From Alsobacter soli (GTDB lineage: Bacteria; Pseudomonadota; Alphaproteobacteria; Rhizobiales; Beijerinckiaceae), in assembly GCA_945883115.1 (NCBI GenBank), contig CAMCXA010000003.1, positions 1 to 64,000 on the forward strand: a stretch of DNA of 64,000 bases, written 5' to 3'. Below the pieces are notes generated by a model. That model worked only from the letters and a program-made list of their open reading frames with translations. It did not search any database and was not told the origin of the DNA. Shown here piece after piece: positions 1 to 64,000 of the stretch. Position numbers and translations under genes: made by a program. Each line of letters opens with the position of its first letter. The stretch's first letter is position 1.

Positions 1-614
1 TGCCGCGCCGGCTTCAGATATTCAACCGCCGTGCTCGAACGCCGCGCATTCCGGACGGTAATCTGGTAGTGGCCGACACCTAATTGGGTGGCGCCGTTGA
101 AATCCGGATTATAGGGCAGGCCATATTCCTGCCCCGCCCGAATGAAAGCCTCGTTGATCGGTAGCGGATTGATCGGCGCGCTGACACCGAGCGGCCCGCC
201 CGTGCCGTGATAGGCGTTGGAGAACCGTTGATTATCCTCCGAGCGCTTGAAATAGGGCAGAATATCCCGAAAGCTCCAGCCTTTGCAGCCATCAAGCTCC
301 GACCATTCGTCATAGTCCTTCGGATTGCCACGGGTGAAAATCTGCGCATTGATCGATGATCCGCCGCCCAGAACTTTCGCCTGCGTGTACCACAGCACGC
401 GGTCTTTCATGTGCCTTTGCGGAACGGTCGACCATCCCCAACTGCCGATGCCCTTGGTCATTTTCGCAAATCCGGCCGGCATATGAAAGAACGGATGCCT
501 GTCCGAACCACCCGCTTCGATCAGAAGAACCTTGACCTCGGGATCCTCGGTCAAACGCGCCGCGAGCACGCAACCGGCCGATCCCGCACCCGTAATGATG
601 TAATCATACGCCAT
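1..614 (-). CDS. GMC family FAD oxidoreductase (choline dehydrogenase-like), N-terminal part
   Basis: The gene runs off the left edge; about 204 N-terminal residues are visible. It begins MAYDYIITGAGSAGC, an FAD-binding GxGxxG Rossmann motif, followed by VLGGGSSINAQIFTRG, the second GMC signature region. Members oxidise alcohols with FAD and pass electrons to O2 or a quinone. I start at ATG 614 because a GGAGGGG ribosome site lies about 10 nt upstream; another in-frame ATG at 623 is too close to it. It follows the CoA-transferase gene by 60 bp and is probably the last visible gene of the leftward transporter operon. It is clearly paralogous to the GMC gene at 9474-11060. The substrate is unknown. 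Confidence 0.85.
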   Translation of the reverse strand, partial: MAYDYIITGAGSAGCVLAARLTEDPEVKVLLIEAGGSDRHPFFHMPAGFAKMTKGIGSWGWSTVPQRHMKDRVLWYTQAKVLGGGSSINAQIFTRGNPKDYDEWSELDGCKGWSFRDILPYFKRSEDNQRFSNAYHGTGGPLGVSAPINPLPINEAFIRAGQEYGLPYNPDFNGATQLGVGHYQITVRNARRSSTAVEYLKPAR

Positions 615-674
615 AAATGCCATTCCCCTCCCGGCATGAATGTGGGTTTGGTCCCGTCATGTCACACCACCAAA

Positions 675-2261
675 TCATGATCCGCGCAGAACCAACCCGA
701 TCCGCTCCGGCTGAAAGAGCGAAGGGTCCATCGTTTTAAGATCGGGAGCAACTTTAAGCCGGAACTCGGACTGGTCAAGAACATCGCGTTCAAGATGAAC
801 ACCCGGAGCAATCTCGGTTACGACAATTCCGTTATCGGTCAGCCGCATCACGCAGCGTTCCGTAACATAGGTGATATCCTGTCCTTGGCTGACAGCCCGA
901 CGCCCCGAAAACGAGACCTGCTCGACCTCGTTCACTAGCTTCTTGACCTTTCCTTCCTTCGCGATCACGAGCTGGCCGTCCTTGAGATCAAGGGATGCTC
1001 CGGCCGTAAAAAATCCGGAAAAGACAATCTTTTTCGCCCGCGCCGTAATATCGACAAACCCGCCCGCCCCCGCCGTCACATGCGGCCGGACACCGAGCTT
1101 CGACACATTTACCGAGCCGGACTGGTCGATCTGCAAAAAGGAGAGCAACGATGCGTCAAACCCGCCGCCCTGAAAATAGGTGAATTGGTAGGGCGACGGT
1201 ACGATCGCCTCCGCATTGGACGCGCAGCCGAACTGGAATTCGAGCAATGGCACGCCGCCAACGGCACCCTGCTCGATAATCCACGTCACCGCGCCATTCA
1301 ATTCTTCCTCGATCAGGATACGCGGTACATTGGCCGAGATGCCGAATCCGATATTAACCGCATCGCCATGGCGCAATTCCTGCGCAACACGCCGTGCAAT
1401 CACTTTGGAAACGCTGAACTCCGGCACCTCAAAAGAACTCAATGGCCGGAACACTTCACCCGATATTGCCGGATCATAAACCGTCTGCGTCGTCTGCATC
1501 TGGTCGGGCACGACCACGATCACATCGACGAGTACACCCGGCACAAACACATCGTGCGGCTTCAACGTCCCCGCCTTTGCGAGACGCTTGACCTGCGCGA
1601 TGACAAGGCCGCCATTATTGCGAACGGCCAGCGCCTGATCGAGCGGCCCGAGATAACCGCCCTCATGCTCATAGGACAGGTTCCCCCGCTCATCCGCGGT
1701 CGTTGCGCGGATAATCGCAACATTCGGGATGATGGACGGGAAAAACAGCCAGTCCTCGTTCTCGAATGTGATTTTCCGGACAATCGGCTCTTCCGCCGCG
1801 AGCGCATTCATCGCGCAACCGCCGCGTGCCGGATCGGCGAACGTATCAAGGCCCACTTTGGTGATCACGCCGGGCCGTTTCGCAGCCGCCTCCCGCTGCA
1901 TATCGAACATGATCCCCGAGGGAACATTATAGGCGGGAATGCGATTGCCCGTGATCATCTGCCAGATCTTCGGCGGCTCCCGCGCGGAGGGGCCGGAGGG
2001 ATAGGAGCCCGCAATAATCTTCTTGATGCAGCCCGCTTTGGCGAGATGATCAATGCCGGAAATGCCATACATGTCGCCTGCGGCAATCGGGTGAATCATC
2101 GTGAGCGACCGCGGATGGCTCGTCTCGTCAAACCGCCGGCCAATCGCCGCCAGCATCGCGTCGGGACACCCAAGGCCTGACGAGGACGACACCGTCAACG
2201 TCACATTGTCGGGGATGAGATGTGCCGCCTCGTCGACAGAAAGAACACGCGGAAACGCCAT
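675..2261 (-). CDS. family I CoA-transferase (acetate/propionate CoA-transferase YdiF-like)
   Basis: A 528-residue protein with the two fused halves of a family I CoA-transferase, the length expected for the YdiF/propionate CoA-transferase group. The N-terminal half has SSSSGLGCPDAML and a glycine-rich segment. The second half carries the likely catalytic glutamate, E330 in WIIEQGAVGG. Such enzymes move CoA between acyl-CoA and a free acid through a glutamyl-CoA intermediate. Its ATG overlaps the MaoC stop codon by one base (TAATG), suggesting translational coupling. With the MaoC hydratase next door it points to a substrate processed as an acyl-CoA, but the acid is not identifiable from sequence. 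Confidence 0.85.
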   Translation of the reverse strand: MAFPRVLSVDEAAHLIPDNVTLTVSSSSGLGCPDAMLAAIGRRFDETSHPRSLTMIHPIAAGDMYGISGIDHLAKAGCIKKIIAGSYPSGPSAREPPKIWQMITGNRIPAYNVPSGIMFDMQREAAAKRPGVITKVGLDTFADPARGGCAMNALAAEEPIVRKITFENEDWLFFPSIIPNVAIIRATTADERGNLSYEHEGGYLGPLDQALAVRNNGGLVIAQVKRLAKAGTLKPHDVFVPGVLVDVIVVVPDQMQTTQTVYDPAISGEVFRPLSSFEVPEFSVSKVIARRVAQELRHGDAVNIGFGISANVPRILIEEELNGAVTWIIEQGAVGGVPLLEFQFGCASNAEAIVPSPYQFTYFQGGGFDASLLSFLQIDQSGSVNVSKLGVRPHVTAGAGGFVDITARAKKIVFSGFFTAGASLDLKDGQLVIAKEGKVKKLVNEVEQVSFSGRRAVSQGQDITYVTERCVMRLTDNGIVVTEIAPGVHLERDVLDQSEFRLKVAPDLKTMDPSLFQPERIGLVLRGS

Positions 2262-2722
2262 TAAACAGATCCTCCGGATTCAGACTGCACGACGTTCGGC
2301 ACAAATTTCAAAATGTGCTGCGCCACAGCCACCGTCTTGCCATGCTGGTTCGTTACCACAATGTCACCAATTGTCCTGAGCCTCTCGGGATCAACCGACA
2401 CGATCGTATAAACAATCTCGATCGTATCACCGATATGGACGGGTGCTAGCAGCCTGATCCGGTCATAGCCGAGCGACACGGGGGTATGATGCGCCCGCTG
2501 CGCCTCGAAGCCCTCGAGGATCCGCGTTGACGTTGCAGACATGTAGCCCACAATCAGCGCGCCATGCGCAATCCGTCCGCCGAAACCGGACCGCTGCATC
2601 GCATCTTCATCGACGTGATTGGGCGAGAAATCCCCGGTGATCCCCGCAAAGAGATAGACATCCGACTCGCTGACAGTTTTTCTGAAATGCGATGACGCAC
2701 CGACGGCGAGAGGCAGAGACAT
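2261..2722 (-). CDS. MaoC family (R)-specific enoyl-CoA hydratase-like protein
   Basis: A 153-residue single hot-dog domain protein. Residues 27-37 read GITGDFSPNHV, the hydratase 2 motif, with the presumed catalytic Asp31 and His36 both present. Such enzymes hydrate enoyl-CoA or dehydrate 3-hydroxyacyl-CoA. The gene lies 7 bp after the permease stop and overlaps the CoA-transferase start by one base, so it belongs to the same operon. It supports an acyl-CoA step after uptake of the transported substrate. Confidence 0.85.
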   Translation of the reverse strand: MSLPLAVGASSHFRKTVSESDVYLFAGITGDFSPNHVDEDAMQRSGFGGRIAHGALIVGYMSATSTRILEGFEAQRAHHTPVSLGYDRIRLLAPVHIGDTIEIVYTIVSVDPERLRTIGDIVVTNQHGKTVAVAQHILKFVPNVVQSESGGSV

Positions 2723-2729
2723 TGTCGTC

Positions 2730-3677
2730 CTATTTGATCACCGCGATTTTGGCGCGGTCCATTGTGGCAGCAACGGCTGCTACCAGAATAAAGCCGAAAA
2801 CGATCTGTTGTGTAAAGACGCTGATCCCGACAAATGTCATCCCGATCCTGACAACTTGCACGATCAATGCGCCGACAAAGGTTCGCCAGATCGAGCCGAC
2901 ACCGCCCGTAATGGCCGTTCCACCGACAATGATGCACGCAATCGCAGGCAGCAGAAACTCGTTGGCAAGCGTCGGCGACCCCGAACCGAGCCGCGCGGCC
3001 ATGATGATGCCGGCAATTCCCGCCATTGTGCCCGAAAGCATATAGGCGATGATCTTGGCCCGCTCCACATCGATGCCGGAAGCGATCGCCGCCAGTTCCT
3101 GCGAGCCAATCGCCCGCACAATCCGGCCAAACGGCGTCAGTCCCAGAATTCCGCCAAGCAAAACCATGAAAAATACGCCGACCCAGATTTCATTCGGGAC
3201 TCCAAGGCTGTTGCCAACCGCCCAGAACAGATAGGCAGCCCGATCATCCGCCGAAATATTGATGCTGCGCGTGTTCGAAAACCAGTATCCCGCGGAGGTA
3301 ACCACACCGCTCACCGCCAGGGTCGCAATGAAAGACGGAATTTTGAGCCGCGTTGATACGAGCCCGCCACTGATCCCGGCAATCACACCGCCCGCAACCG
3401 CAAGCGGTAACGCCCAGAAGCCGAGATGCGGCAGATAGGCCGCGAGAATACAGCTTGTCATGGATGCGACAGCCTGCACGGAGAGATCAATCCCGCCCAT
3501 CATGATCACCAGCGTCACGCCGGAGGCCATCAGAAACAGCGTCATCGTATCTGCCGAGAGCGTGAGAATATTGTTGACCGAAAAGAACGTCCGATCATAG
3601 AGCCCGATCATCACCACAAGCACGAGGAGAACGCACAGTGGAATAAGCGTTTGGAGACGGGAAGCGTATTTCGTCAT
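2730..3677 (-). CDS. CUT2-type ABC transporter permease (RbsC-like)
   Basis: A hydrophobic inner-membrane protein of about 315 residues in the branched-chain/ribose permease family. It contains GGIDLSVQAVASM, a typical family segment, and the late AIACIIVGGTAITGG motif. An open frame extends upstream to 3740, but that would overlap the ATPase gene by 59 bp. ATG 3677 lies just after the ATPase stop and starts directly with MTKYASRLQ, so I chose it. It probably pairs with the permease at 5202-6179 as a heterodimer around the double ATPase. Confidence 0.85.
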   Translation of the reverse strand: MTKYASRLQTLIPLCVLLVLVVMIGLYDRTFFSVNNILTLSADTMTLFLMASGVTLVIMMGGIDLSVQAVASMTSCILAAYLPHLGFWALPLAVAGGVIAGISGGLVSTRLKIPSFIATLAVSGVVTSAGYWFSNTRSINISADDRAAYLFWAVGNSLGVPNEIWVGVFFMVLLGGILGLTPFGRIVRAIGSQELAAIASGIDVERAKIIAYMLSGTMAGIAGIIMAARLGSGSPTLANEFLLPAIACIIVGGTAITGGVGSIWRTFVGALIVQVVRIGMTFVGISVFTQQIVFGFILVAAVAATMDRAKIAVIK

Positions 3678-3681
3678 TGTT

Positions 3682-5205
3682 TCACACCATATACCGCACG
3701 AGATCAACCTGATCGGGCTTGCCGCCTGTTGGCGCGTCAAACGTCTCGACCACCGCGCCGTCGCGCATTACCAGAATGCGGCTCGAAAGCCCGATGACTT
3801 CATTCAGCGTATCGCCCAGTAGAATAATCGCGAACCCGTCAGCCGTCATCTCGCGGACGAGGTCGTAAACGTCTTCCTTCGCGCCGACATCGATCCCGCG
3901 GGTCGGGTGATCGAGAATCACAATCCTGACGCCTGCGACACGCCATTTTGCGAGCACAACCTTTTGCTGGTTTCCGCCCGATAATCCGCTGACCAAAGTC
4001 GAAATCGACGGCGTCTTGATCCGGAGCTGCTTGACCCAGTTTTCAGAAACCGCGCTCTCACGCGCAAAATCAATCACACCATTTTTCGTGAACGCCGGAA
4101 GGGCCGACAGGGTAATATTTTCTGCCACAGTAAACGAGGTAACGATCCCCTCGACTTTTCTCTCGGCCGGCACGAGGCCGATGCCGCGCGACACAGCATC
4201 ATGCGGCCCGCTAAAGACAATCTGCTCGTCACCAATCGACAAGGTCCCGCCGTCAAAGCGGGTATGCCCTGCAAGACATTTCGCCAGCTCCTCCCGCCCA
4301 GAGCCGATCACGCCGGCAATCCCGATCACCTCACCCGCATGCAGCGTGAACGACACATTTTCGAACGCGCCTATCTTGGACAGATTGCGCACATCCATCA
4401 AGCGCTCCGCTTGCGGCACGGTTTGTCGCGACTCGCGGTAATATTCCTGCTGCAATTGCCGCCCGACCATATGAAAATGCAGGTCGGGGATGGTTGCTTC
4501 CGTCGTGGGCATCTCGGCGACAACCCGCCCGTCGCGCATCACAAATGTGCGATCCGTAATGTCGAGCACTTCCTCGATCCGGTGCGAGATGAAAACAATC
4601 GCCGTCCGTTCCTTGATATCCCCGATAATGTCGAACAACAGGCCGATTTCCGCCTTCTCGAGCACAGAGGTCGGCTCATCCAGCAAAATGGTCACCTGTC
4701 CCGCCATGCGCCGATCAAGCGAGAGTGCCTTGGCAATTTCCACCATTTGCCGGTCCGCAAACGACAAATCCGCGCATCTCTTGCCCGGATGGATCTCAAG
4801 CCTGACCTTCTTCAATTCTTCCGCCGCCGCCGCATTCATCCGGCTTTTCGAAATCAATCCGTAGGAGATAAATTCCTGTTCCCGCCCGAGAGAAATATTC
4901 TCTGCCACCGAGAGATTCTGGATGATGGATTGTTCCTGAAACACCATGGCAACGCCATTATCGAAAGCATTGCGCGGCGACGTCAGAATCGTCGGTTTGC
5001 CGTTCACCAGAACCGTGCCGGAATCGGGCTGGTAGATCCCGTTCAAAATCTTCAGGACCGTCGATTTCCCCGCCCCGTTTTCGCCGATTAGGCCGACAAC
5101 CTCGCCCTTCCGGACTGAAAAACTCACATCATCCAGCGCCTTGGCGCCCGGAAAGCTCTTGGAAACGCCTCTGAGTTCCAGCGTGGGTGTCATCGGCGCA
5201 CTCAT
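3682..5205 (-). CDS. CUT2-type ABC transporter ATP-binding protein, two nucleotide-binding domains (RbsA/MglA-like)
   Basis: A 507-residue double ATPase, the usual length for RbsA/MglA. The first domain has Walker A GENGAGKST at residues 41-49 and Walker B VTILLDEPTS. The second has a weaker P-loop (GVIGSGREEL), as is normal for the family, and the signature LSGGNQQKV. It energises import of a sugar-like or small polar substrate. The start overlaps the stop of the upstream permease by 4 bp (ATGA), and the downstream permease begins 4 nt after its stop. Confidence 0.9.
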   Translation of the reverse strand: MSAPMTPTLELRGVSKSFPGAKALDDVSFSVRKGEVVGLIGENGAGKSTVLKILNGIYQPDSGTVLVNGKPTILTSPRNAFDNGVAMVFQEQSIIQNLSVAENISLGREQEFISYGLISKSRMNAAAAEELKKVRLEIHPGKRCADLSFADRQMVEIAKALSLDRRMAGQVTILLDEPTSVLEKAEIGLLFDIIGDIKERTAIVFISHRIEEVLDITDRTFVMRDGRVVAEMPTTEATIPDLHFHMVGRQLQQEYYRESRQTVPQAERLMDVRNLSKIGAFENVSFTLHAGEVIGIAGVIGSGREELAKCLAGHTRFDGGTLSIGDEQIVFSGPHDAVSRGIGLVPAERKVEGIVTSFTVAENITLSALPAFTKNGVIDFARESAVSENWVKQLRIKTPSISTLVSGLSGGNQQKVVLAKWRVAGVRIVILDHPTRGIDVGAKEDVYDLVREMTADGFAIILLGDTLNEVIGLSSRILVMRDGAVVETFDAPTGGKPDQVDLVRYMV

Positions 5206-6179
5206 TTGACAACATCCAGCCGCGAACGATCCAGCGATAATGCCACCGCGATAATGATCAATATACCCTGCACACCTTGCTGGACATAGGGCTCAATCCC
5301 CATCAGCACCATGCCATTGGCGAGGGTCACCACGATCAAAACACCAACCACCGAATTGAGAATGGAGCCGACGCCGCCCGAAAGCGCGGTGCCACCGACA
5401 ACCACCGCCGTAATCGCCGTGAACAGCCGGCCCTGACTGATCAAAGCGTGTCCTTGCCCGAATTGCGCCGCGAGAAGCACCCCACCCAACCCGTAGAACA
5501 GGCCTGCAATCATGAAGACCATGATCCGTGTTCGCTCGACCGGAATACCCGCATTCCGCGCTGTCACCTCGTCGGTCCCGATTGCATAAACCCACCGGCC
5601 GATCCGGGTGCGTTCCTGGATAATATAGGCGATGATAATTGCACCCAATGCGATCCAGACCGCCATCGGCACATCGAAAACCCGCCCCAATGAGAGGAAA
5701 CGGAATGTCTGGTCTGAAATGCGGGCCGTAAATCCGCCAAGCACAGCGGTTGCCACGCCGATCCCCGCAAAGCCGACGCCAAGCGTTGTCATGAAAGAGG
5801 GGGTTTTCAGCCTGACATGCAGAAATCCGTTCAGAAAGCCGAGAATACCACCGACCAGAATGGCAAGGGGGACAGCCCAGAGGCCGATCGAAATCGGTGA
5901 AATATCATTCACCACCAGCAAGCTCACCATCACCGCCGTTACGGCAACAACGCCCTCGATGGAAAGATCGATACTCCCCATCAGGATTACAAATGTCGTG
6001 CCCATGCACAACACCAGCGGAATGGCCGCCGAATTCAACAGCCTGAGCAGATTGCCTATGGTCAGAAAATTGCCGTTGAACAGGCTGATTACCAGACACA
6101 ATACAACCAGAACCGCCAATGGCGCCCAATCACGCCAACGACCCATCACCGATGCTCTATGTGCCGGTTGCGCGCGCAC
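5202..6179 (-). CDS. CUT2-type ABC transporter permease (RbsC-like)
   Basis: A 325-residue inner-membrane permease of the ribose/branched-chain family, with GSIDLSIEGVVAVTA and the late VVGGTALSGGVG motif. The GTG at 6179 is the best start because GGAGGG lies 6 nt upstream; an alternative ATG at 6146 has no such site. The gene overlaps the ATPase gene by 4 bp. It is the paralogous partner of the permease at 2730-3677. Confidence 0.87.
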   Translation of the reverse strand: MRAQPAHRASVMGRWRDWAPLAVLVVLCLVISLFNGNFLTIGNLLRLLNSAAIPLVLCMGTTFVILMGSIDLSIEGVVAVTAVMVSLLVVNDISPISIGLWAVPLAILVGGILGFLNGFLHVRLKTPSFMTTLGVGFAGIGVATAVLGGFTARISDQTFRFLSLGRVFDVPMAVWIALGAIIIAYIIQERTRIGRWVYAIGTDEVTARNAGIPVERTRIMVFMIAGLFYGLGGVLLAAQFGQGHALISQGRLFTAITAVVVGGTALSGGVGSILNSVVGVLIVVTLANGMVLMGIEPYVQQGVQGILIIIAVALSLDRSRLDVVK

Positions 6180-6229
6180 CTGTGTCCCTCCGCAAAACCT
6201 ATCATCTCACGCCAAATCAGGGCGTCAAG

Positions 6230-6260
6230 AAAAACAGCCGGACGATTGCTCGCCCGGCTG
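6230..6260 (-). terminator. intercistronic Rho-independent terminator
   Basis: Read on the minus strand, CAGCCGG (6260-6254) pairs with CCGGCTG (6241-6235) around a 12-nt loop and is followed directly by TTTTT (6234-6230). It lies between the binding-protein gene and the first permease. It probably lets the binding protein be made in excess over the membrane components. Confidence 0.75.
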
Positions 6261-6280
6261 GAAACATTCTATTGAACAGC

Positions 6281-7369
6281 TTAGCCGCGATACTGGATTT
6301 GGCCGGTGGCCTTACCCCAGAGATCGTTGAAATCGAGCGCGCCGCCGCCTTTCTTGACCTCGGCAACATTCGCCTTCGTCACGATGATGCCGGTGCCGTA
6401 GAATTCACGATGCTCTTTCGGCTCTTTCGCGATATCCACCTTGCCGGTCGCAACCGCATAAGGAATGGCGAGGCCCATGCCGCCGGTCCACAACGGATCC
6501 CATGCGACAGTGCCTGCGAATTCGCCCGCCTCTGTCGCCTTCAAGGCGGCCTCGATCCCGTCGATCCCGACGACAGGAACCTTTCCGGCAAGCCCGCTCT
6601 GGCGCAACGCTTCCAGCGCGCCCATGCCCATGCCGTCATTGGCAGCGAACACACCCTTGATGTCCTTGCCGAAGCGGGTGATCCAGGCCTGTGTGATATC
6701 GAACGCCTTTTGCTCGTTCCAGTCTGCTGGCTGGAAATCGAGCAATTTCACTTTGCCGTTGGTTTCCTTGATCGCCATATCGAGGCCGAGTTTGCGCTCG
6801 ATTGCCGGAACGTTGGAGAGAATGCCGCCCAATGCGACAATTCCGCCCTCACCACCGAACGCCTTGAAGAGTTCGCCGGCAATCGTCTTTGCAGTCGGCA
6901 CCCCGTCAAACGACATATGCGCGACATAGTTCGGGTTGAAATCCCAAGGATGCAGATCAGCGGGCTTGTTCCACTGTGTTACCACATAGGCACCGGCCTT
7001 TTTGCACTCTTCCACAATCACGCGTGCATCCGGCGAATCATTCGGATCGACGTTCAGGATCAGCTTGCCGCCTGTGCGCTGCAGCAGTGCCTTGATGTCG
7101 GAAATGCCCTTTTCGGAATTTCCTTCCGTCACGAGCATTTCGTATTTGGCGTCAATGCTCTTGGCAAAATTCTCTCCGCCCTTGGCGAAGGTCGCATGGT
7201 AGGGGTTGGCAACCGAACGCATGGAATTGGCTAGCGTCCAGGTCGTTTCCTTGGCGATTGCAGGCATCGGAAATGAAAATCCGAATGACCCCGCGGCCAA
7301 TGCGCCACCAGCGCCCTTGAGCAGCGAACGGCGGCTTGTTTTCAACGTAATAATTTTTTCGATGGACAT
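6281..7369 (-). CDS. CUT2-type ABC transporter substrate-binding protein, Tat-exported
   Basis: A 362-residue periplasmic binding protein of the RbsB-like family. The N-terminus has a twin-arginine motif, SRRSLLKG at residues 12-19, a hydrophobic stretch and a probable cleavage site after PAIA, suggesting export of the folded protein. Later segments such as GVFAANDGMGMGALEAL and PVVGIDG are typical of type I periplasmic binding folds. The start has GAGGGAG 9 nt upstream. It is the first gene of the leftward operon, separated from the permeases by a terminator. The ligand is unknown; the CoA, MaoC and GMC genes downstream argue against a plain hexose. Confidence 0.88.
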   Translation of the reverse strand: MSIEKIITLKTSRRSLLKGAGGALAAGSFGFSFPMPAIAKETTWTLANSMRSVANPYHATFAKGGENFAKSIDAKYEMLVTEGNSEKGISDIKALLQRTGGKLILNVDPNDSPDARVIVEECKKAGAYVVTQWNKPADLHPWDFNPNYVAHMSFDGVPTAKTIAGELFKAFGGEGGIVALGGILSNVPAIERKLGLDMAIKETNGKVKLLDFQPADWNEQKAFDITQAWITRFGKDIKGVFAANDGMGMGALEALRQSGLAGKVPVVGIDGIEAALKATEAGEFAGTVAWDPLWTGGMGLAIPYAVATGKVDIAKEPKEHREFYGTGIIVTKANVAEVKKGGGALDFNDLWGKATGQIQYRG

Positions 7370-7396
7370 TGATTGATGCTCCCTCTGACGCTGGTT

Positions 7397-7416
7397 TTAA
7401 GTAACCAGTTAGTTAT
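7397..7416. promoter_or_regulatory. probable TetR operator, copy 1
   Basis: This 20-bp site matches the operator at 11118-11137 (on its reverse strand) at 17 of 20 positions, including an unbroken 14-base run AACCAGTTAGTTAT. It lies 28 bp upstream of the binding-protein ATG and abuts a -10-like element, where a repressor would block initiation. Confidence 0.65.
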
Positions 7417-7446
7417 AATAGTTGCGCAAACTGATTTGCCTGTCAA
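7415..7446 (-). promoter_or_regulatory. candidate promoter of the ABC/CoA-transferase operon
   Basis: On the minus strand TTGACA lies at 7446-7441 and TATTAT at 7420-7415. Their 20-nt gap is longer than the ideal 17, so the exact -10 is uncertain. The TetR-type palindrome starts where the -10 ends. Confidence 0.4.
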
Positions 7447-7499
7447 GGATCAGTTGCAACCCTGATACTCTCGATAAGGGAGAAGCCGGATGAAACATT

Positions 7500-7519
7500 G
7501 TAACTAACCATATGGTGCA
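7500..7519. promoter_or_regulatory. possible third TetR operator, half-site only
   Basis: TAACTAAC at 7501-7508 equals the left half of the operator at 11118. The right half is poorly conserved; about 11 of 20 positions match. It lies about 90 bp upstream of the aldo/keto reductase genes, so it could add them to the regulon, but it may be chance. Confidence 0.25.
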
Positions 7520-7604
7520 TTGATTCAGGATGGCGATCTCTTTTCGAATGTGCAAAACTGAACCGTCGGATGTGCTCCGGCACGCGATAAAAGGCTGACT
7601 ACGC

Positions 7605-8426
7605 ATGACATCAATTTACTTCCGAAAGACCTTCCAACGCAGCTTCGGCACTTGGCCGTTGCGGGGTCAGGAACTTTCCGGTGCGCTGCACGCCGCCCTC
7701 GAGGCCGGCTATCGTTCGATCGATACGGCGCAAATGTACGGCAACGAGGCTGAAGTTGGCGTCGCGCTTGCAGCATCCGGCATTCCGCGCGCGGATCTCT
7801 GCATCACCACGAAAGTGCGCCCGGATAATTACACGGAAGAAGCCTTTCTGCCCTCGATCGAAAAGAGCCTCGCAGATCTCAAAACCGATTACGTCGATGT
7901 CCTGCTGCTTCATTGGCCGCCGATCGGCGGGGATATTGTCGGGCCGGTTCGCTTGCTGGAAAAGGCCGTGCATGCTGGCTATGTCCGGGCCATTGGCGTC
8001 AGCAATTTCACCGCCTCGATGATGCGGACAGCCAAGGCCACAATCGCGACAGAACTCGTGAGCAATCAGGTCGAATTTCATCCCCTGCTCGACCAGACAA
8101 AGCTTCTGGCGGCGGCCATCGAAACAGGAATTCCGCTCGCTTCTTATTGCTCGGTCGCCCGCGGCAAGGTGTTCAGCTACCCGCTATTCTCCGAACTTGG
8201 CGACGCCTACGGCAAGTCGGCGGCACAGATTGTCCTGCGCTGGATTTTGCAGAAGGGCGTTTCGATCAACACCATGTCCACCAAGCCGGACAACATCCGC
8301 GCCAATTTCGACGTGATGGATTTTACCCTGTCCAGCATCGACATGGCCCGGATTGATGCCTTGAACGCCACCGGATATCGCATCGTCACCCGTGAAAAAT
8401 CGGCCTATGCGCCGGAATTTGATTGA
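7605..8426 (+). CDS. aldo/keto reductase (2,5-diketo-D-gluconate reductase-like)
   Basis: A 273-residue TIM-barrel oxidoreductase. The aldo/keto reductase tetrad is visible: Asp and Tyr in SIDTAQMYGNE, Lys in ITTKV and His in LLLHWPP. GVSNF and the later cofactor-binding region are also present. Members reduce aldehydes or ketones with NADPH. The gene diverges from the ABC operon and is followed within 20 bp by a second, distantly related aldo/keto reductase, so the two are probably co-transcribed. The substrate is unknown. Confidence 0.88.
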   Translation: MTSIYFRKTFQRSFGTWPLRGQELSGALHAALEAGYRSIDTAQMYGNEAEVGVALAASGIPRADLCITTKVRPDNYTEEAFLPSIEKSLADLKTDYVDVLLLHWPPIGGDIVGPVRLLEKAVHAGYVRAIGVSNFTASMMRTAKATIATELVSNQVEFHPLLDQTKLLAAAIETGIPLASYCSVARGKVFSYPLFSELGDAYGKSAAQIVLRWILQKGVSINTMSTKPDNIRANFDVMDFTLSSIDMARIDALNATGYRIVTREKSAYAPEFD

Positions 8427-8443
8427 CCGAAAAGGAGCCTGCC

Positions 8444-9460
8444 ATGAACCCCGCCCAGAAAAACCCGCTCGGCCGCACCAAATTGCCGGTCACCGCCTTT
8501 TCCCTCGGGCTCGCGCCCATCGGCAATTTTCTGAAGCCGATCTCGGACGCCGAGTCGGACGCTATGATCCAGACTGCATGGGACGCCGGGATCCGCTATT
8601 TCGACACCGCCCCCCTCTATGGTCATGGCCTCTCCGAACTCCGCACCGGGCACAGCCTGCGGTGGAAAAATCGCGATGACTACGTATTGTCCTCGAAAGT
8701 TGGACGGCTATTGACCCCTGCAAAGCGCGAAACCATCAATTATGCGCCGTGGGTCAATGCCGGTGCGTTCAAGGTCCATTTCGACTATTCTTATGATGCC
8801 GCCATGCGGAGTATCGAGGACTCTTTGCAACGGCTTGGTCTCGAACGCATGGAGATCGCCTTCGTCCACGATTCGGACATCTTCACCCATGGCCCCGAAA
8901 AGCAACCTGAAATGTTTCGTCAGGCCATGTCCGGTGCCGTTAAAGCCCTTCTGAAATTGCGCGACGAAAAAGTCGTCACCGCCATCGGGTTCGGCTGCAA
9001 TGAATGGCAGGTGTGTCATACGGCGTTGCAACAGGCGGATCTTGATTGCTTCCTGCTCGCCGGACGCTACACACTTCTCGAACAGGACGCGCTCGATGAA
9101 TTTCTGCCGCTCTGCGAGAAGCGCGGTGCCGCTGTCGTCGTCGGCGGTGGCTTCAATTCGGGCATTCTGGCAACCGGCGCCAAACCCGGCGCAAAGTATA
9201 ATTACACGCCCGCACCGGCGGATATCATGGCAAAAGTCGCAAAAATCGAGAAGGTCTGCGCTGAATTCAACGTGCCGCTTCCCGCCGCGGCACTCCAATT
9301 CGTTGTCGCCCATCCGGCCGTCCCGTCCTTTATTGCCGGTACTCGGACGGTCGAGCAACTCAACCAAAATCTCGATTGGTTCACCCACCCGATCCCAAAG
9401 GAATTCTGGGCGACCCTCAAAACACAAAATCTGATGCTTGAGAACGCGCCAGTTCCCTAA
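8444..9460 (+). CDS. aldo/keto reductase (D-threo-aldose/L-fucose dehydrogenase-like)
   Basis: A 338-residue aldo/keto reductase of the group that includes D-threo-aldose 1-dehydrogenase and pyridoxal dehydrogenase. Visible motifs are YFDTAPLYGHG (Asp, Tyr), LSSKVGR (Lys), FVHDSD (His) and the strand GGGFNSGIL. The frame is open from TTG 8423, but ATG 8444 follows AAAAGGAG by 6 nt and leaves an 18-bp gap after the previous stop, so I use it. These enzymes often oxidise free sugars to lactones. The gene ends 13 bp before the convergent GMC gene. Confidence 0.85.
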   Translation: MNPAQKNPLGRTKLPVTAFSLGLAPIGNFLKPISDAESDAMIQTAWDAGIRYFDTAPLYGHGLSELRTGHSLRWKNRDDYVLSSKVGRLLTPAKRETINYAPWVNAGAFKVHFDYSYDAAMRSIEDSLQRLGLERMEIAFVHDSDIFTHGPEKQPEMFRQAMSGAVKALLKLRDEKVVTAIGFGCNEWQVCHTALQQADLDCFLLAGRYTLLEQDALDEFLPLCEKRGAAVVVGGGFNSGILATGAKPGAKYNYTPAPADIMAKVAKIEKVCAEFNVPLPAAALQFVVAHPAVPSFIAGTRTVEQLNQNLDWFTHPIPKEFWATLKTQNLMLENAPVP

Positions 9461-9473
9461 ACGAGCGAGTCCC

Positions 9474-11060
9474 CTAAGCGCGATTCCCCAAAATCAGGTC
9501 TCGCGCCTTCTCGCCGATCATGATCGAGGGCGCATTCGTGTTGGAACTAACAAGTTGCGGCATGATCGAGCTGTCGCAGATCCTGAGTCCTTCAAGTCCG
9601 TGAACGCGGAGGTTTGGATCGACAACGGCCATCTTATCATTGCCCATCCGGCACGCCCCGACCGGATGGTAGGAGGTTCTGCCGTATTGGCGGGCATACC
9701 CCTCGAAATCGGCCTGTGTAGACACGCGATCACCCGGGAAGTGTTCGTTGCGGACATATTTACCGAAAGCCGATTGCATCATGATCTCGCGGCTATACTT
9801 GACCCCTTCCGCCGAAGTTTTCAGGTCATAGGGATCACCGAGAAAATTCGGATCGATCACCGGCATATCCAGCGGATTATTGCTGCGCAACGTCACCGAC
9901 CCGCGCGCCTTCGGGCGCAGCGTATATGAATTCAGTGTCACACCGGAGCCGGACGGAATTTTCGGTACGCCCGCCTCCACACCCGCTCCGATCAGAAAAT
10001 GGAATTGCAGATCCGGCGTCGGAGCTGATGTGTCCGCATACCAGAACGCACCTCCCTCGACGATTGTGGACGCAACAGGCCCCTTTTTGAAGAGCGCATA
10101 TTCGAGCCCGGCCATCGCCATCCAGTGCAACTTGTTGTATTTGTCGAGGCTGTAGGGTCCCGATAATTCACAGACAATATCGATCCCGAAATGATCATGC
10201 AGATTCTGGCCAACGCCCGGCAGATCATGCACGACATCGACACCCACCGACCGCAAATGGTCCGCCGGCCCGATCCCTGACAGCATCATCAGCTTCGGCG
10301 ACCCGATCGCACCTGCCGTCACAATCACTTCACGTTCGGCGCGCAGAACAAGCGGCCGCCCGTTCTCGATAATCTCGACACCCACTGCGCGCCCGTGCTC
10401 GATCACGATACGATTGATCATCACGCCCGTCCGCACTGTCAGATTGGGACGCCCCAAGGCCGGCTTGAGATACCCCACAGCAGCCGAGCACCGCCGCGCC
10501 TCGCGGGTCGTCGTCTGATACGCGCCTGCACCCGCCTGATGCGCGCCGTTGAAATCGGGATTATACGGCATACCGATCTGCTGGCAGGCCTGAATAAAGG
10601 CGCGGGTCAGCGGATGGGCATTCATCGTCGAAACCCCGAGCGGCCCGCCCGAACCATGCCAGTCACCCGAAAGCGTATCATTATCCTCGGACTTCAAAAA
10701 ATACGGTTTCACATCCTTGAACGACCAGCCGTGGCAGCCGAATTCACCGGCCCACGCGTCATAATCCTCGGGACAACCACGCGTGAACACTTCGGCATTG
10801 ATCGAGGAGCCACCTCCGAGTACGCGCGCTTGCGCATAGGGAATCTCGCGGTTCAAGGCATGCTTTTGCGGGGCGGTTTTCAGCCCCCAAGTCAGCGGTC
10901 CGGCGGTCATTTTATAAAAGCCGACGGGAAGATGGATATAGGGATTTGTATCCTGCGGGCCAGCCTCAAGCAGCAAGACGCGCACATCGGGCGTCTCGGT
11001 CAGGCGGGCAGCCAATGCGCATCCCGCAGAGCCTGCGCCGACAATGATGAAATCCTGCAT
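9474..11060 (-). CDS. GMC family FAD oxidoreductase (choline dehydrogenase-like)
   Basis: A complete 528-residue GMC flavoenzyme. It has FIIVGAGSAGCALAARL at the N-terminus, VLGGGSSINAEVFTRG (GMC signature 1 region), GAIGSPKLMMLSGIGPA (signature 2) and a C-terminal SYHPVGACRMG segment with the presumed active-site His. It probably oxidises a primary alcohol to an aldehyde. ATG 11060 is preferred over GTG 11063 because of spacing to GGGGGAG. It is the close paralogue of the partial gene at 1-614, and its promoter overlaps a TetR-type operator shared with that operon. Confidence 0.9.
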   Translation of the reverse strand: MQDFIIVGAGSAGCALAARLTETPDVRVLLLEAGPQDTNPYIHLPVGFYKMTAGPLTWGLKTAPQKHALNREIPYAQARVLGGGSSINAEVFTRGCPEDYDAWAGEFGCHGWSFKDVKPYFLKSEDNDTLSGDWHGSGGPLGVSTMNAHPLTRAFIQACQQIGMPYNPDFNGAHQAGAGAYQTTTREARRCSAAVGYLKPALGRPNLTVRTGVMINRIVIEHGRAVGVEIIENGRPLVLRAEREVIVTAGAIGSPKLMMLSGIGPADHLRSVGVDVVHDLPGVGQNLHDHFGIDIVCELSGPYSLDKYNKLHWMAMAGLEYALFKKGPVASTIVEGGAFWYADTSAPTPDLQFHFLIGAGVEAGVPKIPSGSGVTLNSYTLRPKARGSVTLRSNNPLDMPVIDPNFLGDPYDLKTSAEGVKYSREIMMQSAFGKYVRNEHFPGDRVSTQADFEGYARQYGRTSYHPVGACRMGNDKMAVVDPNLRVHGLEGLRICDSSIMPQLVSSNTNAPSIMIGEKARDLILGNRA

Positions 11061-11117
11061 CACACTCCCCCGACTTTGATGAATACTCGAACCGGTTGAA
11101 CCGGCCGGAGAGAGAAC

Positions 11118-11137
11118 ATAACTAACTGGTTCGTTAT
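11118..11137. promoter_or_regulatory. TetR operator, copy 2, in a bidirectional promoter
   Basis: The 20-mer ATAACTAACTGGTTCGTTAT is palindromic at 8 of 10 base pairs. On the minus strand it sits between TTGAAA and TATGTT (16-nt spacing), a plausible promoter for the GMC gene. On the plus strand TTGAAC at 11097 with TAACTA 17 nt later could drive tetR. One bound dimer would block both. Confidence 0.7.
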
Positions 11138-11219
11138 TTCAAGGTTGCCGACTGCTCCGCGTCATGCCACTTTCATGCAATGTCACAGCAGCGTAATCAT
11201 GGCTGGAAAACAGGATCCG

Positions 11220-11903
11220 ATGCAAGTGCATCGGGATGGGAATTCGAGGATTAGCGTTTTGACAGTATCGGAGAGTAAGCCCGTTGTCCGGACACGGGAT
11301 GCAGAGGCAACGCGCCAGCGGATTCTGAATGCCGCAAAGCGGGAATTCGCCCATTTCGGTCTTGGTGGTGCGCGCGTCGATGAAATCGCCAAACGTGCCA
11401 AAGCCAATAAGCGGATGATCTATCATTATTTTGGCGGCAAGGAGGAATTGTTCACAGCCGTCCTTGAAGACGCCTATCTCGATATCCGCGCGGCCGAGCG
11501 CAAGCTCAACCTTGATGCCATGCCCCCCATGGAGGCGATGGAAGCGCTCGTTTCCTTCACGTGGAACTATTATCTCAAAAATCCGGAATTCATCATTCTG
11601 GTCAACAGCGAGAACCTGCACAAAGCGCGGCACCTCAAAAAATCCGACGTGATCAAAAGTGAATATCCCGGCTTCGTCTCGCTCGCTCAAAAGATCATTG
11701 ATCGCGGCGTGACAGACGGCGTGTTTCGCCCCGGTCTGGACCCGATGCAGCTCAACATCACAATAGCAGCGATCAATTATTTCTATCTCACCAACCGCTA
11801 CACGGGTTCGATCGTCTATGGCCGTGACCTGATGGATCCCGACCTGCTCAAAGCCCGCATCGCCTTCAATATCGATACCATCCGGCGTCTGCTGAGGGCT
11901 TAG
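11220..11903 (+). CDS. TetR family transcriptional regulator
   Basis: A regulator of about 227 residues. The N-terminal helix-turn-helix is clear: RILNAAKREFAHFG, then VDEIAKRAKANKRMIYHYF and GGKEELF. The C-terminal ligand-binding domain resembles those with a YYLKNPEFIIL segment. The reading frame is open from TTG 11145 with ATGs at 11175, 11199 and 11220; I chose 11220, which follows AGGA, but the start is uncertain. It is divergent from the GMC gene, and the palindrome in front of it recurs at the ABC operon. It is therefore the likely local repressor, with an inducer related to the catabolised compound. Confidence 0.85.
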   Translation: MQVHRDGNSRISVLTVSESKPVVRTRDAEATRQRILNAAKREFAHFGLGGARVDEIAKRAKANKRMIYHYFGGKEELFTAVLEDAYLDIRAAERKLNLDAMPPMEAMEALVSFTWNYYLKNPEFIILVNSENLHKARHLKKSDVIKSEYPGFVSLAQKIIDRGVTDGVFRPGLDPMQLNITIAAINYFYLTNRYTGSIVYGRDLMDPDLLKARIAFNIDTIRRLLRA

Positions 11904-12100
11904 GCTCGCCGAATTTTCGGAAAGCAGGCTATTTTCGCGTGGGCGACGATCAGAAGGCAGGATCGTTGTCTGTTTGCCGCTGTTGGCTTCGCCGAGTGGC
12001 GCTTTGACAATGGATAGGGTGCCATGGACAACCTTGAGTCGCGAAAAGCACACGCCCCACATGCTACATCCGTCGCTTACCCGCCCTCCGCGCAAATGTA

Positions 12101-12171
12101 GTTCTGCTGCAGGTGACATATCGCATAGGAGTCCGTTAGATATGCTGAAGATGCAATAAAGTTCTGCCGCA
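12101..12171. repeat. pair of 11-bp direct repeats upstream of the Gfo/Idh/MocA gene
   Basis: GTTCTGCTGCA at 12101-12111 and GTTCTGCCGCA at 12161-12171 differ at one position and are exactly 60 bp apart. The second lies 18 bp before the GTG start. They could be regulator sites on the same helix face, or chance. Confidence 0.35.
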
Positions 12172-12189
12172 ACCGGAAGGGATCACAAC

Positions 12190-13188
12190 GTGACACTACG
12201 AGTAGGATTGATCGGTGCAGGGATCATGGGGGCAGATCATGCCCGGATTCTATCGCAGCAAATCGCGGGGGTATCGCTACATTTCATTTGCGATCGCGAT
12301 ACGGCCCGCGCCCGCCAGATTGCGGATGATACCGGCGCCGCACATGTCAGCGATGATCCCTTGGCAGTGATCAATGACCGGCAGGTGGATGCTGTTCTGA
12401 TCGCGAGCCCGGATCAGACCCATGCACCCTTGACGAAAGCCTGCATTGCAGCGGGCAAGCCAGTCCTGTGCGAAAAACCCTTGTCGCAAGACTCGGCCGA
12501 ATGTCTGGATGTGATCGCAGCAGAGGTGAAAACGGGCAAGCGTTTGGTTCAAATCGGCTTCATGCGCCGCTTCGATCTTGGCTATGTTGACATGAAAAAG
12601 GCACTCGGCAATGGCAGCATCGGTCCGGCACTCATGATGCATAATTTCCATCGTAATGTTTCAGCGCCGCCAAGCTTTACCGGCCAGATGGCGATCACAA
12701 ATTCCGCCCCGCACGAATTCGACATTGCACGCTATGTTCTTGGCGAGGAATTTGAGTCCATTTCGGTTTTCAGGCCGAAACTCGCCGACCCAACCAAAGT
12801 CGGAGCGCCCGTCTTTATGGTTTTGACCACCTGTGGCGGGCAAATTGTGAATGTCGAGATCAACAATAATGCGGCCTATGGCTACGACGTGAGAGGCGAA
12901 CTTGTTGGCGAGAAAGGTTCGGTATTCCTGCGTTCGCCCGTGGCAAGCGAGTTGAATGTCAATTTGCAGTCCGTCATCTCTTATCCTGCCGATTGGCGCC
13001 CGCGCTTTGCCGAAGCCTACAGGTTACAGAACGCTGCCTGGTTGAAATCCATCGAGACAGGCAAACCCGTCGGTGCCAGTGCTTGGGATGGCTATGCCTC
13101 GACATTGGTGGCGGAGGCGGGCGTTACCTCTTTGGAAAGCGGTTCAGCTGTCAGAATTATTCCGATCGCGAAACCGGCATTGTATTGA
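12190..13188 (+). CDS. Gfo/Idh/MocA family oxidoreductase (myo-inositol 2-dehydrogenase-like)
   Basis: A 332-residue NAD(P)-dependent dehydrogenase. The Rossmann motif GLIGAGIMG is at residues 7-15. CEKPLS supplies the catalytic Lys of the EKP motif. GFMRRFD and HEFDIARYVLG resemble inositol dehydrogenases such as IolG. The GTG start follows GGAAGG by 9 nt. No other inositol genes lie nearby, so a related cyclitol or sugar is also possible. The gene stands alone after tetR. Confidence 0.85.
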   Translation: MTLRVGLIGAGIMGADHARILSQQIAGVSLHFICDRDTARARQIADDTGAAHVSDDPLAVINDRQVDAVLIASPDQTHAPLTKACIAAGKPVLCEKPLSQDSAECLDVIAAEVKTGKRLVQIGFMRRFDLGYVDMKKALGNGSIGPALMMHNFHRNVSAPPSFTGQMAITNSAPHEFDIARYVLGEEFESISVFRPKLADPTKVGAPVFMVLTTCGGQIVNVEINNNAAYGYDVRGELVGEKGSVFLRSPVASELNVNLQSVISYPADWRPRFAEAYRLQNAAWLKSIETGKPVGASAWDGYASTLVAEAGVTSLESGSAVRIIPIAKPALY

Positions 13189-13219
13189 GCACCAATTGCA
13201 AACCGGACTGTTGACCGGC

Positions 13220-13244
13220 ACGCAGGGGCATTTGTCCCCTGCGT
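13220..13244 (+). terminator. strong hairpin between convergent genes, possible terminator
   Basis: Nine perfect base pairs, ACGCAGGGG with CCCCTGCGT, around a 7-nt loop, 32 bp after the dehydrogenase stop. No T-run follows, so it may be a Rho-assisted or bidirectional terminator. Confidence 0.45.
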
Positions 13245-13347
13245 ATATCTTGCATATGGCATCGGCTTTGGGCATTTCAGGCATCGCATTCAATACTGGT
13301 CGCCATGAGCGCGAATGACTATCGCTGCACCCGTTTGATCTTGAGCC

Positions 13348-14796
13348 TTAAGAACGGCTCTCGCTGTCCCAACCCGTAATCGCCTTGACCTCGAGAAATT
13401 CCTCGATCCCCCAAACGCCGCCTTCACGGGCGCGGCCCGAGGCTTTGACGCCGCCGAAGGGCGCGCCTGCACCACGGGAATTCCCGTTCATTTCAACCAT
13501 GCCGGAGCGCAGCTGGCGGGCGAGCCGGTTGCGGCGTGGTCCGTCCGCGCTTTGAACATAATTTGTCAGACCATAGGACGTGTCATTGGCAATCCGCACC
13601 GCTTCGGCCTCGGTATCGAAGGGGATGATCGAGAGCACGGGGCCGAAGATTTCTTCCCGCTCAATCGTCATGCCCGGTTTCACATCGGCAAAGACGGTCG
13701 GGCGCACAAAATAGCCCTTGTTCATGCCTTCCGGCAGGCCGAGACCGCCCGAAACGAGACGCGCACCCTCCTCGATCCCTTTCTGGATATGCCCCTGGAT
13801 CTGATCCCATTGCCGTTTGTTCACCACCGGCCCGATGTGACGGCCCGTTTGATGCGCTGAGGCAACCTTGGTCGAGTCTGCCACCTGTTTGGCAATTTCC
13901 ACCGCACGGTCATAAGCGGGGCGTTCCACCAGCATTCTGGTCGGCGCGTTACAGCTTTGGCCCGAATTGTTGAAGCAATGCTTCACACCACGTTCGACAG
14001 CACGATCATCCGCATCGGCGAAAATGAGATTGGCACCTTTACCACCGAGTTCAAGCGTCACCCGCTTCAGCGTCTCGGCGGCAGCCTTTGAGATCGCCTT
14101 GCCCGCGCGGGTGGAACCCGTGAAGGAGATCATCTCGACATCCGGATGTACCGACAAACGGCTCCCGACGCCCAAGCCGTCACCGTTCACCAGATTGAAC
14201 ACGCCCGCAGGCACACCCGCATCATGCACGAATTCGGCAAACAGCATCGACGAGAGCGGCGATTCCTCGGATGGTTTCAGCACGCAGGTGCAGCCCGCCA
14301 GCAAGGCCGGGATCACCTTGAGCGTGACCTGGTTCATCGGCCAGTTCCAGGGGGTGATCAGTCCGACAACGCCGATCGGTTCCAGCGCGATACGATCATT
14401 CGGGGCGTGCGCACCCAACGGACGGATCCACTCGATATGGTCAAACGCTGTCAGAAAATTCTTCAGATGCCACGGAAGGCAGGGCGCCTGACTGTCACGC
14501 GCCAGATCGATCGGAGCCCCCATTTCAAGGCTGATCGCCTTCGCCATTTCCTCGGCGCGCGCCTCGTATTGCGCAAGGATCGCCTCGACATAGGCGCGGC
14601 GGGTGGCAGGCGGCGTGGCAGCCCACGCCGGGAAAGCGGCCTTGGCAGCGGCAACAGCCACGTCGGTATCGGCATCGGAGCCAAGCGAGATGACGGCGCA
14701 CGAATCCTCCGTCGAGGGATCAATCACCGCATAGTCACGCGGGGCGAAAGGGGCGGTCCAACGGCCATTAATATAGAAATCGCGCTTGATCAGCAT
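13348..14796 (-). CDS. NAD(P)-dependent aldehyde dehydrogenase
   Basis: A 482-residue ALDH. Visible motifs are ITPWNWPMNQ, FTGSTRAGK (cofactor loop), LELGGKGAN with the general-base Glu, and NSGQSCNAP with the catalytic Cys. It oxidises an aldehyde to the acid, fitting the alcohol oxidases in the region. The frame is open to TTG 14808, but that codon is part of the GGAG site preceding ATG 14796, so 14796 is the start. It is a paralogue of the ALDH at 19848-21275 and shares the ITPWNWPMNQ segment with it. Confidence 0.9.
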   Translation of the reverse strand: MLIKRDFYINGRWTAPFAPRDYAVIDPSTEDSCAVISLGSDADTDVAVAAAKAAFPAWAATPPATRRAYVEAILAQYEARAEEMAKAISLEMGAPIDLARDSQAPCLPWHLKNFLTAFDHIEWIRPLGAHAPNDRIALEPIGVVGLITPWNWPMNQVTLKVIPALLAGCTCVLKPSEESPLSSMLFAEFVHDAGVPAGVFNLVNGDGLGVGSRLSVHPDVEMISFTGSTRAGKAISKAAAETLKRVTLELGGKGANLIFADADDRAVERGVKHCFNNSGQSCNAPTRMLVERPAYDRAVEIAKQVADSTKVASAHQTGRHIGPVVNKRQWDQIQGHIQKGIEEGARLVSGGLGLPEGMNKGYFVRPTVFADVKPGMTIEREEIFGPVLSIIPFDTEAEAVRIANDTSYGLTNYVQSADGPRRNRLARQLRSGMVEMNGNSRGAGAPFGGVKASGRAREGGVWGIEEFLEVKAITGWDSESRS

Positions 14797-14911
14797 GTCT
14801 ATCTCCAATGTTTGCCCGAGCGTGGCAGATCATCCTGCACGCCGCAAGCAGTAAACCTGTAAAATCTGTTATCATTGATATTTGCAGGGACCGTAAGGGC
14901 GACTTCTGCCC

Positions 14912-15670
14912 TCATTCCGAAAGCCACTCGGCGACTGATCCCATCACGGGCCTGAAATACGCAATACTTCGCCCCGGTGCAGCAGCCTGTGCGCCCTCTG
15001 CCCAAGGTGCAACGCCATGAATCAGCAATCGGTGCAGCACCACCGCCTCGCCGACCCGCCCCGGCACGATAACGCGCTTGCACTCCGCAAACACCCGCTT
15101 CCGGGCGGCTTGATAGACATCGGTAAGATCAACCGCGCCCCACTCGGCCTCGGGCACGTCGCGCAATGCCGCGAGCAACCCGTCGCGCATGATCCGGTGG
15201 CTACCCTCCCAGACAACCAAGGGCGAGGCCCCCGCATCGGCCTCGTTCAGCGCCATACCGACAATCCAGCGATGAGGCTCGACAACCCGCCGCCTTTTAT
15301 CCGGCCCTTCGGCAATCAAACCGTCCAGATGGGCACTGTCGCGGTTCAGCCGGAAGCGGAAAGCCGCGTCGCTTTCCGATGCTGAAGGCTGGGGGTAGCC
15401 CGCCCTTACCACCGACACTTGCGCCCGATGGAGCGCCACGGGTTCCAACCCCAATTCATCCCAAGGCAGTGCCGCGCCTGCAATCCGCCCCGCCGCGTCA
15501 TTCGGCAAAACGTCCAGCCCGACAAACCACGTTCCGCCGCAACGCCACGGCTCGGTGCTGGCTGTAACGATATTGATCGCCACTGTTGCCGCTGCCCGCG
15601 CCCAATCCGCGATTCCTGGCCCCGCAACCCGACGCCAGCCGGCCGCCTTATCCAACAGCGTGTTGTGCAT
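14912..15670 (-). CDS. phytanoyl-CoA dioxygenase-like protein (putative Fe(II)/2-oxoglutarate oxygenase)
   Basis: A protein of about 252 residues that I do not recognise by name. It shows the layout of a non-haem Fe(II)/2OG dioxygenase: an HxD pair (SAHLDGL, about H114/D116), distal histidines in LHRLLIHG (about H213/H218), and GRSIAYFRP with an Arg that could bind 2-oxoglutarate. VVWEGSH between them resembles the VVPGSH segment of phytanoyl-CoA dioxygenases. I start at ATG 15670, which follows GAGGAG, leaving 50 bp for a divergent promoter; ATG 15706 is an alternative. No substrate can be assigned. Confidence 0.6.
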   Translation of the reverse strand: MHNTLLDKAAGWRRVAGPGIADWARAAATVAINIVTASTEPWRCGGTWFVGLDVLPNDAAGRIAGAALPWDELGLEPVALHRAQVSVVRAGYPQPSASESDAAFRFRLNRDSAHLDGLIAEGPDKRRRVVEPHRWIVGMALNEADAGASPLVVWEGSHRIMRDGLLAALRDVPEAEWGAVDLTDVYQAARKRVFAECKRVIVPGRVGEAVVLHRLLIHGVAPWAEGAQAAAPGRSIAYFRPVMGSVAEWLSE

Positions 15671-15719
15671 ATTCAAGCGCTCCTCTATATCTTCCTCCTG
15701 TAGCATCAATGAGGCTCCC

Positions 15720-17018
15720 ATGTCGTTTTCTGCTCTTTTCGCCCAGTTCATCGCCTTTATCGGATCATTGTTAATCGTTTGGCGCAGAGCCACAACGCCC
15801 CAACCCTCCCAGGCGATCGGACAAGCGCCATCGATCCCCTCGCCCAGGTCGCAAGGTGCCCTACCAACCCTCAAAATGCCAACCGCGAAAGGGTGGACGA
15901 CGGGTCATCTGCCGACTGCGGCGCCCGGGCTCAAGGTGAATGCGTTTGCCACAGGCCTCAAACATCCCCGTTGGATGGAAATCTTGCCGAATGGCGATGT
16001 GGCCGTGTCGGAAGCACGTTTCGTTCCGGGCGGGATCTCGTCCGTTTTCGACTATGCCATGCAAAGCACGATGCGGCGCGCGGCAGCTCTTGGCGACAGC
16101 CCCAATCGCATCATCCTCCTGCGTGACCGGAATGGTGATGGCGTTGCTGAAGAGCGGTTCACTTTCCTTGAAAACCAGAACCAGCCTTTCGGAATGGCGC
16201 TCCATAATGACATATTCTATGTCGGCAATACCGATGCACTCCTGGCATTCGACTACTCAACAGATGCAACCCACCTCCAAGGGTCCGGCCGTAAACTCGC
16301 AAGTTTTAAACCCGGCGGGCATTGGACACGAAGCCTTCTGCTGAGCCCGGACAAAAGCAAAATCTATGTTGGCGTTGGCTCGCTTTCAAACATCGCTGAA
16401 AACGGCATGGACGTCGAGGAAGGTCGCGCCTGTATTTACGAAGTCGACCTCGCCTCAAATCACGCGCGCATTTTTGCCGGTGGGTTGCGTAATCCGGTTG
16501 GTCTCACTTGGGAACCGACGACTCAATCGCTTTGGACCGTTGTCAATGAGCGCGACGGCATCGGTGATGAAACACCGCCCGATTATTTGACCCAAGTGCA
16601 AGATGGTGGCTTCTATGGCTGGCCGTTCTGCTACTGGGGCCAAACCGTCGATGACCGCGTGCCGCAAGATCCTCAACTTGTCGCAAAAGCGATCCGGCCG
16701 GATTATGCCCTCGGCGGTCACACCGCCTCGCTCGGATTATGCTGGCTGCCAAAAGGCACACTACCGGGATTCGAGGAAGGCATGGCCATCGGCCAGCACG
16801 GCTCGTGGAACCGCAGCACGCTCTCCGGCTATCGCGTCGTGTTCGTGCCCTTCGCGAACGGCAAGCCGTCCGGTCCGCCACGCGATATTCTCTGGGGGTT
16901 CTTGTCACCGGATGAACGCTACTCCTATGGCAGGCCGGTTGGGATTTCGCTTGCTCCAGGTGGCGGGATCCTTGTCGCAGACGATGTCGGCGATGTCATT
17001 TGGCGGGTTGTGGGATAG
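15720..17018 (+). CDS. PQQ-type sorbosone/glucose dehydrogenase family protein
   Basis: A 432-residue protein with a short N-terminal membrane anchor or signal (hydrophobic from about residue 5 to 20), then a beta-propeller of the glucose/sorbosone dehydrogenase family. Typical segments are FATGLKHPRWMEILPNGDV, IILLRDRNGDG, NQPFGMAL, GLRNPVGLTWEP and GQHGSWNRS. Family members oxidise sugars or aldehydes with PQQ in the periplasm. An open frame begins at 15555, but ATG 15720 has a GAGG site and gives a sensible N-terminus. The ABC genes 17067-19405 follow in the same direction and may form one operon. Confidence 0.85.
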   Translation: MSFSALFAQFIAFIGSLLIVWRRATTPQPSQAIGQAPSIPSPRSQGALPTLKMPTAKGWTTGHLPTAAPGLKVNAFATGLKHPRWMEILPNGDVAVSEARFVPGGISSVFDYAMQSTMRRAAALGDSPNRIILLRDRNGDGVAEERFTFLENQNQPFGMALHNDIFYVGNTDALLAFDYSTDATHLQGSGRKLASFKPGGHWTRSLLLSPDKSKIYVGVGSLSNIAENGMDVEEGRACIYEVDLASNHARIFAGGLRNPVGLTWEPTTQSLWTVVNERDGIGDETPPDYLTQVQDGGFYGWPFCYWGQTVDDRVPQDPQLVAKAIRPDYALGGHTASLGLCWLPKGTLPGFEEGMAIGQHGSWNRSTLSGYRVVFVPFANGKPSGPPRDILWGFLSPDERYSYGRPVGISLAPGGGILVADDVGDVIWRVVG

Positions 17019-17066
17019 GCTGGATTCGCACTCAGGCAGTCACCATAAGCGTTAGCAGTTCCCGTC

Positions 17067-18038
17067 ATGATAAACCGTCGTCAATTTCTTGCTGCCGGAA
17101 GCGCTCTCTGCGTGCTCGTTTCGTTGGAAAGTGCTGAAGCTGGTGAAATCGTCCGTGTTGCGGCATTAGCATCCGGAACGGTCGCGTGGGAGATCGACAC
17201 GATCATCCATCACGGGTTTGATAAAAGACATGGCATCCAGCTTGCCATGGTTCCGGTGGCCGGAAAACAAGCCGCCGATGTCATGCTCGCAGGCGGAGAG
17301 GCGGACGTCATCGTCACGGATTGGATCTGGGTCTCGCGCCAAAGGAACAAGGGCGCCGATTACACCTTTCTCCCTTATTCGCGGCAAGTTGGCTCCATCC
17401 TCGTCAAAGCAAACGCGCCTGTGCATCGTTTGTCCGATCTCAGGAATAGAAAAATTGGCATTGCCGGCGGGCCTACGGATAAAAGCTGGATCCTGCTGCG
17501 TGCCTTGGCCATGAAAGAACAGTCAATCGATCTCGCCAAGGAAGCTGAGCTTGTCTTTGCCGCACCCCCTTTGCTGAATGAGCAATTCGAGATGGGAGCC
17601 ATAGATGCACTGATCACGTTTTGGCACTTTGCTGCACTTTTAAAAGCAAAGGGCGCGCGCGAAATTGCAACTGTATCTGACGCTGCAAAAGCACTTGGCC
17701 TTGATTCTGAAACGCCCTTATTGGGATATGTCTTCTCGGAAAAATGGTCGCACGCTCAAGGCAACGCAGCAGCAAAACTGGCCGCCGCATCGCAGGACGC
17801 CAAAGAGCTTCTCGCTCGCGATGACGCCGAATGGCAACGCCTGCGCGCCCTGATGAAGGTAAAAAATGATACTGAGTTTGAAGCTCTGAAAGCAGGCTTC
17901 CGCACCGGATTACCGAAATCCAACATTATTGATCCTGCTGCTGCGGAACGGCTTTTTAAGGTCTTGGCGAACTATGGCGGCGAAGAACTTATCCGCGAAA
18001 ACCCCGTACTTGCACCTGGAACCTTCGCGTCAAATTAA
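17067..18038 (+). CDS. ABC transporter substrate-binding protein (SsuA/NMT1-like)
   Basis: A 323-residue binding protein with a signal peptide that includes NRRQFLAAG, a possible Tat motif, and likely cleavage near AEA at residues 23-25. The body fits the nitrate/sulfonate/thiamine-precursor class: GEADVIVTDWIWVSRQR, LSDLRNRKIGIAGG and a C-terminal alpha-helical region. It begins 48 bp after the PQQ dehydrogenase stop and is followed by a permease and a short ATPase. The ligand is unknown; association with a periplasmic dehydrogenase suggests its substrate or product. Confidence 0.82.
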   Translation: MINRRQFLAAGSALCVLVSLESAEAGEIVRVAALASGTVAWEIDTIIHHGFDKRHGIQLAMVPVAGKQAADVMLAGGEADVIVTDWIWVSRQRNKGADYTFLPYSRQVGSILVKANAPVHRLSDLRNRKIGIAGGPTDKSWILLRALAMKEQSIDLAKEAELVFAAPPLLNEQFEMGAIDALITFWHFAALLKAKGAREIATVSDAAKALGLDSETPLLGYVFSEKWSHAQGNAAAKLAAASQDAKELLARDDAEWQRLRALMKVKNDTEFEALKAGFRTGLPKSNIIDPAAAERLFKVLANYGGEELIRENPVLAPGTFASN

Positions 18039-18077
18039 AGCCTGTTCAGAAGTGCTCGTTTAGCCTAATTTGAGACC

Positions 18078-18824
18078 ATGTTCCGGCACGTTCTCACCCC
18101 GATATTCTCAACGTTTTTCTTAGTGGCACTCTGGGCAATTCTCGCTGCGCTCATGCAGAGCCGATACCTTCCTGCACCAACCGAAGTGATTGCGACTTTC
18201 GCCTCCGAACTTTCATCGGGCGCCTTGCTTTTTCATGTGGGCATTACGTTCTTGCGAGTGGTAGGCGCCTTTATCCTCGCTATGACATTTGGGACGGTAT
18301 TTGGTCTAACCCTCGGTCGCAACGCAAAGGCCAATCTCTTCTTCGACCCATGGCTCATTTTTGCGCTGAACGTTCCTGCCCTTGTGACAATTATCTTTTG
18401 TTATCTCTGGATCGGTCTCAACGAAGCCGCAGCGATTACAGCCGTAGCGCTCAACAAGATTCCGAATACGGCCATTACAATCCGTGAGGGTGCCCGGGCG
18501 CTTGACCCTGCACTTGATGATGTCGCGCGGATATTTCGCAAGTCGGGATGGAATAAGTTCAGGCACTTCATATGGCCACAGCTTGAACCCTATATGGCAG
18601 CGGCCGTGCGAAACGGTTTGGCGCTGATCTGGAAGATCGTTCTGATCGTGGAACTGCTGGGCCGGAGCAATGGCGTCGGCTTTCAAATCAACCTTTCTTT
18701 CGCGCAGTTCGATCTCGCCCGCATCCTTGTTTATGCCTTGAGTTTCATGGGCATTGTCGCACTCATCGAAACATTTGCAATCAAGCCTTGGGAAAAGCGC
18801 GCACGCGCTTGGCGAGGGGCTTAG
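18078..18824 (+). CDS. ABC transporter permease (SsuC/TauC-like)
   Basis: A 248-residue inner-membrane permease with about six hydrophobic segments. The EAA-type cytoplasmic loop is near DDVARIFRKSGWNKFRHFIW. It sits 39 bp after the binding protein, with the ATPase start 2 bp after its stop. Confidence 0.85.
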   Translation: MFRHVLTPIFSTFFLVALWAILAALMQSRYLPAPTEVIATFASELSSGALLFHVGITFLRVVGAFILAMTFGTVFGLTLGRNAKANLFFDPWLIFALNVPALVTIIFCYLWIGLNEAAAITAVALNKIPNTAITIREGARALDPALDDVARIFRKSGWNKFRHFIWPQLEPYMAAAVRNGLALIWKIVLIVELLGRSNGVGFQINLSFAQFDLARILVYALSFMGIVALIETFAIKPWEKRARAWRGA

Positions 18825-18826
18825 AA

Positions 18827-19405
18827 ATGGAATTTTCCATCACGTCAAAAAGTTTTGGCGAGCGAAAAGTGCTTGGCCCCATAAATCTAGCCCTTGAAAA
18901 GGGAACAGTGACAGCTCTGATGGGTGCATCGGGCTCCGGCAAAACCACCTTGTTGCGCCTGATCGCCAGGCTCGAAACAGACGATGCGGGCACACGGCAA
19001 TTCACCTGCAAGATTGGCATGATGTTTCAGGAGCCACAGCTGCTGCCATGGAAAACAGTGCTCGAAAATATTGAACTCGCCGGCCCTGATCATGGACTTC
19101 TGAGCTCCCTGGGGCTTGAGGGTACGGCCCACCTGTTTCCCAGACAATTATCGTTGGGCATGGCGCGCCGGGTCGCCTTCGCGCGGGCTTTGGCAGTCCA
19201 ACCCGAACTTCTCATCCTTGATGAACCATTCGCCTCGCTTGACGACCACTCGGTGGCCCTGGTGAGGGACCATATTATTGCTCGGCGCGATGCAGGCGAT
19301 ATTCCGATCATCCTCGTCACCCATAATCGGGAAGATGCACGTGCGCTTGACGCGCACACGCTTATTCTCGCGGGATCACCTGCACAGTTAGACGCGGGCA
19401 CCTAA
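18827..19405 (+). CDS. ABC transporter ATP-binding protein, short SsuB/TauB-like
   Basis: A 192-residue ATPase, shorter than the usual 250. Walker A is GASGSGKTTLL, the Q-loop GMMFQEPQLLPW, Walker B LLILDEPFASLDD and the H-loop VTHN. The signature reads LSLGM instead of LSGGQ. The frame is open from 18788 inside the permease gene, but ATG 18827 with GAGGGG upstream starts the domain correctly. The protein ends soon after the H-loop, so it is a minimal nucleotide-binding domain. Confidence 0.82.
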   Translation: MEFSITSKSFGERKVLGPINLALEKGTVTALMGASGSGKTTLLRLIARLETDDAGTRQFTCKIGMMFQEPQLLPWKTVLENIELAGPDHGLLSSLGLEGTAHLFPRQLSLGMARRVAFARALAVQPELLILDEPFASLDDHSVALVRDHIIARRDAGDIPIILVTHNREDARALDAHTLILAGSPAQLDAGT

Positions 19406-19599
19406 AATCGAGTATTTTCCCGAATTATTCCGCGTTGCATTTCGAATTCCTGCTGAGAGTGTTGCCACTCATCCCATAGGAAGCTCCAATAGGATCTCTC
19501 GAACCTTTCGAGTGTGATTTTTCCTACTTGGTTCGGAAATTGTGATGCTTGGCATTTGTAATCCGCTGGGACCCGAGCGCAGGTATACTATTGAGGCGG

Positions 19600-19805
19600 A
19601 TCGGCCAGCCATGCCATTCCGGATGGTTTTATGGCCTTTCTACTTTTTCCCGGCACCTATGAATCGCTGTGAGGGCCGAAACCGTTGCGGGAGCAATAAT
19701 TTCTGCCCTCTTGGCCGGCGAACCCTTTGATGTCTGCGAGCCTGTCGACGTGATCCTGTTCTTGGGCGAAAGCACGGATGAGCCGCTGATATCGATGCAT
19801 CGCGC
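19600..19805 (+). pseudogene. decayed C-terminal fragment of an EamA/DMT transporter
   Basis: The 442-bp gap 19406-19847 has no intact gene, but two frames together resemble the intact EamA protein at 23060-23971. Frame 2 reads MAFLLFPGTYESL, then a stop, then GPKPL, against LPGTYASLWGPKYL in the intact protein. Frame 1, from 19669, reads ETVAGAIISALLAGEPF and later DEPL, against VVGSISVAILSGEPF and LLEPI. The Trp codon is now TGA, and about a dozen residues plus a frameshift separate the two parts. It follows the ABC genes in the same direction and was probably once part of that cluster. I see nothing in 19406-19600. Confidence 0.55.
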
Positions 19806-19847
19806 GTGGGGCCTATGTCGTGACCAAAAATCGCGGCCAATCTCCCT

Positions 19848-21275
19848 TCAGCCGACTCCATGCAGCGTTTTGGTTTCCAAATAGTCTTCCAACCCCATGA
19901 TTCCTCCTTCACGGCCATTGCCCGACTGCTTGTAACCGCCGAAGGGCGAGCCATAGTTGAAGCCACCTCCGTTGATGTGGATCGCCCCCGCACGCAAGCG
20001 TGCAGCAACCCGCAGCGCACGCTCCGGATCGCCTGTCTGGACATAGGCGGCAAGCCCGTAGGGCGTGTCGTTTGCAATCGCGATACCTTCAGCCTCGTCC
20101 GCGAACGGAATGATGACGAGCACGGGGCCGAAGATCTCTTCCTGCGCGATGCGCATATCGTTTGAGACATCAGCAAAGATCGTTGGCTTGACAAACCATC
20201 CTTTCGCTAACCCCTCGGGCCTGCCAGGGCCACCGGCCAGAAGCGTTGCACCCTCGGCGAGCCCCATTTTGATCATCGCTTGCACGCGATCATATTGAAT
20301 CTTGTCGAAGAGGGGCCCGATATGGTCGCCTTCCTGCGTGGGATCGCCAACCGTGATGGAATCTGCGGTTTGCTTGGCAATTCGAAGGGCCTCGCCATAG
20401 CAGGAGCGCTCGACAAGAAGTCGGGTAGGTGCGTCGCAGGACTGACCCGTGTTGAACATGCATTCGCGGACAGAGGCTGCAACGCGCGCCTCAAGATCGC
20501 AGTCTGCAAAAACGAGATTCGGTGATTTGCCCCCCAGTTCCAGTGTCACGCGCTTGACTGTTTCGGCAGCGTCGCGGGTGACGGCGATCCCGGCGCGTGT
20601 GGATCCGGTAAATGACATCATCTGGATGTCAGGGTGGCGCGACAGGGCTGCACCGACCGTCGGGCCGTCCCCGTTCACCAGATTGAACACCCCCGGTGGA
20701 TAGCCCGCCTCGTGAATGATCTCGGCATAAATCATCGCCGAGATCGGCGTGTGTTCCGAGGGTTTCAGGATGCAGGTCGATCCTGTGGCCAATGCGGGAA
20801 TGACCTTGAGCGCGATCTGGTTCATCGGCCAGTTCCAGGGTGTGATCAGCCCGCAAACACCGATGGGTTCACGCAAGAGTATATCGCCGCTGGCGAGCAC
20901 CTTGCACTCCTCGAGTTCTTCCAGCGCGTCGATAAAGCCCTGTAGATGGCCAATGGCTGCGTCTGCCTGGGCAGCCCGCGCCATGGTGATCGGCGCACCC
21001 ATCTCCATCCTCATGGCCTGCGCCAAATCCTCGAAGCGTCTTTCGGTCGCTGCCTTCAACCGGTGCAGAAGATCAAGCCTCACCAGTTTTGAAGTGGCGG
21101 AAAAGGCTTCAAATGCAGCCTTTGCTGCAGCCACGGCACGATCCACGTCCGCGGCGTTGCCCATTGCAACGGTTCCGATTTGCGCTTCGGTGGCCGGGTT
21201 CATAACCGGCAGGGTGGCAGAGGACATAGGTTTGACCCATCGTCCACCGATATAGAATTTCGTCAAGTTCTGCAT
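19848..21275 (-). CDS. NAD(P)-dependent aldehyde dehydrogenase
   Basis: A 475-residue ALDH with ITPWNWPMNQIALK, FTGSTRAGIAV, LELGGKSPNLVF (general-base Glu) and NTGQSCDAPTR (catalytic Cys). It lies 16 bp downstream of an iron alcohol dehydrogenase gene on the same strand, so the two probably convert an alcohol to its acid in sequence. It is a paralogue of the ALDH at 13348-14796. Confidence 0.9.
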   Translation of the reverse strand: MQNLTKFYIGGRWVKPMSSATLPVMNPATEAQIGTVAMGNAADVDRAVAAAKAAFEAFSATSKLVRLDLLHRLKAATERRFEDLAQAMRMEMGAPITMARAAQADAAIGHLQGFIDALEELEECKVLASGDILLREPIGVCGLITPWNWPMNQIALKVIPALATGSTCILKPSEHTPISAMIYAEIIHEAGYPPGVFNLVNGDGPTVGAALSRHPDIQMMSFTGSTRAGIAVTRDAAETVKRVTLELGGKSPNLVFADCDLEARVAASVRECMFNTGQSCDAPTRLLVERSCYGEALRIAKQTADSITVGDPTQEGDHIGPLFDKIQYDRVQAMIKMGLAEGATLLAGGPGRPEGLAKGWFVKPTIFADVSNDMRIAQEEIFGPVLVIIPFADEAEGIAIANDTPYGLAAYVQTGDPERALRVAARLRAGAIHINGGGFNYGSPFGGYKQSGNGREGGIMGLEDYLETKTLHGVG

Positions 21276-21291
21276 TTGTCCTGTCTTTCTG

Positions 21292-22497
21292 TCAGCGCGC
21301 CTTGGCTATGGCGGTTTGGGTCAACGTAATGATCTCGGCCAATGTGGCGGCACGGGGGTTGGTCCGTGCAGCGCTGTCTTGCAGCGCCTTTTCCGCGATC
21401 CGGACGGCACAATCGGCAGGCACGCCGATTTCGCTCAAGGACTTTGGAATACCGATTTGATCGAGCATAGCCTCAACGGCCGCGATGAAGTCTTCAACCG
21501 AAGTGCCGACCAGGTTCATACTCTGTGCCATGCGGCGGACCTTGTCTTCCTGTCCGGGCAGGTTGAAGCGCAGTACCACAGGCAGAAGGATCGCATTAGT
21601 CAGGCCGTGCTGCGTGTTAAACTCCGCCCCGATCATGTGGGAAATCGCATGGACAAGCCCGAGGCCCTTCAGGAAAGCGACACCGGCAAGGCAAGATCCC
21701 ATTAGCATCCCGCCACGGGCGGTCAGGTTCTGCGGATCCTCTACGGCTACGGGTAGCCACTTTGCGATGAGGGCAAGCCCCTCCAACGCAACGGCATCAC
21801 ACAGCGGATGGAAACCCGGCACCAGATAGGCCTCGACGGCATGGACCAGCGCATCGGCGCCGGTCCAAGCGGTAAGGTTTCTTGGCAGCCCGACAGTCAG
21901 TTCCGGGTCTAGCAGGGCCAGGGCGGGCTTCAGGTCCGGGTGCCAGACACAGAACTTCATGCGCTTGGCCGCGTGGGTGACCATGGCTGTGCTTTCGGTT
22001 TCGGCCCCGGTGCCGGCGGTCGTTGGGATGGTGATCAGAGTGGGAAAGCGATGGCCCTGCGCCATCACCGGCACCAGTTGTTCATATTCAAAGGCCCAAA
22101 GGTCCAGATCGTTGCGGGCCGTAAGGCAAATCGCCTTGCCGCCATCCATGGCACTGCCGCCACCGATCGCGATGATCGCGTCATGGCCACCGGCGAGGAA
22201 AGCCGCGCGCCCCGTCCCGATCTCACGATCCACCGGATTGGGAGAAATGTTCGAAAACAGGGCCGCTTTCAACCCGGCATCCTGAAGTGTGGATTGTAGC
22301 AGTCCGATGAAGGGCAAGGCACGGCTGCCGTGATCCGTGACAATCAGGGGGTTACGGATGCCCAGATTAATGCAGCGCTTCCCGATCTCGGTCAGCCGTC
22401 CCGGCCCGTAGGCAATCGGCACCGGAAATCCCCAATCATGCGCGGCCAGCATCGTCGGGTCGCCACTGGTGCGCGAGATGGTCTTGGCAATGGTCAT
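21292..22497 (-). CDS. iron-containing (group III) alcohol dehydrogenase
   Basis: A 401-residue protein with the group III pattern: IAYGPGRL near the N-terminus, AIGGGSAMDGGKAI (NAD binding), PTTAGTGAETESTAMV, and metal-ligand histidines in the helix around ADALVHAVEAYLV and in GLVHAISHMIGAEFNTQHG. It oxidises or reduces a simple alcohol/aldehyde pair. It is the first gene of a two-gene unit with the ALDH. Confidence 0.9.
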   Translation of the reverse strand: MTIAKTISRTSGDPTMLAAHDWGFPVPIAYGPGRLTEIGKRCINLGIRNPLIVTDHGSRALPFIGLLQSTLQDAGLKAALFSNISPNPVDREIGTGRAAFLAGGHDAIIAIGGGSAMDGGKAICLTARNDLDLWAFEYEQLVPVMAQGHRFPTLITIPTTAGTGAETESTAMVTHAAKRMKFCVWHPDLKPALALLDPELTVGLPRNLTAWTGADALVHAVEAYLVPGFHPLCDAVALEGLALIAKWLPVAVEDPQNLTARGGMLMGSCLAGVAFLKGLGLVHAISHMIGAEFNTQHGLTNAILLPVVLRFNLPGQEDKVRRMAQSMNLVGTSVEDFIAAVEAMLDQIGIPKSLSEIGVPADCAVRIAEKALQDSAARTNPRAATLAEIITLTQTAIAKAR

Positions 22498-23059
22498 GAT
22501 GCTGCTTTCTATCTTACGTCAAACGGTATCTAGGCTCGGCGCAGCGGGATCTGTCGGTCGATGCCCCGGACAATATTCTTTGCCGTGTCGAGGAACGATC
22601 TTATCCTTCAATAATGGCGATGGCCCGCTGCCAAACCTTGTTGTTCCAGTTCGTTGTCTATTTCTGAATGCCAAGTGTTAAGTCCCAGCATCGGACTGAT
22701 CAGGTTCAGGATAAGTTGATCTGGCTCTGATGTCCATATTTTGCAGATGTATGCTTAGGACGTGGGTCCGATCGGCGTCTTGAGCCTTCGTGCGAAATTG
22801 GCAGTTACCAAAAAGCCTATGAGGCGGACACATGACTGATCTCGGTGTCGTAGCGGGAGTGCTTGACAGTGCGTTCCGTTGGATCGTCCCCCGGCGTTTG
22901 GACTTGGTCAGCAGATGCTCGAGTCCCTAGCGAATTTATCCCATCCTGTTTCCTTCCATTCTCGAGAAGGGGGCGCACCATCAAGCTGCCTGATCAAACG
23001 CTCAAGTCCTAAGTTACGGCGGGCATCCCGGCACTCAATATGCCAGAGAAAATTACTTT
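22498..23059. other. 562-bp region without a recognisable gene
   Basis: This lies upstream of the alcohol dehydrogenase and downstream of the EamA gene, so it should hold the alcohol dehydrogenase promoter. I translated short stretches on both strands and saw no family signature. Given the decayed genes on either side (19600 and 24130), it may be a further remnant. Confidence 0.4.
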
Positions 23060-23971
23060 TCAGGACGCAACCGAGCTTTCCCGAACAGCCTTGCGACGGC
23101 TGGATGCCAGTTCCGAGATGGGTTCGAGCAAACTCGCGGCGGTGATCAGAATAACGCCAAGTACTTCCCTCTGGCCGAAGGGTTCACCTGACAGTATTGC
23201 AACAGAGATTGAACCGACGACGATTTCCGTCATGAACAACAGACCAACAAGGCCGGGATCGAGATATTTCGGCCCCCAAAGCGAGGCATAGGTGCCGGGC
23301 AAAATCAACAATACCATGAATGCCAGAAGCAAGGGCATTGTTGGTAAAGTTTGCGCCAGGGTCGGCGCTTCGGCAGGGGCTAGAACGAGCGCCACGACGC
23401 CAGAAAATATCAAAGACCAAAAGAAGAAGCCAAGTGTCATGTCGACGGATGAATGTCCATCTTCGGAACGCAACCGGACCGTTGCAATGGCCCACACAAA
23501 GCCACCGCCAAGGCCCATCCAGTCTCCAACATTTTGCGGAACGGGAAAACGAACCCCCAAGCCAAAGATCGTTAGCATCCCCAGCAGGGCAAGTATCATC
23601 GCGATCATGCGCAACGGGGTCACGGCCTCCTTAAGGAAGATGCGCGCGAGCAACGTGCTCCAAACAGGTGTCAGATAGAAAAGCAACATCGCCCGCACGA
23701 CATCTGTGTAGACGATGGAGGTAGAGTATAATAACAGCGCGCCGCCTGCGAGCAGCGCGGTGAATTGAAGGCCGAACCCTTCCTGTTTGAGGTGCTTCCA
23801 ACGCCAGAGCGCGATAGGTAACAGGATTACGCCTGGAACGATGAAATAGATGACGGTGATCCACAATGGGTGCACGCCCGCATGCCCGAAAGCGCGCAAA
23901 GGTATCCAGAAGAGACCCCAAACAGAACCGGCATAGAGGCAGGCGAGTTTCGCTCTCGTTTCAATGGGCAC
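23060..23971 (-). CDS. EamA/DMT superfamily transporter
   Basis: A 303-residue membrane protein with about ten hydrophobic segments in two EamA repeats (SVWGLFWIPLRAFG in the first, ATVRLRSEDGHSS between repeats, LLILPGTYASLWG in the second). Members usually export metabolites or amino acids. It stands alone, and a broken relative lies at 19600-19805. The substrate is unknown. Confidence 0.85.
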   Translation of the reverse strand: MPIETRAKLACLYAGSVWGLFWIPLRAFGHAGVHPLWITVIYFIVPGVILLPIALWRWKHLKQEGFGLQFTALLAGGALLLYSTSIVYTDVVRAMLLFYLTPVWSTLLARIFLKEAVTPLRMIAMILALLGMLTIFGLGVRFPVPQNVGDWMGLGGGFVWAIATVRLRSEDGHSSVDMTLGFFFWSLIFSGVVALVLAPAEAPTLAQTLPTMPLLLAFMVLLILPGTYASLWGPKYLDPGLVGLLFMTEIVVGSISVAILSGEPFGQREVLGVILITAASLLEPISELASSRRKAVRESSVAS

Positions 23972-24121
23972 TAAAAAATCGTTTCCTAAATAACACGTTT
24001 ATGTCCGTCATCAGTTAATTTGAGACGATTGGTTGCCTGAACGACAGCAATATCTGGAGCGTCTGACCTTGAGATTATGCTGCATAAGTGTGATGTTGCA
24101 AGCGCCTTGTTTCGAGCGTCT

Positions 24122-24312
24122 CGCATTTGCCTCGAGCACCAGCGGGTCAATCACGCACCGCTCTTTGCCAATGAAAAATCGCCATCAACGGCATTCCCCG
24201 AAAAAATCTCTTCTTGGTCCTGAAGGAATGCGAGCTTCGTTTCAATCATGGCTCTCCCGACGAGGTGATCAAAACTCTACGGAGATGGATTCAATTCCAA
24301 CCCAGTCTGCGA
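24122..24312 (+). pseudogene. C-terminal remnant of an IS1595/IS1016-type transposase
   Basis: Frame 2 reads LEHQRVNHAPLFANE, like the xHxRINHSxxFAD segment of IS1016-type transposases. After a shift, frame 1 reads AINGIPRKNLFLVLKECELR followed by FNHGS and IKTLRRW. That matches the family tail NGIPKxxFxLxLKECEFRFN. The ENFW region between is deleted and stops lie upstream. The remaining 23972-24121 shows nothing recognisable. The matching N-terminal half lies at 34558-34860 in the same orientation. Confidence 0.6.
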
Positions 24313-24329
24313 CGGCCCCTAAATGTGAT

Positions 24330-25382
24330 CTATTTGACTTCAAATGTAGGCTTGAACCAGGCAGGTGCGAGGCTCGCATCTAAGTTGATCGAGTGCAGTC
24401 GCGCTTGATCGACTATCTTGATCGCGGGTCCGGCATGAACCACACTTAGTGTACCTTCCAGCGCACGAACGGCCTGATCAATTGCTAGCTTTCCCTGCAT
24501 GACCGGGGAGTCTGTCGGCGCAGCCAGCACTTTACCCCGCTTTATTGCGCGGAATGTACCGTGGGTAAAATAATCGGCCAAAATAGTAACTCGCTTCGAA
24601 AGGCCTTTTGCTCTCAGCAAACTTACGGCGGCGTCGGCCGTAACTGCGCTGCCGATAATGTATTCAATATCTGGGTGCGCTTCTAAAACCTCTTCAAGGA
24701 GCAGGAGTTGGGCTTCGAAGCCAGTATCGCCCCATTTGACAGCCACGACATCTGCCGAACTTCTTTCCATGGAAGTCCGGAAGCCTTCTTCGATGAATTT
24801 AACCCATCCCGCTCCTTCGGGGCCAGGAAACCATGCAACTTTCGTCGATTTTGAACCCTTCGGATGAAGGTTTGAATAGTAATTGCCGATTGCTGACCCC
24901 ATCGCGACCCATGAAACACCCGTTTTCGCGGTTATTCCTTCGCTGTTGATATCATTCACTGCAGCAACAACCGGAATGTTTTTTGCAATTTCACGGATTG
25001 TCGGTGTTAGGCCATCGAATGAAACCGCGCCCACGATCAAGGCATCTGCATTTTCTGAACATGCCCGAATATGGGCAATTTGACGTTCAAGGTTGGGATA
25101 GCCGCCGGCTTCCAGGACTTGCAAATGAACGCCAAGCCGGCGCGCATGCGCAACCATGCCGTAATTGACAGACAACCAGTATGAATCCTTGAGGTGAGGA
25201 TAAGAAGCGCAGATGCGCCAGTGCTTCTGCGCCACATTCAGCGGTTCGTAATCGACGCTATCCGATGTCCCATCATAGTCGAAAGCCGGTGTCCATGTAT
25301 CGATAGGCCAAACCTGTTCAGCGTATCCGGAATCAGGAACCGAAAGGCCGATCAACAATGCAAGAAGTAAACCTTTTATCAT
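24330..25382 (-). CDS. torT: TorT-like periplasmic sensor partner (TMAO-binding)
   Basis: A periplasmic protein of about 350 residues with signal peptide MIKGLLLALLIGLSV and a probable site after GYA. The body is a type I periplasmic-binding fold of the TorT kind: HWRICASYPHLKDSYWLSVNYG, LEAGGYPNLERQIAHI and GWVKFIEEGF. In E. coli TorT binds trimethylamine N-oxide and presents it to the kinase TorS. The frame continues upstream to GTG 25409, but ATG 25382 starts the signal peptide. It is divergent from torS, as in E. coli. Confidence 0.8.
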   Translation of the reverse strand: MIKGLLLALLIGLSVPDSGYAEQVWPIDTWTPAFDYDGTSDSVDYEPLNVAQKHWRICASYPHLKDSYWLSVNYGMVAHARRLGVHLQVLEAGGYPNLERQIAHIRACSENADALIVGAVSFDGLTPTIREIAKNIPVVAAVNDINSEGITAKTGVSWVAMGSAIGNYYSNLHPKGSKSTKVAWFPGPEGAGWVKFIEEGFRTSMERSSADVVAVKWGDTGFEAQLLLLEEVLEAHPDIEYIIGSAVTADAAVSLLRAKGLSKRVTILADYFTHGTFRAIKRGKVLAAPTDSPVMQGKLAIDQAVRALEGTLSVVHAGPAIKIVDQARLHSINLDASLAPAWFKPTFEVK

Positions 25383-25461
25383 CCTGCTATTCCAATTGCC
25401 AATGATCACTATAACATCAACCTATCTGGTTTTAGATTTGGAACAAGGTCAGGAAGTTGGA

Positions 25462-28395
25462 ATGTTTTTCTCGCGACTCGGAATAGGCGCCCGGTTATTT
25501 CTCGCGTTTATTGCAATTACCGCGGTATCCCTGACATCGGGCTTCACAAGTTGGCTCATCTTGCGCGAAATCTCAGAAGCGCAGATGAAAATGAACCTTG
25601 AGGCGCTACCTGCTGTTGCGGTGACGGAAAGAATGGCCGACCAGAGCGCGCGGCTTGTTGCTGCGGCACCTACATTGATCAGCTCAAAAGACACAGAATC
25701 CTGGTCAAAGCAGGACGCAAGCCTCGCATTATTGGCAAACGAGATTCAAAAATCTGTTGCAAATGCTCGGCTCTCTTTACTTGATCGCGGATCAGTGACG
25801 CAATTGGCAGAAACAGCTGACGCCCTTATTTCCAATTTATCACTTCAAAGCTCGCTCGTCAGGGAGCGACTGCAACTGGATCACGAATTTTTGGTTCACT
25901 CCGAAAAGTCTATTTTTGCGGCAACATCAATTGTGTCGCTTTCCGAGACGCTAGTTTCAAATGCGTCTGCAGGGGCTTCGGCTGTTGTTGCCGGACTTTA
26001 CGGATTGATTGATGACCCGGCGCGCCGAGAAGAGTCCTTCGATGCTCTTGATCGGCTGATCGAGCAGGATATTTATCTCCTCGACCGCATGTCCGAGTTG
26101 CGGTTGCGGAGTTCACAAATCGGTCTGTTGGTTAACCGGCTGACGCGCGCAATAAATCAAACAGAAGTTGCCGATATTGCGTTTGGTTATCAAGAACAGC
26201 TCCGCGTTGTGAGTAGACGGGTCGCAAGTATCGATGACCCCGTTCGGCGTGAGCAAGCCGAGGGATTTCTCTCGGTGCTTGCAAGTGCAGGTCGAAAAAC
26301 AAGCGCGGGCGATAGCCTCTTCAGCCAACGTCTCAGACTGCTCTCGATTGGTGATGAGCTTGATCGTTTGGCTCGTGTGAATCGCGATTTGTCGGGCTTT
26401 GTTAGTCAGATTGCGCAGGCTATGCTGAAGCAATCCGAGCAGTTCGCGCGAACGACGACCGAACGATCATCAGCGTCGGTAGAAGCCGGGTGGTATGGGC
26501 TTATCGCTTCATCCCTCGTTTCCTTGGTCATTTCAGGCCTGATTGTCTGGCTATATGTCGAGCGGAAGGTTGTTCGGCGTATTCTCAATCTATCCAAATC
26601 AATGCAGCGGCTCACGGATGGCGATTTGTCCGTCGATGTTAAAGAGGAAGGGACACATGAGCTTCGCGCACTGTCGAAAGCTGTGCGGGCCTTTCGCGAT
26701 GTGTCCCTTATGCGCCGTTCGCTGGAAGAAGAGCGAGAACGGACCAACGAGGAACTTCGGCGCCATAGGGAAGAGTTACAGATGCTTGTCAATGAAAGGA
26801 CAAGCCAGCTCAGCGAGATAAACACAAAATTGCAGCGCGAGGTTGTCCAGCACGCCGATGCCCGAAACAGGGCGGAGAGCGCAAGCCGGGCGAAGTCGGA
26901 CTTTCTGTCGACAATGAGCCACGAGATCAGAACCCCGATGACGGGGATGCTTGGGCTACTTAGAATTTTGCACGAGTCCCCGCTCCTCGAAGAACAAAAA
27001 AAACAGCTCGCTGTCGCGGCAGCATCTGGCGCGGCCCTGATGGGCATTCTGAACAGTATTCTTGATTACTCCAAAATCGAGTCCGGAAAAATCATTGTCG
27101 ACCCGGTCACTTTTAGCCTCGGGGAAACATTAGAGGGTATTGTTGTTTTGATGCGGCCATCAGCCAGGGAAAAAGGGCTTTCGCTGCATTTGGAAATTGA
27201 TCCCAATCTGGCGAAGGCTCATATCTGCGATAACGGAAAACTAAGGCAAATTGTTTTCAACCTCGTCAGCAACGCGATCAAATTCACCGAAACGGGTGAA
27301 GTGGTCGTCAAGGCAAAACTATTGTCCGAGCAGTCCGGCCATCAAAACTTAGAACTCTCGGTTTCAGACACCGGAATTGGCATTTCCAAGAGTGACCAAA
27401 AGCAGATCTTTGAGTCGTTTACACAAAAAGATGCATCGATCACAAGGCGTTTTGGTGGCACCGGTCTTGGGCTTGCGATCGCGCGCCAATTGGCGACACT
27501 TCTGGGCGGGGCTTTGACGGTTCGTTCAATCCCACGACGCGGGAGCACGTTCAGTTTTCGGTTATCTCTTCCGACCAGTGACCTGCCACTTGTGAAACGA
27601 CAGCTAAAAGATGCGAAGAAAACCCTCTCGAAAAGCTTGAAAATCCTGATTGTTGAGGATGATTCCACGACCCGTATCGTTGCGCAGTCCTTTCTTGAGA
27701 ATTTAGGCCATAGTGTCGTAACCGCGGCAGATGGTCGATCGGCGATCGATAACTTCGAGAATGTAAATCCTGATCTCGTTTTCATGGATATCAGTTTGCC
27801 GGGGATCGATGGCATTCAAACGGCGGCACAAATGCGCCAATTATCAAGTCACAAGTCGTTTCCGATCATTGCAATGTCTGCCCATGTTTTCCAGGATGAA
27901 GTTGCCCGTCATCTTCAATCGGGCATGAATGGTTTTGTCGGCAAACCTTTTACACCGGAAATGCTTGAGACGGTAATTAATGACGCCATCAACGGCAGAG
28001 CAGTTGCTCGGTCATGGACCGCTGTCGACCAAGAAGCATTCAGAAAAGATCTTGAGGCGCTCGGGACGGACGCCATGAAGAAGATTTTGGCCGCCGCTCA
28101 GGAAGCATTGCCGATAAGGTTCGTCGAAATGCAGGAGGCATTGACTGCCAAAGACATGCAACTGCTCGGCAGCCTTGCCCATGCAACACGAAGCTCCGCT
28201 GCTTCCGCAGGATTTCCTGGATTATATGCGAGTGCCGAAGCTCTTGAATTGGCCGCAAAAAATCAAAAAATATCGACGGCGCGCAAGCATATCCGCGAGT
28301 GTAAATCACGTTTCGAGATCGCGATGCGCGAGGCTAGCGAAGTTCTGGAAATGGATAAATTTCATAGTCAGGATAATTTACCTGCAAAAAGGTAG
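25462..28395 (+). CDS. torS: TorS-like tripartite hybrid sensor histidine kinase
   Basis: A 977-residue unorthodox kinase. Membrane segments lie at about 12-34 and 346-368 with a long helical periplasmic sensor between. HAMP (RRILNLSKSMQRLTDGDLSV) and a coiled coil follow. The HisKA motif FLSTMSHEIRTPM puts the phospho-His at about 487, and the ATPase boxes NLVSNAIKFTETG and GGTGLGLAIA come next. A receiver domain has Asp776 in LVFMDISLPG, and an HPt domain has His907 in LAHATRSSAASAGF. This is the TorS phosphorelay layout. ATG 25462 follows AGGAAG and starts the first membrane segment; earlier in-frame starts at 25396 and 25402 are less likely. The 3' end overlaps torR tail-to-tail by 28 bp. 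Confidence 0.85.
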   Translation: MFFSRLGIGARLFLAFIAITAVSLTSGFTSWLILREISEAQMKMNLEALPAVAVTERMADQSARLVAAAPTLISSKDTESWSKQDASLALLANEIQKSVANARLSLLDRGSVTQLAETADALISNLSLQSSLVRERLQLDHEFLVHSEKSIFAATSIVSLSETLVSNASAGASAVVAGLYGLIDDPARREESFDALDRLIEQDIYLLDRMSELRLRSSQIGLLVNRLTRAINQTEVADIAFGYQEQLRVVSRRVASIDDPVRREQAEGFLSVLASAGRKTSAGDSLFSQRLRLLSIGDELDRLARVNRDLSGFVSQIAQAMLKQSEQFARTTTERSSASVEAGWYGLIASSLVSLVISGLIVWLYVERKVVRRILNLSKSMQRLTDGDLSVDVKEEGTHELRALSKAVRAFRDVSLMRRSLEEERERTNEELRRHREELQMLVNERTSQLSEINTKLQREVVQHADARNRAESASRAKSDFLSTMSHEIRTPMTGMLGLLRILHESPLLEEQKKQLAVAAASGAALMGILNSILDYSKIESGKIIVDPVTFSLGETLEGIVVLMRPSAREKGLSLHLEIDPNLAKAHICDNGKLRQIVFNLVSNAIKFTETGEVVVKAKLLSEQSGHQNLELSVSDTGIGISKSDQKQIFESFTQKDASITRRFGGTGLGLAIARQLATLLGGALTVRSIPRRGSTFSFRLSLPTSDLPLVKRQLKDAKKTLSKSLKILIVEDDSTTRIVAQSFLENLGHSVVTAADGRSAIDNFENVNPDLVFMDISLPGIDGIQTAAQMRQLSSHKSFPIIAMSAHVFQDEVARHLQSGMNGFVGKPFTPEMLETVINDAINGRAVARSWTAVDQEAFRKDLEALGTDAMKKILAAAQEALPIRFVEMQEALTAKDMQLLGSLAHATRSSAASAGFPGLYASAEALELAAKNQKISTARKHIRECKSRFEIAMREASEVLEMDKFHSQDNLPAKR

Positions 28396-29078
28396 CCCTC
28401 ACAATGCGATGTAACGATCATTCTGGGTTTTCGGGAATCATCTTTCAGTTTTTGGCGCAATCGCCGAACCACCACATCGACTGTTCGATCCGATGGATCC
28501 CAATCACGATGGGCAATTTCGTGCAAGATCCGGTCACGCGACATGACTTCCCCGGGATGATTGCAAAGCAACGCTAATGCCTTGAACTCTGCTCTGGTGA
28601 GGTCCTGAAAGTCGCCGTCATTTGCCTGAAGGGTTCGATGCGATAAATCGAGTGTCCAATTGTCGAACTTGATGATTGTTCTTGCTTCACCGATACCGCG
28701 GCTTCTTTTAACGCGACGTAAAAGGTTCTTGACACGAGCAAGTAGCTCCCTCTGCTCGAAGGGCTTTGTTACGTAATCATCGGCGCCCATTTCCAAGCCG
28801 ACGATCCGGTCAATGCTGTCGGTTCGTCCTGTTACCAGAATAATACCGATCTCCGACTTCTCTCTTTGCTCGCGGGTGAGTTGCAGACCATCTTCGCCGG
28901 GAAGATTGATATCAAGCATGATCAAATCCGCAGGCCGCTCCGCAAGGATGCGGCGCATCTCGGCGCCATCTTCGGCCTCGCTAACCCGATAACCTTCCTG
29001 ACTGAAATAGGCAGCTAACTTCGTCCGAGTGACGGGGTCGTCTTCCACGATCAGAATATGGGCTTTCAGGTTTCTCAT
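28368..29078 (-). CDS. torR: TorR-like OmpR-family response regulator
   Basis: A 236-residue regulator. The receiver domain has ILIVEDDPVT, phospho-acceptor Asp56 in LIMLDINLPGEDGL, and IILVTGRTDSIDRIVGLEMG followed by ADDYVTKPFE. This stretch is very close to E. coli TorR. A winged-helix domain follows (LTRAEFKALALL, RTVDVVVRRLRQKL). It should be phosphorylated by TorS. Repeated TTAACAA motifs begin 10 bp upstream of its ATG, consistent with autoregulation and control of the divergent transporter. Confidence 0.88.
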   Translation of the reverse strand: MRNLKAHILIVEDDPVTRTKLAAYFSQEGYRVSEAEDGAEMRRILAERPADLIMLDINLPGEDGLQLTREQREKSEIGIILVTGRTDSIDRIVGLEMGADDYVTKPFEQRELLARVKNLLRRVKRSRGIGEARTIIKFDNWTLDLSHRTLQANDGDFQDLTRAEFKALALLCNHPGEVMSRDRILHEIAHRDWDPSDRTVDVVVRRLRQKLKDDSRKPRMIVTSHCEGYLFAGKLS

Positions 29079-29087
29079 CTTATTATT

Positions 29088-29187
29088 TTAACAAATCTTA
29101 ACAATTCTGTCCATGCTTTTAACTAATCAGAACCAACCGCTTAACAACTGCTTGTTAGCATCGGAGTTGCTTGCTCAGCATTGTTAA
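29088..29187. promoter_or_regulatory. cluster of TTAACAA repeats, candidate TorR binding sites
   Basis: TTAACAA occurs at 29088 and 29098 (exactly 10 bp apart) and at 29141, with a near match TTAACTA at 29119. TAACAACTGCTTGTTA at 29142-29157 is a perfect 16-bp palindrome. An inverted copy TTGTTAA lies at 29181. The starts 29088, 29098, 29119 and 29141 are roughly one or two helical turns apart, as expected for an OmpR-family regulator. The site serves both torR and the binding-protein gene. Confidence 0.55.
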
Positions 29188-29249
29188 AACTCTCGCTGTC
29201 ACGACTTGAGTACGCAAACGTTGAAAATGCCAGCTTTAAGGGGAATGAT

Positions 29250-30200
29250 ATGAATTTCAGTAAGCTTACAATTAGTAGCGCCTTGGCAATCGGCCTTATG
29301 GCTTCTGCTCCAATGACGACGATGGCGGCTGACTCTGCTGATCCGATTAAAATTGTCGTAAATAATTGGTCTAGTCAGGTTGTGCTCTCCAACATCATAG
29401 GCCAACTTCTTCAATCTAAAGGGTTGAATGTCGAGTACAAGTCATCCGATACGCAACTTCAGTATACCGCTATGACGGCGGGCGATATGGATTTCCAGGT
29501 CGAAGTCTGGGAAGGCTCGCAAGCTGAGTCTTTTGATAAGGCGGTAAAAGCGGGTGTTATTGATCTCGGCTCGCATACTGCGGTCACGCGCGAAGATTGG
29601 TGGTATCCGACGTATATGAAAGAAATGTGCCCAGGCCTCCCAGACTGGAAGGCGCTTGATGCATGTGCGGCAAAACTTGCGACCGCAGAAACTGGTAAAA
29701 AGGGCCGTTTCGTTGGGCCACCAGCCGACTGGGGCAAGCATTATTCTGATCGGATTCAGGCTCTCAAGATGAACTTCCAGGAAGTGCCTGTAGGTCAGGC
29801 TGCAACGCTTTGGGCTGAATTGCAGGCGGCATATGACCGAAAGGAGCCAGTTGTAATCTTCAACTGGACACCAAATTTCATCGAAGCAAAGTTTGAGGGT
29901 GAATTTGTCGAATTCCCGACCTATGAGCCTGCTTGCCTTACAGACAAAAAATGGGGTTCAAATCCGGATGCCGTTTATGACTGCGGCGCGCCAGCCAAAG
30001 GCTATTTGAAAAAAGCGGGTTCCAAGCAGCTTGGAGAAAAATGGCCCGCAGCAACAGCGATGTTGAAGAAGGTGAACTTCACAAATGCGATGATTGCTTC
30101 CGCTGCAGCATTGGTAGACGTCGATGGAATGACGCCTGAAGATGCGGCAAAAAAATGGATTGCAACCAATGAAACAACGTGGAAAACTTGGGTAAACTAA
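29250..30200 (+). CDS. quaternary-amine ABC transporter binding protein (ProX/OpuAC family, possibly TMAO)
   Basis: A 316-residue periplasmic protein; signal peptide from MNFSKLTISSALAIG to about MAA. The body is an OpuAC-type domain with aromatic residues suited to a trimethylammonium ligand (VNNWSSQVV, VEVWEGSQ, REDWWYPTY, FNWTPNF) and several cysteines that could form disulfides. Family ligands are glycine betaine, choline and, for TmoX, trimethylamine N-oxide. Because TorTSR-like genes lie beside it, TMAO or a relative is the best guess. ATG 29250 follows AAGGGG; the frame is open from 29181 but that stretch is regulatory DNA. Confidence 0.85.
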   Translation: MNFSKLTISSALAIGLMASAPMTTMAADSADPIKIVVNNWSSQVVLSNIIGQLLQSKGLNVEYKSSDTQLQYTAMTAGDMDFQVEVWEGSQAESFDKAVKAGVIDLGSHTAVTREDWWYPTYMKEMCPGLPDWKALDACAAKLATAETGKKGRFVGPPADWGKHYSDRIQALKMNFQEVPVGQAATLWAELQAAYDRKEPVVIFNWTPNFIEAKFEGEFVEFPTYEPACLTDKKWGSNPDAVYDCGAPAKGYLKKAGSKQLGEKWPAATAMLKKVNFTNAMIASAAALVDVDGMTPEDAAKKWIATNETTWKTWVN

Positions 30201-30218
30201 GCTCGTAAAAATACGTTG

Positions 30219-30257
30219 GAGCCGGGTGTAAAGAGTTTTTTCACCCGGCTCTTTTTT
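30219..30257 (+). terminator. intercistronic Rho-independent terminator
   Basis: GAGCCGGGTG (30219-30228) and CACCCGGCTC (30242-30251) form ten perfect pairs, followed by TTTTTT. It lies between the binding-protein gene and the ATPase gene and should let the binding protein be made in excess. Confidence 0.85.
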
Positions 30258-30325
30258 GAATTAGGCAAGCTTCGATTGTTGCATATTGCACGAAAGCGTC
30301 GGGGCTCAGATTGGCGGGATTTTAA

Positions 30326-31351
30326 ATGACGGATCGGGCTCAGATTTCCTGCCGTAATCTCTGGAAAATCTTTGGTGATAGCCCGAGAGATTTTCTCGAA
30401 AGGCACAGCTATTCACCAACGGACGCCGATTTCAAAGCAGAAGGCTATATTGGTGCGGTACGGGATGTATCCTTTGATGTCTTTCCAGGTGAAATCCTTG
30501 TGATCATGGGACTTTCCGGATCCGGAAAATCAACGCTGATAAGAGCTATTACTCGACTTAATGATCCGACAGCGGGGGAAATTCTTCTTGACGGTGCTGA
30601 TCTCCTGAAGACGACCTCAGCTGAGTTGATTGATCTGCGCAGACACAAAATGGGAATGGTTTTTCAACATTTCGGGCTTCTGCCTCATCGCAATGTTCTT
30701 GAAAATGTAGCATTTCCTCTTGAAGTCAGGGGAAGCTCGCTCATCGAGCGGGAGGCAAGAGCCCGCGAGATGCTGAAACTTGTGGGGCTTGAGGGGCGGG
30801 AGACCTATTTCCCGCGGGAATTGTCAGGAGGACAGCAACAAAGGGTCGGCATCGCTCGTTCTTTGGCTGTTGGGCCTGATATATGGTTTCTCGACGAGCC
30901 ATTTTCCGCTTTAGATCCCCTGATCAGACGCGAAATGCAGGACGAGTTCTTACGGTTGCAGCGTATGCTGAAGAAGACCATCGTCTTTATCACGCACGAT
31001 TTCGACGAAGCGGTTAGGTTGGCTGACCGCATCGGCATTATGAAAGATGGGCGTCTCGTCCAATTGGCGAACCCAGAAGTGATGATTTCGCATCCCGCAG
31101 ATGACTATGTTCGGGAGTTTGCCAAAAATGCGCCTCGTGACAAAATTATTTCTGTTGGAAGTATTATGTCAGTTGGTGATGGTAAAAGTATCGATATAAC
31201 TGTCTCTGAACATGACAAAATTGGTCATGTGGCAGCAATGGTTCTGGCCTCGGATCAGAATATTGGGGTTACAAATGCAGAGGGGGCGGTCATAGGCGTT
31301 GTGACGCGTCAAGCGATGATCGCAGCTCTCTTTCCGGAAAGTCGATCATGA
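30326..31351 (+). CDS. glycine betaine/TMAO-type ABC transporter ATP-binding protein (ProV-like)
   Basis: A 341-residue ATPase of the ProV/OpuAA group. The family N-terminal extension ISCRNLWKIFGD precedes the domain. Walker A is GLSGSGKST at residues 62-70, the signature LSGGQQQRV at about 166, Walker B IWFLDEPFSALD and the H-loop FITHD. A C-terminal tail of about 90 residues resembles a reduced CBS-type regulatory region. Its stop overlaps the permease start (ATGA). Confidence 0.88.
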   Translation: MTDRAQISCRNLWKIFGDSPRDFLERHSYSPTDADFKAEGYIGAVRDVSFDVFPGEILVIMGLSGSGKSTLIRAITRLNDPTAGEILLDGADLLKTTSAELIDLRRHKMGMVFQHFGLLPHRNVLENVAFPLEVRGSSLIEREARAREMLKLVGLEGRETYFPRELSGGQQQRVGIARSLAVGPDIWFLDEPFSALDPLIRREMQDEFLRLQRMLKKTIVFITHDFDEAVRLADRIGIMKDGRLVQLANPEVMISHPADDYVREFAKNAPRDKIISVGSIMSVGDGKSIDITVSEHDKIGHVAAMVLASDQNIGVTNAEGAVIGVVTRQAMIAALFPESRS

Positions 31352-33309
31352 CCGTTTTTAGCGCGATGGCCGAACCAGGGCGGGGAACTGATCATAAATC
31401 TCGATATATCGAGGCCGTAGCGCTAGGTTTAACGCTCTTACTAACAGTATTTTTATTCAAATTTTATCCTGAGACCGACAAATGGCCAACCGAGTGGGTT
31501 GTGCCATTTCGTGAATGGGTGACCAGTGCATTCGCCTGGTTTGCAACATTTGCAAAGCCTGCGACCCGTGCAATTGCATGGTTCATCACCCAACCGCTCG
31601 CCCTCGTCGAGGCGATGCTCTATCGGGGGCTTCCGGCATGGGGATGGCATCCGCTTCCATGGACGGCTGTTGTTGCGGGAACAACAATTCTCGGGCATTG
31701 GATTGGCGGGCGACGGCTCGCGCTTTTCTCCGGGTTGTCATGCTTTTATCTTGCGATATTCGGGCTATGGCCGGATGCAATGCAAACTCTGGCAATCGTG
31801 ATTGTCACCGTTCCACTTGCAGCCGCACTCGGCCTTGCGCTCGGAATTTGGGCAACACGGAACCCGAGTGTAGAGCGCAAGTTGAACACGATGTTCGATG
31901 TGATGCAGGCAACGCCGCATATGGCCTATCTTGTCCCGGTTATTATATTGTTCGGCTTCGGACAGGTGCCGGCACTTCTGGCTACGTTGATCTTTGCGAT
32001 GCCCCCTATGGCACGCTGCACCATCCTGGGGATCAGGACGGTACCCTCTGAAATTCTTGAAGCGGGGCGGATGTCGGGATGCACGCCAAGCCAATTGTTG
32101 TGGAAGGTCGAGCTACCTGCCTCACAGCAGACGCTTTTGCTCGGGCTCAATCAAGTAGTCATGCAGACGCTGGCCATGGCAGTCATCGCATCTCTTGTCG
32201 GAGCGTCGGGCCTCGGGCAAAAATTACTCTTCTCGCTTCAGCAGTTACAGGTGGGCAAGGCTGTCGAGCAGGGTATTGCCATTACGCTGATCGCAATTGT
32301 GCTTGACCTCATGACCCAGGCTTTCATGCACCGAACGCCGCCACGTTTTCCTGAAGGTGCCTCTTCGCTCCGTCGCCATCGCCATCTTGCAACGTTTATT
32401 GTCGCAACAATGATTGCCATTATTGTTGCGCTAATGGTTCCTGCCCTGGCAGTTTTTCCAAAAGAATTCATGTGGAGTTTTGCCGGACCAATCAATGATG
32501 GGGTGCGTTGGGTCTCAAAGAACCTATTTTCCACGATCAAGCCTGTGCGTGACTGGATAACGATCTGGTTGCTCCTTCCGATGCGGGATTTTTACCTCTG
32601 GCTGCCATGGCCCGTCGTTCTCGGTGTGCCCGCGCTGATCGGTCTGAAACTTGGCGGACCGAGGCTGGCGCTGGTGCCTGTTGTGCTTTTTGGCTTCCTG
32701 ATGTTGGCGGGATTTTGGACACCGCTTATATTCACGATTTATCTTGTCACCGCTTGCACGGTGCTTTGCATCCTGATTGGTGTGCCAGTGGGCATATGGG
32801 CTTCCCGAAGTGCGCGCGTTGCTCGTGTGGTCATGGCGATTTGCGACACGTTGCAAACCTTCCCGAGCTTCATCTACCTGATCCCGGTCATCATGCTGTT
32901 TCAGACGAGCGATCTCTCAAATGTGATTGCCATGCTGTTTTACGCGACAGTGCCAGCAATCCGTTATACGTACCTTGGAATGAAGCGTGTACCGCAAACA
33001 GTGCTGGAAGCCTCCACAGCTTCGGGGGCAACGCGATCTCAGAATTTATGGAAAGTGGAACTCCCGATCGCGTTCCCGGAAATCATGCTTGGCATCAACC
33101 AGACGATCATGTTCGCATTGGCGATGGTGGCGATCACGGCACTGATCGGGTCGCGCGATCTTGGGCAGGAAATCTACAAGGCGCTGCCGGGGGCTGATAC
33201 GGGGCGGGGATTACTCGCCGGGCTTGGGATTGCGTTTATCGGCATTACCGCCGATCGCCTCATCGGCGCTTGGGCGAAGCGGCGTAAAGCTGAGTTAGGG
33301 CTGATGTGA
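31348..33309 (+). CDS. fused tandem permease of the quaternary-amine ABC transporter (ProW-like, duplicated)
   Basis: A 653-residue membrane protein with two ProW-type permease domains in tandem. Each has its own coupling loop: ILEAGRMSGCTPSQLLWKVE in the first half and VLEASTASGATRSQNLWKVE in the second. A single chain would thus supply the whole membrane channel, as in TmoV/some choline transporters. The ATG overlaps the ATPase stop, and the next gene begins inside its last codons, so the operon is tightly coupled. Confidence 0.88.
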   Translation: MTVFSAMAEPGRGTDHKSRYIEAVALGLTLLLTVFLFKFYPETDKWPTEWVVPFREWVTSAFAWFATFAKPATRAIAWFITQPLALVEAMLYRGLPAWGWHPLPWTAVVAGTTILGHWIGGRRLALFSGLSCFYLAIFGLWPDAMQTLAIVIVTVPLAAALGLALGIWATRNPSVERKLNTMFDVMQATPHMAYLVPVIILFGFGQVPALLATLIFAMPPMARCTILGIRTVPSEILEAGRMSGCTPSQLLWKVELPASQQTLLLGLNQVVMQTLAMAVIASLVGASGLGQKLLFSLQQLQVGKAVEQGIAITLIAIVLDLMTQAFMHRTPPRFPEGASSLRRHRHLATFIVATMIAIIVALMVPALAVFPKEFMWSFAGPINDGVRWVSKNLFSTIKPVRDWITIWLLLPMRDFYLWLPWPVVLGVPALIGLKLGGPRLALVPVVLFGFLMLAGFWTPLIFTIYLVTACTVLCILIGVPVGIWASRSARVARVVMAICDTLQTFPSFIYLIPVIMLFQTSDLSNVIAMLFYATVPAIRYTYLGMKRVPQTVLEASTASGATRSQNLWKVELPIAFPEIMLGINQTIMFALAMVAITALIGSRDLGQEIYKALPGADTGRGLLAGLGIAFIGITADRLIGAWAKRRKAELGLM

Positions 33310-34499
33310 TATTTGGTGTTGCACATCGGAACTTCCGAGTTCTTTTCGGTGTGCTCGTCCTCAGCTTTGCTTTCGGTTCGCTCCACGCTTTCGGAGTGCT
33401 GATCGAGCCTTTGCAAAACATGCTCGAAACAGAAAGGGGGAGCATAAGTCTCGCCTATTCCCTTTCGATCATCGGCGTGACGACTGGTGTTTTTGTGAGT
33501 ACGCATCTCAACCGGATTCTAACACCTCAACAAATTGCTATTCTATGCGGAGTGATGGGGGCTTCTGGATTGGCGCTCGTTTCCAATTGGCCCTCTCTCG
33601 GCATGCTCCTGCTCGGATATGGTGTTCTTTTCGGACTCAGTAACGGGCTTGCCTATAGTCTTTTTCTTGAACAGGCAGCACGGGCTTTGCCGCAATCAAA
33701 GGGATTGGCCCTTGGCATTGCGACAGCAATGTATGGCGCCGGTGCGGCGGCGTTCACTCAAATTCTGTCTCCTCTTGCACATACTGACACACTTGACACT
33801 GCAATTGCGGTGCTTTCGTTTAGCGTGTTGCTTGCGGGCGGCCTTGCCGCCCTGATGTTTTCACGAGCGCGGATTGTCGTTGAGCAAGGAAACCTGCCCG
33901 CCCCAAACCTTCACCCTCAGGCGAGAGATATTTTCCGTTTGTGGGCGATCTATTGTCTTGCCGCTTCCGGCGGATTAATGGTCATTGTTCACGCGGTCGG
34001 TTTGATGCGGGGTTTCGGGGCTTCCGAGATATCGATTATGGCAGCGCCCACTTTGAATGCTGTCGGCAACATTGCCGGGAGCCTTTTAGGCGGCGTGATT
34101 GCGGACCGGTTGACAGCGCGGCGGGCCCTGGCCGTGCCGCTTTTGATTTCCCTTATTTCACTGGTAGTCATGCGTGTCGTCAGTTCGGAAGTTGCTCTGC
34201 TAGGACTGATGACGGCGTGCGGTTTCGGCTATGGCGCACTGATTGCGATTGTTCCGGTTGTAATCCGCAAGATATTTGACCCCGTTCACGTTGGCTGGGT
34301 TTTTGGACGAGTTTTTACTGCTTGGGGCATAGCTGGCTTGGTGGGGCCCTATGTAGCTGGCAATATTTTCGACCACACGCATGGCTATGAATTAGCCATC
34401 ATCGCGTCAATATGCTGTTTGGCATGCGCTGCCGGGCTCAACATGTTTGATAACTCCAGAACACACCAGGAAACAAAAGACAGGGAGTTAGATAAATAG
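33306..34499 (+). CDS. MFS transporter (OFA/monocarboxylate-like)
   Basis: A 397-residue protein with about 12 hydrophobic segments. It resembles the oxalate:formate antiporter-like MFS group (FGVLIEPLQNMLETERG near the first helices, TAWGIAGLVGPYVAGNIFD near the end). The GTG start overlaps the permease stop (GTGA), so it is translated with the uptake system and may move a related compound or product. The substrate cannot be assigned. Confidence 0.8.
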   Translation: MIFGVAHRNFRVLFGVLVLSFAFGSLHAFGVLIEPLQNMLETERGSISLAYSLSIIGVTTGVFVSTHLNRILTPQQIAILCGVMGASGLALVSNWPSLGMLLLGYGVLFGLSNGLAYSLFLEQAARALPQSKGLALGIATAMYGAGAAAFTQILSPLAHTDTLDTAIAVLSFSVLLAGGLAALMFSRARIVVEQGNLPAPNLHPQARDIFRLWAIYCLAASGGLMVIVHAVGLMRGFGASEISIMAAPTLNAVGNIAGSLLGGVIADRLTARRALAVPLLISLISLVVMRVVSSEVALLGLMTACGFGYGALIAIVPVVIRKIFDPVHVGWVFGRVFTAWGIAGLVGPYVAGNIFDHTHGYELAIIASICCLACAAGLNMFDNSRTHQETKDRELDK

Positions 34500-34557
34500 C
34501 GGAAAAAGGTTATTTATGTAAGATGGTTAGGTAAACACCGAAAATCTGCCTTCTTCC

Positions 34558-34860
34558 AACTATTCAAAAAAGTTACTTGAAAAGTTTGTGGCTGGCGTTT
34601 CCCTATCGAGTGCGGCTGAGTTGACGGGCATGAATGGACATACCGCGATCATGTCTTTCACTAGCTTTGAGAGATCAGCGCCATGAAGATGGTAGCTGAA
34701 GTTAACTTCTACGCCAGCCAGATTGAAGTTGGCGAGATTTGTTTTGCTGGTGCTTGAAAGGGCAGGCGAGGGAGAGATGCCGCCGGCAAAGTAGCAGCAT
34801 TCTGTGTCTTGGAGCGGGGCAGGAAGGTGGACACCTCAATCAACCCTCTAATTTCCAGCA
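34558..34860 (+). pseudogene. N-terminal remnant of an IS1595/IS1016-type transposase
   Basis: From 34558 one frame reads KKLLEKFVAGVSLSSAAELT, then TGMNGHTA, which matches the N-terminal helix-turn-helix of IS1016-type transposases. After a stop near 34684 the same frame reads ASQIEVGEICFAG, against the family VEVDESYFGG. After a shift it reads GRRGRDAAGKVAAFCVLERG and then RKVDT, against RGRGAAGKVxVFGLLKRxGKVYT. The catalytic Asp region (VDES) has mutated to VGEI. No C-terminal half follows here; that part lies at 24122-24312. Confidence 0.75.
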
Positions 34861-35105
34861 AAAACCATCGTTCTATTTCCCAACCCCGATTTCTGGGAAG
34901 CAAAGCTCAACAAAACATCACCTAAGTCATTGATTTTATTGGCGCACCAGTGGAGATGAAGTTGATAACGCTTATGTTGTTGAAATTATTATATAAATTA
35001 CATATATTTATAGAGCTAACATTGATAGCAGAAAAAAGGCTATTTGTGTCAGCCTCTCATCTTTTAGTAAATTTCAAATAATTGAGCCAAAAATTTTATC
35101 CATCA
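34861..35105. other. AT-rich intergenic DNA
   Basis: Between the transposase remnant and the end of the XRE regulator gene the sequence becomes very AT-rich, for example the run of TTATATAAATTACATATATT at 34989-35008. I see no gene. Its composition differs from the flanks and suggests acquired or decaying DNA. Confidence 0.5.
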
Positions 35106-35702
35106 TTAAGCAATAGGTGAATTGACCCAAATCACTCGAGCAATCACTTGCCCCGAGTTCCGATACCGATGGGGTATATGCGACTCAAAGAAAAATGAAT
35201 CTCCCACATTCAAAACGCGGGTTTCGCCGCGGACAGTCAATTCGATTTGCCCTTCAAGAACGAAGCCTATTTCCTCGCCATTATGTTTAAGCTCTCCACC
35301 ATTTCCGGCGCCGGGTGCGATAACATGCACATTTGCGTTCAGAATTCGGCCACGCGAAAAGGGTATCAAGCGTTCTAGTGTTAGTCCGCCATTCTCGCCA
35401 TCTTGCAGATGCATCAACGGGCGGGACCCATTCGTGAAAATCATCAACCCGGCCTCTTCGGGTGTATCAATTAGCTCCGCCACCGATATATCGAGCACCG
35501 AGGCAATTCGATGCAACATATGTAAGGAAGGAATGATGCTGCTCGTTTCAACTTTCGACAACATGCTTTCGCTGCACGGCACAAGGCGTGCAACATCCGA
35601 AAGTCGTAATTTCTTTATCCGCCGGATATGTCGGAGGCGAACGCCAATTTTCTCAAAATCCAACCAACCCGTTCCTTTTTGTTGAATTGCTTCTACTGTC
35701 AA
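35106..35702 (-). CDS. XRE family regulator with C-terminal cupin domain
   Basis: A 198-residue regulator. An XRE helix-turn-helix lies at about residues 20-75 (RLRHIRRIKKLRLSDVARLV, SESMLSKVET). A cupin domain lies at about 115-195, with HNGEEIGFVLEGQIEL and GDSFFFESHIPHRY containing likely metal-ligand residues. This class usually senses a small metabolite and controls adjacent amine or amino-acid catabolism. The start is a TTG at 35702, or a second TTG at 35663 after AAAGGA; there is no ATG early enough. It is divergent from the peptide ABC operon, and a palindrome lies between. Confidence 0.85.
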   Translation of the reverse strand: MTVEAIQQKGTGWLDFEKIGVRLRHIRRIKKLRLSDVARLVPCSESMLSKVETSSIIPSLHMLHRIASVLDISVAELIDTPEEAGLMIFTNGSRPLMHLQDGENGGLTLERLIPFSRGRILNANVHVIAPGAGNGGELKHNGEEIGFVLEGQIELTVRGETRVLNVGDSFFFESHIPHRYRNSGQVIARVIWVNSPIA

Positions 35703-35835
35703 GCTCAGAACATGGCCTTTTCAAGGACACTTGATTGCCGTTCACGAAAAGATAAAAATTGATTTTCTGCGTAAAACGATATCAAGTTTTTGAAATATAA
35801 ACATTTTTCTCCTAAAAATGAAACAGGGGCATTGA

Positions 35836-35864
35836 TTGACAGCTTTTCGTTCCTCGAATATTCT
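35836..35864 (+). promoter_or_regulatory. sigma-70-type promoter of the peptide ABC operon
   Basis: TTGACA at 35836-35841 and TATTCT at 35859-35864 are separated by exactly 17 bp. The expected start is near 35871, next to the palindromic operator at 35873. Confidence 0.6.
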
Positions 35865-35872
35865 TTCCTGTA

Positions 35873-35889
35873 AATCAAGTGACTTGATT
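35873..35889. promoter_or_regulatory. palindromic operator for the XRE-cupin regulator
   Basis: AATCAAGTGACTTGATT is a perfect palindrome around a central G. It lies at the predicted transcription start of the ABC operon. A half-site ACTTGATT recurs at 35729-35736, just upstream of the regulator start, and ATCAAGT at 35781-35787. The arrangement suggests repression of the operon and autoregulation. Confidence 0.6.
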
Positions 35890-35979
35890 GGTCAAAATTA
35901 GAAAATAAACGCTGAAGTCATGGAAACTCACACCGACGATCTGTTCTAAAGAAATATGAAAACAAACATGGGGGTACGG

Positions 35980-37578
35980 ATGTCAACAACAGAAAAAAAT
36001 AGCACGGGTGCGATGGCAGTGAGCCGTCGACATTTTCTCTCAGGAACGGCCGCTGCTGCAATGATTGCCGCGACGGCGGGTGTGATGGTTGACGGATTTT
36101 CGTCGGCTGCCTTCGCTGCACCGAAGCGTGGTGGTATTTTGAAGGCTGCATTTTCGGCCGATCCGGCAGGATTTGATCCCGTTCGTGGTCCAAGCGGCAT
36201 GTCGCATGTGGTCATTGAACAGGTCTACTCCACACTCATGGCGCTTGATGCGGATGCAAAACCTTATCCTGAGCTTGCTGAAAGCTTCCAGGTCAGTGAT
36301 GACGGATTGCAGTATACGTTCAAGCTTCGCGCTGGTGTTACCTTCCACAACGGCGATGAGTTGACTGCGGAAGACGTAAAATTTTCATTTGATCGTCTCC
36401 GCGCGAAAGACTCCGGCTATTCCTACACGGCGCAAGTTGAAACCATTGACACGGTCGATGTTGTTGACAAGCTTACCGTCCGTTTCAAGCTAACGAAGCG
36501 GACCGGCCCGTTCCTTGTATACATGGCGTTCCCGGGCAGCTCGATTGTTCCAAAAAAGCTGGTTGAGTCAGGCTATGATCTAAACGCAAAGCCAGTTGGT
36601 TCGGGCCCCTTTAAATTTGTGAGCTATGAGCCGCGCTCGGTGATCAAGTTTGATCGGAACGAGAAATATTTCCAAGAAGGCAAGCCATATTTTGACGCGA
36701 TGGAATATCGGATCATCCCTGATATTACAGCGCTGACCAATGCGGTGGCTTCGGGAGAAGTGAACTTCTCGAATGAAATTCCGCCGAAAGACTGGGCGTC
36801 GATGAAGACAAACGCCGAGCTCAAGTCCCAGACCCTTGAGGGCTCGCGCTACTACTGGCTAATCCCGAACAATACGACGAAGCCACTCGATAATCCGAAG
36901 GTCCGTCAAGCCATTGGTTTGGCGATTGATCGCTCGGCACTTGTCGCTGGCGCGTTCTTCGGTCAGGCGACGGCCATCCGTGGTGGCGTTATTCCTGAAT
37001 GGAACTGGGGCTATGCAGATATCAAGTTCTTCGGCGAAAAGGGCGAAGTTGCCAAGGCGAAGGCCTTGCTCGCAGAAGCCGGGTTTCCGAATGGCTTTGA
37101 AACCAGCATGACGATGGCGTCATCCTTCCCTCCGATGATGGGCATGGCGCCAATCATTCAGGCGAACCTTGCCGCAATCGGTATCAAGGCAAAGATCAAC
37201 AGCATGGAAATCCCGCGCTATTGGGATGAGATCTGGGGTCCAAGCAAGTTTGACATGACGGCCATGTATTGGTTGAGCCCGCTTGCTGATCCAGACGATT
37301 TCGTCACAAATAACTACAAGCGCGGCATGGCCGTCAACGTTCAGAAAAGCGGGTCGGCGGAACTCGACGCCATTCTTGATGAGGCTAAGCAGGCTCCTTC
37401 GCAGGATGCCCGTAAGGCGATCTATAAGAAGATGCAGGAAATGTCGCTTGAGGAAATGGGCATTGTCCCACTGGTCAACGGTCATCTGTTGATTGCGCAT
37501 TCCAATAAGCTTCAGGGCTATGTGCCAATGCGCACGGGCTTCCTGAAGACACTTAAGGATGCCTGGTTCGAGGGATAA
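35980..37578 (+). CDS. peptide/nickel-type ABC transporter substrate-binding protein, Tat-exported
   Basis: A binding protein of about 532 residues in the SBP_bac_5 (DppA/OppA) family. A twin-arginine motif SRRHFLSG is followed by a hydrophobic Ala-rich stretch and a site near AFAA. The mature part has GFDPVRGPSG, LAESFQVSDDGLQYTFKLR and NNTTKPLDNPKVRQAIGLAI, all typical. I prefer ATG 35980, which follows GGGGG; ATG 35956 is also possible. It is the first gene of an operon with two permeases, two ATPases, a DUF1028 protein and an M20 hydrolase, so the ligand is probably a peptide or N-acylated amino acid. Confidence 0.88.
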   Translation: MSTTEKNSTGAMAVSRRHFLSGTAAAAMIAATAGVMVDGFSSAAFAAPKRGGILKAAFSADPAGFDPVRGPSGMSHVVIEQVYSTLMALDADAKPYPELAESFQVSDDGLQYTFKLRAGVTFHNGDELTAEDVKFSFDRLRAKDSGYSYTAQVETIDTVDVVDKLTVRFKLTKRTGPFLVYMAFPGSSIVPKKLVESGYDLNAKPVGSGPFKFVSYEPRSVIKFDRNEKYFQEGKPYFDAMEYRIIPDITALTNAVASGEVNFSNEIPPKDWASMKTNAELKSQTLEGSRYYWLIPNNTTKPLDNPKVRQAIGLAIDRSALVAGAFFGQATAIRGGVIPEWNWGYADIKFFGEKGEVAKAKALLAEAGFPNGFETSMTMASSFPPMMGMAPIIQANLAAIGIKAKINSMEIPRYWDEIWGPSKFDMTAMYWLSPLADPDDFVTNNYKRGMAVNVQKSGSAELDAILDEAKQAPSQDARKAIYKKMQEMSLEEMGIVPLVNGHLLIAHSNKLQGYVPMRTGFLKTLKDAWFEG

Positions 37579-37606
37579 TATCTGTCTCGATTGACGAATA
37601 TGGACA

Positions 37607-37639
37607 CTGCGCCCGTGCCGTATCATGGTTCGGGCGCAG
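37607..37639 (+). terminator. intercistronic hairpin after the binding-protein gene
   Basis: CTGCGCCCG (37607-37615) and CGGGCGCAG (37631-37639) form nine perfect pairs around a 15-nt loop, followed by CCATTTT. The T-run is short, so it may act as a weak terminator or as a 3'-stabilising structure for the binding-protein mRNA. Confidence 0.55.
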
Positions 37640-37670
37640 CCATTTTGGCCAGACTTTGGATTGAGTTCTC

Positions 37671-38621
37671 ATGTTGAGGCTGATTTTTACAAGGCTAGCT
37701 TTGTTTGTTCCAACGCTGTTTGCCGCGTCGGTCATTCTTTTTATTGTGATCAATGTGGTCCCGGGATCTGCTGCTCGCTCGGCGCTTGGTGTCGATGCGA
37801 CGCCACAAGCGATCATGCGCTTTGAGGCCTTGAACGGGCTCGATCGCCCCCTTGCTGTTCAGTATACGGAGTGGTTAGGAAAAGCACTCCGTGGTGACTT
37901 GGGTACCTCGTTCCAAAACCGTGTCGCCGTTGCACCCGACATCTTGAAGCGCCTTCCCGTCACCCTTGAGCTTGCCGTCCTCGCCTTCTTGATTGCAAAT
38001 CTGATTGCACTCCCACTCGGAGCAATTGCTGCATTCAGGCATCGAAAGGCGGCGGATGTTATCATCAGCGCATTGGCGACGATCCTCGGCGCTATTCCAA
38101 ATTTCTGGCTCGCGACATTGTTCGTATTGTTGTTCTCTCTGACATGGCCGATCCTGCCAGCAGGAGGATACACACCCTTCTTCGAAAACCCTACGCGCAA
38201 CATTGTACAGATGATCTTGCCGTCATTGTCATTGGGGCTCGTCTCATCATCACTACTCCTGCGGATCATGCGCACGACCATGTTGGAAGTTCTGAATTCT
38301 GCCTATATCCGCACAGCCCATGCCAAAGGCGCCCCCGAAAGCGTCGTCTTGAGGCGGCATGCACTCCGCAACGCACTGATCCCGTTTTTTACTGTCGGCG
38401 CCGTGGAATTTGGCTTTCTTTTTGGCGGCGTTGTTGTCATCGAGGATATTTTTCGGCTTCCCGGGATTGGCTCGCTGGTTCTTGTTGGTATAATCAATCG
38501 GGACTACCCCGTTCTGCTTGGTGCATCGCTGGTGATTACGGTTGTCGTGCTCTCTGCCAACATGATTGTCGACACGATCGCGATGATGCTTGATCCCCGT
38601 CACACCCGCGGGGGAGCATAA
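37671..38621 (+). CDS. peptide-type ABC transporter permease (DppB-like)
   Basis: A 316-residue inner-membrane permease. It has the DppB/OppB N-terminus (VILFIVINVVPGSAARSALG) and the coupling loop RTAHAKGAPESVVLRRHALR. It pairs with the DppC-like permease whose start lies 5 bp after its stop. Confidence 0.9.
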   Translation: MLRLIFTRLALFVPTLFAASVILFIVINVVPGSAARSALGVDATPQAIMRFEALNGLDRPLAVQYTEWLGKALRGDLGTSFQNRVAVAPDILKRLPVTLELAVLAFLIANLIALPLGAIAAFRHRKAADVIISALATILGAIPNFWLATLFVLLFSLTWPILPAGGYTPFFENPTRNIVQMILPSLSLGLVSSSLLLRIMRTTMLEVLNSAYIRTAHAKGAPESVVLRRHALRNALIPFFTVGAVEFGFLFGGVVVIEDIFRLPGIGSLVLVGIINRDYPVLLGASLVITVVVLSANMIVDTIAMMLDPRHTRGGA

Positions 38622-38625
38622 TAAA

Positions 38626-39459
38626 ATGACGCTATTTTCGGGCTTCAGCTGGATACGGCACGGATTATTGCTTCTCGGTGTGATCCTCGTGGGACTAGTT
38701 GTCTTTTGTGCGGTGGCCGCATCGATCATCGCGCCTTATTCACCCTTCGATCTTGATGTCACTTTGATGTTGCAAGCGCCGTCTGCCGAACACTGGCTTG
38801 GAACCGATGAGTTAGGCCGCGATGTTCTTTCACGAACGATTTATGCAGCGCAGATTTCGGTTGAAGTTGCGCTCGTCGCGGTTGGCGTGGGTGTTATCGG
38901 AGGCACTGTCATTGGCGTTCTGGCCGCCTATTTCGGTGGCTTTGTCGATATAATCCTGATGCGCTTGATGGAACTCCTCTTCTCATTTCCGGCCATTCTT
39001 CTGGCAATCGTGTTAATGGCGAGCCTCGGAACCAGCATTCTGAATGCAATGATTGCGATAGGCATTATTTTTATTCCCGGATTCGCAAGACTTGCCCGTG
39101 CCACGACAATCGAGGCCATGCAGCAGCAATATATTGAAGCAGCGCGTGCCATAGGCATGAGCCATCTCCGGATTCTCGTGCGTGAAATTCTGCCGAATGT
39201 CGTGACACCACTTCTTGTCGAGGCGGCAGTTGCGTTCGCCTATGCGGTTCTGCTCGAGTCAGCTTTGAGCTTTTTGGGGCTCGGTGCCCAGCCTCCCGAT
39301 CCCTCTTGGGGCAATATGCTGAACACGGGGCGAGGGTTTATGGCCCAAGCGCCTTGGCTCAGTATTGTTCCGGGAATGGCACTCTTTCTATGCGTACTTG
39401 GCTTTAATCTGCTTGGTGACGGTTTGCGCGATATGCTCGATCCGCATTTGAGGGACTGA
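38626..39459 (+). CDS. peptide-type ABC transporter permease (DppC-like)
   Basis: A 277-residue permease with the DppC features HWLGTDELGRDVLSRTIYA and the loop YIEAARAIGMSHLRILVREI. The frame is open from 38590, overlapping dppB, but ATG 38626 follows GGGGGAG and starts a normal N-terminus. Confidence 0.9.
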   Translation: MTLFSGFSWIRHGLLLLGVILVGLVVFCAVAASIIAPYSPFDLDVTLMLQAPSAEHWLGTDELGRDVLSRTIYAAQISVEVALVAVGVGVIGGTVIGVLAAYFGGFVDIILMRLMELLFSFPAILLAIVLMASLGTSILNAMIAIGIIFIPGFARLARATTIEAMQQQYIEAARAIGMSHLRILVREILPNVVTPLLVEAAVAFAYAVLLESALSFLGLGAQPPDPSWGNMLNTGRGFMAQAPWLSIVPGMALFLCVLGFNLLGDGLRDMLDPHLRD

Positions 39460-39460
39460 C

Positions 39461-40462
39461 ATGTCACAGCCCAAACAACCGTTCGACGGTCTCACCCTTG
39501 ACATCAAGCATCTCTCAATCGCCTTTCAAACGCGACAAGGTAGTGTCACGGTTGTCGATGATATTTCATTAAACATTGGCAAAGGTGAAATCGTCGGCGT
39601 GATTGGTGAGTCCGGCAGCGGGAAAACGATCGCATCATTGGCAGTGCTCGGTATGCTGCCGCGGGGCGCGCGCGTTCTGGAGGGCACCGTGCATTTGTCG
39701 GGCGACTCTTTGCTCGACCAGCCTGAAAGCTATCAGCGGGCTATTCGCGGTGACCGAGTAGCGCTTATTCCACAAGACGCTTTGCGCGCCCTCAATCCAA
39801 CATTGCAAGTGGGACTGCAGGTTGGAGAACCACTTACCCTGCACCGGGGCATCTCCTGGACAACGGCGCGGAAAAAGGCGGTTGAATTGCTGCGATCTGT
39901 CGAGCTGCGTGACCCCGAGCAACGCGCGGATGAATATCCCCACCAATTCTCCGGTGGCATGCAACAGCGCGCTATGATTGCGATGGGGCTCTCAACAGAG
40001 CCGGAATTGCTGATCGCGGATGAACCGACTACTGCGCTTGATGTAACGGTGCAAGCCCAAGTGCTCGATCTCTTGCGCAATATCCGGGATACGCACGGCA
40101 CATCTATTCTGTTTATCACCCACGATCTCGGTGTCGTCGCCACGCTGTGTGATCGCGTTTATGTGATGTATTCTGGCGCTATCGTCGAGGAGGGGCCGGT
40201 TGAGCAGATCTTTTCAAACCCGTCTCATCCCTATACGCGCGGACTTCTGGATGCGACGCCACGGGTGCATGGCACCTTGACAGGACTTAAGCCCATTCCC
40301 GGACAAATTCCTCTACCCGATGCCCGACCCGTGGGCTGTCGTTTCTCGGACCGTTGCGCATTCGCTGGGGCTGAATGTCGACAAACGCCGCCGGCGGTCA
40401 CCGTACAAGAGGGCCATGTCGCCTATTGCGTGAAGGCCTTAGAGTTGGAGCTGGAGGCATGA
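39461..40462 (+). CDS. peptide-type ABC transporter ATP-binding protein (DppD-like)
   Basis: A 333-residue ATPase. Walker A is GESGSGKT, the signature QFSGGMQQRAMIAM, Walker B LLIADEPTTALD, and the H-loop FITHDLG. The C-terminal oligopeptide/dipeptide domain has the cysteine pattern GCRFSDRCAFAGAEC that can bind an Fe-S cluster. It starts 1 bp after dppC and overlaps the next ATPase by 4 bp. Confidence 0.9.
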   Translation: MSQPKQPFDGLTLDIKHLSIAFQTRQGSVTVVDDISLNIGKGEIVGVIGESGSGKTIASLAVLGMLPRGARVLEGTVHLSGDSLLDQPESYQRAIRGDRVALIPQDALRALNPTLQVGLQVGEPLTLHRGISWTTARKKAVELLRSVELRDPEQRADEYPHQFSGGMQQRAMIAMGLSTEPELLIADEPTTALDVTVQAQVLDLLRNIRDTHGTSILFITHDLGVVATLCDRVYVMYSGAIVEEGPVEQIFSNPSHPYTRGLLDATPRVHGTLTGLKPIPGQIPLPDARPVGCRFSDRCAFAGAECRQTPPAVTVQEGHVAYCVKALELELEA

Positions 40463-41286
40463 GTACCCCGCTTCTCGAAGTCCGCAGCGCATCCAAGCAG
40501 TTCTCGATCGGCTCCCACTGGTTTGGCGGTACACATTTTACGGCCGTTGATACAGTCTCATTAAGCCTGATGCCGGGTGAAACCCTTGGTATTGTGGGTG
40601 AATCGGGCTCCGGAAAATCGACACTGCTCCGCATGATCCTTCGGTTGGTGCGTCCTACCAACGGCAATATCATGTTTGAGGGAAAAGACATTTGGCAATC
40701 TTCAGGCAGTGAGCTTCTCGCTGTACGCCGCCGCATGCAGGCGGTTTTTCAAGACCCCGCATCTTCTTTTAATCCAAGACAGAGTATCGGCACCGTGCTT
40801 GCAGCACCTCTCGAAGTGCACAACATCGGAGACACCAAAAGCCGTATGGCAAAGGTTGCAGAAACACTGGAATTGGTTGGCTTGCCGCCGAGCTACATGA
40901 CGCGACATCCACATCAATTATCGGGCGGTCAACGCCAGCGGGTTGCTATTGCACGTGCCATCATCCTGCGTCCGTCTTTGCTTCTCGCCGACGAACCCAC
41001 ATCAGCGCTTGATGTTTCCGTGCAGGCCCAAATTCTTGCCCTGTTGCAGACGATTAATCGTGAGCTCGGCCTTGCATGCGTTTTTGTGAGCCATAATCTT
41101 GGCGTTGTCCGCACCATCGCTGATCGGGTCGCCGTTATGCGCCGAGGCGAGATTGTGGAGACAGGTAAAACGCAGACGGTTTTCGAGTCGCCGCAACATC
41201 CCTATACACAAGCGCTGCTTGCAGCCATCCCTGATCCGTCACGTATCCGTTCCGGAAAATCTTTGTCTTCGTCAGACCAGCCCTGA
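40459..41286 (+). CDS. peptide-type ABC transporter ATP-binding protein (DppF-like)
   Basis: A 275-residue ATPase: Walker A GESGSGKST, Q-loop AVFQDPASSFNPR, signature QLSGGQRQRVAIA, Walker B LLLADEPTSALD, H-loop VSHNLG. It lacks the C-terminal cysteine-rich domain of its partner. The frame is open from 40375 within the previous gene, but ATG 40459 forms the usual ATGA overlap and gives the correct N-terminus. Confidence 0.9.
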   Translation: MSTPLLEVRSASKQFSIGSHWFGGTHFTAVDTVSLSLMPGETLGIVGESGSGKSTLLRMILRLVRPTNGNIMFEGKDIWQSSGSELLAVRRRMQAVFQDPASSFNPRQSIGTVLAAPLEVHNIGDTKSRMAKVAETLELVGLPPSYMTRHPHQLSGGQRQRVAIARAIILRPSLLLADEPTSALDVSVQAQILALLQTINRELGLACVFVSHNLGVVRTIADRVAVMRRGEIVETGKTQTVFESPQHPYTQALLAAIPDPSRIRSGKSLSSSDQP

Positions 41287-41297
41287 GGAGTTCAGCA

Positions 41298-42038
41298 ATG
41301 CTTGAGGTCAATACGTTCTCGATATCTGCTCGTTGCAGTCGCACTGGAATGCTCGGCGTCGCTGTTTCAACGGCAGTCCCCGGCGTTGGCGGCATTTGCC
41401 CGTTCGTCAAACCCGGTGTCGGCGCAATCTCAACGCAGTCTTGGGTCAATCCCTATCTTGGTATTGACGGGCTGAAACTGCTTGAACAGGGTAAAACAGC
41501 CCAGCAGACACTCGATATACTGATTAAGGATGATCCGGGACGCGACGTTCGACAACTCGGCATTGTAGATGCCAACGGCACCAGTGCAGCCTGGACAGGT
41601 TCCCACTGCACGGAATGGAATGGCCACATCACGGGCACGGATTTCTCGGTACAAGGCAATATGCTTGTTGGTGCACGGACGATTGAGGCTATGGCGGAAA
41701 CCTTCCAAGGCACTTCGTCGCTTACTCTACCCGAGCGCCTCATAGCCGTTCTTGAAGCGGGGCAATCCGCCGGTGGAGACAAACGTGGTCGCCAATCCGC
41801 GGCCCTATTGGTCTATAAGGTAGAGGAGTTTCCTTATCTCAGTCTTCGCGTCGATGAGCACGCACATCCGGTCGCCGAATTACGACGTGTCTTTGAAATT
41901 GCGCGGCATCAATTGCTACCCTTCGTTGATGGTATGCCCTCGCGGCGCGATCCACTTGGTGGATTGCCGAAAGAAGTCACTGATATGCTGATGACACCTC
42001 CGCCCGATCGTCCAGGCGGCGGCGGGTCGGGGCTTTGA
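41298..42038 (+). CDS. DUF1028 family protein (Ntn-hydrolase-like fold)
   Basis: A 246-residue protein with the DUF1028 pattern: FSISARCSRTGMLGVAVST, GGICPFVKPGVGAISTQ and DANGTSAAWTGSHCTEWNGH, then QGNMLVG. The family has an Ntn-hydrolase-like fold; its activity is not established, though it is often found with amino-acid or peptide catabolic genes. GAGGAG precedes the ATG. It lies between the transporter and an M20 deacylase, so it may act on the imported peptide or acyl amino acid. Confidence 0.85.
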   Translation: MLEVNTFSISARCSRTGMLGVAVSTAVPGVGGICPFVKPGVGAISTQSWVNPYLGIDGLKLLEQGKTAQQTLDILIKDDPGRDVRQLGIVDANGTSAAWTGSHCTEWNGHITGTDFSVQGNMLVGARTIEAMAETFQGTSSLTLPERLIAVLEAGQSAGGDKRGRQSAALLVYKVEEFPYLSLRVDEHAHPVAELRRVFEIARHQLLPFVDGMPSRRDPLGGLPKEVTDMLMTPPPDRPGGGGSGL

Positions 42039-42040
42039 TT

Positions 42041-43213
42041 ATGGTTGGTCAAAAAACGCCATCCACCGAGAGTGTCTCTATATTGCGAGATCTTGTTGCA
42101 TTTGACACAACAAGCCGCAATTCCAATATGCCGTTGATTGAGTATGTGCGCGACTATCTCCAACGCTATGGTGTCACTTCACACTTGGTCAATACAGCAG
42201 ACGGAACGAAAGCTAATCTCTGGGCCAGCATAGGGCCTCATGATGTTCCTGGGGTCATTCTCTCGGGTCACACGGACGTTGTTCCTGTTGATGGACAGAA
42301 CTGGACAACAGATCCGTTTACGCTGACCGAGAAGGATGGAAAACTCTTCGGTCGTGGAACATGCGATATGAAGGGTTTTCTTGCGGTCGTGCTCGCAGCC
42401 GTTCCAAAGCTTGTTTCGTCAAACCTACGGATACCCGTTCGCATCGCGTTTTCGCATGATGAGGAAATCGGCTGCATCGGTGTCAAAAGCTTGGTCGAAT
42501 GGCTGAAAAGCCAGCCAGTTCGGGATGAATTGTGCATTGTTGGCGAGCCAACCGACATGCGGCCGGTTCTTGGACATAAAGGAGGTCGCGCCTATCGCGT
42601 GTATATTGAAGGGCGCGAAGCTCATTCGAGTCTCGCACCGCATGCGGTGAACGCCATCGATGCGGCAGCAGAGCTCATCATTTTTCTAAAGCAAATTTCG
42701 CAGGAAATGCGGAATGGCCCCAGCGATCCGGATTATGACGTCCCACACGGCACGTTAAGCGTTGGCCTGATCAAGGGCGGCTCGGCAATCAATATTGTCC
42801 CGAAATCCTGTGAGTTTGTTTTTGAATATCGCCACCTTGTTGGATTTGATGCACAAGGATTGGCAGAGCGCGTGTTCCGTTTTGCGAATGAAACCATTTT
42901 GCCGCCCATGCAAGCCTTAGCACCCGAATCCTCGATCCGCTTTGAGGAAATTTATTCGTATCCCTCGCTTGCCATTGATCCCGGGCATGAAGCTGTCAGT
43001 AGGGTAAAAGCCATTGCTGCGCGTAATGATGATGGCAAAGTCGCTTACGGGACTGAGGGCGGCTATTTCATGAATAATCTCGGCATTCCGACTGTCGTTT
43101 GTGGTCCAGGTTCAATCACGCAGGCACATACGCCCGATGAATTCGTTTTTTTAAATCAACTTGCCCTGTCGGAGGCATTTATCGATCGACTCATTAAAAG
43201 CATCACACCTTGA
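42041..43213 (+). CDS. M20 family metallohydrolase, acetylornithine deacetylase-like
   Basis: A 390-residue M20 enzyme resembling ArgE. Metal and catalytic residues are visible in LSGHTDVVPVDG, GRGTCDMKGF, SHDEEIGCIG, and EPTDMRPVLGHKGG, with AHTPDE near the C-terminus. It would remove an acyl group from an N-acyl amino acid in the cytoplasm. ATG 42041 comes 3 nt after the DUF1028 stop; TTG 42035 is an in-frame alternative. It is the last gene of the peptide-transport operon. Its position argues for a catabolic role rather than arginine biosynthesis. Confidence 0.88.
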   Translation: MVGQKTPSTESVSILRDLVAFDTTSRNSNMPLIEYVRDYLQRYGVTSHLVNTADGTKANLWASIGPHDVPGVILSGHTDVVPVDGQNWTTDPFTLTEKDGKLFGRGTCDMKGFLAVVLAAVPKLVSSNLRIPVRIAFSHDEEIGCIGVKSLVEWLKSQPVRDELCIVGEPTDMRPVLGHKGGRAYRVYIEGREAHSSLAPHAVNAIDAAAELIIFLKQISQEMRNGPSDPDYDVPHGTLSVGLIKGGSAINIVPKSCEFVFEYRHLVGFDAQGLAERVFRFANETILPPMQALAPESSIRFEEIYSYPSLAIDPGHEAVSRVKAIAARNDDGKVAYGTEGGYFMNNLGIPTVVCGPGSITQAHTPDEFVFLNQLALSEAFIDRLIKSITP

Positions 43214-43310
43214 ACGGACGAAACCGCTAGAAAGTTAAGTCCAAACTTTCAAATCTCAATGTTTCTTTCAAGTGGCAAGCGCGAAGGGTGTTAGACCATA
43301 AAGCCGAGGT

Positions 43311-43332
43311 GGTGCTTATGATCATAAGCACC
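43311..43332. repeat. perfect 22-bp palindrome
   Basis: The two 11-bp arms, GGTGCTTATGA and TCATAAGCACC, are exact reverse complements with no spacer. As RNA it would fold into a 9-bp stem with a GATC loop, and ATTTTT follows 12 nt later (43343-43348). It may be a terminator for the M20 operon or a regulator site. The rest of 43214-43444 shows no gene. Confidence 0.55.
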
Positions 43333-43444
43333 CAAAAGCATAATTTTTAGTGATACGCGCTCTGAACCTATACTACCCCCGCCTAGCGGCAAATCCGTAA
43401 CCATCACATGCCTACACTAAGATGTTAGTGGCTTTGTAAGCAAA

Positions 43445-43521
43445 TGGCGCGCCCGGAACGATTCGAACGTCCGACCCTCAGATTCGTAGTCTGATGCTCT
43501 ATCCAGCTGAGCTACGGGCGC
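43445..43521 (-). tRNA. tRNA-Arg (anticodon ACG)
   Basis: Read on the minus strand, the acceptor stem GCGCCCG pairs with CGGGCGC. The D-arm has AGCTCAGCTGGATAGAGC, the anticodon arm is TCAGA-CTACGAA-TCTGA with anticodon ACG, and the T-arm contains GTTCGAATC. A G discriminator and an encoded CCA follow. The 77-nt length is normal. Its 3' end faces the accessory region to the left. Confidence 0.95.
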
Positions 43522-43677
43522 ATCCGCGACGACCTCAAGTCGATCATGCTTGAAGGTTCAAATAGCCCTTCGGTCGCCGTCCTGCAACCCATTCTTTTCG
43601 TGTTTTGTCATATGGTGCAATTTTTTTATTCAATCATGGGTCGACTTATTTCTTGGAAAGCTTTTTCATTGTGTGAA

Positions 43678-43706
43678 TTGACTTTCGCGTCCCCATCCGT
43701 CATTAA
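43678..43706 (+). promoter_or_regulatory. possible promoter of rpmH-rnpA-yidC
   Basis: The 317-bp gap 43522-43838 has no gene. It holds TTGACT at 43678 with CATTAA 17 bp later, a weak -10, about 130 bp before rpmH. No DnaA-box cluster is evident. Confidence 0.3.
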
Positions 43707-43838
43707 CCGAGCCAACGTAGGACAATCAGGAATGGGTGATGGTCAACAGGGCATCGGCTAGGGCCGGGTGTCCGGATTGAAACCTGTTTTCGTCAAGGCA
43801 CTTCGGGTGCGTGACGTGTTTAGACTGGAGAAGCGATC

Positions 43839-43973
43839 GTGAAGCGGACTTATCAACCGAGCAAGCTGGTGCGCAAACGGCGCCATGGTTTTCGTGCCCG
43901 TATGGCTACCAAAGGTGGCCAGAAGGTAATTGCCGCTCGGCGCGCGCGTGGTCGCAAGCGCCTGTCGGCCTGA
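43839..43973 (+). CDS. rpmH: 50S ribosomal protein L34
   Basis: A 44-residue basic protein starting at [22 protein letters not shown], then RMATKGG and RGRKRLSA. This is the invariant L34 sequence. It begins the conserved rpmH-rnpA-yidC block and marks the start of the core genome part of the window. Confidence 0.97.
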
Positions 43974-43998
43974 TATCGGGCGCTCGGTGGGCGCACAG

Positions 43999-44424
43999 AT
44001 GAAACACGTTCGTTCCATTCTCTTGTCGGACCTTTTCGCCCGCCGTGCGGACGGAGAGAAACCCCGCGCCATGCAACGTGCCGATTTTAAGGCAGTGTCA
44101 AAAGGTCGGCGCTATTCGTCCGAGATGCTCACGCTGCAGGCGGATGCCCGCTCTGACCAGTCGGGCGAGCCTCGCTTCGGCTTTGTGTTGACCAAGAAGA
44201 CAGGCAATGCCGTCGAACGAAATAGAATGCGCCGCCGTCTGCGGGCAGCTATCCGCGAGACAAAAGCGCTAGCAGGTTCTGAACCGAATGATTTTGTGAT
44301 TGTCGGTCGGCGTGCTTTGTTAACGGCGCCTTTTAATAGCATCCTCTCCGAATTGACGCAGGGATTGTCCCGCGTCAGACCACGATCATCGTCTCCCGTT
44401 TCCTCTCAGAAAGATCGGCACTGA
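43999..44424 (+). CDS. rnpA: ribonuclease P protein component
   Basis: The protein subunit of RNase P, which matures the 5' ends of tRNAs. The family core is MQRADFKAVSKGRRY, FGFVLTKKTGNAVERNRMRR and LRAAIRE. I start at ATG 43999 (141 residues). That places about 24 extra residues before the usual RADF start; ATG 44071 would give the short form. It follows rpmH by 25 bp and precedes yidC by 4 bp. Confidence 0.92.
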   Translation: MKHVRSILLSDLFARRADGEKPRAMQRADFKAVSKGRRYSSEMLTLQADARSDQSGEPRFGFVLTKKTGNAVERNRMRRRLRAAIRETKALAGSEPNDFVIVGRRALLTAPFNSILSELTQGLSRVRPRSSSPVSSQKDRH

Positions 44425-44428
44425 AGCC

Positions 44429-46228
44429 ATGCAGGACAGCAAAAATCTCATCCTCGCCATAGCGCTTTCGCTGGCTGTGCTTTTGGGCTGGCAATATTAT
44501 TTTGGCACGCCGATGGTCGATCAACAGATGAAGCTTGCCCAACAGGCTGCCCAGTCTCCCGATGGAACCCCGAATGTTACCGGGCAGGCCGGTGTGGTCG
44601 TTCCGGGGCAAGCAACAGCAACTTCTTTTACCTCGCGGGACGAGGCGATTGCCGCAGGCCCACGCATCAAGATTGATACGCCTAAATTGTCGGGCTCGAT
44701 TGCGCTTACGGGTGGCGATATTGATGATATCTCCCTGAAAACCTACCGCGAGACAGTTAACCCTTCGTCAGCCAATATTGTTCTTCTGTCGCCAAACGGA
44801 TCTCCGAACGCTTATTTCACGCGATTCTTTTGGCTCGCTGCTGCGGGCTCAAAAGCGACTTTGCCTTCTGTCAATACCGTATGGAATGCCGATCGCACGA
44901 CCTTGACGCCGGCGGAGCCTGTCACGCTGACTTGGGATAATGGCGAGGGCCTGCTCTTCAAGCGTACCATCTCGGCTGATGACGGCTATATGCTGACGAT
45001 TTCCGATGTGGTGGAAGCGACGGGAACAGGGGAAACCACATTGGTGCCCTACAGTGTTATCCGCCGTTTCAATAAGCCATATGTGGAGGGAACCTACGTT
45101 CTCCATGAAGGCTTTGTCGGCGTATTGGGTGAGCAGGGCTTGCAGGAAGTCACCTATGACAATGTGGACAAAGCAAACCCTGTTGCGGCAGGAACCGGCA
45201 AGGGAACAGATTTCAAGGCTGCTATAGGTGGGTTCGCAGGCATTACCGACAAATACTGGGCGGTCGCGCTGATCCCTGATCAGACTACCCCGTTTGATGC
45301 AACATTCCAGAGCCTCGACGGTCCTGCCAAGATCTATCAGGCGGATGTGTTGCTCCAACCTTTGACGGTGAAGGCAGGCGCGCCGATCCAGACCTCGAAG
45401 AAGCTTTTTGTTGGTGCGAAGGAAGTCAAAGCGGTAGACGGCTATGCGGCATTGTTCGGAATCAAGAATTTTGATCTGTTGATTGATTGGGGCTGGTTCT
45501 ATTTCTTCACCAAGCCATTGTTCCACATGATGGAATTCTTCTTCCACTGGACTGGCAATTTCGGTTTTGCGATCCTTATCGTCACGGTTCTTGTTAAAGC
45601 GGCCTTTTACCCGCTCGCAAACAAGAGCTATGCTTCTATGGCGAAGATGAAGGCAGTTCAACCGCAAATGACCCTGATCCGTGAACGTTTTGCCGAAGAT
45701 AAGGTTCAGCAGCAAAAAGAACTGATGGACTTGTACAAGAAAGAGAAAATCAACCCGATCGCGGGTTGTTGGCCGATGCTCGTCCAGATTCCGGTGTTTT
45801 TTGCACTATACAAGGTGCTCTATGTCACCATCGAAATGCGCCATGCGCCCTTCATCGGCTGGGTTCACGATCTAGCGGCGCCTGATCCGACGTCATTGTT
45901 CAATCTCTTCGGTTTGATCCCTTGGACACCGCCCGCCATGCTGATGATCGGCATCTGGCCGCTGATCATGGGCGTCACCATGTGGGTGCAGATGCAAATG
46001 AACCCCGCGCCTGCCGATCCGATCCAGAAAACCATGTTCGCCTGGATGCCAGTGATCTTCACCTTCATGCTTGGTACCTTCCCGGCAGGTCTCGTGATTT
46101 ACTGGACGTGGAACAATGCTTTGTCGGTTTCCCAGCAATACCTGATCATGAAGCGGCATGGCGTGAAGGTCGAACTTTGGGATAATCTGGGCGCAACTTT
46201 TGGCAAGCTTTTCAGCAAAAAGGCCTGA
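44429..46228 (+). CDS. yidC: membrane protein insertase YidC
   Basis: A 599-residue inner-membrane insertase. The N-terminal membrane anchor (LILAIALSLAVLLGWQYYFG) is followed by a large periplasmic beta domain and the conserved C-terminal helices. Typical motifs are YPLANKSYASMAKMKAVQP, INPIAGCWPMLVQIPVFFAL and the last segment FPAGLVIYWTWNN. It inserts proteins with or without SecYEG. Confidence 0.97.
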   Translation: MQDSKNLILAIALSLAVLLGWQYYFGTPMVDQQMKLAQQAAQSPDGTPNVTGQAGVVVPGQATATSFTSRDEAIAAGPRIKIDTPKLSGSIALTGGDIDDISLKTYRETVNPSSANIVLLSPNGSPNAYFTRFFWLAAAGSKATLPSVNTVWNADRTTLTPAEPVTLTWDNGEGLLFKRTISADDGYMLTISDVVEATGTGETTLVPYSVIRRFNKPYVEGTYVLHEGFVGVLGEQGLQEVTYDNVDKANPVAAGTGKGTDFKAAIGGFAGITDKYWAVALIPDQTTPFDATFQSLDGPAKIYQADVLLQPLTVKAGAPIQTSKKLFVGAKEVKAVDGYAALFGIKNFDLLIDWGWFYFFTKPLFHMMEFFFHWTGNFGFAILIVTVLVKAAFYPLANKSYASMAKMKAVQPQMTLIRERFAEDKVQQQKELMDLYKKEKINPIAGCWPMLVQIPVFFALYKVLYVTIEMRHAPFIGWVHDLAAPDPTSLFNLFGLIPWTPPAMLMIGIWPLIMGVTMWVQMQMNPAPADPIQKTMFAWMPVIFTFMLGTFPAGLVIYWTWNNALSVSQQYLIMKRHGVKVELWDNLGATFGKLFSKKA

Positions 46229-46231
46229 ACC

Positions 46232-46885
46232 ATGGCAGCGGGAGATGATGCCCGCTTCCTTGAAGCGGGCCGGTTGATTTTTGCAGGCGAGGCCGATTTC
46301 AAATGGGCCGCGGACAAATTCGAGTCGTTACCGCCGATCGGCGATATCGAGATCGCCTTTGCCGGCCGCTCCAATGTCGGAAAATCCAGCCTTGTCAACG
46401 CGCTCACGGGCCGGAACGCGCTTGCACGCACGTCGCATACACCGGGCCGTACGCAATTGCTGAATTTCTTCGATATCGGCGGGCATTTCACGCTCGTCGA
46501 CATGCCCGGCTATGGCTATGCGGCAGTTTCCAAGGCGAAGGTTGAAGCTTGGACCAAGACAATCCGTGCTTATTTGCGGGGGCGCCCGACACTCGCGCGT
46601 GTTTTTGTGTTGATTGACGCACGCCACGGTATCAAGCCTATCGATGCAACCTTGTTCGCGCTGCTTGATGAAACGGCCGTCAGTTATGCTCTCGTGCTCA
46701 CCAAAGCCGACGAGGTTAAACAGGCTGATCTTCCCGCCCGGATCGAAGCCACGCAGGCCGCGATTGCACGGCGCCCCGCGGCCTATCCGCAGGTATTTCT
46801 TACCTCGAGCCATACGGGCCTTGGCATTCCCGAACTGCGTGCCTCAGTCGCCCGCTTGCTGGCGGAACGCGACGGAGGGCGATAA
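46232..46885 (+). CDS. yihA: ribosome biogenesis GTP-binding protein YihA/YsxC (EngB)
   Basis: A 217-residue GTPase needed for 50S assembly. The G motifs are visible: G1 GRSNVGKSSLVN, G2 region TSHTPGRTQ, G3 DMPGYGYA and G4 LTKAD. It lies 3 bp after yidC. Confidence 0.96.
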   Translation: MAAGDDARFLEAGRLIFAGEADFKWAADKFESLPPIGDIEIAFAGRSNVGKSSLVNALTGRNALARTSHTPGRTQLLNFFDIGGHFTLVDMPGYGYAAVSKAKVEAWTKTIRAYLRGRPTLARVFVLIDARHGIKPIDATLFALLDETAVSYALVLTKADEVKQADLPARIEATQAAIARRPAAYPQVFLTSSHTGLGIPELRASVARLLAERDGGR

Positions 46886-46888
46886 ACC

Positions 46889-47263
46889 ATGCGCAGCCTC
46901 GAAAAACTTCTCGCCATTCTTGCGGCACTGCTCGGCTTCTTTGGCGTCATGCTCGCCGCAGCCTCTGCCCATCTCGCGCCCGGGACATCGCTTGGCTCGG
47001 CAGCACTTATCCTTCTTACACAAGCACCTGCCGTGCTTGCGGTGCTGGCAGCAGTCCGGACAGGTCTGTTCGGTCGATCGTTCGGTTTTCTTGGGGCGCT
47101 CGCGCTTGTTGTTGGCTCGGTGCTATTTGCGGGGGGCATAACTATGCGGCTCCTGACATCACTAAGCCTGCCCGCAATGCTAGCGCCCATTGGCGGCACC
47201 TTGCTGATCGCTGGTTGGCTTCTCTTGTTTTTATCCGGAATTTTTGCGCTTCGCCGCCGTTGA
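46889..47263 (+). CDS. DUF423 family membrane protein
   Basis: A 124-residue protein with four hydrophobic segments and a basic C-terminus (FALRRR). The pattern GFFGVMLAAASAHL near the first helix and GGTLLIAGWLLLFLSG at the end fit DUF423 (YgdD-like). The function is unknown. The gene is tucked 3 bp after yihA and precedes argB. Confidence 0.7.
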   Translation: MRSLEKLLAILAALLGFFGVMLAAASAHLAPGTSLGSAALILLTQAPAVLAVLAAVRTGLFGRSFGFLGALALVVGSVLFAGGITMRLLTSLSLPAMLAPIGGTLLIAGWLLLFLSGIFALRRR

Positions 47264-47334
47264 CCCCGCGACAGACCGGGGCGATTCAGCTAAACGCTGT
47301 TTGAAATCAAATTACCGAAACGAGGGAGTCGATC

Positions 47335-48222
47335 ATGGCTGCACCCGATCCGCATGAACAGGCCGAGATTCTGGTTCACGCTTTGCCGCATATGCTGCGC
47401 TATGATGATGCCACCGTCGTCGTGAAATATGGCGGGCATGCCATGGGGGACGAGCAGGTTGCCCGCGACTTCGCCAAGGACATGATCCTGCTCGAGCAAT
47501 CCGGTGTGAACCCGGTTGTCGTCCATGGCGGCGGTCCGCAAATCGGCGCGATGCTCGCGCGGCTGAACATCAAGAGCGAGTTTGCTGCCGGCCTGCGCGT
47601 GACCGACAAGGCAACCATGGATGTCGTTGAAATGGTTCTCGCGGGCCTCATCAACAAGCAAATTGTCGGCTTCATCAATAATGAGGGTGGACGAGCGATT
47701 GGCTTGTGCGGGAAAGACGGCAATATGGTCACAGCCCGCAAAGTCACACGGACGGTTTTTGATGATACAACCAAGCTCGAAACCGAAATTGATCTCGGCT
47801 TTGTCGGCGAACCGGCCTCCGTTGACAGCCGCGTTCTCGAGGCTCTGCTGGGTCGCGAACTCATTCCCGTTCTCGCACCCGTGTGCAATGGTGTCGATGG
47901 CCAGACCTATAATGTGAATGCGGATACTTTTGCCGGTGCGATTGCGGGCGCGCTGAAAGCCAAGCGCCTCTTGTTCCTGACGGACGTGCCGGGCGTGCTC
48001 GACAAGCAAAAAAATCTTATTCCCGAACTCACTGTCGATCAGGTTCGTTTGCTGATCGCCGATGGTACGATCACGGGTGGTATGATCCCGAAGGTCGAGA
48101 CATGCATTTACGCGCTGGAACAAGGCGTCGAGGGCGTTGTCATTCTTGATGGAAAAGTGCCGCATTCGGTCTTGCTGGAGCTTCTGACCGATCACGGCGC
48201 AGGGACGTTGATCACACGTTGA
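47335..48222 (+). CDS. argB: acetylglutamate kinase
   Basis: A 295-residue kinase catalysing the second step of arginine synthesis, phosphorylation of N-acetylglutamate. Motifs: [11 protein letters not shown] (phosphate binding), [14 protein letters not shown] (substrate), [21 protein letters not shown] and [10 protein letters not shown]. Confidence 0.96.
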
Positions 48223-48299
48223 AAGACGAATGGAAAGCGTTAAGCCTTCTGCGCGACAATGAAGCATCCTGTCCTATTCGGGAGTTTCGATAATCGCCC

Positions 48300-49031
48300 A
48301 TGAATGATGCATCATCAACCTTGAGTCCAAATTCACCGGCCGATGTGCAAAAAGCCTTCGCCGATGTCACGGTCTGGATTTTTGATCTCGATAACACGCT
48401 GTATCCTCCGGAATCCGCCCTTTGGCCGCAGGTCGATGAGCGGATCACGCTATACCTTGGCGATCTCTTCGGAATTGACGGAATTTCTGCCCGTGCACTC
48501 CAGAAATACTATTACCGCCGCTATGGAACCACGCTGAAGGGCCTGATGGACGAATATGATGTCCCGCCCAAGGAATTCCTCGATTTCGCCCATCAAATTG
48601 ATCTGTCGCTCCTTGCGCCTGATCCTGATCTCGGTGACGCAATTGCAGCGCTACCGGGTCGCAAACTCATTCTCACGAACGGATCAACCGCGCACGCCAG
48701 AAACGTCGCGGGTAAGCTCGGTATTGTCCATCATTTTGAGGCCATTTTCGATATTGTTGACGCCGATTTCACACCAAAGCCCGAAGAGGCAACCTATGTG
48801 AAGTTTCTCGACAAATACCAGATTGATCCCTCTCGTGCGGCCATGTTCGAGGATTTGGCGAAAAACCTGGTCGTTCCATACCAGCTTGGCATGCGGACCG
48901 TGTTGATCCTGCCAAAGGTTTTTGACACGTTTCGCGAAGCGGACGAGCAGGCCCCTGTGGAGGAACCGCACATTCATTTCATGACATCCGACCTGACCGC
49001 GTTTTTAAGAGACGTTCTCGGCAATCAGTAA
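48300..49031 (+). CDS. HAD-type pyrimidine 5'-nucleotidase
   Basis: A 243-residue HAD hydrolase. Motif I is WIFDLDNTLYPP with both aspartates, motif II LILTNGS, motif III around KPEEATYVKF, and motif IV MFEDLAKNL. It resembles the SDT1/pyrimidine nucleotidase subgroup that commonly lies between argB and dapD in Hyphomicrobiales. Confidence 0.85.
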   Translation: MNDASSTLSPNSPADVQKAFADVTVWIFDLDNTLYPPESALWPQVDERITLYLGDLFGIDGISARALQKYYYRRYGTTLKGLMDEYDVPPKEFLDFAHQIDLSLLAPDPDLGDAIAALPGRKLILTNGSTAHARNVAGKLGIVHHFEAIFDIVDADFTPKPEEATYVKFLDKYQIDPSRAAMFEDLAKNLVVPYQLGMRTVLILPKVFDTFREADEQAPVEEPHIHFMTSDLTAFLRDVLGNQ

Positions 49032-49107
49032 TGGTGAGTGTTTCAGTCAAATTATAACTTGATCGCCCATAATTCAATTTGTAAACCGAAAGCGGCATTG
49101 ACAAAAC

Positions 49108-49120
49108 AACCTTTAAGGTT
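49108..49120. promoter_or_regulatory. MqsA operator palindrome
   Basis: AACCT-TTA-AGGTT matches the known E. coli MqsA recognition pattern (AACCT, short spacer, AGGTT). It ends 6 bp before the mqsR start and overlaps its AAGG ribosome site, so a bound antitoxin could block transcription. Confidence 0.75.
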
Positions 49121-49126
49121 TACGTC

Positions 49127-49429
49127 ATGAATGATAAGAAGAAAGCAACTCACGATCTCGCCGCTTTCAAATCGGCATTTTTTAACCATCGCGCAATAAC
49201 GAAAACGGCTGCTCGATCTGCGCTGACTTTAGGCTATTCTGTTTCTGATGTTGTTGAAATCGTTGAATATCTTCAAAGAAAGCATTTTTTCAAGTCGATG
49301 ACGAGTTCTTTTGACCATCGGCAATGGCAGGATGTATATCACCTGCCCTTTGACGACAGGTTACTCTATATCAAATTTACCGACGCGATTGTTACCGAGT
49401 TCATCCTGTTATCGCTGAAGGAGAAGTAG
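49127..49429 (+). CDS. mqsR: type II toxin MqsR (mRNA interferase)
   Basis: A 100-residue protein that aligns by eye with E. coli MqsR: TKTAARSALTLGYSVSDVVE in the N-terminal helix, HFFKSMTSSFDHRQWQDVYH in the core and FILLSLKEK at the end. MqsR is a RelE-fold RNase that cleaves mRNA, mainly at GCU. The antitoxin gene follows 1 bp later, toxin first as in E. coli. Confidence 0.88.
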   Translation: MNDKKKATHDLAAFKSAFFNHRAITKTAARSALTLGYSVSDVVEIVEYLQRKHFFKSMTSSFDHRQWQDVYHLPFDDRLLYIKFTDAIVTEFILLSLKEK

Positions 49430-49430
49430 A

Positions 49431-49838
49431 ATGTCTTCAATCAAGACGATGGTTCATCCGGAAACCGGCGCAACACTACGACGTTCTCGGAGTATTGAAA
49501 CCGTTACATACATGGGAATTTCGAAGCAGGTTGAAATTGAAGGATGGTTTCCGGATGACGGGGGTGATGGTGTGCTTATTGGCGAGGATTCGGCACCTCT
49601 AGACGCGGTATTGGCGGAAATGAAGTTTGAATATCTCAAACGAACTCAGGCGTTAGCAAAAAACATACGCGCTTCAACTGGGCTCACGCAGCGCGACGCA
49701 AGCCTTCTGCTTACGGGTTCGCCAAACAGCTTCTCGAAATATGAGCGTGGCGTAGCACAGCCGAGCTGGCCAACCTATCTTCTGATGAAGCTGATTGATC
49801 GCGATCCTGCGCTCATCAATACCATACGGACCGCCTGA
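49431..49838 (+). CDS. mqsA: MqsA-type antitoxin lacking the zinc-binding cysteines
   Basis: A 135-residue protein. The C-terminal half is an MqsA helix-turn-helix: RASTGLTQRDASLLLTGSPN and FSKYERGVAQPSWPTYLLMK, like the ALNAFSRYEKG/QPHPST region of E. coli MqsA. The N-terminal half (VHPETGATLRRS, YMGISKQVEIEGWFP) occupies the toxin-binding domain but contains no cysteine at all, whereas E. coli MqsA has two CxxC pairs holding zinc. The operator upstream is conserved, so DNA recognition is probably unchanged. Confidence 0.82.
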   Translation: MSSIKTMVHPETGATLRRSRSIETVTYMGISKQVEIEGWFPDDGGDGVLIGEDSAPLDAVLAEMKFEYLKRTQALAKNIRASTGLTQRDASLLLTGSPNSFSKYERGVAQPSWPTYLLMKLIDRDPALINTIRTA

Positions 49839-49917
49839 TCCCGCCATTCAGCGTGACACGCCCAGCAGCGCTTGGTAGAACACGTGCATCTGCACTTTCA
49901 AGCGAGCATAACTTCCA

Positions 49918-51246
49918 GTGCACTCTGTCACGCGCATCCCCTCCGACACCGAGCTCCCGAAACGCGCCTCTGTTGTTGTGATCGGTGGCGGCATTGCGGG
50001 CATTACGACAGCGCTTGAGCTTACGGAGCGCGGACTTGATGTTGTCGTCGTCGAGAAGGGCGAAATCGCAGCAGAGCAATCAGGGAGAAATTGGGGATGG
50101 TGCCGGCAGATGGGCCGTGATCCCCGCGAAATTCCGTTGATCCGGATCTCGCTTGGTCTTTGGGATGGCATGAATAAACGCATTGGTGGTGAAACCGGCT
50201 TCAACCGCTGCGGCATTCTCTATCTCTGCGATACGGATACCCGTCTGGCCGCGAAGCAGAAATGGTTCGAGGACAATGCTCGTCCTGCGGGGCTGAGCAC
50301 CCGGATAATCGGGAGCCGTGAAATTGACGAGCTTGTACCTGGCGGCGTAAAGCCCTGGAAGGGCGCTCTATACACCCCGGATGACGGCCGGGCCGAGCCC
50401 CTCATCGCCGTGCCTGCCATGGCACGAGGTGCGCGGCGCAAGGGGGCCAAAATTTTTACGAACTGTGCCGCACGCGGGCTCGAAACCTCCGCTGGTCGCG
50501 TATCTGCTGTTGTCACGGAAAAAGGCGTCATTGCGTGCGATGCCATTGTTTTGGCAGGCGGCGCTTGGTCGCGTCGCTTTTGCCATAATCTTGGAATCTC
50601 TCTGCCACAATTGACCGTTGTAAACTCCGCGATGCGGACGGAACCGCTTGAAACGGGGATCAATGCAAGCTGCTCGGGCGCAGGATTTGCATTCAGAAAG
50701 CGGATGGATGGCGGGTACACGATAACTCACAATCACCTGTCCGTTGCGGACATAACTCCCGACTCATTTCGGCTCTTCACTCAGTTCCTGCCTGCTTTGT
50801 TGATGGACTGGAAGGGGTTGAGACTTCGCCTTGGTAAGGAATTTCTTGACGAGGCTCGTCTCGGACGACGCTGGGCACTTGATCAGGTATCTCCTTTCGA
50901 GCAGGTCAGGATACTCAGTCCGGAGCCGGTCAATACCATTCTCGATGAAGCCGCTGCTTCCCTCAAAGCCCACTATCCGGCCTTCACGTCGATGAAGATT
51001 GCCGAGCGCTGGGCAGGAGCGATTGACGCCACGCCCGATGCCGTGCCGATCATCTCCAGGGTTGGACAGCTGGAAGGATTCCACCTTGCGACCGGCTTTT
51101 CGGGTCATGGCTTCGGGCTTGGCCCAGGAGCCGGTAAGCTGATGGCAGAACTTGTGACCGGCGAAACACCATCGGTTGATCCATCGCCCTTTCGATATTC
51201 CCGCTTCTTCGACGGATCCAATCCACGACCGATTACCGGTCTTTGA
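49918..51246 (+). CDS. FAD-dependent amine/D-amino-acid oxidase-like protein (DAO family)
   Basis: A 442-residue flavoprotein. ASVVVIGGGIAGITTALEL is the FAD-binding motif, followed by VVVEKGEIAAEQSGRNWG, a segment typical of glycine/sarcosine oxidase and DadA relatives. The C-terminus has ATPDAVPIISRVGQLEGFHL and GFSGHGFGLGPGAGKLMAE. The start is a GTG at 49918. It is on the same strand as mqsRA and lies within the core block before dapD; no substrate is evident. Confidence 0.82.
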   Translation: MHSVTRIPSDTELPKRASVVVIGGGIAGITTALELTERGLDVVVVEKGEIAAEQSGRNWGWCRQMGRDPREIPLIRISLGLWDGMNKRIGGETGFNRCGILYLCDTDTRLAAKQKWFEDNARPAGLSTRIIGSREIDELVPGGVKPWKGALYTPDDGRAEPLIAVPAMARGARRKGAKIFTNCAARGLETSAGRVSAVVTEKGVIACDAIVLAGGAWSRRFCHNLGISLPQLTVVNSAMRTEPLETGINASCSGAGFAFRKRMDGGYTITHNHLSVADITPDSFRLFTQFLPALLMDWKGLRLRLGKEFLDEARLGRRWALDQVSPFEQVRILSPEPVNTILDEAAASLKAHYPAFTSMKIAERWAGAIDATPDAVPIISRVGQLEGFHLATGFSGHGFGLGPGAGKLMAELVTGETPSVDPSPFRYSRFFDGSNPRPITGL

Positions 51247-51405
51247 AGTATTCTGCGTCACTCATGGCGCTACCCGATCATTCAGGGCGTCGCGAGATGC
51301 GTATCAAAACGTCTGCAGGATGACACAAGCGAAATGCGTGACAGCCTGCATTTCACTTGCTAAGGAAACATTGAATTTCAACCCGTATCAACCGGACCTC
51401 TCACA

Positions 51406-52248
51406 ATGTCGCACGCCCAACTGGAAACCATCATCAATGCCGCCTGGGAGAGGCGCACCGAGCTTTCTCCTGCCACGAAAGGCGAGGTCGCCGAGGCCGT
51501 CTCCGAGTCCATCCGCTTGCTCGACTCCGGTACACTTCGGGTAGCAACCAAGGAAGCTGACGGCTGGGTAACTCATCAATGGCTGAAAAAGGCCGTGTTG
51601 CTCTCTTTCCGCCTCAACGACAATGTCCTCATGTCGGGTGGACCTGCGGGCTCCGCCTGGTGGGACAAGGTTCCGTCGAAGTTTGAAGGCTGGGGCGCTG
51701 AAGAATTTTCGAAAGCCGGTTTTCGTGCTGTGCCGAATTGCACCGTGCGCCGCGGCGCCTATATCGCACCGAATGCGATCCTGATGCCGTCCTTCGTCAA
51801 TATTGGCGCTTATGTTGATACGGGAACCATGGTGGATACATGGGTAACGGTCGGCTCCTGCGCCCAGATCGGCAAGAATGTGCATCTTTCCGGCGGCGTC
51901 GGCATTGGCGGCGTGTTGGAGCCGGTTCAGGCCGGCCCGACGATCATCGAAGATAATTGCTTCATCGGCGCGCGCTCTGAAGTCGTTGAAGGCGTCGTGG
52001 TCGGTGAGGGGTCGGTCATCTCGATGGGCGTGTTTATTGGCCAGTCGACCAAGGTGATTGATCGCGAAACGGGTGAAGTCTTCATGGGCCGTGTGCCGCC
52101 ATATTCCGTCGTCGTCTCAGGTTCGATGCCCGGCAAACCGCTACCTGATGGCACAATGGGCCCGTCGCTCTATTGCGCGGTCATCGTCAAGCGCGTCGAT
52201 GCCAAGACACGAGCGAAGACGGGAATTAATGAGTTGTTGCGGGATTAA
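51406..52248 (+). CDS. dapD: 2,3,4,5-tetrahydropyridine-2,6-dicarboxylate N-succinyltransferase
   Basis: A 280-residue left-handed beta-helix acyltransferase of the succinylase branch of lysine/diaminopimelate synthesis. Hexapeptide-type repeats run through [20 protein letters not shown] and [20 protein letters not shown]; the end has PGKPLPDGT. dapE follows 5 bp downstream. Confidence 0.96.
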
Positions 52249-52253
52249 GACAT

Positions 52254-53432
52254 TTGACCTTAGACCCTAAAGACTCTGTCGCCTTAACCCAAGCCTTGAT
52301 CCGCTGCCCCTCGGTCACGCCGGAGGAGGGTGGGGCGCTGCATCTTCTCCAGGATGTCCTGAAGCAGGCAGGGTTTGAAACCCATCTTGTTCGCTTCAGC
52401 GAGAGCAACACACCAGACGTTGACAATCTCTATGCCCGGATCGGGACCTCAAAGCCGTATCTGCTGTTCGCCGGTCACACTGATGTTGTGCCGACTGGTG
52501 ATGAAACCCGCTGGAGTCATGGACCATTTTCCGGCGAGATCGTTGACGGCATCCTCTTTGGCCGTGGTGCCGCCGACATGAAGGGCGGCGTTGCAGCTTC
52601 CGTCTCTGCGGTTCTCCAATTTCTCGACGAAGTCGGCCCGGATTTTGGCGGATCGCTCGGCTTTCTTATCACGGGGGATGAGGAAGGCCCCGCCATTAAT
52701 GGCACCGTCAAATTGCTCGAATGGGCGAAAGCCCGTGGCGAGCAGTTTGATCATTGCATTTTGGGCGAGCCAACCAATCCCGAGCGGTTGGGTGACATGA
52801 TCAAAATCGGTCGGAGAGGTTCACTGTCTGGCCGGTTGGTCGTTGAGGGCAAACAGGGCCATATTGCCTACCCGCATCTCGCGGAAAATCCGATTCGCGG
52901 CATTGTGACACTTGTTGGCGGGCTTTTGGCTGAGCCGCTCGATCAAGGCACCGCGCATTTTGGCGCGTCCAATCTTGAATTTTCAACACTCGATGTCGGC
53001 AACAAAGCCGGCAACGTCATTCCACAGTCGGCGGAGGCTAAATTCAATATCCGCTTCAATGATCTTTGGACGCATGAAACCTTGGCCACCGAAATCGAGG
53101 CGCGGTTGCACCGGTTGGCGGGTAACGAGATACGTTATGCCGTCACGTTCGAGCCTTCGAATGCCGATGCGTTTTTAACTGAGCCCGGCGCGTTTGTGGA
53201 GATGGCGGTCGCTTCCATTGAAGAGTCGACGGGCATCAAACCGGTACTTTCCACGACGGGTGGCACCTCGGATGCACGGTTTATCAAAGATTACTGCCCC
53301 GTGATCGAGTTCGGCCTCGTCGGCCAGACGATGCACCAGATAGACGAGCGGGTGCCTGTTTCCGATATCTCCCGCCTTACAGGCATCTATCATGACGTCA
53401 TTCGACGCTATTTTCATCATAAAACGGGATAA
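52254..53432 (+). CDS. dapE: succinyl-diaminopimelate desuccinylase
   Basis: A 392-residue M20 metallohydrolase removing succinate in diaminopimelate synthesis. Motifs: [45 protein letters not shown] and [10 protein letters not shown], the last typical of DapE. The start is apparently TTG at 52254, 5 bp after dapD; no ATG fits the N-terminus. Confidence 0.95.
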
Positions 53433-53503
53433 AATCCCTGCGCCTCTATACATTTCAGGCTATTTTGGCTAAGGACAACCAGTTATTTTCCGGGAGTCAC
53501 AGT

Positions 53504-54502
53504 ATGAGCACGGCCTCCAGCCAATTGGTTACCGTCTTCGGCGGATCAGGTTTCATCGGTCGCCATGTCGTTCGTGCGCTGGCCAAGCGCGGGTACAGGG
53601 TGAGGGTTGCAGTACGCCGCCCCGATCTCGCATTTTTCTTGCAGCCACTAGGAAATGTTGGACAAATTCACGCAGTTCAAGCCAATCTCCGCTATCCCGC
53701 CTCGATTGATCGCGCCATTGAGGGCGCTGATGTCGTGATCAATCTCGTCGGTATCCTGTCGGAATCTGGCCGCCAGCGTTTCCAGACGGTACAAGCCAAT
53801 GGTGCCAAGGCGATTGCTGATGCCGCCGCCCGCAAGGGAATCAGCCGTTTTGTCCAGATGTCGGCCATCGGCGCTGATCCTGCTTCGCCCTCAGCCTATG
53901 CGCGGTCGAAAGCCGCCGGTGAAGCCGCTGTTCATGCTGCAATCAAGGAAGCGATTATCATTCGACCCTCGATTGTTTTTGGCCCGGAAGACGATTTTTT
54001 TAACCGGTTCGCAGCTTTAGCGCGGATTTTGCCGGGATTACCCCTGATCGGCGGCGGTGAAACGCGCTTCCAACCCGTGTTTGTCGGCGATGTGGCTGAA
54101 GTAGTAGCTCGCGCTGTTGATGGCAGTCTAAAGGCGGGTGCAACCTATGAATTGGGTGGTCCCGAGGTTAAAACTTTCCGCGAATTGCTCGAAACCCTGT
54201 TGCGCATCATCCACCGCAGGCGTTTGTTGCTTCCCTTGCCGTTTCCACTCGCACGGATTCAGGCGGGAGTGATGGAGTTCGTCAACAAATTCACGTTCGG
54301 CCTGATGCCGAAGGCGCTGATGCTGACGCGTGATCAAGTGACCTTGCTTGAACGGGACAATGTTGTATCGGAGGAGGCCAATTCTGCCGGATTGACCCTC
54401 GAAGGCCTTGGCATCAAGGGTGAAACGATCGATTCAGTCGTGCCGGGATATTTGTATCGTTTCCGTAAAGCGGGCCAATTCGACCGCGCCGTCGAAGTCT
54501 GA
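53504..54502 (+). CDS. NDUFA9-like complex I-associated NAD(P)-binding protein
   Basis: A 332-residue atypical short-chain dehydrogenase. It begins with TVFGGSGFIGRHVVRALAKR and has VVINLVGILSESGRQRFQ. The family is the bacterial counterpart of the complex I subunit NDUFA9. ATG 53504 follows GGGAG by 9 nt; the frame opens at 53465. A catalytic YxxxK is present as YARSKAAGE. Confidence 0.87.
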   Translation: MSTASSQLVTVFGGSGFIGRHVVRALAKRGYRVRVAVRRPDLAFFLQPLGNVGQIHAVQANLRYPASIDRAIEGADVVINLVGILSESGRQRFQTVQANGAKAIADAAARKGISRFVQMSAIGADPASPSAYARSKAAGEAAVHAAIKEAIIIRPSIVFGPEDDFFNRFAALARILPGLPLIGGGETRFQPVFVGDVAEVVARAVDGSLKAGATYELGGPEVKTFRELLETLLRIIHRRRLLLPLPFPLARIQAGVMEFVNKFTFGLMPKALMLTRDQVTLLERDNVVSEEANSAGLTLEGLGIKGETIDSVVPGYLYRFRKAGQFDRAVEV

Positions 54503-54509
54503 ACATTTT

Positions 54510-55001
54510 TTAGAAACTGTCGATCTTGAAATCTGGGTCACTCAGGCGGTGCAATCTACTCGCCGTCGCCCGTGCGAGCCGAACAAGCATCGCCTTACGT
54601 CGGGCAGCAGCCAATTTGTGTTCGGGAGCATCGCGAAGGATCGCCGCACCGTAAGAATCGGCCAGAATCAGGCCAGTATCCTCGGGAATGAGGGATTGCG
54701 GGACTGAATCCGAGATTGCAAAGAAGAAATGATCGCAATAATCGCGATATTCAGGCCATTTCCGGTCAACGCGAAAGTCCTCGACGCTGGATTTGATTTC
54801 AACAATCCAAAGTGTTCCGTCATCACCCAGTGCCACGAGATCAGCTCGACGATTTGATGCGAGTGACAGCTCAGTGACGCTCACGAGGCCCATTTGGCTC
54901 AAAAGCCGCCGTGTTCCGCGCGCGATCATCAAAGCGGTCTGCGATTGTCGCCCGTCAGGCGGGAGAACAAGACCGGTCTCCAGATCGATGTCTTCAGTCA
55001 T
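54510..55001 (-). CDS. mmcB: MmcB family DNA repair protein (putative endonuclease)
   Basis: A 163-residue protein with a restriction-endonuclease-like core: RRADLVALGDDGTLWIVEIK followed by SSVEDF, giving the Asp and Glu-x-Lys of a PD-(D/E)xK active site. It matches the MmcB family linked to mitomycin C resistance in Caulobacter. It is convergent with the NDUFA9-like gene, 7 bp apart. Confidence 0.85.
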   Translation of the reverse strand: MTEDIDLETGLVLPPDGRQSQTALMIARGTRRLLSQMGLVSVTELSLASNRRADLVALGDDGTLWIVEIKSSVEDFRVDRKWPEYRDYCDHFFFAISDSVPQSLIPEDTGLILADSYGAAILRDAPEHKLAAARRKAMLVRLARATASRLHRLSDPDFKIDSF

Positions 55002-55135
55002 TGCAATCCTAATTCACTCTTCAAGAGATGGACATTAGCGATTCAAACTTCGTCGTTCAACATGATGAGAAAGCGCATTAATATAGCTCTGACCCGTTGC
55101 ATTACCTCGCCATTCCCTCTATAAACCGCATCTTC

Positions 55136-55170
55136 GAACCGCCCGGCTGATAGGGCTGCCGTGGCGGTTC
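55136..55170 (+). promoter_or_regulatory. long hairpin in the rpmI leader
   Basis: GAACCGCC (55136-55143) pairs with GGCGGTTC (55163-55170). Inside, CGGC (55144-55147) pairs with GCCG (55158-55161), leaving one bulged T. This gives 12 pairs and a 10-nt loop about 85 nt before rpmI, with no T-run after it. It may be an autoregulatory ribosomal-protein leader. Confidence 0.5.
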
Positions 55171-55255
55171 ATTTCGCTCATGATGAGACGAACAGCGTGG
55201 TAACGCGCTGCACATAACGAACAAGGACTGTTTCGGCGGTCCGATGGAGAGCAAA

Positions 55256-55456
55256 ATGCCCAAGATGAAGACGAAGTCGAGCGCTAAAAAGCGCTTCAAG
55301 ATCACCGGCACAGGCAAGGTGGTTTATGCTCAGGCCGGAAAGCGGCACGGCATGATCAAGCGGACGAACTCGCAGATCCGCAATCTGCGCGGCACCGCCG
55401 TGATGTTCGACACCGACGGTTACAACGTCAAGAAATACTTCCTGCCCAACGGCTAA
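55256..55456 (+). CDS. rpmI: 50S ribosomal protein L35
   Basis: A 66-residue basic protein: [20 protein letters not shown] and a conserved central [12 protein letters not shown] 55256 follows GGAGAG; the frame opens 4 codons earlier. It is co-transcribed with rplT 60 bp downstream. No infC lies upstream. Confidence 0.97.
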
Positions 55457-55516
55457 GTGTCAGGACCACAGGATTTCGAGAACACCGTTATTATTTGAAC
55501 ACTCAGGAGATCATCC

Positions 55517-55882
55517 ATGTCACGCGTCAAACGGGGCGTTACGTCCCACGCCAAGCATAAAAAAGTTTTTAAGGCAGCGAAGGGCTTTTATGGCCGTCGC
55601 AAAAATACGATCCGCACGGCCAAGGCTGCTGTTGATCGCGCAATGCAATACGCAACCCGCGACCGCAAGGTCAAAAAGCGGACGATCCGGGCCCTCTGGA
55701 TCCAGCGTTTGAACGCAGCAGTGCGGGAACATGGCATTGTTTATTCGCGCTTCATCGACGGCCTGAATAAGGCCGGGATCGCGGTCGATCGGAAGGTCTT
55801 GTCGGATCTTGCAATTCACGAGCCTGTGGCGTTCACGGCGTTGGTCGAAAAGGCCAAGGCCGCATTGCCTGCAGCAGCATGA
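55517..55882 (+). CDS. rplT: 50S ribosomal protein L20
   Basis: A 121-residue protein with the L20 sequence [31 protein letters not shown] and [14 protein letters not shown]. In other bacteria L20 represses its own operon by binding the leader, which makes the rpmI leader hairpin of interest. CAGGAGA precedes the start. Confidence 0.97.
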
Positions 55883-55915
55883 TCTGATTGGCCTGAACGG
55901 GCCTGCTCAGTCTCA

Positions 55916-55944
55916 GGCCCGCGACTGATCTCGCGGGCCTTTTT
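55916..55944 (+). terminator. Rho-independent terminator after rplT
   Basis: GGCCCGCGA (55916-55924) pairs perfectly with TCGCGGGCC (55931-55939) around CTGATC, followed by TTTTT. It ends 43 bp before pheS, so it ends the rpmI-rplT unit and could also attenuate read-through into pheST. Confidence 0.9.
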
Positions 55945-55987
55945 CTTGAGAGGGCCATTTTCGCTCTCCGGCATACGAGCTTTTCCA

Positions 55988-57070
55988 ATGACCGAATTTG
56001 CATCCCTTGAGACCGATCTCGTTAACGCCATTTCCGCCGCTGCCGACGAAGCTGCGCTTGAGGCGATCCGAATTGCCGTGCTCGGAAAATCCGGATCAAT
56101 CTCAGCGCTTCTAAAATCGCTCGGCACAATGACGCCGGATGACCGGAAAGAAAAAGGCCCATTGATTAACGGGTTGCGGGACAGCGTAACTGAAGCCCTC
56201 GCGTCGCGACGTGCTGTTTTGCGTGATGCTGCGTTGGAAATCCGGCTTGCCTCCGAGAGCATCGATGTCACCTTGCCGGTTCGTCCGTCCGCCGCAGCAC
56301 GCGGGCGTATTCACCCGATCAGTCAGGTGATTGATGAACTCACGGTCATTTTTGGTGATATGGGTTTTGCGGTCGCAGAAGGTCCGGATATCGAGACCGA
56401 TTTTTTCAATTTCACCGCACTCAACTTCCCGGTTGGGCATCCTGCGCGCGAGATGCACGATACATTCTTCTTCAATCCCGACGAAAAGGGCGAGCGGAAA
56501 CTCCTTCGCACCCATACAAGCCCTGTGCAAATTCGAACGATGATGAGCCAGAAGCCCCCGATCAGGGTGATCATTCCCGGGCGCACCTATCGGTGCGACT
56601 CTGATCAGACGCACACGCCTATGTTCCATCAGGTCGAGGGACTCGTGATCGACAAAGGGTCGCATATGGGCCATTTGAAATGGATTTTGGCCGAATTCTG
56701 CAAGGCATTTTTCGAGGTTGATGACGTCAAGATGCGTTTCAGACCCTCGTTCTTCCCGTTCACCGAGCCATCTGTCGAGGTCGATATCCAGTGCTCACGC
56801 AAAGGCGGCGAAATCCGTTTTGGCGAGGGTGAGGATTGGCTCGAGATTTTGGGTTGCGGCATGGTGCACCCCAATGTCATTCGCCATTGTGGCCTTGATC
56901 CCGATGAGTATCAAGGCTTCGCATGGGGAATGGGGATCGACAGGATTGCCATGCTGAAATATGGCATGCCGGATTTGCGGCCTTTCTTCGAGGCCGATGT
57001 GAGGTGGCTATCGCATTACGGTTTCAGACCATTGGATTTGCCGACGCTGACCGGCGGCTTGAGCGTGTGA
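55988..57070 (+). CDS. pheS: phenylalanyl-tRNA synthetase alpha subunit
   Basis: A 360-residue class II synthetase subunit. It has the N-terminal coiled-coil region, [19 protein letters not shown], motif 2 around [17 protein letters not shown] and motif 3 [16 protein letters not shown] 55988 gives the usual length; the open frame begins at TTG 55946, which overlaps the terminator. pheT follows 10 bp later. Confidence 0.96.
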
Positions 57071-57080
57071 GGGGACTAAC

Positions 57081-59501
57081 ATGAAATTCACACTCTCCTG
57101 GCTCAAGGATCACCTTGAGACCACTGCATCCCTAGATGAAATTGTCGATGCCCTGACCCGCGTCGGTCTGGAAGTTGAGGGCGTCGAAGATCCGGCGAAG
57201 ATGCTGGCGCCTTACGTCACAGCCTATGTGATTTCTGCCGAACAACACCCGAATGCGGATCGGCTGAGAGTATGCATGGTCGATACGGGATCTGGAACAC
57301 CCGTTCAGGTCGTTTGCGGCGCACCCAACGCGCGTACCGGGATGATGAGCGTGTTTTCGCCGCCTGGAACGTTTATTCCGGGAAAGAACATCACGATCAC
57401 GACAGGCATGGTGCGTGGGGTCGAGAGTGCAGGGATGTTGTGCTCAGGATTTGAGCTTGGCCTTTCCGAAGATCATGACGGCATCATCGACCTGCCCGCT
57501 GATGCTCCGATTGGCGCGCGCTACGTTGATTACGCGCATCTGAATGATCCCGTGATTGACATCGCAGTCACACCGAACCGGTCGGATGCTCTCGGTGTTT
57601 ATGGCATAGCACGCGACCTCGCAGCCGCAGGTTTGGGAACACTCAAGTCGGCTGCCGTTGCCACGATAAAAGGTGAGGCGCCTTGTCCGGTCAGCATAAA
57701 ACTTGATTTCCCCGATAATGAGAAACACTTGGTTCCAGTATTCGGATTGCGCCTCGTTCGTGGGGTAAAAAACGGACCGAGCCCTGATTGGCTTGTTCGT
57801 CGCCTGAAGGCAATCGGGCTACGTCCGATCAACGCCCTTGTCGATATCACGAATTATCTGACCTTTGACCGTGGCCGCCCGCTTCACGTTTTCGATGCCA
57901 AGAAAATCAAGGGCAACCTTGTTGTCCGCCGCGCGCGTGACGGCGATGAAGTTGTTGCGCTCGACGGCAAAACCTATCGGCCGGATACCGATGTTGTGGT
58001 GATCGCCGATGATCACGGCGTTGAATCCATCGCCGGTATCATGGGTGGCGAGGTATCGGGCTGTGACGAGCATACGACCGAGGTGCTGATTGAATCGGCG
58101 CTCTGGAACCCGCTGAATATTGCCCAATCCGGCCGTAAACTCGGGATCAATAGCGATGCGCGGTACCGTTTTGAACGCGGGGTTGATCCCGCATTCTGTC
58201 TGCCCGGTCTTGAACTCGCGACCAAGTTGGTACTCACGCTCTGCGGCGGGGAACCGAGCCAAGTGGTGGTTGCTGGTGACGTGCCCGTGGAGGACCGTGT
58301 CATCACTTTCCAATGGAGCGAAGTGAAGCGATTGACAGGGCTCGATCTTTCGGTACCGGAAATGAAAGTTATTTTGACGGATCTAGGGTTCCGGGTTTCC
58401 GGGACAGAAGCGAGTGTCAAAGTTGCGGTTCCGTCATGGCGGCCGGATGTTGAGGATAAAGCGGACCTTGTTGAGGAAATCATGCGCATCGCTGGACTTG
58501 AAAGAGTTCTGCCGGTTCCTTTCCCGCGTGAGCCCGCGACGGTCGCAAAGCCGGTTTTGACGTTGATCCAGAAGCGAACGAGGCTTGCCAAGCGCGCTTT
58601 GGCGTCGCGCGGGCTTATCGAGGCCGTTACTTGGTCCTTTATCAGCCATCCGGAGGCCTCGCATTTTGGCGGAGGAAGTCCGGCGCTCTCTCTCGCAAAT
58701 CCGATTGCTTCAGACTTGTCCGACATGCGGCCGAGTTTGCTCCCGGGTCTTCTGAAAGTAATTGGACGGAATGTTGATCGCGGATTGACCGATATTGCGA
58801 TTTTTGAGGTCGGCCAGATCTTTAGGGGAGATAGACCGCAGGATCAGTCCATTGCAGCGACTGCAGTCCGGCGCGGCCTCGGCGGTCCTCTTGGATCAGG
58901 GCGCTTCTGGCGCGATGGCGGGGCTATTGATGCATTCGATTCCAAAGCTGATGCAATGGCGCTTCTCGAAGCCCTTGGTGTTTCGGTGGCTGGGCTTCAG
59001 GTTCAGCGGGGGGCACCAAGCTGGTTCCATCCCGGCCGGTCAGGTGTTTTGCAATTTGGCCCGAAAGCGATTGTCGGGGCGTTTGGTGAAATCCATCCGC
59101 GGGTTCTTGAGGCACTGGATGTCAAAGGGCCTGTAGTCGCCTGTGAAATCAATCTTGATGCCTTACCGCCTCCGAAGCAACGCCCGACCCGGATGAAGCC
59201 GAAGCTGATCCTGTCTGAATTCCAGCCCGTCAGTCGTGACTTTGCATTCATTGTTGATGATGCTGTTCCCGCAGGAGAGATCGTCAAGATCACACAGGCG
59301 GTCGATCGGGCGTTGATCTCCGATATCACCGTTTTCGACGTCTATCGCGGTACAGGGGTGCCTCAGGGGAAAACCTCAATTGCAATTGCCGTTACCCTCC
59401 AGCCGATGGAAAAAACTCTCACGGATTCGGAGATTGACGCAGTATCGGCGCGAATTGTTGCAGACGTATCGGCAAAGATCGGGGCCGTTTTGCGGAGCTG
59501 A
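57081..59501 (+). CDS. pheT: phenylalanyl-tRNA synthetase beta subunit
   Basis: An 806-residue subunit with the domain order of PheT: tRNA-binding OB fold (about 39-150, with EQHPNADRLRVC), B3/B4 editing domain (RPINALVDITNYLTFDRGRP), B5, core, and C-terminal ferredoxin-fold anticodon-binding domain (LSEFQPVSRDFAFIVDD). It forms the heterotetramer with PheS. Confidence 0.96.
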   Translation: MKFTLSWLKDHLETTASLDEIVDALTRVGLEVEGVEDPAKMLAPYVTAYVISAEQHPNADRLRVCMVDTGSGTPVQVVCGAPNARTGMMSVFSPPGTFIPGKNITITTGMVRGVESAGMLCSGFELGLSEDHDGIIDLPADAPIGARYVDYAHLNDPVIDIAVTPNRSDALGVYGIARDLAAAGLGTLKSAAVATIKGEAPCPVSIKLDFPDNEKHLVPVFGLRLVRGVKNGPSPDWLVRRLKAIGLRPINALVDITNYLTFDRGRPLHVFDAKKIKGNLVVRRARDGDEVVALDGKTYRPDTDVVVIADDHGVESIAGIMGGEVSGCDEHTTEVLIESALWNPLNIAQSGRKLGINSDARYRFERGVDPAFCLPGLELATKLVLTLCGGEPSQVVVAGDVPVEDRVITFQWSEVKRLTGLDLSVPEMKVILTDLGFRVSGTEASVKVAVPSWRPDVEDKADLVEEIMRIAGLERVLPVPFPREPATVAKPVLTLIQKRTRLAKRALASRGLIEAVTWSFISHPEASHFGGGSPALSLANPIASDLSDMRPSLLPGLLKVIGRNVDRGLTDIAIFEVGQIFRGDRPQDQSIAATAVRRGLGGPLGSGRFWRDGGAIDAFDSKADAMALLEALGVSVAGLQVQRGAPSWFHPGRSGVLQFGPKAIVGAFGEIHPRVLEALDVKGPVVACEINLDALPPPKQRPTRMKPKLILSEFQPVSRDFAFIVDDAVPAGEIVKITQAVDRALISDITVFDVYRGTGVPQGKTSIAIAVTLQPMEKTLTDSEIDAVSARIVADVSAKIGAVLRS

Positions 59502-59542
59502 TGTTTTGATCTCTTTGCTGGTACAGAAAGTTATTTTGTCTG

Positions 59543-60275
59543 ATGGGTAAGTTATCTAGCTCGATTTTTCCGGGTGTTTTGGTCCTGCTTTCGCTGGCTT
59601 TGTCAGGGGGGATTACCAGGGTGTCAAACGGTTCCTGTTGATGAGTTGCCGAAGAGCACAATTGCACCTATGGAGGAAGTCGCTGTCCAGGATCAAGAAT
59701 GGTATATCGGGGAACTCTCGGATACCCCGCATCCGATCCCACTTGTCGACCGCTCGAAAATGCGCCCGGAATTGATGCGTCAGGCGGTCCCATTTGTCGG
59801 GAACGAAGCTCCGGGTACGATTATCGTCGATATAGACCAACGCTTTCTCTATTTTGTTGAAGGAAGAGGTCTGGCAATCCGCTATGGCATAGGTGTGGGA
59901 CGTCTTGGGTTCTCCTGGCGCGGTGTTGCGGAAGTGGGCCGAAAAGGCGTATGGCCCGATTGGAGCCCGACCAGCACGATGCGGCGGATTATTCCCAATC
60001 TACCAGCGCGAGTGGCCGGAGGGATTGATAGCCCCCTCGGAGCGCGGGCGTTGTATTTATATCAGAATGGTCAGGATATCCTGTTCCGCATCCATGGTAC
60101 CAACGAACCGTGGTCAATCGGGGAGCAGGTATCAAGTGGATGTATTCGGCTCTTGAACGAGGATATCTATGATTTGTTCGGCCGGACGAAAACGGGTGCT
60201 ACGGTGATCGTGCGCAATGTCAGGAAGTTCAGTGTGCCTGCAGCGAAGGAACCTGAAAGTGCGTCACCGTCCTGA
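59543..60275 (+). CDS. L,D-transpeptidase (YkuD family), frameshifted in the signal peptide
   Basis: The catalytic part is intact: RIHGTNEPWSIGEQVSSGCI followed by RLLNEDI has the His and SxGCxR nucleophile Cys of a YkuD domain, which cross-links peptidoglycan or attaches lipoproteins in the periplasm. The start is odd. From ATG 59543 one frame encodes MGKLSSSIFPGVLVLLSLAL, a clear signal sequence, but it runs into a stop after G6 (59606-59611). Removing one G joins it to GGLPGCQTVPVDELPK and the catalytic frame, giving a lipoprotein-like start. As written, the catalytic frame opens only at GTG 59574 without a signal. The last 12 bp overlap moeB. Confidence 0.8.
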
Positions 60276-61049
60276 TCCGTTGAGGATGTTATTCGGGTCC
60301 CACTCGTAAGTGATTGTTTCAAAACGCATATCCAGCACGTCTACCATTAGAAGGCGCCCGACGAGGCCTTCGCCGAAGCCGACAATCTGACGAATAACTT
60401 CGATCGCCATCATGCTGCCCATCATGCCGGCAAGGGCGCCGAGAACGCCGGCCTCGGAGCACGCAGGAATTGTCCCTGGGGGCGGTGGAGTGGGGAAAAG
60501 GCACCGATAAGTAGGATTTTTCTTGCCATTCGGGCCTGTTTCGTGGGCGCGGATGGTCGTCAGGCTTGCGTCGAAGACGCCGAGTGCCGCTGTGACGAGA
60601 GGTTTTCCCAACTGGTAACAAGTGTCTGATACCAGGTAACGCGTCGAAAAATTGTCTGATCCATCAATGACGATGTTGGACGATGCGACGAGTTGTTCCA
60701 CATTTAAATTGGTACATTGGACGTCATGTCCAATGACATTTACATGCGGATTGATGCGCTCAAGCGCTTTGGCCGCACTCGCCACTTTCGACATGCCGAT
60801 GTCCGGTGTTCCGTGGATCACCTGTCGTTGGAGGTTGGAAAGCGACACGGTGTCATGATCGACAATGTCGATCGTACCAACGCCCGCCGCCGCGAGATAT
60901 TGGAGCAGCGGAGAACCGAGGCCGCCCGCGCCGATGACAAGCACCCGCGCATTCTTCAGCCGGTGCTGGCCGGGTCCGCCAATCTCGCGCATGATGATGT
61001 GGCGCGCGTAGCGCTCCATCTCCAGTTCAGAAAGCGATGACTGATGCAT
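60264..61049 (-). CDS. moeB: molybdopterin-synthase adenylyltransferase (HesA/MoeB/ThiF family)
   Basis: A 261-residue E1-like enzyme. The ATP-binding loop GAGGLGSPLLQYLAAAG begins at residue 40, and there are DGSDNFSTRYLVSDTCY and a cysteine in CSEAGVLG. The two zinc CxxC pairs of E. coli MoeB are absent, as in many alphaproteobacterial members. It should adenylate the C-terminus of MoaD or ThiS; which one cannot be told from sequence. Confidence 0.87.
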   Translation of the reverse strand: MHQSSLSELEMERYARHIIMREIGGPGQHRLKNARVLVIGAGGLGSPLLQYLAAAGVGTIDIVDHDTVSLSNLQRQVIHGTPDIGMSKVASAAKALERINPHVNVIGHDVQCTNLNVEQLVASSNIVIDGSDNFSTRYLVSDTCYQLGKPLVTAALGVFDASLTTIRAHETGPNGKKNPTYRCLFPTPPPPGTIPACSEAGVLGALAGMMGSMMAIEVIRQIVGFGEGLVGRLLMVDVLDMRFETITYEWDPNNILNGSGR

Positions 61050-61097
61050 GATCGCCTTCTAGCACGGTCGTTAGCGGCATCCAAGGCAGGACCATGC

Positions 61098-62597
61098 TCA
61101 GATACTTTGGTTATAGGCACCAACTTCGGGATTTTTGCGAAGGATTCCATCAATGGCGGCGAACATCTCCCGCATGCGCGCTTCCGAGACGGGACTTTCG
61201 ATGACTACGACAAGCTCGGGCTTGTTTGAGGACGCTCTCACGAGACCCCAAGTCCCGTCCTCGGCGGTCACGCGAATGCCATTGACGGTGACGATATCCC
61301 GGATCGCTTGCCCGGCAATTTTCTCGCCCTTCGCTGACATGGCTTCAATATCGGCTTTGACCTTCTCAACGACGCCATACTTGCTCTCATCCGAGCAGTG
61401 AGGCGACATGGTTGGCGTGCCGTAGGTTTTCGGGAGCGCACGATAGAGGTCGGCCATCGATTTATCGGGATTTCGATCAAGCATGTCGAGCACGGCGATC
61501 GCAGTGACGAGGCCGTCATCATAGCCGCGGCCGATAGGCGCGTTGAAGAAGAAATGCCCGGACTTTTCGAAGCCGGCCAATGCACCGAGATCAGCAACCC
61601 GCCGCTTGATGTAGGAATGCCCCGTCTTCCAGTAATCGGCCTTCACGCCATTGGCGAGCAGGACTGGATCAGTCGCAAAGAGGCCTGTTGATTTGACGTC
61701 GACAACAAAGGTCGCGCCTTTGTGAAGCGCGGACAGATCGCGGGCGAGCATGACACCGATCTTGTCCGCGAAAATCTCGTTGCCCTCATTATCCACGACC
61801 CCGCACCGATCACCATCACCGTCAAAGCCCAGCGCCACGTCAGCTCCCTGACTACGGACGACTTCAGCCATGGCATGGAGCATATCCATGTCCTCGGGAT
61901 TTGGATTATAGCGGGGAAATGTATGATCGAGTTCGGTATCCAGTGGCACGACCTCACATCCCAGTCGCTCCAGAATGGCGGGCGCAAATGCACCGGCTGT
62001 GCCGTTGCCGCAGGCGGCAATAACTTTCATTTTCCGCTTGAAGGGTGCACGATTGGTCAAATCGGTGGCGTAGCGCTCGGCGAAGTCGGACACGAAGTGG
62101 TAGGAGCCGCCGTTTGATGGAATACCAGCTCCGGAGAGTACGATATTCTTTAGCCGCGTCATCTCGTCGGGTCCGAATGTGACAGGCCTTTGCGCACCCA
62201 TCTTTACACCCGTCCAGCCATTATCATTGTGTGAGGCGGTCACCATGGCGACGCAAGGAACGTCGAGTGCGAATTGAGCAAAATAGGCCATGGGTGACAA
62301 AGCAAGCCCGATATCGTGCACCTTGCATCCTGCTGCGATGAGTCCGGTCGCAAGCGCCATCTTGATGGATGTCGAATAGCCCCGATAATCGTGCCCGATC
62401 ACGATCTCCGGCTGCACACCCATTTCTTTGATCAGTGTACCAAGTCCCAGGCCCAACGCCTGCACACCCATCAGGTTGATTTCTTGTTCGAACAGCCAGC
62501 GGGCGTCATATTCACGAAAACCGGTCGGTTTGATCAGGGGAATGGTCTCAAAAGCAAGAGTATTCGCTTTTAGCGCGGGTTGCGGCTTTGGAAACAT
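61098..62597 (-). CDS. phosphomannomutase/phosphoglucomutase (AlgC-like)
   Basis: A 499-residue alpha-D-phosphohexomutase. TGFREYDARW near the N-terminus, MVTASHNDNGWTGVKMG with the phospho-serine at about 122, the metal loop GFDGDGDRCG and a C-terminal phosphate-binding segment RASSNKPELVVV are all present. It interconverts hexose 1- and 6-phosphates for nucleotide-sugar and polysaccharide synthesis. The frame opens at 62675, but ATG 62597 after GGAA gives the usual N-terminus. Confidence 0.9.
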   Translation of the reverse strand: MFPKPQPALKANTLAFETIPLIKPTGFREYDARWLFEQEINLMGVQALGLGLGTLIKEMGVQPEIVIGHDYRGYSTSIKMALATGLIAAGCKVHDIGLALSPMAYFAQFALDVPCVAMVTASHNDNGWTGVKMGAQRPVTFGPDEMTRLKNIVLSGAGIPSNGGSYHFVSDFAERYATDLTNRAPFKRKMKVIAACGNGTAGAFAPAILERLGCEVVPLDTELDHTFPRYNPNPEDMDMLHAMAEVVRSQGADVALGFDGDGDRCGVVDNEGNEIFADKIGVMLARDLSALHKGATFVVDVKSTGLFATDPVLLANGVKADYWKTGHSYIKRRVADLGALAGFEKSGHFFFNAPIGRGYDDGLVTAIAVLDMLDRNPDKSMADLYRALPKTYGTPTMSPHCSDESKYGVVEKVKADIEAMSAKGEKIAGQAIRDIVTVNGIRVTAEDGTWGLVRASSNKPELVVVIESPVSEARMREMFAAIDGILRKNPEVGAYNQSI

Positions 62598-62695
62598 GAA
62601 AAATTCCATTTTTGGATATGCAATAAAAGGACGTGAGTATTGCACCCAAGGTGCCGCTGTCGTCAAGCAGTGCAAACACCCTAGCTTTTCTCTAA

Positions 62696-63274
62696 CTAGT
62701 CTTTGAGAACAAGGTTCCCCTTGTTGAAGGCAAATCCTGTCCCAAGTCTGCCCCAGAAAGTTCGGCCAAGGAGGCTGGATTTCATGGCGCCCTTCGGCAT
62801 GACCATTGCGGGTATATTCCGAATAATTATGTCACCAACGCGGATTTCGGGGAGCAAGACCTCGGCACCCATCACAGTGCCATTTGCAGTTTCAATTCTT
62901 GTTACGAAATCATCGGGATCCGTGCGAATTCCCACACGGGCAGCATCCTCGAATGTCAGTGCGACAACACTGGCACCCGTATCAAAAACGAAAGAAACTG
63001 CAATTTCTTTGATTTTGGCATCGACAATAAATTTTCCACTCATCGCAGGAGGGACGATTGTCATTTTCGGCTTTATGCTCGGAACAGGAAGCGGCTCTCT
63101 TCGTAATTCCTGAGTGCCGGGCGAGGCGATCATCGGTTCCGGCAAATTTGCCTGCGTAGCGGCCGGAATTTCTTTGTCAAAAAACAGTTCCGGTGCAACA
63201 TAAATGGCAGCAAGCGGGGCTGCCGCAAATGCGGCTCCGCTCAAGGCCAGAATTTTGATCATCGGTAACGACAT
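62696..63274 (-). CDS. TIGR02281-type clan AA aspartic protease, membrane-anchored
   Basis: A protein of about 192 residues. It has an N-terminal hydrophobic anchor (IKILALSGAAFAAAPLAAI), a proline-rich linker, and a retropepsin-like domain with the catalytic FDTGASVVAL and the second motif LLGRTFWGRL. The family works as a homodimer. I start at ATG 63274; ATG 63262 and TTG 63313 are alternatives and none has a strong ribosome site. Confidence 0.8.
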   Translation of the reverse strand: MSLPMIKILALSGAAFAAAPLAAIYVAPELFFDKEIPAATQANLPEPMIASPGTQELRREPLPVPSIKPKMTIVPPAMSGKFIVDAKIKEIAVSFVFDTGASVVALTFEDAARVGIRTDPDDFVTRIETANGTVMGAEVLLPEIRVGDIIIRNIPAMVMPKGAMKSSLLGRTFWGRLGTGFAFNKGNLVLKD

Positions 63275-63441
63275 GTTGCAAAAGGGTACGGTTTCTTCGT
63301 CTCTTCGGATCAATAGTCCGAACTTTCATATTCTTTCCTAAAGGAACTACATATTTTTATCTATGAATCAATAAAAAAGTCATCATTTAATCACTTATTA
63401 TCGTTAATAATGAAATTTTTAACGTGTTGAATGAAGCTTTT

Positions 63442-64000
63442 TCAGGAGGGTGCTAAAGCCTTGGTCGTATGACTTGGGAGGTTTTGCCACGCTTTGACAA
63501 GGCTTTTCGCCTTTGTCTCGATTTCGGTCGCCGAATTACCAGGTTTGAAAAGGGACGAGCCAAAGCCAAACCCGGCAAGGGGGGTATCGGAATAGGCAGA
63601 AAAACTGGTTTCCGTTACACCGCCGACGAGTACCATGCGCGTCTCTCTAGGAAGGACAGCGGAGATTGCCTTGACGCCTGCGGGAGGCATCAATTCCCCG
63701 GGAAACAATTTCAAAATATTGGCGCCGGAGTCCAGCGCCAAAAAGGCTTCCGTTGGCGTGAGGACGCCAGGAGCAGAAACGAGGCCGAGGAATTTTGTAT
63801 GTGCGATAACATCGCTATTTGCATTTGGCGAGACGATCAGCGTGCCGCCGCAATCGGCAACGCGATCCACCTCTGATCGACGCAAGACCGTTCCTGCACC
63901 GACAATAGCGCGTCCTGCGAGCAATTTTGCAAGCCGTGCGATGCTTTCAAACGGATCGGGCGAATTCAATGGTACTTCGATAATGTTGATACCTGCGCGA
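63442..64000 (-). CDS. dgoA: 2-dehydro-3-deoxy-6-phosphogalactonate aldolase, C-terminal part
   Basis: The gene runs off the right edge; about 185 residues are visible. INIIEVPLNSPDPFESI, VGAGTVL, LIVSPNANSDVI, LVSAPGVLTPTEAF and NILKLFPGE, with the Schiff-base Lys, match DgoA closely. LVGGVTE and GFGFGSSLFKPG complete the phosphate-binding end. It cleaves KDPGal to pyruvate and glyceraldehyde 3-phosphate in De Ley-Doudoroff galactose catabolism; the other dgo genes would be to the right. Confidence 0.88.
   Translation of the reverse strand, partial: RAGINIIEVPLNSPDPFESIARLAKLLAGRAIVGAGTVLRRSEVDRVADCGGTLIVSPNANSDVIAHTKFLGLVSAPGVLTPTEAFLALDSGANILKLFPGELMPPAGVKAISAVLPRETRMVLVGGVTETSFSAYSDTPLAGFGFGSSLFKPGNSATEIETKAKSLVKAWQNLPSHTTKALAPS

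Follow-up and report, generated by a model that had tools for sequence, protein, structure and literature searches.

A TorTSR-type phosphorelay adjoining a tmoXVW-like operon in Alsobacter soli and its predicted role in feeding on trimethylamine N-oxide

Introduction

Textbooks present the TorTSR system as a switch that turns on anaerobic respiration. In Escherichia coli K-12 its genes lie in the order torS(-) torT(+) torR(-) torC(+), and the operon that faces torR holds torC, torA and torD. The stretch of Alsobacter soli DNA analysed here (64,000 nucleotides, hereafter the window) carries genes of all three sensor and regulator families, and their apparent target is an ABC importer instead. 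What, then, would such a relay control in this bacterium, and to what end? A first-pass annotation had proposed that trimethylamine N-oxide (TMAO) sensing had been rewired from anaerobic respiration to the uptake of TMAO, or of a related osmolyte, as nutrient or protectant. From the sequence comparisons reported below we consider it highly probable that a TorTSR phosphorelay drives a TMAO import operon, and that TMAO serves as a nitrogen source, perhaps also as a carbon source, and not as an electron acceptor.

The components of this arrangement are known. A literature search that lay largely among papers outside subscription, some of them available to us in part, yielded no description of torTSR adjoining tmo genes. 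A study of trimethylamine (TMA) catabolism in R. pomeroyi (PMC13390433) makes no mention of TorT, TorS or two-component in its accessible text, and torT, torS, torR and TMAO are absent as whole words from PMC12421898 and PMC9414599.

Results

Gene order and the TorT, TorS and TorR proteins

Reading of the open reading frames gives the order torT(-) torS(+) torR(-) tmoX(+) tmoV(+) tmoW(+) MFS(+) on the forward strand, the start of the MFS gene overlapping the stop of tmoW (33306 vs 33309; Table 1). The torTSR genes thus adjoin a ProXVW/TmoXVW-type transporter and an MFS carrier, as the first-pass annotation had described. Its statement that the locus keeps the plan of E. coli holds for torR, which is divergent from the target operon in both, whereas torT and torS are exchanged. 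Among the open reading frames of the 64-kb window no molybdoenzyme, Tor cytochrome or chaperone gene was seen beside the locus, again as described. The fused double permease is present, but it is no special trait of this locus: in tmo loci with and without tor genes alike, tmoW matches usually run to about 1.8 kb and cover both halves.

Table 1. Features of the Alsobacter soli locus, with positions in the window
Feature	Position	Strand	Remarks
torT	24330-25409	-	periplasmic binding protein, partner of TorS in sensing
torS	25396-28395	+	hybrid sensor kinase; true start perhaps ATG at 25462
torR	28368-29078	-	OmpR-type response regulator
Four TorR-type boxes	29085-29147	+	cores TTAACA, TTAACA, TTAACT, TTAACA
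-10-like hexamer TAGCAT	29156-29161	+	15 bp from start of box-4 core
tmoX-like substrate-binding protein (OpuAC-type)	29250-30200	+	ATG at 29250
tmoV-like (ProV-like) ATPase	30326-31351	+	TIGR01186 match
tmoW-like fused double permease	31348-33309	+	two BPD_transp_1 stretches
MFS carrier gene	33306-34499	+	MFS_1

All three regulatory proteins score over curated cut-offs, and together they are predicted to form a TorTSR phosphorelay. TorT reaches 316.8 bits with TIGR02955 (cut-off 310) and 387.3 bits with NF008185 (cut-off 200), is 63, 62 and 57% identical to the TorT of three other torTSR loci, and is the one TorT over cut-off in the Alsobacter genome (2.6 Mb in 104 contigs, 98.4% complete). 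TorS scores 689.5 bits with TIGR02956 (cut-off 676.5) and contains the Pfam TorS sensor domain (PF21689) together with HAMP, HisKA, HATPase, REC and Hpt domains; it falls below the narrower model NF008543 (403.6 vs a cut-off of 982). TorR scores 312.4 bits with NF008034 (cut-off 275). By motif, the phosphorelay residues of TorS are H509, D798 and H929, in the numbering of the 999-aa open reading frame, and the receiver residue of TorR is D56. The best solved relatives of TorT are 4yhs (319.7 bits) and 3o1h, a Vibrio TorT (217.7 bits). The entry 4yhs is named an ABC substrate-binding protein (SBP) and was deposited as CUT2-type.

Distribution of tor-linked tmo loci

The survey of relatives suggested by the first-pass annotation bore out the linkage. 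When named genomes were scanned with a TorT alignment, 257 stretches matched and 232 encoded a relative; the best 80 of these, a sample weighted towards close relatives of the query, were used as torT loci, that is, as stretches of up to 21 kb to which fixed score thresholds were applied. Genes of the tmo type occur in 36 of these best 80 loci (34 by threshold, plus L095 and L098, counted for a tmoX fragment at the contig end), a torA-like gene in 16 (four of them, from Photobacterium, with torA more than 8 kb from torT), both together in none and neither in 28. Among the 28, L092, L093, L107 and L111 are cut by the contig end, and the Pelagibius locus (L096) has torT and torS amid methylamine genes with no torR seen. 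The other 23 come from Photobacterium, Thauera and other Rhodocyclaceae, and in these torA may lie beyond the flank.

The 36 tor-tmo loci include Aminobacter, Aestuariivirga, Tropicibacter, Marivita, Pseudogemmobacter, Paracoccus and many alphaproteobacterial metagenome-assembled genomes (MAGs), as well as two MAGs labelled Gammaproteobacteria (L094, L099) and a contig with an actinobacterial label (L115). Cultured Aminobacter species carrying the locus are A. anthyllidis (L088) and A. aganoensis (L090), among others. The gene tdm is present in 11 of them, behind tmoW in five (L097, L104, L105, L110, L113), behind torT in four (L082, L088, L091, L106) and, together with dmm-like genes, on the torT side in L118 and L119; weaker Tdm matches, under the threshold, occur in L099 and L112.

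A second sample was drawn evenly from the class and comprised 385 genomes. In 21 of them there was a TorT relative with an E value no worse than 1e-40 (23 matches), and in four torTSR was found (G000, G163, G194, G289). A TorT match alone was rejected as a mark of the system, for an ABC ATPase adjoins 16 of the 19 other matches, with 3-4 kb examined in G081 and G367 and some of the other matches near contig ends. These TorT-like SBPs beside ABC transporter genes are up to 50% identical to Alsobacter TorT, yet have no TorS/TorR pair, and are probably SBPs for transport, not sensors. On the transporter side, tmoX-like genes occur in 43 of the 385 genomes at E 1e-45, 19 of them with at least 300 bits. 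Among these 19, torTSR adjoins tmoX in three, and in 16 none was seen in the stretch examined, several such stretches being cut by contig ends. Since tor-free tmo operons are the majority, TorTSR does not appear to be needed for TMAO use in general.

Operator and promoter between torR and tmoX

The cores of the four TorR-type boxes begin at 29088, 29098, 29119 and 29141, which gives spacings of 10, 21 and 22 bp, and box 1 starts 6 bp upstream of torR's start codon. Scored with a matrix made without the window, the array reaches 44.3, against 9.3 for the next best site in the 64 kb. In the whole Alsobacter genome the strict pair TTMACANNNNTTMACA has a single occurrence, at torR-tmoX; the reversed control pattern of the pair occurs twice. 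Because the neighbourhood recurs in many torT loci and the array is by far the best of the window, the linkage of relay and transporter is unlikely to be due to chance.

The box matrix was learned from strict 10-bp pairs only (48 boxes, E. coli excluded). The first spacing was therefore built into it, as 21 and 22 were not, and since it derives from the same loci, that spacing and the scores of those loci are partly circular; no use was made of E. coli, the positions of boxes 3 and 4, the -10 hexamer or the tor-free loci in building it. In 34 torR-tmoX intergenic stretches shorter than 600 bp, that of the window among them, the count of 7-mers recurring with a 10-bp period was 113 vs 10.9 ± 4.6 in 20 shuffles, with further repeat peaks at 11, 18, 21 and 22. 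Over 36 promoters the four-box spacing 10/21/22 ranked first of 2187 combinations. The matrix also picks exactly the four tor boxes of E. coli (sequences given in PMC9239176, in the text available to us), with cores at positions 47, 57, 78 and 100 of the retrieved stretch.

The Alsobacter tmoX promoter has the layout of the E. coli torC operator: both show the spacing 10, 21 and 22 and a -10 at +15, the E. coli hexamer being TAAGAT. The cores differ at one or two letters between the two, reading TTAAC[A/T] in Alsobacter, TTMACA in relatives and TTCAT in E. coli. Of 29 arrays, that of the window among them, 28 have TANNNT at +15 from the box-4 core, and none has it elsewhere between offsets 8 and 27; the hexamer played no part in finding the arrays. 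These features lend weight to the earlier suggestion that the transporter is under TorR: sensor families, operator and promoter geometry together argue that TorR would control tmoX as it does torC in E. coli.

The strict pair is found in 24 of 36 tor-linked tmoX promoters vs none of 16 without tor genes, a set that includes one of only 76 bases. Scanning for arrays with a score of at least 12 gave 34 sites, spread over 30 of 41 loci (711 kb). Of these sites, 27 precede tmoX, three precede tdm and one lies about 400 bp before tmoV; three have no detected downstream gene, two of them at contig ends (L083, L092) and one before a tmoX fragment (L098). The arrays before tdm belong to three Aminobacter loci (L082, L088, L091), and the one in L083, near the contig end, is at a place matching them. 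For Aminobacter, a TorR regulon of two operons, tmo and tdm, is predicted. A search for the strict pair upstream of tdm had given nothing in 11 loci; the matrix then found the tdm arrays. In the other tdm-holding loci no array of at least 12 precedes tdm, which in five of them follows tmoW, and seven of the 36 tor-linked tmoX promoters have no array at that score. No such array is present in the 16 tor-free tmo loci (199 kb), vs four in 760 kb of the 39 other torT loci (L123, L124, L150, L158), all torA-linked. The remaining 12 of the 16 torA-linked loci, those of Azospirillum and Thauera among them, have no such array, so that either other boxes are used there or the matrix is tuned to tmo loci. 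In the Alsobacter genome itself no array was found near tdm or tmm in four stretches of 20 kb (L057, L058, L059, L060); beyond these and the window, the genome was scanned with the strict pair.

The importer and its TMAO pocket

The 29250 protein, a Pfam OpuAC match, is the sole strong one in the genome (174.4 bits, the second reaching 22.8). It scores 371.6 bits against 4xz6 vs 49.7 against the next solved, betaine-type SBP, and is 51% identical to R. pomeroyi TmoX, of which 4XZ6 is the structure. The TMAO pocket of that protein consists of W55, W102, F106, E131, W177, F220 and W222, and in SAR11 the counterpart of F106, F89, matters for binding (PMC8918994, for structure, pocket and F89, from the part accessible to us). 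Six of the seven residues are kept in the Alsobacter protein; F106 is replaced by Q. Among 33 other tor-linked SBPs this position holds F in 24, M in eight and Q in one, the other six residues, E131 and all four Trp included, being invariant, and in 16 tor-free SBPs it holds F in 11 and M in five, again with the other six invariant.

Could the signal, the cargo or both be another methylated compound such as betaine, choline, DMSP or TMA, the TorTSR-like proteins acting as an osmolyte or choline switch? The replacement of F106 would fit such a function, as would the permease, with 388.6 bits over the cut-off of 363 of the choline-type TIGR03416, and the ATPase, which at 325.5 bits lies slightly below the cut-off of 326.6 of the betaine/proline/choline-type TIGR01186. 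Yet the SBP itself points elsewhere: besides its far higher score against 4xz6 than against the betaine-type relative, it obtains 40-42 bits from ProX and choline SBP models with cut-offs of 215 and 379, E131 and the four Trp are kept throughout the tor-linked SBPs, and tdm accompanies 11 of the 36 tor-tmo loci. We therefore regard another methylated compound as unlikely. TMAO as the cargo, and feeding as the purpose, are suggested by the transporter with its pocket and by the tdm linkage.

TMAO metabolism genes

Tdm and Tmm equivalogs are both found outside the window. Contig C30 encodes a Tdm of 792 aa (NF053776, 1242.6 bits vs a cut-off of 1100) and a type III glutamate-ammonia ligase, GmaS-like (678.9 vs 469.6); contig C33 encodes Tmm (NF058570, 842.5 bits vs 675) alongside an APC 'trimethylamine N-oxide permease' (880.7 vs 690), which may serve when TMAO is abundant. 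Adjoining genes of the tdm and tmm regions are mgs-, mgd- and dmm-like, named from their translations and from the gene order of R. pomeroyi rather than by a model score over cut-off. The Alsobacter genome is thus predicted to encode aerobic TMAO and TMA degradation through Tdm and Tmm, because of which TMAO is most likely food.

TMAO is also a known osmolyte, and transporters of this class take up osmolytes. TorR might accordingly control the operon for osmoprotection, TMAO being retained as a compatible solute. Against this stand Tdm, Tmm and the GmaS-like ligase, all over their cut-offs, the Mgs-, Mgd- and Dmm-like genes recognized by reading, and the 11 tor-tmo loci with tdm, three of which carry a box array before that gene; osmoprotection seems to us improbable. 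Of the two purposes that the first-pass annotation had left side by side, nutrient and protectant, Tdm, Tmm and the tdm linkage favour the nutrient.

The annotation had also allowed for torCAD elsewhere in the genome. No TorA-type enzyme was found among the three PF00384 proteins of the 98.4%-complete genome: one is NuoG, by reading of its translation, one a formate dehydrogenase (939.4 bits vs a cut-off of 666), and the third, of 695 aa, obtains 96-102 bits from TorA models with cut-offs of 909 and 1465. That third protein lies beside a recG, as read from the translation. That TorTSR still serves respiration through a reductase elsewhere and merely adjoins the transporter, as might be imagined from G163, a tor-tmo genome with a TorA-like gene elsewhere (735.8 bits, below the cut-off of 1465), is very improbable given this result, the array directly before tmoX with the genome's sole strict pair, and the recurrence of the tor-tmo linkage among the best 80 torT loci.

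Discussion

We propose that feeding on TMAO in Alsobacter would proceed as follows. By analogy with its homologues, TorT would bind TMAO in the periplasm and switch TorS on, and phosphate would pass from H509 through D798 to H929 of TorS and on to D56 of TorR. Phosphorylated TorR would then occupy the four direct boxes of the torR-tmoX intergenic region and turn on tmoXVW-MFS; it may also limit torR itself, as the position of box 1 so close to the torR start codon suggests. TmoXVW would import TMAO, to be demethylated by the Tdm encoded on another contig, and enzymes of the Dmm, GmaS, Mgs and Mgd type would complete the breakdown. Tdm converts TMAO to dimethylamine and formaldehyde. The same signal would thus most likely switch on feeding in Alsobacter instead of breathing.

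Alsobacter shares a TmoX-like SBP and the Tdm and Tmm equivalogs with R. pomeroyi, which has TmoXWV, Tdm and Tmm. The regulators differ: in R. pomeroyi, TmoR (GntR) and TmaR (AraC) act on tmm and tdm, as far as the accessible text of PMC13390433 goes, whereas in Alsobacter TorTSR stands at the transporter operon. If our reading is right, it would add an extracellular TMAO sensor to a pathway for which TmaR and TmoR were the only regulators named in that text. Sensor, relay and promoter geometry would then be conserved in a regulon that serves a different purpose, eating TMAO instead of reducing it, and the groups concerned would be Aminobacter, Aestuariivirga and some Rhodobacterales. Aminobacter grows on methylated amines. 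By the same token, a 'TMAO reductase system' annotation of TorT, TorS and TorR need not mean that the genome has a TMAO reductase.

Which use came first is a separate question. Of the earlier claim that the system had been rewired from anaerobic respiration, the uptake target stands, and the trees do not settle the direction of change. A quick TorT tree (92 rows), with 28 'none seen' rows left aside, required one tmo/torA change. A more careful tree kept 49 of the 92 rows, dropping the 28, near-copies and four long-branch rows, E. coli among them; it required two changes, owing to Thauera (branch length 1.9) among the tmo rows, and its 200 bootstrap trees placed torA in one group in 0% and tmo in 2%. 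A TorR tree (53 rows) also required two. The first split of the careful TorT tree separates eight of 12 torA rows from all tmo rows. Two observations lean towards an old feeding use: the non-sensor TorT relatives in the class sample are alphaproteobacterial binding proteins, and Alsobacter TorT scores higher against 4yhs, the ABC-type SBP (319.7), than against 3o1h (217.7). A catabolic TorTSR branch, largely alphaproteobacterial and with a regulon of tmoXVW, joined in some genera by tdm, may conceivably be as old as the respiratory use or older, though we hold this to be doubtful.

A minor observation concerns the last gene of the operon. The models nearest to the MFS carrier are of the lactate and oxalate/formate type, all below their cut-offs, and an MFS match follows tmoW in L084, L086 and L101 as well.

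Binding protein, reductase and sensor genes in other genomes

In genome G079 (locus L201), a gene for a TmoX-type substrate-binding protein lies immediately behind a gene for a TorA/DMSO-reductase-like product of 889 aa, and no match to torTSR was found in the 17 kb stretch; judged from sequence, this pairing is that of a predicted TMAO-type binding protein adjoining a reductase. Three TorA-like proteins, from Azospirillum, Thauera and G079, have a C-terminal stretch that aligns with the last part of the model for the TorC cytochrome at 25-34 bits, under the cut-off; they may be reductase-cytochrome fusions.

In Pelagibius sp. Alg239-R121 (L096), torS and torT are present with neither a torR nor a tmo match in 21 kb, and they are surrounded by mgs-like, gmaS-like, ammonium-transporter-like and folate-like genes. 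TorT-like proteins of 40-42% identity also occur close to large hybrid kinases at two further loci (L045 and L046), the second of which holds several receiver proteins as well. The TorS match of these kinases is confined to the kinase and receiver parts, and the two loci may perhaps represent another kinase system coupled to a binding protein.

Variation among torTSR-tmo loci

One torTSR-tmo locus (L115) is on a contig filed as Enemella evansiae (Actinomycetota). Its TorT clusters with Roseobacteraceae in the TorT tree, and the contig is perhaps contamination. In Aminobacter ciceronei and A. carboxidus, an insert of ~3.9 kb separates tmoX from torR and contains a second response-regulator-like match (37-38% to TorR). 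An MFS match behind tmoW, as in the window, recurs at three other loci (L084, L086, L101).

Coordinates of features in the window and in loci from other genomes
Feature	Position	Source or remark
TmoX-type gene and TorA-like gene	L201:7912-11687	G079
TorA-like, TorC-model-end match	L121:881-3547	Azospirillum
TorA-like, TorC-model-end match	L126:11046-13844	Thauera
TorA-like, TorC-model-end match	L201:9018-11687	G079
torS and torT	L096:6871-11095	Pelagibius sp. Alg239-R121
Second response-regulator-like match	L082:2614-3219	A. ciceronei
Second response-regulator-like match	L083:2461-3066	A. carboxidus
MFS gene	33306-34499	Window; overlaps tmoW stop
tRNA-Arg(acg)	43445-43521	Window; - strand
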